NCBI GenBank assembly: GCA_002478145.1 | Contig: DLMI01000070.1 | Coordinates: 1 to 19,436, forward strand | Source: Acidobacteria bacterium UBA7540 | GTDB lineage: Bacteria > Acidobacteriota > Terriglobia > UBA7540 | Direction of reading: 5' to 3' | DNA length: 19,436 nucleotides | In this document: one piece after another, positions 1-19,436 of the stretch | How positions within the stretch are numbered: position 1 is the first letter of the stretch | How the letters are laid out: each line of letters begins with the position of its first letter | Notes under the pieces: model-generated | What the model was told of the DNA's origin: nothing | Database searches by the model: none | The model's input: the letters and a program-made list of their open reading frames with translations, nothing else | Position numbers and translations under genes: made by a program

Positions 1-276
1 CACCTTGCCCCGGAATCCGCAGGTTCTCAACTTTCTTTGAGAATGCGTTGGTTAGTCGTGTGAAGCGACGCATTCCCATTCTCATCGTAAGGTTCTGACG
101 TTCGACATAGCTGGTCGATACGTGCTTCATGTCAGGCTTGCCTTCGATAACCCTTGCCACAGCACTGACGCAAACGGCTGGACTGTAGCGGGTTTCCTCT
201 TGTGTGGATTCGTAGAGCGGGTAGCGCGGACCGCCGGTTTTGTGGTCCGCGTCTTTTCGGCCCCCTGATGGAGCGA
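1..276. other. Non-coding left edge with inverted repeats
   Basis: No convincing gene is seen. Reading frames here are rich in Arg/Pro and resemble no family I know. Two perfect short inverted repeats are nested near the left end: ttctca/tgagaa at 24-29 and 38-43, and gaatgcgt/acgcattc at 41-48 and 68-75. A third pair, cgcggacc/ggtccgcg, lies at 225-232 and 244-251, just downstream of the stop of a transposase remnant. The last one may be a diverged REP-like hairpin. The others are unexplained. Confidence 0.5.
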
Positions 277-440
277 TCAAATTCGTGCGCGCGCGTCGGA
301 GGGCATTCCCACGCGGTCGACGATCGAACCGCAGCGTTCGCTTTGTTCGTTGGCGCTCGTGCCGGCGTATTCGTTGTTGCTTGACCATCGCCAATCTTCC
401 GGGCGCCTGACCAGACCGGCCCGCACCGGGTCAAGCAAGT
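277..440 (-). pseudogene. RAYT/IS200-like Y1 transposase, C-terminal remnant
   Basis: Minus-strand translation into a TGA at 277-279 gives a C-terminal segment containing [19 protein letters not shown] and then NNEYAG. This matches the NPVRAGLV...DW.WSS signature near the end of the Y1 (HUH) domain of REP-associated tyrosine transposases. The HUH histidines and the rest of the N-terminal half are absent: upstream in this frame the residues become glycine-rich and unrelated. The readable part is only about 50 residues, whereas intact RAYTs are roughly 150-250. It is a decayed transposase end and is not expected to be functional. Palindromes nearby (225-251, 535-560) support a REP/RAYT origin. 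The upstream limit is approximate. Confidence 0.75.
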
Positions 441-534
441 GGCACGGACCACCACCCGTAGCCCAAACCGCGTTTGATCGTACCTCGGATGGTACGGCCG
501 CGTGCCAGATGCCAGCGCGAAATGCCGGTTTGCC

Positions 535-560
535 GTAGGCCGAGCGCCGCTCGGCCCTAC
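535..560. repeat. REP-like palindrome, copy 1
   Basis: ggccgagcg-c-cgctcggcc is a perfect 9-bp-arm hairpin with a one-base centre, flanked by gta and ctac. The same architecture recurs at 604-628, 905-927, 941-953 and 980-1003. Such palindromes next to RAYT remnants are what REP elements look like. Confidence 0.75.
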
Positions 561-603
561 GCGCGTGGGTGGCGGAACGTCCATGGCCGACGACGTTGCA
601 CCC

Positions 604-628
604 GGGGCCGAACCCAGTTCGGCCCTAC
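604..628. repeat. REP-like palindrome, copy 2
   Basis: gggccgaa/ttcggccc are perfect 8-bp arms (605-612, 618-625) with loop cccag, followed by the same ctac edge as copy 1. The second transposase remnant ends inside it: the remnant's stop codon is formed by the cta at 625-627. Confidence 0.7.
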
Positions 629-888
629 GAAAGGTCGTCGGGGCTCCACGGCCATTCATCTTCGGCGTCGGGACCCGCTTCGGGATTCTCGCGATCTAAT
701 TTCCAACGAGCCGGGTTGGTGAGAATGTAATTGCGAATTCTAAACAGCTCATCCTCGTCGCGAATGACGTGTTCGAAATAATCCTCTTGCCAGACGACGG
801 CGTGCGGTTCGTTCCACAGCTTTCGAATCCGGCTGGTAACTGCGGATTTGAATCCTGACGCCCACGCTGCCAGTGAATGCGGGCGCAT
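625..888 (-). pseudogene. Second RAYT/IS200-like transposase remnant
   Basis: An open frame on the minus strand encodes about 87 residues with GFKSAVTSRI, WQEDYFEHVIRDEDE and IRNYILTNPARW in order. These fit the C-terminal half of another subgroup of REP-associated Y1 transposases (consensus like VWQRNYYEHIIRNEDEL...YI.NNPARW). The N-terminal HUH part is missing: just upstream the frame runs through REP palindromes (905-1003) and loses similarity. Its sequence differs from the remnant at 277-440 over the equivalent region, so the two derive from different transposase genes rather than from one frameshifted gene. The open frame continues upstream to 1128 but only the part below 888 looks like protein. 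It is not expected to be active. Confidence 0.7.
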
Positions 889-904
889 GGCGGGGATGTG
901 ATTT

Positions 905-927
905 GTAGGGCCGAACGGCGTTCGGCC
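905..927. repeat. REP-like palindrome, copy 3
   Basis: gtag followed by ggccgaacg-g-cgttcggcc, perfect 9-bp arms with one-base centre. It sits where the coding similarity of the transposase remnant at 625-888 ends. Confidence 0.75.
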
Positions 928-934
928 TTGTTCG

Positions 935-953
935 TTAGGGCGAATGGCATTCG
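935..953. repeat. REP-like palindrome, degenerate copy 4
   Basis: gttaggg followed by cgaatg-g-cattcg (941-953), a shorter perfect hairpin with the same gNNaggg entry and one-base centre as copy 3, from which it is separated by 7 bases. It is best read as a diverged copy arranged in tandem with copy 3. Confidence 0.55.
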
Positions 954-979
954 AGTTTTGCTGGACCCGATTCGTCCGA

Positions 980-1003
980 GGCCGAGCGCCGCTCGGCCCT
1001 AGA
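980..1003. repeat. REP-like palindrome, copy 5
   Basis: ggccgagcg-c-cgctcggcc (980-998) followed by cta. The core is identical to copy 1 at 535-560. Confidence 0.75.
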
Positions 1004-1212
1004 TTATACTGCCGGCGGCCAAATTCGGGCGGGTGGCGGAGAAGTGCCTTTTTTGGCGTGTCTGCGATCCCCCCAAGCAGCTTGCCCAGACTATCGCCCT
1101 CCAGAGACTCTGCGACTTTTCGTTTCAATCGCCCTTGTCACCGCAAGCCGCAGAGAACCCTCATCTAACTCCTTCAGCCTGGAACCCGACACCTGACACC
1201 TGTACTTTGGTC

Positions 1213-1241
1213 TTGACACGAGGCCGGAATTGTTATAGCCT
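1213..1241 (+). promoter_or_regulatory. Possible sigma70 promoter
   Basis: TTGACA at 1213-1218 is a perfect -35 box; TAGCCT at 1236-1241 is a poor -10 at 17 bp, and TATAGC at 1234-1239 would have a 15-bp spacer. It would start transcription about 380 bp ahead of the phosphatase gene, through the AACGAAC-rich leader. The weak -10 makes it uncertain. Confidence 0.3.
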
Positions 1242-1402
1242 ACTGTAGTATGTCAAATGCGAAACAGGCCGGGGAGCGGGAAAAGGGTTCCGAGAGGGGC
1301 GGGCGGCGGGGAGAATGCGCAGTAAACAGAAAAAAGATACTAAATAGAGGGAACGAACCGAAGAGGTTGTTTAAAATCAACGACTTAGCTTTTCAAGGAT
1401 GC

Positions 1403-1439
1403 CAAAACGAACTGGTTTAAGCTCAAAACGAACTGGTTT
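1403..1439. repeat. 16-bp direct repeat with AACGAAC core
   Basis: caaaacgaactggttt occurs at 1403-1418 and again at 1424-1439, a 21-bp period, about two helical turns. A related aacgaaccg lies at 1352-1360. The two-turn phasing would suit a protein binding the same face of the helix, but nothing identifies one. Confidence 0.7.
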
Positions 1440-1569
1440 TTCAATGCCAAAAAACCCAATCAAAGCGAAAAACAGGTGCAAATAAGTACGATTCGGAGAC
1501 TGGAAACTGGAAAATAGAAGCTGGCAACACACATTTAGGACACTACCCTCGCCTTCGACCAAGAACAAA

Positions 1570-1598
1570 TTGCATCCTGCCGGAAGGCTGGATATACT
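1570..1598 (+). promoter_or_regulatory. Probable promoter of the PP2C phosphatase gene
   Basis: TTGCAT (1570-1575), a 17-bp spacer, and TATACT (1593-1598), a near-consensus -10. Transcription would start near 1605, giving a leader of about 35 bases before the GTG at 1640 with its AGGGA ribosome site at 1628-1632. Confidence 0.5.
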
Positions 1599-1639
1599 CA
1601 GGGCGATCCAAATCAAAGCAGCGAATCAGGGAAATCACC

Positions 1640-3415
1640 GTGATCAAAGCAGACCCCCAAACCAAGAAGAGCTCCAAAACTGCGCCAAGCGTTATTGACC
1701 TGAGGCGGGAGATCGCAGACCTTGGCCGGGAGTTTGGCGCGCCCCTGGAACCACAGGCCGTCATGGATGCGATAGTGGACCGGTTGGTCAAACGGTACGG
1801 AGTAGGGAGTGCCAGCCTCTGGCAGCTAGGAGAAGCTGGGTCCAACCTCCAGTTGGGCGCCTCCGCGGGCCTGCCGAAACTGCCGCCCAGCTTTAACGAA
1901 GCATCGAAGAACTCCCTGCTCGGGAAGGCCGTGCGGGAGCAACTTCCGCAGATGCTCGAGGCAGAAGCGGCCCAAGGCGACGAACTCTCAGTGTGGGCGA
2001 AGGAAAATCAGCTCGGCTTTGTGGCCGCCTACCCACTCGTCGAGGATTCGAAGGTCAAGGGCGTGCTGCTGGTGGCATGTGCGAAGACTCCCCCCGGCAC
2101 AAGGCTCGTCGTCTTTCAGTTGCACGCTTGGTTTGCCTCTGTAGCTTTGCGCGACGCGGAGTTGCGTTCCTCGGAGCAGCAGACGCTCTCCAAACTCCAG
2201 TTCCTCATGGAGGCAACGAAGGCCCTCGCGTCAACACTGGACCTCGGCGAGTTGCTGGGCCGCATCCTGGAAGTGGCAAAGACTCAGGCAGACGCAGAGC
2301 GCGGCACGCTTTTCTTGGTGGATGAAAAGACCCAAGAGATCTGGTCGCTGATCGCCCACGGACTGGAGAAGCGGGAAATCCGTTTGCCGCTCGGTAGGGG
2401 CATTGCGGGCCACGTGGCCCAAAGCGGCGAAATCCTCAACATCCCCGATGCTTATGCCGACCCGAGATTCAACCGCGACGTGGATGCGCAGACAGGCTAC
2501 CGCACCCGAAACATTCTCTGCCTTCCCATCCGCAACAAGAGCGGAAAGATCATCGCCGCCCTCCAACTCCTTAATAAAAGGCGTGGAGGCTTCACCTCTG
2601 AGGACGTGGACTTTCTGCTGACGCTTTCGGACCACATGGCGCTGGCGCTGGAGAACGCGCAACTCCATCGCGCTCTGCTCGAGAAGGAGCGGCTGGAACG
2701 CGAAATGGCGCTGGCTCGCGACATCCAGCGCAGCCTCCTTCCCGAAGGGGCGCCTCTGGTGCCGGGCTTTGACATCGCCGTGACCAACGAGCCCTGCTAC
2801 GAAGTGGGAGGTGACTATTACGACTTCCTAACTCTTGGCTCCGATTCCCTCCTTGTGGTCGTGGCTGATGTGGAGGGCAAAGGAATCAGCTCGGCCATGA
2901 TCATGTCCAACCTCCAGGCGACTCTCCGCGCGCTGGTGCTGAATCTCCACTCGCTTAGCGGCTTGGCGGAGTCCCTGAATCACATGATCCTGGCGGGAAC
3001 CCGCGGCGGCAAATACCTCACCATGTTTCTGGGGCTGATTGACATCCAACGGCAAGCCATCGACTATATCAACTGCGGACACGTTCCACCGGTCATTGTC
3101 AGGACTGAGGGGGAGGCTGTGAACCTTACGGAAGGCGGCATGGTCGTCGGCCTTTTTGACAACGTTCGGTACAAGCACGGGCAAGTCAAGTTCCAGACGG
3201 GGGATGTGCTGGTCCTCTGTACTGATGGCATCACGGAGTCGATGGATGAACAGCAGGAGGAGTACGGGACTGGGCGCCTTGTCAATTGTGTTCGAGGCGC
3301 GATTACCCAGAGCGCGGCAGAGATCGTAACCACCGTAAACGCCGACGTAGCCAAGTTCTCCGCCAGGGGGACTCACCTCGACGACAAAGTAATGATCGCT
3401 GTAAAAGTGACGTAG
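1640..3415 (+). CDS. GAF-GAF-PP2C (SpoIIE/RsbU-type) serine phosphatase
   Basis: A 591-residue cytoplasmic signalling protein. Roughly residues 25-175 and 200-345 are two GAF sensor domains; the second is clearer, with GRGIAGHVAQSGEILNIPDAY and the LCLPI and LQLLNKR strands. A short helical linker (about 345-375, EKERLEREMALARDIQRSLLP) leads to a PP2C/SpoIIE domain. Metal-binding and core motifs are present: GGDYYDF (D392, D395), ADVEGKG (D410), NCGHVPP, CTDGITE (D529) and HLDDKV (D582). Proteins of this build dephosphorylate anti-anti-sigma (STAS) partners in partner-switching control of sigma factors, with the GAF domains sensing a ligand or partner. No STAS or anti-sigma gene lies nearby, so the target is unknown. 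The start is GTG with AGGGA 7 bases upstream. It appears monocistronic. Confidence 0.93.
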   Translation: MIKADPQTKKSSKTAPSVIDLRREIADLGREFGAPLEPQAVMDAIVDRLVKRYGVGSASLWQLGEAGSNLQLGASAGLPKLPPSFNEASKNSLLGKAVREQLPQMLEAEAAQGDELSVWAKENQLGFVAAYPLVEDSKVKGVLLVACAKTPPGTRLVVFQLHAWFASVALRDAELRSSEQQTLSKLQFLMEATKALASTLDLGELLGRILEVAKTQADAERGTLFLVDEKTQEIWSLIAHGLEKREIRLPLGRGIAGHVAQSGEILNIPDAYADPRFNRDVDAQTGYRTRNILCLPIRNKSGKIIAALQLLNKRRGGFTSEDVDFLLTLSDHMALALENAQLHRALLEKERLEREMALARDIQRSLLPEGAPLVPGFDIAVTNEPCYEVGGDYYDFLTLGSDSLLVVVADVEGKGISSAMIMSNLQATLRALVLNLHSLSGLAESLNHMILAGTRGGKYLTMFLGLIDIQRQAIDYINCGHVPPVIVRTEGEAVNLTEGGMVVGLFDNVRYKHGQVKFQTGDVLVLCTDGITESMDEQQEEYGTGRLVNCVRGAITQSAAEIVTTVNADVAKFSARGTHLDDKVMIAVKVT

Positions 3416-3454
3416 GTGTCAGGTTCCAGGTGCCAGGAGAAGTAATTAGTAATG

Positions 3455-3532
3455 GTGAATGGTGAATAGTAAATGGTGAATAGTAAATGGCGGGCGTGAG
3501 TCGCGGTTTACAATTTACTATTCACCATTCAC
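3455..3532. repeat. 20-bp perfect inverted repeat with 14-bp tandem repeat
   Basis: gtgaatggtgaatagtaaat at 3455-3474 has its exact reverse complement at 3513-3532, loop 38 bases. The left arm overlaps a tandem of tgaatagtaaatgg (3463-3476 and 3477-3490), preceded by a partial unit tgaatgg. The stop codon of the minus-strand ORF at 3522-3803 lies inside the right arm. It could act as a bidirectional hairpin between convergent genes, but it has no T tract. Just upstream is the word ggtgtcaggttccagg (3416-3431). Confidence 0.8.
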
Positions 3533-3803
3533 TATATAATTTCTTACCGATCTCAGTCAGAGCTAAGTTAACCTGCTTGCCGGCGCCAAACTTTCGCGTG
3601 AGCCAATCTTCAAGGTCCACTCTCAGAGCCTGCAGGTCCACGCCGAAGCCCACCTCGATCAAGCCATCCGCTACGGGAAGACTCTCATCGAAAGCCGAGC
3701 GTCCGGTGAAACTCCGCATAAAAAAACTATCCAGCCAGGCAATGGGGCAAGCCCGCGGCCCCTGTGGACTCAATAATTGCACTTGGATTCTGCGTGCGAA
3801 CAC
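3522..3803 (-). CDS. Small unrecognised protein downstream of the PHP phosphatase
   Basis: A frame of 93 residues reads like real protein in its last 70 residues (for example FDESLPVADGLIEVGFGVDL and WLTRKFGAGKQVNLALTEIG), with a mixed hydrophobic/charged pattern. I do not recognise a family. The GTG at 3803 is the only usual start and has no good ribosome site. The frame is open a little further upstream, to the stop codon of the phosphatase gene 62 bp away, and a purine-rich AGGAAGG lies about 30 bases before the GTG. The stop codon falls within the inverted repeat at 3513-3532, so its C-terminus may have been replaced by that repeat. It could be a gene co-transcribed with the phosphatase or a truncated remnant. 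Confidence 0.4.
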   Translation of the reverse strand: MFARRIQVQLLSPQGPRACPIAWLDSFFMRSFTGRSAFDESLPVADGLIEVGFGVDLQALRVDLEDWLTRKFGAGKQVNLALTEIGKKLYSEW

Positions 3804-3865
3804 GAAAAGTTGTCCGTTGTTACCTGGAGCCTGCCTTCCTGCTCCTATCTCCCCAATACCATCCG

Positions 3866-4648
3866 CTACCTACCGGTCAAGAAAGAAAACCAGCCGCGCT
3901 TCGGTCCTTGTTTGCTTGACGCGATGGGTGGGGGGTGGGGGGGCAATGGCATGCCTCTGATTACGGCCTCCGGGTTCTTCTTCAGTAGCCTCTGCGCCGT
4001 TTCGTCCCCCCTTGAGTCAGCCACTTTGCGGTAGCATTCCGAAAGCATAGGCGGGCGATATTTGACGTCGTGGGCGTCTGAGGCGAAGAAATGGACGAGA
4101 TTCCTCTCCAGCCAACCTTCGGCCAAGCGAAGGGCCGGCCGGCCGAATCGGCCGGTATAAGACTGGGCTGTGACCTGAACCAAACATCCATGCGTTACCC
4201 AGTGATATAGCAACCCGGACTTGCGCGCAAAAACTGGATTGCGCTCCGGATGCGTGATGATGGGGGTCAGCCCAGCCACCTGGATCTCATAAAAGACGCG
4301 GTCGAGTTGCTCAGGAATGAACTGGTCAGGAAATTCGACCAGCAGGTACGAGCTGTCGTTGATAGTGAAATCCAACGGAGTCTCGACAATCTTCTGAATG
4401 TTGTCGTAGGAGAGGTGAAAATCACATCCCAAAAGGAGCTTGGGCGCTTCTCCCACTGCCGACTGAAGTTCTGCAATCTTCTGGCGATTGACGTCCGGAT
4501 TGAAAGGGTAAGTGTAATTACAATGCGGTGTGGCAACAAGATGCGTAGTGCCGTCCTTGGCCGCTATCTGGCACATGGCAATAGCGTCCTCAAAGGTCCT
4601 AGCGCCGTCATCGACTTCCCACAAAGGGTGACTATGAATATCAATCAT
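3866..4648 (-). CDS. CpsB/CapC/YwqE-type PHP tyrosine-protein phosphatase
   Basis: 260 residues, the usual length for this metal-dependent family, which removes phosphate from tyrosines of bacterial BY-kinases controlling capsule and exopolysaccharide assembly. The PHP-fold metal ligands are visible in order: DIHSH (H5, H7), DDG (13-15), ATPH (H42), GCDFH (H78), THPERN (H133) and ASDAHD (D191, H193). The C-terminus carries a proline-rich tail (PLPPHPPP) encoded by a long run of C on the minus strand. No BY-kinase, Wzc or glycosyltransferase gene is near it, so it is separated from the locus it would normally serve. The ATG has no clear Shine-Dalgarno. Confidence 0.9.
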   Translation of the reverse strand: MIDIHSHPLWEVDDGARTFEDAIAMCQIAAKDGTTHLVATPHCNYTYPFNPDVNRQKIAELQSAVGEAPKLLLGCDFHLSYDNIQKIVETPLDFTINDSSYLLVEFPDQFIPEQLDRVFYEIQVAGLTPIITHPERNPVFARKSGLLYHWVTHGCLVQVTAQSYTGRFGRPALRLAEGWLERNLVHFFASDAHDVKYRPPMLSECYRKVADSRGDETAQRLLKKNPEAVIRGMPLPPHPPPIASSKQGPKRGWFSFLTGR

Positions 4649-5687
4649 CGGAGTGTTTTAAAGCTCGCGAGACCGCTCAAATCGGGAACCCCTGCAACAG
4701 GTAGTCGAACCAATCCTCCAGATTTGATTCAATGCCCGACCCGAACCATGCGGTCGCGAGAATGTAAAGTTTAGCATGGGTTGTTGCCAGCGCGGAAATT
4801 CTCCGGGCGAGTTGTGCGAGAATCAATACCTTTGTCAATGGTCTCCGGCGGGATGAACACCTCAGCGCCCGCACCCCTGCTACGCGTGGCATGGATATCT
4901 CGCCTATGGTCCTCGAGGCTCGAAACCCACCCCAACGGGTCGGGGGCAGTGTGAGCACCCTTGCCACCACCGCCATTGTTTCGCGGTACAGCCTTCACGA
5001 GCGAGACCTGCGGCGCCCGCGGCAAGCCGGCGTAGGCGCCTAGCGAGCCCCGGCAGGTGGGGGCAGGATGCCAATGCTTCAATGGCAATGATTTCAGCGC
5101 CCAAGTGGCAGCGCTTACACTGCACGTTTTGAATAGTTCGTTCCAGGTATTTGCGAACAGAGACTGCGTGGCCAGGGCTTGCAGAAATATGAATTTCGAA
5201 TCCGTAATATAGAAAATTGTAGTGAACCGCGCCTGTGTTTGGCCGCGTCTTCTCCCTCACTCTCTGCGACTCACTGAAATTAAACCAGTTAGCGTGAGGG
5301 TTAAAGGCTCTAAGTTCCGAACCATATTGGAATGCCGCGTGCTTGAGTAGAGAAATGGACTCACACCGGACGATCAAAGATTGCCGATGCGAGTCCGGAA
5401 AATAGACCCAAGACCCGACGCTTGGAGGGGGGAGGGGACTTCCCCCTCATTTTCTTTTTCACCCGCCGCTTGGCCAATGGCTGCTCCCTGCGAAACACTT
5501 TCCTAAGTCTTTGTACTTCTGACCGCGCGAAAAGGACACGCAAAGAGGAACCCGGACATGGCCTCCGACCCAATTGCCTACCCTAAGGGTCGTGGAAGAG
5601 AGTGCGCGGAGCAAGGGTTTCGGGCCCCGGCGCTTCCTGCAATGGGTCGCCTGGTTCCGCTCAGTTGCGTTCCGCCCTGCGAGCCGC
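4649..5687. other. 1-kb region without a convincing gene
   Basis: Both strands were read. On the minus strand, segments at 4677-4850 (ending ESNLEDWFDYLLQGFPI) and 5000-5377 (MIVRCESISLLKHAAF onwards, with a CKRC motif) have protein-like composition but no family, no ribosome site and no consistent frame between them. They may be decayed genes. The part 4880-5060 is strongly GC-rich with many short palindromes. Nothing else is recognisable except a possible hairpin at 5432-5456. Confidence 0.45.
5432..5456 (+). terminator. Weak terminator-like hairpin
   Basis: gagggg (5432-5437) pairs with cccctc (5443-5448) around a 5-base loop, followed by attttctt. The stem is short and no plus-strand gene ends just before it, so it may be fortuitous. 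Confidence 0.25.
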
Positions 5688-5716
5688 TTGACTTCAAACA
5701 CTTCGCTGGCTAGAGT
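5688..5716 (+). promoter_or_regulatory. Probable sigma70 promoter of the mla operon
   Basis: TTGACT (5688-5693), exactly 17 bp, then TAGAGT (5711-5716). The expected start near 5723 leaves about 36 bases to the ATG of mlaE. It is the best promoter match in the window and is correctly placed for the operon. Confidence 0.55.
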
Positions 5717-5758
5717 GGCTTAAGACCGACGAATAGAGAGAGAATTGTCTAACGGAAT

Positions 5759-6541
5759 ATGATGATCGGTACGTTGATAGTGGGTTTTGTGAAGCGCAAG
5801 GTGCTGGCGGTCCAGGATTTCAGCTTCCTACTGGTTAGTTCCCTGCGGCGCGCCTTCACCCCGCCGCGTTACATCATCGACACATTGCTCCAAATGGACG
5901 TCATCGGCGTTGGCTCCTTGCCGATCGTCTTGTTGACGGGTTTTTTCACCGGGGGCGTGCTGGCCCTGCAAGGTTACCGGACCCTGAGCACCTTCGGTGA
6001 GGTCGGCCTGCTTGGAGAAATGGTTGCGCTGTCTGTCGTCCGAGAGCTAGGCCCTGTCCTGACGGCACTTATGGTCGCGGGGCGCATCAGTTCCGGCATT
6101 GCTTCCGAACTCGGATCGATGCTGGTCAGCGAGCAGATCGACGCCATGCGCGCCTTCGGCACCGATCCCATCCGAAAACTGGTCTTGCCGCGCCTATTTG
6201 CAACCTTGGCGACATTGCCGGTTCTGACCATTCTCGCAGACTTCTTCGGGATGCTGGGAGGGTTTTTCATAAGCTACTCCACGGTCCACCTGAGTAGCAG
6301 GGAGTATTGGAATTCCGTGCAACAGTCACTCACCTATCAGGACGTCACCCAGGGCATGATCAAACCCTTTGTCTTTGCGGTCGTCATCGCCATGGTGGGT
6401 TGTTACTACGGGTTGAACACCACGGGTGGCACGGAAGGCGTGGGGCGTTCGACGACGCAGGCCATGGTTGTGGCCTCGGTCCTGGTTCTTGTGCTTGACT
6501 TTTTTATCACGAAATTCCTGATCGCCATCCGATTCTTTTGA
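5759..6541 (+). CDS. mlaE: MlaE-type ABC transporter permease
   Basis: 260 residues, typical of the family. This is the inner-membrane permease of the Mla/Ttg2 system, which moves phospholipids between the inner and outer membranes together with an MlaF ATPase and an MCE-domain protein. Visible features are an amphipathic N-terminus, several hydrophobic membrane segments (for example LPIVLLTGFFTGGVLALQGY and the last 25 residues), and the family's conserved central loop ELGPVLTALMVAGRISSGIASELGSM followed by EQIDAMRAFGTDPIRKLVLPR, which contacts the ATPase. Two ATGs are adjacent (5759 and 5762); the first is used here. It is the first gene of mlaE-mlaF-mlaD. Confidence 0.95.
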   Translation: MMIGTLIVGFVKRKVLAVQDFSFLLVSSLRRAFTPPRYIIDTLLQMDVIGVGSLPIVLLTGFFTGGVLALQGYRTLSTFGEVGLLGEMVALSVVRELGPVLTALMVAGRISSGIASELGSMLVSEQIDAMRAFGTDPIRKLVLPRLFATLATLPVLTILADFFGMLGGFFISYSTVHLSSREYWNSVQQSLTYQDVTQGMIKPFVFAVVIAMVGCYYGLNTTGGTEGVGRSTTQAMVVASVLVLVLDFFITKFLIAIRFF

Positions 6542-6654
6542 GGGCTCTCCGCGCGATCATGCTAACATCAAGGTTGCAGTCGTTATGCAAACCTGTCGCA
6601 GCTCCCGCCGGTGACTGGACCCCGACCCGAGACTGCCAACGTTGATTCCAAGCT

Positions 6655-7461
6655 ATGGGCAATCCGCCTGTCATCGAACTTCGCGAGGTCTCGCTGGCCT
6701 TCGATGAGAAGCAAGTTCTCTCCGGCATATCCTTCCACGTGGACCAGGGCGAGACGCTGTTCCTCCTCGGCGTCACGGGGACAGGAAAATCCGTGCTCCT
6801 CAAGCTGATCCTTGGCCTTATCAAACCGGATTCAGGCCAGGTGCTGGTGGAAGGACGGAATCTCTCGCCCCTTCCGGAGGAGCAGCTCGATACATTTCGG
6901 AGGCGAATGGGCATTGTTTTTCAGGAAGGAGCGCTCTTCGATTCGCTCTCGGTGTATGAGAATGTCGCCTACCGCTTACGAGAAGAGGGAGTCATCCAGG
7001 AAGAAGAGATCGAGCGGAGAGTCCGGGAAGTACTGCGGCTTGTGGAGATGGAGCAGGCCATCGATAAGATGCCGTCGGAACTTTCCGGCGGAATGCGCCG
7101 GCGTGTTTCCATCGCCCGCGCCATCATCAGCGGGCCCGCGATCATGCTTTATGATTCTCCCACCGCTGGACTTGATCCGGTCACCAGCCACACCATTAAC
7201 ATGCACATTGCGCAGTTGCGCGACGTGCAAGGCGTGACATCGCTGGTAGTCACGCACCGCCTCCAGGATGCTTATGTGCTCGCAAACTACGTCTTTTCGG
7301 AGCGAAAACAGGCGCTGGTCCCCGCTGGCGGCGTGAACCACGGAGGCTCTACAGCCCTTACTCGTTTCCTGCTGTTGCGGGATGGCGCGGTTTACTTTCA
7401 GGGAACTCCACAGGAATTGGCCGGCACGCATGATCCCTACCTGCTCAAGTATCTCGCCTGA
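6655..7461 (+). CDS. mlaF: MlaF-type ABC transporter ATPase with altered Walker B
   Basis: 268 residues, the cytoplasmic ATPase that drives the MlaE permease. Walker A is GVTGTGKS (39-46), the Q-loop glutamine is Q90 in VFQEGALFD, the signature is LSGGM (143-147) and the H-loop histidine is H201 in VVTHR. Walker B reads IMLYDSPTAGLDP: the residue after the Walker-B aspartate (D167), normally the catalytic glutamate, is Ser168. A segment at about 214-236 (RKQALVPAGGVNHGGSTALT) looks longer than in compact homologues. It follows mlaE by 113 bp, which holds no gene, and precedes mlaD by 63 bp. The start chosen is the ATG that gives the normal N-terminus; the ribosome site is weak. Confidence 0.95.
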   Translation: MGNPPVIELREVSLAFDEKQVLSGISFHVDQGETLFLLGVTGTGKSVLLKLILGLIKPDSGQVLVEGRNLSPLPEEQLDTFRRRMGIVFQEGALFDSLSVYENVAYRLREEGVIQEEEIERRVREVLRLVEMEQAIDKMPSELSGGMRRRVSIARAIISGPAIMLYDSPTAGLDPVTSHTINMHIAQLRDVQGVTSLVVTHRLQDAYVLANYVFSERKQALVPAGGVNHGGSTALTRFLLLRDGAVYFQGTPQELAGTHDPYLLKYLA

Positions 7462-7524
7462 GGGCGATTCTGCCAGCAACTTGGTCTACAATAGAAGGGT
7501 GACTTCCCTCGAAGGAGACAAACC

Positions 7525-8601
7525 ATGCCTCAACAGCAGCGACTAAAGTGGACCCAACTGCGTGTCGGTACAATGGTGATCATCGGCCTGGCAATCTTCG
7601 CATTAGGTATATTCTTCATTAGCGGGCAGGAGGGATTCTTCAGAAGGCGATATAAGCTGAAAGCCTACGTCACCGAGGCCGCAGGACTGCGCCAAGGCGC
7701 CCAGGTCAGCCTGGCCGGAGTCGCCGTGGGCAGCGTGGAACGGATAGAAATCTCACCCTACCCTGAGCGCGCGCGCGCCGTGGAGATTGTGATGCGCGTA
7801 GCGCGCGCCTACCAACACGAAATCCGCGCCGACTCGAGGGCAAGCATTGAGACCGTCGGACTGCTGGGCGACAGCTACGTGAATATTACGCGCGGAAGTC
7901 CTGGCCAGGAAGTGATTGCCGATGGCGGCGTGCTGATAACCTCCGAGGAAGCGGATGTCAAAAGGGTAGTTCAAAACGCCAATGACGTTTTCATCAACCT
8001 GCGCGTGTTGAGCGCCAAACTCAACGACATCTCGGGCCAGATCCAGTCGGGAAAAGGCTCGGCGGGAAAGCTCATCTACGATCAGACCCTCTACAACCGC
8101 CTGAATAAGACAGCCGACACCGTCGACCGGATGGTTACCCGCGTCGATCAGGGCCAGGGAACGCTCGGCAAACTCATGGCCGATGAGACCCTGTACAACA
8201 ACACCGTCGCCACCATTGACCGCCTGAATAAGGCGATCGACGACATGCAACACGGCCCGGGAAGTCTTGCCAAATTTATCTCTGACCCCTCGGTGTACAA
8301 TAACCTGGACCACCTGGTGACCCAGGCTAACTCGCTCGTCGATAACATCAGTCAGGGCCAGGGCACGCTGGGAAAGCTGGCGAAGGATCCCCAGCTCTAT
8401 AACCGCCTGAACGAAACATTCGACCATCTCAATGCCGTTTCAACACGAATGGACCAAGGCCAGGGCACGCTGGGAAAGCTTTCTACGGACACGACGCTCT
8501 ATAACAATCTGAGCCAGAGTTCAGAATCCTTAAGAGATTTCCTCACGGAATTCAAGAAGAACCCCAAGAAATATCTGACGGTGAGAGTGCATATCTTCTA
8601 A
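7525..8601 (+). CDS. mlaD: MlaD-type MCE-domain lipid transport protein with five C-terminal repeats
   Basis: 358 residues, longer than E. coli MlaD (about 180). A short cytoplasmic N-terminus leads to one membrane anchor (about 14-33, VGTMVIIGLAIFALGIFFI), then a periplasmic MCE domain (about 38-120, AGLRQGAQVSLAGVAVGSVERIEI through LLGDSYVNIT), which in the family forms hexameric rings that carry phospholipids. Residues 176-345 are five consecutive 34-residue repeats with the pattern GxGTLGKLxxDxxLYNxL followed by a helix. The ribosome site AAGGAGA is 6 bases before the ATG. It is last in the mlaE-mlaF-mlaD operon; no terminator is obvious. Confidence 0.95.
   Translation: MPQQQRLKWTQLRVGTMVIIGLAIFALGIFFISGQEGFFRRRYKLKAYVTEAAGLRQGAQVSLAGVAVGSVERIEISPYPERARAVEIVMRVARAYQHEIRADSRASIETVGLLGDSYVNITRGSPGQEVIADGGVLITSEEADVKRVVQNANDVFINLRVLSAKLNDISGQIQSGKGSAGKLIYDQTLYNRLNKTADTVDRMVTRVDQGQGTLGKLMADETLYNNTVATIDRLNKAIDDMQHGPGSLAKFISDPSVYNNLDHLVTQANSLVDNISQGQGTLGKLAKDPQLYNRLNETFDHLNAVSTRMDQGQGTLGKLSTDTTLYNNLSQSSESLRDFLTEFKKNPKKYLTVRVHIF
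8050..8559 (+). repeat. Five in-frame 102-bp repeats in mlaD
   Basis: Units start at 8050, 8152, 8254, 8356 and 8458, each 34 codons with no insertions. Units 2, 4 and 5 share the nucleotide core ggccaggg-acgct-gg. They differ enough to be old duplications, and the length stays constant. Confidence 0.85.
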
Positions 8602-8777
8602 CAGGACGGTGAAAAATGTGGGCTAGGAACTGGGGGCTGGAGCAATTTTGAATTTTGAATTGCTTCCTCGCCACTGCCTACGCCTTACTGCCTGCTTTTT
8701 GGAATCATGCCCTTAAAGTAATCGAAAAGCGCCTTGAGGCAAGTTCGGCGCTATGCTAACCTTTTGTTTGGACGCAG
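8602..8777. other. Intergenic region before tRNA-Leu
   Basis: It contains no gene. A tandem ttttgaattttgaa lies inside an inverted repeat (gcaatt/aattgc, 8642-8663), preceded by the word gaactgggggctgg. It ends with the tRNA promoter at 8734-8762. Confidence 0.6.
8734..8762 (+). promoter_or_regulatory. Probable tRNA-Leu promoter
   Basis: TTGAGG (8734-8739), 17 bp, TAACCT (8757-8762). A start near 8770 would leave a leader of a few bases before the mature 5' end at 8778. Confidence 0.4.
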
Positions 8778-8866
8778 GCTGGAGTGGCGGAATTGGCAGA
8801 CGCAGCAGACTCAAAATCTGCCGCCGGTCACCCGGCATGGGGGTTCAACTCCCCCCTCCAGCACCA
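8778..8866 (+). tRNA. tRNA-Leu (anticodon CAA)
   Basis: Acceptor arms gctggag (8778-8784) and ctccagc (8856-8862) pair fully, followed by discriminator A and an encoded CCA (8864-8866). The anticodon stem gcaga/tctgc encloses ctCAAaa, reading UUG. A long variable arm marks a class II tRNA, and the T arm is ggggg-ttcaact-ccccc (8839-8855). The 3' part is the presumed integration site of the element to its right. Confidence 0.96.
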
Positions 8867-8883
8867 ATTTCCGCCTTTTAGAT

Positions 8884-10014
8884 TCAATGAGATACAACCC
8901 GCTTTTCCCGCGTGTGCCCTAGGCGTGCCCGCCGCCGAATGGCCACGTCCCATGTCCTACGCACATCTGCTTCAAGCTGCTCCTGTCTGGAGCGGACCCA
9001 CGGGGCATAATGCCTCTCGGTAATTCGCACACTCTTGTGGCCAAGTAATACAGATACACGATCTATGGGCACACCAGCGAGCAGCAACTCGACCGCAAAT
9101 GTGTCGCGAAATCGGTGCGCGTGACCGTTCGGCACTTTGGCCAGGGCGAAGAGCCGGTGCAGCGGTCGCCACCAAATACTGCCGGCTAAGCCTTTGGTCG
9201 CGGATTTCCCTGTCCAGAAGTAGTATGGGCCATCCTCGGGGATTGCTGCGAGCGCATCGATTAGGACAGGGGGAAGAGGGCAGTTGACCGGCGTGCCGGT
9301 TTTTGCCGTATAGAGCAAGAGATTGTCTCCTGTGATGCGATCACGGGAGAGCTTAGCAGCATCAGTGAAGCGGAGCCCGCTGTAGCGCAGAAGAAGCACG
9401 AGCGCACGCAGTCGAACGGCGTTGCGTTTGTCCGGATATTCGTTGCACGCTTCTAGAACGCGGCCCATCTCCTCCTTGCTAAACGGCAGTGTCGGAGATT
9501 CCGTGATCATTGGTGGTTTGAGTTTCGCTGCGGGGTTTGAGTCCATCCAGTTGCTCTCGTACGCAAACCGAAAGAAAGCCCGCAGATGCTCGAGTTTTTT
9601 CTTCGCGGCTAGGTTCTTATTAAGCCAGGTGGCGCGAAAGTTCCTTGCCCAATCAAGATTGAAGTCCGAGATGAATACCAAACCGTGCTCGTCTGCGAAC
9701 GCTTTCAGTTGCCGGAAAAGAAGATCGTACTTGTACAGGGTGGCCTCGCGGAGATTTCGAGCTTTGGCGTCTTCAATGAACTTTTCCGTCGCTTCCTGAA
9801 TGGTAGTTGTCTTGCCCCCACCAGCGAACCCCTGAGCTTCCCACTCCCGGGCCTTTCGTTGGGCAACCTGCCAGTTACGAGTGCCCACGGGGCGTCGTAT
9901 GCGTGGGCCGTCGGTACGCCAGTCCATCCAGATTGGACACTGGCACTTGAGGTACTCGCGCCCCTTTTCTCGGTGTGGACAATCTTTGACATGGCGTCGC
10001 CAAAGGATGAGCAT
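8884..10014 (-). CDS. Tyrosine recombinase (integrase) of the tRNA-Leu element
   Basis: 376 residues. A cysteine-containing N-terminus (C12, C24, C26; DCPHREKG then KCQCPIW) resembles a small metal-binding knuckle. A SAM-like core-binding domain covers about 72-160, and the catalytic domain about 175-345. Catalytic residues are complete: R215 (YSGLRF), K238 (TAKTG), H300 and R303 (HRFRD), H326 (LLGHKS) and nucleophile Y336 (ERHYAPW). It catalyses site-specific integration and excision, and the stop codon 17 bp from the tRNA CCA end points to the tRNA-Leu 3' end as its attachment site. AGGAG lies 6 bases before the ATG. It follows the HTH gene at 10115 and is probably co-transcribed with it. 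Confidence 0.95.
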   Translation of the reverse strand: MLILWRRHVKDCPHREKGREYLKCQCPIWMDWRTDGPRIRRPVGTRNWQVAQRKAREWEAQGFAGGGKTTTIQEATEKFIEDAKARNLREATLYKYDLLFRQLKAFADEHGLVFISDFNLDWARNFRATWLNKNLAAKKKLEHLRAFFRFAYESNWMDSNPAAKLKPPMITESPTLPFSKEEMGRVLEACNEYPDKRNAVRLRALVLLLRYSGLRFTDAAKLSRDRITGDNLLLYTAKTGTPVNCPLPPVLIDALAAIPEDGPYYFWTGKSATKGLAGSIWWRPLHRLFALAKVPNGHAHRFRDTFAVELLLAGVPIDRVSVLLGHKSVRITERHYAPWVRSRQEQLEADVRRTWDVAIRRRARLGHTREKRVVSH

Positions 10015-10114
10015 TCGAAACTCCTGCGTTTGTTCTGCGTTTCATGTGGGCCTTCTTGACCGGCCTACTTGGTGCCTCGCATGTGCCCACGACCACCAAA
10101 CTTCTTCCACACCT

Positions 10115-10450
10115 CTAATGTTTCCCGTCCGATACCGCCTGCCCTTGTCGGGACATGTAGGCCCGCGCATTTTGTAGATCGTTAGTATTACTCAGCCTCC
10201 GATGGACCCGCTCCAATACGGACTCTGGTATGCGGAGGGTCGCATACCTGTTCCCGATCACCAAAACGCCCCGCTCTCGGCGAAAGAGGCGCCGCACAGA
10301 ATCCCGACTCAAGCTCCAAAGCTTTGCCACTTCACTGACGCTGTAATGCCGCTCGCCGTGAGGCATCAAAGACAACACCGAGGGCTGCAGGGTCGTTTGT
10401 CTCTCCCGCATTTCGGTTTGCCGTTCTTCAAGTGTGCTCAAATTTCCCAT
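10115..10450 (-). CDS. Excisionase-like / MerR-type HTH DNA-binding protein
   Basis: 111 residues. Residues 35-60 (RHYSVSEVAKLWSLSRDSVRRLF) are a winged helix-turn-helix of the excisionase/HTH_17 type, followed by a wing (GVLVIGNRYATLRIPESVLERV). The ATG at 10450 is chosen because GGAAGG lies 5 bases upstream; a TTG six codons earlier is also open. It sits 100 bp upstream of the integrase on the same strand, the usual place for a recombination directionality factor. It might instead regulate the integrase. Confidence 0.8.
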   Translation of the reverse strand: MGNLSTLEERQTEMRERQTTLQPSVLSLMPHGERHYSVSEVAKLWSLSRDSVRRLFRRERGVLVIGNRYATLRIPESVLERVHRRLSNTNDLQNARAYMSRQGQAVSDGKH

Positions 10451-11241
10451 GTTCACCTTCCACACCAACTGTCAAAAGCTCGCCAAGCCTTTGTCGGCAC
10501 TAAGACACCAACCGTTCTGTTCGACCGGCGCTGTGGTCCAGACGAGCTTAGTTCTGCAACGGAGAGTTTCGCCTCCACTTACACTGCCGGTACGAGTTGT
10601 TTCGATTTAGTGAAACCAGTGCTGGGCCTACAGAGGCTTGTTGCGCGTAATCCCCTGTCATCTACATAGAACAAGCTGTTCTACCTGTCAAACGGCCCAG
10701 TCCAGAATCCCTGTACGTAAGTTGGTTATTTGGGGAAGTAATTGGAAACGTGGGATTTGTGGGTCTATTGGGCAGACGCCACAGACACCCCGCGCGATTC
10801 GCACGCGGCACGTCGAAACGAATTCGATGCAACCACAACGTTGCTGCCGGAGACGACCAAAATCACCTGGTGCCAATGAGGACCCGTGACCGCGGGCGGC
10901 GGTGTGTCGGTCGTGTTTCGCTGTAGAAAACTGCGAAGTAAAGGCTTCGCAAGGAGATCCGCCAGATTAGAAACGCCTCACCGTTGCCAGCGAACGTGCC
11001 ACATCCTATAAGACCCGGCCCCTTTCCTCTTGCGGATGGGCCCAGAGGTAGTTGTTGTTAGCCGTGTGCAGCTTCGGGCGTCGGGCACCCACGCGAGTCT
11101 AGACGCGGTTCTCACAAGCGTCGACCCGTGAAAAAAAAGTGGCAACTGACATGGTCTCTCTTTGGTTACGGACATGGGCGCATCGACGGCTGCGCCGCCC
11201 AATGGCGATCTACGCTCTTGGGACGCACTGACGAACTTGCG
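10451..11241. other. 790-bp gene-free stretch inside the element
   Basis: No convincing gene on either strand. Two hairpins are visible: tgcgaag/cttcgca (10932-10938, 10945-10951, 6-base loop) and ggcgca/tgcgcc (11177-11182, 11191-11196). A minus-strand frame 10978-11202 ends in a basic stretch but lacks a ribosome site and a family. The segment may contain regulatory or transfer-origin sequences, but no iteron or nic-like motif is recognised. Confidence 0.45.
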
Positions 11242-12165
11242 TTAGGCCCCAGCGCCCGCCCCGGTCGACGGAGTGGCGGTTTCTGAGAATTCGGCTTGGC
11301 CTGGGTGTAGCAGGGAATCCATATTCGCCTTTAGTCGGACCAAGGCCGCCGCATGGAGCTGGGAGACCCGCGATGCGTCCACCTTCATACAGTCGGCAAT
11401 CTGTTTCATAGGCAACTCCTGCTGATAATAGTGGAGGGTAATGATTTGTCTTTCACGCTCCTTCAGGCTGGAAAGCGCGCGACCTAGAATCTCACACTGC
11501 TCACGACGGTAGCAGAAATCAAAGGGATCGGGATCGTCACCCGGAAGAAACGCTGGCTCAATCTGTCGGCTGACCGACCTGGAGGTCGGGCCCGCCGAAA
11601 GAGTGCGCGCGCTGAAGTCGAATCCCACGCTCTGAACCTCGTCGAGCGCCCTGTGCCATTGCGCCAGATTCATTTCCTGCGCCGCGGCCATCTCCTCGTC
11701 AGTGACCGGACGACCGAGCTTGACCTCCAGTTCGTGATAGAGCTTTTGGATTCTTTGGTTCTTGCGTCGTAAGTCCCGGGAGGCCGGATCGGCGGCACGG
11801 AGACCGTCCAAAATGCTTCCGCGAATCCGGTGCCGTGCGTAGGTCTCCAACCTCACCCGCTTGCTCGCGTCAAACTTGGTGACCGCATCGACCAGTCCCA
11901 GCACGCCGTCTGAGAACAGGTCATCCAGCTCCACACGGGCAGGCAGGCGTTTGCGGATCTTCAGAGCCACGCGCTTTACCAAGGGAAGCATATCAACCAA
12001 CAGCTTCTCCCTGTCTTGGAGGGCCTTTCCCTCGTGCCTTCTCCTGGGACGCAAAATCGGAGGAGTCAGGGGTCGGCGCGGTCGCGCCGGCGAGCGAGGG
12101 CGAAGATTGGCCACTGCCGTCAAGCTGCTCAGTTGCTGAAAAGTAGGACCGGATTGAGTTGCCAT
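11242..12165 (-). CDS. FliA/WhiG-type (sigma28-like) RNA polymerase sigma factor
   Basis: 307 residues from the ATG at 12165, preceded by GAAGG; a GTG five codons upstream is also open. A proline/arginine-rich N-terminal tail (about 1-50) is followed by sigma region 2 (about 54-125, LVDMLPLVKRVALKIRKRLP, ELDDLFSDGVLGLVDAV, RLETYARHRIRGSILDGLR), region 3 (about 128-180) and region 4 (about 240-295, LKERERQIITLHYYQQELPMKQIADCMKVDASRVSQLH). This is the FliA/WhiG branch of group 3 sigma factors. No flagellar gene is near. Its place between the integrase and the VWA/MoxR genes suggests it directs transcription of element genes. The acidic/Ala C-terminal tail has no known role. Confidence 0.92.
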   Translation of the reverse strand: MATQSGPTFQQLSSLTAVANLRPRSPARPRRPLTPPILRPRRRHEGKALQDREKLLVDMLPLVKRVALKIRKRLPARVELDDLFSDGVLGLVDAVTKFDASKRVRLETYARHRIRGSILDGLRAADPASRDLRRKNQRIQKLYHELEVKLGRPVTDEEMAAAQEMNLAQWHRALDEVQSVGFDFSARTLSAGPTSRSVSRQIEPAFLPGDDPDPFDFCYRREQCEILGRALSSLKERERQIITLHYYQQELPMKQIADCMKVDASRVSQLHAAALVRLKANMDSLLHPGQAEFSETATPSTGAGAGA

Positions 12166-12411
12166 AGAACCCTTCGTCACTCTGGAATAGACCCATAAAG
12201 GTCAGCGCCTTTCGACCTTGGGCTACGTTGCTGATGTCCGCAGGCAATACTTCAACGGCAGCGTGGAGGCTGTGGCTCCGCGCTCCATCCACGTTTCCGG
12301 CCTTTGGGGAGGTTCTTCTCAGGCGGGTTGTGCTATGGCAATGGCAGGATGACTATGATGACGAGTTCGGAATGAAAACACTCGCGGCGGGATCGTTCAA
12401 GGCACATTGCT

Positions 12412-13707
12412 TTATTCAAGGTCAATCCGGACCGTATCCCCGAAACGCGCAGTTCGACGGGAATCGGTTACCCAAAGCACCGGATATTCCGGCGCCTCCG
12501 GATACGAATCACAACACAAATCGGTGAGATAGATAAGGCAGGCCGGCGCGAGGTCCTTTTCAGTGACCCACTCGAAAACCGGGCAGAAGTCTGTGCCTCC
12601 ACCGCCTTTGGGTTCGAGTTGCACCGGTTCCGACGCTCTGAACTCTTGAGCGGACTGAACTGCTGCATCGCAATACACCACGTGTATGGCTTCCGGCTGC
12701 GCCTCCTCGGAGATGGCCGAGATTTCACCAGCAAATTGTTCCAGCTCGAGTCTTCCGATCGAGCCGGAGGTGTCCACCGCAATCACGATCTCGCCCAATC
12801 CCCGGCGCTCGATTGAGGGCAAGTACAGGCCCGATGCGATGTACCTCCGATTGGGTGGGGTCCAGCGATAATCAGAGGGCGTAGTGGCGGCCACAAAATC
12901 ACGCAGGATCGCGCGCCAATCCTGCATGGATTGGCGGCTTTCGCTAAGCGGCCTCTCGATCCCGGCAGGTTCGTGTCCCCACGCCTTGGCCGACCGCTGG
13001 GCCTGCTCCGCGGCGACGCCCCACTCGTGCTCCTGGCGACGCTTCTCGGCGGGTGAAGCCGTATGACCGTGCTCATCGGTCGCGTCCTGGACCTCGCCGA
13101 ACCCTCCGGGCCGCATCGATGCAGGCCGCGCGGCTTCACCCGTCGTCCGCCCGCGCTGGTCTGAAATTGGCTGGTGAGAGGCGTCTGGCTTCGGATTGGA
13201 GGGCGCAGTGCCGTCTGTCCCTTGCGGACCCGTAGCCATCCCACCGCCGGCATTCGTCTGCTGCTGCGGCGGCTTCGCTGCTCCGTTCCCCTCGCTTGTT
13301 CTCCGTAGCAACCGGGCATAGATTTCTTCGGCGCTCAAGTTGTTGAACGAAGGATCGATCAGCGCCCCAGCGGGCAGCACGAAACCGTTTCCGATCAGAA
13401 TAGGGTTGATGGCGAAGTCCGCGGCTTCATTCCAAAGCTCCGGATCGCGTTCGCCGCGGCGGCACTGGTGCCCCAGCGCGCAGTGCAGGACTTCGTGGGC
13501 GAGCGTTCCCTCGAGTTCTGCTGGCTTGAGTTCATCCACGAAGGCTGGGTTATAGACAATCCGCGAGCCGTCAGTCGCCATCGTTGGCAGAGTTCCGGGT
13601 ATCAGTTTCAGCCTCAAGCTGAGCGTGCCAAAGAAAGGCTGCTTCAACAGGAGCTGAACGCGTGCCCGAGTTAGCTTTTGTGCCGGGGTGGTGTGAGAAG
13701 GCTTCAC
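12412..13707 (-). CDS. VWA-domain protein with N-terminal DUF2201-type metallopeptidase domain
   Basis: 431 residues from the GTG at 13707. Residues 10-135 form a putative metallopeptidase domain with the zinc motif HEVLHCALGH (H71, E72, H75) and the following RDPELWNEAADFAIN. Residues about 138-260 are a Gly/Pro/Thr/Gln-rich linker. Residues 305-425 are a VWA-like domain with the MIDAS residues DTSGS (D312, S314, S316), T372 (GGGTDF) and D396 (YLTDLC). VWA proteins of this type work with MoxR ATPases as metal-dependent assembly or remodelling factors. The start is fixed by a 4-bp overlap (GTGA) with the stop of the upstream gene and by GGAGGG before it; an ATG 22 codons earlier lies inside the upstream gene. 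Confidence 0.9.
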   Translation of the reverse strand: MKPSHTTPAQKLTRARVQLLLKQPFFGTLSLRLKLIPGTLPTMATDGSRIVYNPAFVDELKPAELEGTLAHEVLHCALGHQCRRGERDPELWNEAADFAINPILIGNGFVLPAGALIDPSFNNLSAEEIYARLLRRTSEGNGAAKPPQQQTNAGGGMATGPQGTDGTAPSNPKPDASHQPISDQRGRTTGEAARPASMRPGGFGEVQDATDEHGHTASPAEKRRQEHEWGVAAEQAQRSAKAWGHEPAGIERPLSESRQSMQDWRAILRDFVAATTPSDYRWTPPNRRYIASGLYLPSIERRGLGEIVIAVDTSGSIGRLELEQFAGEISAISEEAQPEAIHVVYCDAAVQSAQEFRASEPVQLEPKGGGGTDFCPVFEWVTEKDLAPACLIYLTDLCCDSYPEAPEYPVLWVTDSRRTARFGDTVRIDLE

Positions 13708-14630
13708 GCCGCCCTCCCTTCGTCTGGCGCAGGGACCGAATAGCCAGCCATATACGCGGCCATGCGGTCGCAAATCGCTGTGGCTGCCTTCGCGGTCTCG
13801 CTACGAACCGACTCCGACTTCCGCAGCTCTTGGGGATCGACTAGCAGTGAGGCGCGCACCTGGGCAGCTAGCCGTTCCAGTTCCGGGTCTCCCGTGACGT
13901 TCAGCTTGGGCAAAACATCGACGAGTTTCACCAGGTTTGTGACGACGGAATCGCGGAAGGGATGTTCAACCCCCTCCCCCGTCACTTTGTAGGCTTGGAG
14001 GCGTTCGGCCAGGTGACTGACAGCCTCGTACAGCCGCTGCCAAAGCTCACGACTCGCGACCTGAAGCGATGCCTCGACGGCGGCGGTGATCTGACGCTTG
14101 ATTCGCTCTTTCTCCTCGTCGCCCAGTGTGACTCGGAAGTCGCCTGCATCCGGCAGAGGCATCACTTTGGTTTCGAAAGAGAACTTGGAACGGAGTTCTT
14201 CGGGAGCCGGATAATCCTCCGAACGGAACAGACCGCCCAGTCGTACCCTGGCCTCCTCCACAAGCAGTCCGAACTGCTGGGTCAAGGTATCGATGGCTGG
14301 TGTGAACTGGTTCGATAGCTGCCGCATTCTCTCCGTGTGGTCCATATACGCTGCGGCTGGGAGCACGCGATAGCCGTTATCGTCCCAGGGCAGGGTCATG
14401 AAGTAGTGATCCTGACGGGCCTCGCTCACGATCTTTTGGACCTCGGCGAGGGCTGCCTTGGGGAGAAGCACCTTGTGATACCGGCCGGCATCGGGCTGCG
14501 CACCGTGGCGCTGCGCAATTTCCTCGGATGCTTCGCGGTCGTGTTTCCGCGCCGACCACATGCTGATCGAAAGCGAGCACAGCATGGCTCGGGAACACAG
14601 CGACGGTTCTGCGACCGAGATCGAGTTCAT
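13704..14630 (-). CDS. DUF3150-like protein, partner of MoxR and VWA genes
   Basis: 308 residues, largely helical by composition with an all-soluble profile. The segment LCSLSISMWSARKHDREASE at the N-terminus and the position between MoxR and VWA/metallopeptidase genes resemble DUF3150 proteins, which recur in this gene trio on mobile elements. The assignment rests on context and overall look, not on a catalytic motif. The ATG at 14630 has AAAGGAGA upstream. Its stop overlaps the start of the VWA gene, implying translational coupling and a fixed protein ratio. Function is unknown. Confidence 0.75.
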   Translation of the reverse strand: MNSISVAEPSLCSRAMLCSLSISMWSARKHDREASEEIAQRHGAQPDAGRYHKVLLPKAALAEVQKIVSEARQDHYFMTLPWDDNGYRVLPAAAYMDHTERMRQLSNQFTPAIDTLTQQFGLLVEEARVRLGGLFRSEDYPAPEELRSKFSFETKVMPLPDAGDFRVTLGDEEKERIKRQITAAVEASLQVASRELWQRLYEAVSHLAERLQAYKVTGEGVEHPFRDSVVTNLVKLVDVLPKLNVTGDPELERLAAQVRASLLVDPQELRKSESVRSETAKAATAICDRMAAYMAGYSVPAPDEGRAA

Positions 14631-15220
14631 GGCATTTGTCTCCTTTATCGGGGAGTATTCTGCAAGTACAGGAATCCAGAAACAGACGTTCTCGATTCTT
14701 GCGAAAGGCGGGGTTTCATAAGTGGATTAAAGATGTGATGGTGGTTGCCTTCGTGCCGATTGTTCACAATTCCGGCAGTCATAATGAAGTGCAGAATCCT
14801 GGACTAAGCCCGCCCAATCAGCTGCAAACGCTGGGTGACAAGGCAGGAATAATAGGCCAACTGCCGAGTGGCCGACGACCCATCCGGGATCTCGCTTTGC
14901 ACTCTCCACTATCCGCTTTTTGGGACCGACTCAGGTGTCAGTCTAGCTGACATATCAGGAGTAAGCTCGACGCCACCTACATTTCGCCAGACCCTTCCCT
15001 CCTGGCACAAAGGCGCCCGAGTCTGCCAAGGCGTTTCCATATAACCGTTCCCGTATCGTCTCTAAGACAATCAAGCAGATGGGCTGACCGAAAGGGTCTC
15101 GGTTTCTGAATAGCGGTGGCGCCAGCAACAATTGGGAAGTGCGAGACTGGTACGGGGTGCCGGTCTCACGGTGTTGCAGAGCTGCTTTTGACGTGTGGTT
15201 GACCAAGAACGTCTGGTAGA
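14631..15220. other. 590-bp gene-free junction region
   Basis: This separates the minus-strand DUF3150-like gene from the plus-strand cassette. No convincing gene is present; minus frame 14955-15233 is open but has no family or ribosome site. A hairpin tgtcag-tctag-ctgaca lies at 14936-14952, next to a cagg-tgtcag word shared with 3416-3431. It could hold the left junction of an inserted cassette and the divergent promoters for both sides. Confidence 0.45.
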
Positions 15221-15718
15221 ATGAGAGGCACACTTAGTCAGAAATGGGAGAACCTAATATTGGATCTCAAACGTCCAAGCTGCCACGAAGCCGGCCATGC
15301 GGTTGTCGCGCTATTTTTCGGCTTTCGCGTTGACGGAATTGAGGCATTCGAAGGTCGCTTCCGCACCATGTGCGAACTCGATGCCGACGACCGGACCGAC
15401 AGGGAACGCTTCATCTTTCTCGCTGGTGGGATCGCGGGCGAGAAATTTGGTTTAGGCAACTATGACTCCGGCGGTTGCAATGATGACCGAGAGAAAATCT
15501 CCGAACGTGGAGGGGAATCAATCGAAACGTATCTGACTGAAGCCGCTGCAATCATCGAGTCGAACACGGAATGTTTCCGAGAGCTAAGGAAGAATATCAC
15601 GATCGCGGCGATTGAAAGAAGCATGGAGATGTCGATCACTGGCGGCAAGAGTTCCTTCAAGCTCGTCGCTGGCGATGAAATTCAACGAACTTGGACACTA
15701 TTCCAAACTGGGAAATAG
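15221..15718 (+). CDS. Stand-alone M41-type zinc peptidase domain protein
   Basis: 165 residues. HEAGHAVVALFFG (H22, E23, H26) is the HExxH zinc site in the form typical of FtsH-family (M41) peptidases, followed by AGGIAGEKFG and GGCNDDREKI, where D88 or D89 would be the third zinc ligand. There is no AAA+ domain and no membrane segment, unlike FtsH. It is likely a soluble metalloprotease. It lies 33 bp upstream of the ApeA-like gene on the same strand, so the two are probably co-transcribed. The ATG lacks a clear ribosome site, so the start is uncertain by some codons. Confidence 0.8.
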   Translation: MRGTLSQKWENLILDLKRPSCHEAGHAVVALFFGFRVDGIEAFEGRFRTMCELDADDRTDRERFIFLAGGIAGEKFGLGNYDSGGCNDDREKISERGGESIETYLTEAAAIIESNTECFRELRKNITIAAIERSMEMSITGGKSSFKLVAGDEIQRTWTLFQTGK

Positions 15719-15751
15719 CAACGCGAGGCGCCGGTAAAACTGATTCCACTC

Positions 15752-17215
15752 ATGGCGGAAATACTAAAAGAACGCGGCTTCTTCTGGTGGTTTAACGAAC
15801 CGAAGCTCCCGACGAACTCAAAAGAAACCTCCGTTCCGGCCCTCTTGACCATTACAGACGACGGTCAGATCACACTTGAGGCTGATGGCTCTCTGTGTCT
15901 GAAGGACGAATACCAAGACTGGTCAAAGCCCCGAACCTTCCCCGAAATGAGGCGAATTGCGGGTCGCCTAACCTCTAGCGGTAAGTATGTCTTGCTCGAG
16001 GGCCTCGAGCGCACAGACTTCTCATTCCCCGATGAATCGCCACAACAGCAGCGATTCGGTGCTGAGCTATGTGTTCACCGAGAGAGCCCATTTCCAGAGA
16101 CTTACGGGCGAGATAATTTCATTGAGCTTCGCATAGAGTTGGCCGGCTTCGAGGACTGGCTTGGGTTACAGAGCATCGTCGTGGACCGAGAACATTCCGA
16201 GAGTGACGAGGTTCATGTTCGGGTCTCATACAGGGAGTGGCAACTCCAATATCCTTCCCTTGGGGGGACCATCTCGGTCGAGTCAATCACAACGGGAGCA
16301 CCCATCCTTCCCCTCTGGAACCACCCTACGAATGAGGCTCAATTCAGGCAGCACTATTATTTAGTCTTCAGACCTGACTCCCCCCGCGATGCGGCTAGCC
16401 TGCGCTATACTTATTTGAAGCTTGAAGAGCTCCTGGGATTGCTGATTGGCACATACAGCCGTTTCGCGGCGCCCATTTTGGTGGGTAAGGAAGAGCCGTA
16501 TGATGCCTGGAACACGTTGTATTTCTACCGTGGCGCGCCGTTTCCACAGCCCATCAACCGATATTCGGTGTGGGTGCCATTCGACCGCGTCAGAGACGGG
16601 TTCGGGGAGATCCTCAAAAATTGGCTAGTAGGGAGCGAATCATACGGGGCGGGCTACTACCTGTATATTTCCTCGCTGCGAAATCCGCACCACTACTCTG
16701 AACATCGGTTCGTGAACTTGGTTTGGGGCGTCGAAGCCTTGCATCGCAAGTGGCTCGCTGAATCAGAGGCATCGGAGCGCGTCGTCACGGACCGAAAACG
16801 GGTGGAGCGCATCCTCAGTTTGTTGACAAATGATAGCGACGATCAAAAATGGCTCAGCAAGAAACTGGCGCACGCGCACGAACCGTCGCTGGAGGTTCGC
16901 ATTCTGGAATGCCTGCGCAAACTCCCCTTCACCTTCGGCCGAGGGGAGATCGAAAAGTTCGCAAAAGCGTGCGCGGATAGGCGAAACGACATCTCACACG
17001 CTGGCGGTCCACGGGAGAACGTGGATTACGATTTCTTCCACTTGCAGATTTCCCGGTTGGCAGAGGCGCTAGATCACCTTTTTCACGCGTTGCTGTTGCA
17101 TCAGATTGGAGTCGATCCGACCGTTATCTTTGCGGTCATGACAGACAGTCTGGTCTCGGAACGCATAAAAACCGCGTTGGTGGACGTTGGTTTATCCGTT
17201 AAGTCAGTTGCCTAG
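15752..17215 (+). CDS. ApeA-like HEPN anti-phage defence protein
   Basis: 487 residues, consistent with ApeA. The N-terminal half (about 1-300) is rich in beta strands and starts with RGFFWWFNEP, followed by IAGRLTSSGKYVLLEGL, resembling the ApeA N-terminal domain. The C-terminal part (about 315-470) is a helical Apea-like HEPN domain: RFVNLVWGVEALHRK opens it, and the ribonuclease motif is RRNDISH (R411-x4-H416). ApeA is a defence protein whose HEPN nuclease is thought to block translation on infection. HEPN residues look intact, so it is probably functional. It follows the M41-type gene and precedes the cyclase-like gene, all on the plus strand. Family assignment is from recognition of the fold pattern and motif. 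Confidence 0.85.
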   Translation: MAEILKERGFFWWFNEPKLPTNSKETSVPALLTITDDGQITLEADGSLCLKDEYQDWSKPRTFPEMRRIAGRLTSSGKYVLLEGLERTDFSFPDESPQQQRFGAELCVHRESPFPETYGRDNFIELRIELAGFEDWLGLQSIVVDREHSESDEVHVRVSYREWQLQYPSLGGTISVESITTGAPILPLWNHPTNEAQFRQHYYLVFRPDSPRDAASLRYTYLKLEELLGLLIGTYSRFAAPILVGKEEPYDAWNTLYFYRGAPFPQPINRYSVWVPFDRVRDGFGEILKNWLVGSESYGAGYYLYISSLRNPHHYSEHRFVNLVWGVEALHRKWLAESEASERVVTDRKRVERILSLLTNDSDDQKWLSKKLAHAHEPSLEVRILECLRKLPFTFGRGEIEKFAKACADRRNDISHAGGPRENVDYDFFHLQISRLAEALDHLFHALLLHQIGVDPTVIFAVMTDSLVSERIKTALVDVGLSVKSVA

Positions 17216-17537
17216 CCTCAATGAGCGATGCCGCCGACTCCACCGGAACTTTAGTTGTTGGCAACACCGTTTGCTCAAGTCTCTGCGACCGTAATATTGG
17301 CGATGCTGTAGGGAAGGTACACCGACAAACCGAAAGTTAACCAGAACAATCCGACTCCCATTACTAATACGTCTTGCCGACTCCAAACTGAGTGGATGTC
17401 GCAGGGCGGACGCTGCCAGGCAACGCTCAAGGGAAAGTAGGTCTCAACCGCGTCAGTGAGTATTGTGTAAGAATTTGCCAAATCAGCATGATGAGAGGTG
17501 GTAGACTTAAAGCACTTCTACTGATATCAAGTGTCCG
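17216..17537. other. Intergenic region between ApeA-like and cyclase-like genes
   Basis: It contains no strong gene on the plus strand. On the minus strand, 17275-17481 is open for 68 codons with a TTG start and a hydrophobic stretch of about 24 residues (listed separately). No clear promoter or terminator is seen. Confidence 0.4.
17275..17481 (-). CDS. Possible small single-span membrane protein
   Basis: A 68-residue frame whose second half (DVLVMGVGLFWLTFGLSVYL) could span the membrane once. It starts at TTG without a ribosome site and the frame is open further upstream, so it may be non-coding. It is recorded because small membrane proteins often accompany defence genes, and here it lies next to a cyclase-like gene that lacks an effector. 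It has no cyclic-nucleotide-binding domain. Confidence 0.2.
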   Translation of the reverse strand: MANSYTILTDAVETYFPLSVAWQRPPCDIHSVWSRQDVLVMGVGLFWLTFGLSVYLPYSIANITVAET

Positions 17538-18377
17538 ATGGCAGAACCATTCGAGGCGACGTTCATTCTATTTGTAGACATGCTCGGCTTTGCGGCTCTT
17601 GTCGAAAAGGAAGGTGACCAGCTCAACCAGCTCAGCCCAATTTTTACCAACGTTGAACTATATTCCCCATCTCCTTCGGAGAGCTTGCTTGGGCACCGAT
17701 TTGTCAATTTTCATCGTTGCCTCAATCAAGCTCGTGTGCGCCTCCAGGAACTGGGAGCAGGCACTGCAATAGTGTTTTCCGACTCAGCGTTCCTTCGAAC
17801 GGACGGCATCGAGAATGCCGTCCATATCGCGCGTACCCTTATGTTCGACTTGGTCACAAGCGAGGTGCCCGTCCGTATGGGCCTTGCACGTGGCTCTTAC
17901 CGTATGTTGCGATTTCTCACGGACTCGTCCGCTCGCGTGTCCTTTCACATGTCGCAGTTCCTGGGAACTGGGGTCGTTCGTGCCTACGAAACCGAGCGCA
18001 GCGGAGTCCCTGGACTGCGAATCCTATTGCATCCAGCTCTCGAGCCACTGTTGGATAAGGACGCGCTGCGAATCATTCCAGTGGAGCCGAGCGGGAAACT
18101 GCGGCTGGATGTCCGGTCTGAAGTTAACTATCTAGAAAAAAAGAATGACCTGGGTCTGGGTCCGGACTATGACGATTGCATTCAGTTCGACTGTTTGCGT
18201 TGGATGGCTGGCGTGACTGAGGAACAGTTTCAATACCACTACATCGGGACATTCAAGGCGTGGAACGTTATGCGCGCACAGCTCGGACGTGCTCCCTATC
18301 CATGGGAGAAGTTTTTGGATCGAGACGAATACGACTACACACATGGAATACGTGAGCGGCCGTCCGCCGACGGCTGA
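17538..18377 (+). CDS. Class III nucleotidyl-cyclase-like protein (Pycsar-like?)
   Basis: 279 residues. The N-terminal 125 residues show the core of the class III cyclase fold: FILFVDMLGF with D14, GTAIVFSDSAFL with D82 (the two positions that hold the metal-binding aspartates), and VPVRMGLARG (R113), which matches the vR-x-GI-x-x-G strand. A following block (FLGTGVVRAYETERSGVPGL) is typical of the stand-alone bacterial cyclase-like proteins that include the Pycsar cCMP/cUMP cyclases. The C-terminal third is unassigned. The fold is well supported; substrate and activity are not. It follows the ApeA-like gene by 322 bp, and no Pycsar effector (TM-cNMP-binding or TIR) is next to it. The start ATG lacks a good ribosome site. 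Confidence 0.65.
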   Translation: MAEPFEATFILFVDMLGFAALVEKEGDQLNQLSPIFTNVELYSPSPSESLLGHRFVNFHRCLNQARVRLQELGAGTAIVFSDSAFLRTDGIENAVHIARTLMFDLVTSEVPVRMGLARGSYRMLRFLTDSSARVSFHMSQFLGTGVVRAYETERSGVPGLRILLHPALEPLLDKDALRIIPVEPSGKLRLDVRSEVNYLEKKNDLGLGPDYDDCIQFDCLRWMAGVTEEQFQYHYIGTFKAWNVMRAQLGRAPYPWEKFLDRDEYDYTHGIRERPSADG

Positions 18378-18390
18378 AGCCCGACGGCCG
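18357..18390. repeat. 8-bp inverted repeat across the cyclase-like gene's stop
   Basis: cggccgtc (18357-18364) and gacggccg (18383-18390) pair perfectly around an 18-base loop containing the TGA. A convergent gene ends 80 bp further on. There is no T run, so a terminator role is possible but not shown. Confidence 0.4.
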
Positions 18391-18469
18391 AAATTCTGCA
18401 AAGGAAGCGCAGGGACTCTCGGGCACCCACGGCGATTGGTCCTGACGAGCGGCGTAGTGTAGACCGTCA

Positions 18470-19436
18470 CTAGGCAATGGCGTGATGGTTCTCGATGGCC
18501 CATTTGGTGTAGCCAGCGGTACACCGAATGGCGGGCACACGGAGGGTGGCGTCACGCACACAGAGTACCCGAAACTCGGTCGGGAGGCGATTCAGGTACA
18601 GGCAGATGCGGTCGAAGTTGGTATCGGAGGCGCAGCGGGCCAGCGCGGAAGCCACCGCGTACTGCGCTGCCGCATTCTCCGGCACCGGTTCCTGGGTTGG
18701 GTTCAACAGGATGGCATCGATATTGGGCAATTCCCGGAACATCCGCAAAAAGGCTGAGAATTCCGTGGCCGCGCCGGTGCCTACCGCTCCTGCTATGACT
18801 TCGTGCTCAATCACTGGGTTCGCTTGCGAGTCGAGGGAATCGAGAATGCGCGAGACAAACTCCCAGGAACGCGGCGATGGGAAAGCATTGGCGTCACGGT
18901 CGAAGGCACTCAGCAGCTCCGGCCGGAAGCGAAGGAAAGCAATTACCTCCGGACGAATCCCCGCCTGAATCGCCCATTCCGACCAATCCTGTACATCTAC
19001 CTCAAACTCCAAATGCACGAAACGATTCCGGAGCGGAGTCGGCATCCGTGTCGTCACTGCCCGGTCCGAATCGCGGTTCCCGGCGGCGATAATGGCCCAA
19101 CCATCGGGTAAGTTGTATTCACCCAATTTGCGATCAAGGACCAACTGATAGCAACTGGCCTGTACCATGGCTGGCGCCGCATTCAGTTCGTCCAGGAAGA
19201 GAATCCCTGTTCCGTCCTGCGGCAAGAACTCCGGCGTCGCCCATTTCGATCGGCCGTCGCTGCCAAGGAACGGCAGACCCCTTAGGTCGACCGGATCGAG
19301 CAAGAGTGCCCGTACATCCTGAAGCGGGATCTTCAAACCTTCGGCAAGTTGGCGGACGATAGCGCTCTTGCCTACGCCAGGTCCTCCCCAGATAAAGACA
19401 GGTTGCCGAGCTTCCACGTGTGACTGGAACCATAAA
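18470..19436 (-). CDS. MoxR-type AAA+ ATPase, 5' end beyond window
   Basis: The frame is open to the right edge, so the start lies outside; a GTG at 19417 is probably internal because coding-like residues (LWFQSHVEARQP) continue upstream. Numbering from that GTG, Walker A is GGPGVGKS (11-18), Walker B ILFLDELN (D76, E77), sensor 1 is in IIAAGNRDSD and the arginine region is PTPLRNRF. Members of this family remodel or activate partner complexes together with VWA proteins. The two expected partners lie on the same strand but 3.8 kb downstream, separated by three genes on the opposite strand. The C-terminal third (about 190-315) is the lid and a less conserved tail. Confidence 0.9.
   Translation of the reverse strand, partial: LWFQSHVEARQPVFIWGGPGVGKSAIVRQLAEGLKIPLQDVRALLLDPVDLRGLPFLGSDGRSKWATPEFLPQDGTGILFLDELNAAPAMVQASCYQLVLDRKLGEYNLPDGWAIIAAGNRDSDRAVTTRMPTPLRNRFVHLEFEVDVQDWSEWAIQAGIRPEVIAFLRFRPELLSAFDRDANAFPSPRSWEFVSRILDSLDSQANPVIEHEVIAGAVGTGAATEFSAFLRMFRELPNIDAILLNPTQEPVPENAAAQYAVASALARCASDTNFDRICLYLNRLPTEFRVLCVRDATLRVPAIRCTAGYTKWAIENHHAIA

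What the first reader, a model, noticed from the sequence alone, without database searches (positions are those of the whole stretch)
14631..18469. Defence-like cassette inserted inside a MoxR-DUF3150-VWA operon
MoxR ATPase, DUF3150-like and VWA/metallopeptidase genes normally adjoin. Here the last two still overlap by 4 bp, but MoxR is 3.8 kb away, and the gap holds three genes, all on the opposite strand: an M41-type peptidase, an ApeA-like HEPN protein and a cyclase-like protein. This suggests a cargo hotspot within a conserved operon of the element. Breaking the operon would also force the DUF3150-VWA pair onto its own promoter, which may itself lie in the junction region 14631-15220.
Basis: partly seen in the sequence, partly recalled or inferred. 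Interest (0 to 1): 0.82.

Follow-up and report, generated by a model that had tools for sequence, protein, structure and literature searches.

The report
Swappable gene slot inside mobile operon
In a group of related bacterial mobile elements, one three-gene unit is repeatedly split at the same place by different passenger genes, several of them phage-defence-like; here there are three such passengers, and related elements have other genes, or nothing, in the slot.

Summary
MoxR (18470-19435, minus) and DUF3150-like (13704-14630, minus) lie 3,839 bp apart, DUF3150 and VWA overlap by 4 bp, and the gap holds three plus-strand genes: an M41/FtsH-like peptidase domain, a complete ApeA (NTD1 + HEPN, RNDISH) and a class-III-cyclase fold.

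The hotspot reading is supported. Among ten elements (window included) with DUF3150 at 76-100% identity, MoxR-DUF3150 spacing was measurable in nine: five occupied (1.5-3.8 kb), four empty (51-214 bp); the tenth (G003) also has a gene there. Cargo of the six shows no cross-similarity. Sisters G001/G050 carry different cargo; sisters G003/G004 are occupied versus empty. One of 31 distant relatives and one of 39 plasmids are also interrupted.

Corrections: cargo is not always defence, nor always antisense (G357: diphthamide-synthase-like + DUF6580, co-directional; G498: MetK). The slot is one of seven variable intervals among 17 in the backbone shared by G050 and G002, elements with PRTRC and conjugation genes. 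The own-promoter claim is unproven: no sigma-70 match, but a 221-bp non-coding leader is shared with G050.

Most likely: an ordinary cargo hotspot at a position I did not find described.

The parts
18470..19435 (-). MoxR-type AAA+ ATPase, first gene of the operon; 5' end cut by the window end
   Evidence: ORF; AAA_5 1.1e-4; 77-91% identical in ten related elements
13704..14630 (-). DUF3150-like gene, second gene of the operon
   Evidence: ORF; 619 relatives at E <= 0.001; DUF3150 sub-threshold
12412..13707 (-). DUF2201_N putative metallopeptidase + VWA-like gene (GTG start), third gene; 4-bp overlap with DUF3150
   Evidence: PF13203 8.1e-54, PF09967 1.4e-29; overlap kept in eight relatives
14631..18469 (.). 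occupied cargo slot between MoxR and DUF3150 (3,839 bp, GC 53.4% against 59.2% MoxR and 61.3% DUF3150-VWA)
   Evidence: interval comparison
14631..14674 (-). DUF3150-proximal spacer with Shine-Dalgarno-like AGGAG, homologous to the empty-site spacer of G004: puts the DUF3150-side junction near 14675
   Evidence: local alignment, 35 of 43 aligned bases identical; 0 of 200 shuffles reach the score
14666..14886 (-). non-coding leader upstream of DUF3150 shared only with G050 among the six occupied loci compared (153 of 223 columns identical); candidate promoter/regulatory region
   Evidence: no sigma-70-like site, no Rfam match, no unusual fold
15221..15718 (+). cargo 1: stand-alone M41/FtsH-type metallopeptidase domain (165 aa)
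   Evidence: HEAGH in A3; model pLDDT 93.5; Foldseek to FtsH 8.7e-5
15752..17215 (+). cargo 2: ApeA (NTD1 + HEPN, R-x4-H at residue 411)
17538..18377 (+). cargo 3: class III nucleotidyl cyclase-fold protein (279 aa); D14 and D82 invariant in 30 aligned proteins (window included)
8778..8866 (+). tRNA-Leu (caa), likely integration site (left end of the element; inference)
8884..10014 (-). tyrosine integrase of the element
   Evidence: PF00589 2.1e-14; phrog_1 2.3e-40
10115..10468 (-). small helix-turn-helix gene beside the integrase
   Evidence: HTH_17 3.3e-4, below cut-off
11242..12180 (-). sigma-70-family sigma factor beside the VWA gene
   Evidence: PF04542 7.3e-13, PF04545 2.1e-12

Best explanation
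The stretch 14631-18469 is an occupied accessory-gene slot (cargo hotspot) in the backbone of an integrative, probably conjugative, element; most of the close relatives are in Acidobacteriota. The backbone operon encodes a MoxR ATPase, a DUF3150-like protein and a metallopeptidase/VWA protein, probably a chaperone-type remodelling module (inferred from MoxR-VWA pairs in general, PMC7159879 section 8). Shown: in related elements the same place, between the MoxR stop codon and the DUF3150 ribosome-binding site, is empty or holds unrelated genes, while the flanking genes stay intact in all but one (G357 MoxR reads in two frames). Shown: sister elements differ in cargo. Inferred: cargo is gained and swapped by recombination between co-resident elements or by illegitimate insertion, and only insertions that spare the flanking genes persist as a rule; no dedicated recombinase, transposase or bracketing repeat was found in this slot. 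In the window the cargo is three genes read against the operon: ApeA most likely acts as an abortive-infection RNase, and the M41-like peptidase and the cyclase-fold protein as separate or accessory defence/stress genes (inferred from family and fold). DUF3150-VWA then need transcription that starts inside the slot or passes through it against the cargo (inferred).
For: Spacing in the close clade: occupied window 3842, G050 2750, G002 2019, G357 1585, G001 1485 bp; empty G006 214, G004 77, G005 59, G150 51 bp. G003 has an opposite-strand gene upstream of DUF3150 (its MoxR is off the contig) and a second 2.06-kb insert between DUF3150 and VWA. Intermediate relatives G499 and G510 are empty (82, 105 bp), and 30 of 31 relatives at 38-43% identity are contiguous, at most 154 bp; the other, G498, has 5.5 kb. 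38 of 39 plasmids with both genes located have at most 192 bp. Occupied 5 of 9 in the close clade against 1 of 31: Fisher P = 0.001. No cross-locus similarity (BLASTP E <= 1e-3) among 26 mechanically called cargo ORFs of at least 100 aa from six loci. G001 and G050 are sisters (support 100 on codons, 94/96 on protein) with CPBP-protease and TIR cargo respectively; G003/G004 (100 on codons, 98/99 on protein) are occupied against empty; with G003 counted as occupied the label needs 3 changes on the protein tree, at least 2 forced. Identity is 74-87% in the flanking coding ends and, outside them, mostly near chance beyond 15 bases. Element context in relatives: PRTRC B, ThiF, E above NCBIfam cut-offs in G050; SSB, TraD/TraG-like, VirB4/TraC-like and AEP-primase genes above Pfam cut-offs, and a beta clamp, in G050 or G002.
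Against: The window ends inside MoxR, so no transfer gene of this very element was seen, and its host is not told. The close relatives are draft or MAG contigs, some short (G001 is a 4.7-kb contig, coverage 1.2 by its title, from a bin named only 'bacterium'), so misassembly or misbinning is possible in single cases. Window and G050 share a leader, so not all occupations are independent events; shuffled labels give a mean of 4.3 changes and 84 of 500 shuffles need as few as the observed 3. Within the close clade the contrast with the DUF3150-VWA interval (5 of 9 against 1 of 9) is not significant (P = 0.13). No integration machinery for the cargo was found.
Confidence: 0.86

Rival explanations
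1. [quoted passage not shown]
For: Occupants include ApeA-HEPN + M41 peptidase (window), TIR (G050), CPBP protease (G001) and, between DUF3150 and VWA, DUF6880/PDC-S62 (G003); published MoxR-vWA systems have variable effectors and one class has an FtsH component (PMC7159879, passages and sections 8 and 21).
Against: The core persists without any occupant in 4 of 9 close relatives, in 30 of 31 distant ones and in 38 of 39 plasmids. Most Acidobacteriota occupants are antisense to the core; some are metabolic (MetK, diphthamide-synthase-like). The third component of the published FtsH class has two FtsH-type AAA+ domains; the window protein is a 165-aa peptidase domain alone. Other backbone intervals carry unrelated cargo too.
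Confidence: 0.06
2. The three plus-strand genes form one defence system (ApeA + peptidase + cyclase signalling) that moved as a unit.
For: Same strand; ApeA starts 33 bp after the peptidase gene; a cyclase-fold enzyme next to a HEPN effector recalls signal-effector defence (analogy is mine).
Against: 322 bp separate ApeA from the cyclase gene. The 82%-identical cyclase gene of G212 has no ApeA or M41 relative on its 19.8-kb contig; the 48%-identical ApeA of G170 has neither partner in 19 kb. No plasmid match for the peptidase or the cyclase. Only few loci could be examined, and the M41 profile matched nothing at all in the loci held, so that search had no positive control.
Confidence: 0.15
3. 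Operon break by rearrangement: the MoxR and DUF3150-VWA genes come from two different elements joined by recombination, with other genes between them.
For: Elements differ in gene order around the operon: the window has integrase-HTH-sigma beside VWA, G050 has SSB and PRTRC genes. The closest relative differs by gene: MoxR G001/G002, DUF3150 G001, VWA G004/G050.
Against: MoxR, DUF3150 and VWA of the window find the same set of elements, and spacer DNA next to DUF3150 is homologous to an empty site.
Confidence: 0.05
4. Assembly artefact of a draft or metagenome contig.
For: No whole genome is held for the window; the close relatives are drafts.
Against: Several separately assembled relatives show the same kind of interruption with other genes, one of them (G050) in a 437-kb contig.
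Confidence: 0.03

Closest known systems
Hot spots / variable regions of SXT/R391 integrative and conjugative elements (PMC6541609, passages seen)
   Same: Conserved conjugative backbone with several positions where each element has its own accessory genes, including restriction-modification systems
   Different: Other hosts; here one slot splits a MoxR-DUF3150-VWA operon that is otherwise contiguous; relation of the integrase to that of SXT was not tested
PRTRC-bearing conjugative plasmids of Burkholderiales (e.g. NZ_CP013454)
   Same: MoxR-type ATPase, DUF3150-like and VWA genes in the same order between PRTRC genes and type IV secretion genes
   Different: Plasmids; about 31-43% identity in the three proteins for nearly all listed records; spacer almost always empty (38 of 39)
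ApeA HEPN protein
   Same: NTD1 + HEPN with R-x4-H; described as a HEPN family fused to ApeA-NTD1 (PMC3710099, passages)
   Different: Nothing tested experimentally; pairing with an M41 peptidase is not mentioned in the passages I read
Pycsar pyrimidine cyclases
   Same: Class III cyclase fold with two invariant Asp; an Anabaena uridylate cyclase (8jsz) is among the Foldseek matches, rank 31
   Different: No cyclic-nucleotide receptor domain recognised in the two other cargo genes
MoxR-vWA-centric ternary conflict systems (PMC7159879)
   Same: MoxR + VWA core with variable neighbours
   Different: Core occurs without such neighbours; third component of the FtsH class absent

Membership tests
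Cargo hotspot of an integrative and conjugative element | Conserved flanks with different genes in different elements | tested here: met
Cargo hotspot of an integrative and conjugative element | Empty sites in close relatives | tested here: met
   G004, G005, G006, G150
Cargo hotspot of an integrative and conjugative element | Element carries integration and conjugation genes | tested here: inconclusive
   Window: integrase next to tRNA-Leu, but it ends before any transfer gene; relatives G050/G002 have TraD- and VirB4/TraC-like genes
PRTRC-bearing elements | PRTRC proteins near the MoxR operon | tested here: inconclusive
   Met in relative G050 (PRTRC B, ThiF, E above cut-off; F below), and G004 has relatives of the G050 PRTRC E, F and B genes behind VWA; the window shows none, but MoxR's upstream side is cut off
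DUF3150 (PF11348) | Score above Pfam gathering cut-off | tested here: not met
   16.1 bits against 24.9; some close relatives carry the precomputed PF11348 label, so it is called DUF3150-like
ApeA | ApeA N-terminal domain and HEPN domain above cut-off | tested here: met
   PF18862 and PF18739
ApeA | HEPN R-x4-H motif | tested here: met
   RNDISH at residue 411
ApeA | Anti-phage activity | not testable with these tools
   needs an experiment
M41 (FtsH) peptidase | HExxH zinc motif and M41 fold | tested here: met
   Pfam M41 itself only E 0.11
M41 (FtsH) peptidase | AAA+ domain of FtsH proper | tested here: not met
   165 aa, no AAA match; so M41-like domain, not FtsH
Class III nucleotidyl cyclase | Cyclase fold | tested here: met
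Class III nucleotidyl cyclase | Catalytic activity | not testable with these tools
   D14 and D82 invariant; that these are the metal-binding Asp is my reading
Pycsar | Adjacent cyclic-pyrimidine receptor/effector | tested here: inconclusive
   Pfam shows no such domain in the two other cargo genes, but an unrecognised receptor is not excluded; definition from the abstract start of PMC11224242 in the listing
MoxR-vWA FtsH ternary conflict system | Third component with two FtsH-type AAA+ domains | tested here: not met

The most novel reading that the evidence does not exclude
The MoxR-DUF3150-VWA module is the constant engine of an exchangeable immunity device: elements plug different toxic or signalling effectors (HEPN RNase, TIR, membrane protease, cyclase) into its centre in antisense, so that loss or arrest of operon transcription de-represses the effector.
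Probability: 0.05. Interest if true: 0.88.

Novelty: new member of a known kind. Interest (0 to 1): 0.5.

Why it matters
It gives an addressable place to look for new defence genes, mainly in Acidobacteriota elements: read whatever lies between MoxR and DUF3150. The occupants include proteins with no Pfam family (the 279-aa cyclase fold, the 260-aa protein of G002, the 235-aa protein of G050), two of them in loci with recognised defence domains, so the slot can serve as a discovery bait. It also shows that a module which is otherwise contiguous across distant elements tolerates interruption, which makes the role of that little-studied module testable: no paper in the searched library holds the word DUF3150.

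Tried and rejected
Site-specific integration or transposition into the slot: no repeat longer than 17 bases was found in 14560-18560 and none brackets the cargo, and no transposase or integrase is among the three genes; an ancient event is not excluded. A conserved RNA in the leader: no Rfam match, folding z -0.13. Leader as a decayed gene: the G050 copy has stops in all six frames and the window copy in five of six; mismatches show no three-base period. Leader elsewhere in six genomes: nothing found, but that search also missed the known 69% copy in G050, so it shows nothing. Viral contigs: DUF3150 profile 2 loci at 38-40% (both in the spacing table); peptidase profile none of 116 candidates, cyclase profile 1 of 40, VWA 3 of 6 (these four loci were not analysed). 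Phage records: 3 at 30% for DUF3150, not followed. Rows dropped before the spacing counts: G143 (decayed or cut; no MoxR on the contig); distant DUF3150 relatives L008, L018, L034-L041 and L044 (25-29% identity where tblastn saw them, no MoxR or VWA match in the flank held); 5 of 44 plasmid records (four not listed, one without listed MoxR coordinates); G003 from the count of nine because its MoxR is off the contig. Plasmid and distant-relative counts are not corrected for near-identical records or several copies per genome. The 266-aa co-directional ORF of G050 has no Pfam match and a 246-aa ORF overlaps it on the other strand, so its strand is uncertain. In the large genome searches only some first-look candidates per genome were scored (5), and overlaps the sample.
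Full report
What is there. The window shows, from left to right, a tRNA-Leu (caa) at 8778-8866, a tyrosine integrase (8884-10014, minus), a small HTH gene, a sigma-70-family gene (11242-12180, minus), a DUF2201 metallopeptidase/VWA gene (12412-13707, minus), a DUF3150-like gene (13704-14630, minus), three plus-strand genes (15221-15718, 15752-17215, 17538-18377) and a MoxR-type ATPase gene that runs off the end (18470-19435, minus). The DUF3150-VWA overlap is the 4 bp GTGA.

Relatives. DUF3150 gave 619 homologues. One scan of genome contigs gave 8 loci, 6 of them at 76-89% identity; the titles of five of these name Acidobacteriota or Terriglobia, the sixth (G001) only 'bacterium'. An even sample of the class of G003 gave a DUF3150 relative in 27 of 399 genomes at E <= 0.001; the family of G050 4 of 39 at 1e-100 and its order 4 of 40 at 1e-90; the family of G357 22 of 300 at 1e-50 and 6 of 398 at 1e-90 (overlapping sample); the family of G001 1 of 13 at 1e-50. 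In plasmids 44 of 72,556 records matched, mainly Burkholderiales.

The interval. In nine close elements with both genes on the contig, MoxR-DUF3150 is occupied in five (window, G001, G002, G050, G357) and empty in four (G004, G005, G006, G150). G003 lacks MoxR on its contig but has an opposite-strand gene upstream of DUF3150, and a further 2.06-kb insert with a DUF6880 gene (PADLOC PDC-S62 2.3e-7) between DUF3150 and VWA. G499 and G510 (56-57% identity) are empty. Of 31 relatives at 38-43%, 30 have at most 154 bp and many overlap; in the other, G498, the gap is 5.5 kb with a MetK gene, a gene matching SNAP/TPR families and unknown ORFs. Of 39 plasmids with listed coordinates for both genes, 38 have at most 192 bp and one, Simplicispira NZ_CP027670, has 3,635 bp with eight co-directional annotated genes including one annotated as an addiction toxin (PemK-like only below cut-off). 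In Burkholderia cenocepacia NZ_CP015038 an IS21 pair stands between the ATPase and VWA genes where no DUF3150 gene is annotated. In G400:C168 a BRO-N gene lies between DUF3150 and VWA.

Occupants. G001: CPBP/Rce1-like protease (6.7e-15). G002: a 282-aa and a 260-aa gene without a family above cut-off. G050: a 235-aa unknown and a TIR_2 protein (1.4e-16), plus a 266-aa co-directional ORF of uncertain strand. G357: diphthamide-synthase-like (8e-35) and DUF6580 (6.9e-33), both co-directional. Taking what I judge to be the genes of at least 150 aa in the MoxR-DUF3150 interval of seven loci (window, G001, G002, G003, G050, G357, G498), twelve are antisense to the operon and four are sense, one of these being the uncertain ORF. 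In the Simplicispira plasmid all eight are sense. None of 26 mechanically called cargo ORFs of at least 100 aa in six loci resembles one in another locus. GC of the interval is lower than of both flanks in four of five loci; in G357 it lies between them.

Turnover and junctions. On a codon tree of DUF3150, G001 and G050 are sisters, as are G003 and G004, each with support 100; on the protein tree 94/96 and 98/99. The first pair has different cargo, the second is occupied versus empty. The occupied state needs three changes on the protein tree, with at least two forced by well-supported branches; shuffled labels give a mean of 4.3 and 84 of 500 need as few, so the state is not strongly clustered. 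Pairwise identity among six elements is 77-87% in the first 300 bases of DUF3150, and among five 74-86% in the last 300 of MoxR. Outside, compared without gaps, it is 7-40% in the first 15 bases after MoxR and 20-93% in the 15 bases before DUF3150, which hold the ribosome-binding site; farther out it is mostly near chance. The exceptions are window-G004 (52% at -16 to -40) and window-G050 (63% at -41 to -100). These are the 44 bp that the window shares with the empty-site spacer of G004 and the 221-bp leader that it shares with G050. Breakpoints therefore hug the gene ends. That is expected if only insertions that spare both genes survive; it does not by itself show a site-specific mechanism.

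The element. In G050, on a 437-kb contig, the operon is accompanied by PRTRC proteins B, ThiF and E (above cut-off) and F (below), an SSB gene and a VirB4/TraC-like ATPase; a TraD/TraG-like coupling protein, an AEP primase and a beta clamp were identified in G002 and have relatives at 80-92% in G050. G006 shares part of the transfer genes, and G004 has relatives of the G050 SSB and PRTRC E, F and B genes behind VWA. Of 17 intervals between 18 shared genes of G050 and G002, seven are variable; others than this slot hold, for example, Hsp70 and GrpE-domain genes, a cation-efflux gene, a cupin and a TonB receptor. The slot is thus one of several. In the plasmid NZ_CP013454 the same three genes lie between PRTRC and type IV secretion genes. 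That the window's element is conjugative is inferred.

Promoter. Two sigma-70-like sites were found in 14500-18600 against 2.3 expected, none in 14631-15220. The element brings its own sigma factor, so other promoter types are possible. The shared leader is a candidate, no more.

Comparison with what is known. Accessory hotspots are a known property of conjugative elements; passages on SXT/R391 were read (PMC6541609). MoxR-vWA conflict systems (PMC7159879, passages and sections 8 and 21) were considered as a rival; the FtsH class fails on its defining third component, and the other classes were not tested. DUF3150 is in no paper of the library. A search for integrative and conjugative element with Acidobacteri-, defense and hotspot gave five papers, none of which by title or abstract start concerns these elements; two searches on hotspots in conjugative elements gave one and two papers, seen as listings only. 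I therefore file it as a new member of a known kind: a cargo hotspot at a position that I did not find described in those searches.

Noticed in passing
L052 (G143:C88) 9023-10688: tRNA-Ser with partial relatives of the integrase and HTH genes and only fragments of VWA and DUF3150 at the contig end (one stop inside DUF3150): apparently a decayed relative of the element's left end in another tRNA gene
   Followed up: partly
L090 (G259:C29) 8562-8672: Possible relic of the cyclase-fold gene: its residues 240-276 at 73% identity inside a frame otherwise unlike it
   Followed up: no
L002 2607-6320 (G002): Opposite-strand pair of an Hsp70-like and a GrpE-domain 701-aa protein between beta clamp and MoxR; weak PADLOC hit PDC-M61B 3.9e-9 on the Hsp70-like protein
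   Followed up: partly
L049 (G357:C20 25333-26180): MoxR of G357 lies in two reading frames, so the occupied site may go with a broken MoxR, or the draft has an error
   Followed up: no
L100 (G498:C319) 11829-13172: A gene with all three S-adenosylmethionine synthetase domains as cargo within the operon
   Followed up: no
window 11242-12180: Sigma factor next to VWA; L003 has a short relative at the same place (41% over 68 aa), so element-specific transcription is possible
   Followed up: no
window 12412-13707 and 18470-19435: VWA and MoxR match phage families phrog_1314 (2.1e-92, labelled HNH endonuclease, which looks like a wrong label) and phrog_1297 (1.3e-100)
   Followed up: no
L034, L044 (G071), L035 (G227) and others: A second, distant group of DUF3150 relatives (25-29%) in the same class, up to four matches per genome, without MoxR or VWA matches in the short flanks held
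   Followed up: no
protein cluster P0121 (window 17538-18377): The cyclase gene's cluster spans 83 contigs, longest 39,985 bp; P0011, a DUF3150 at 87% identity, is on a contig of the same length, so the cyclase gene may sit in a divergent element too
   Followed up: no
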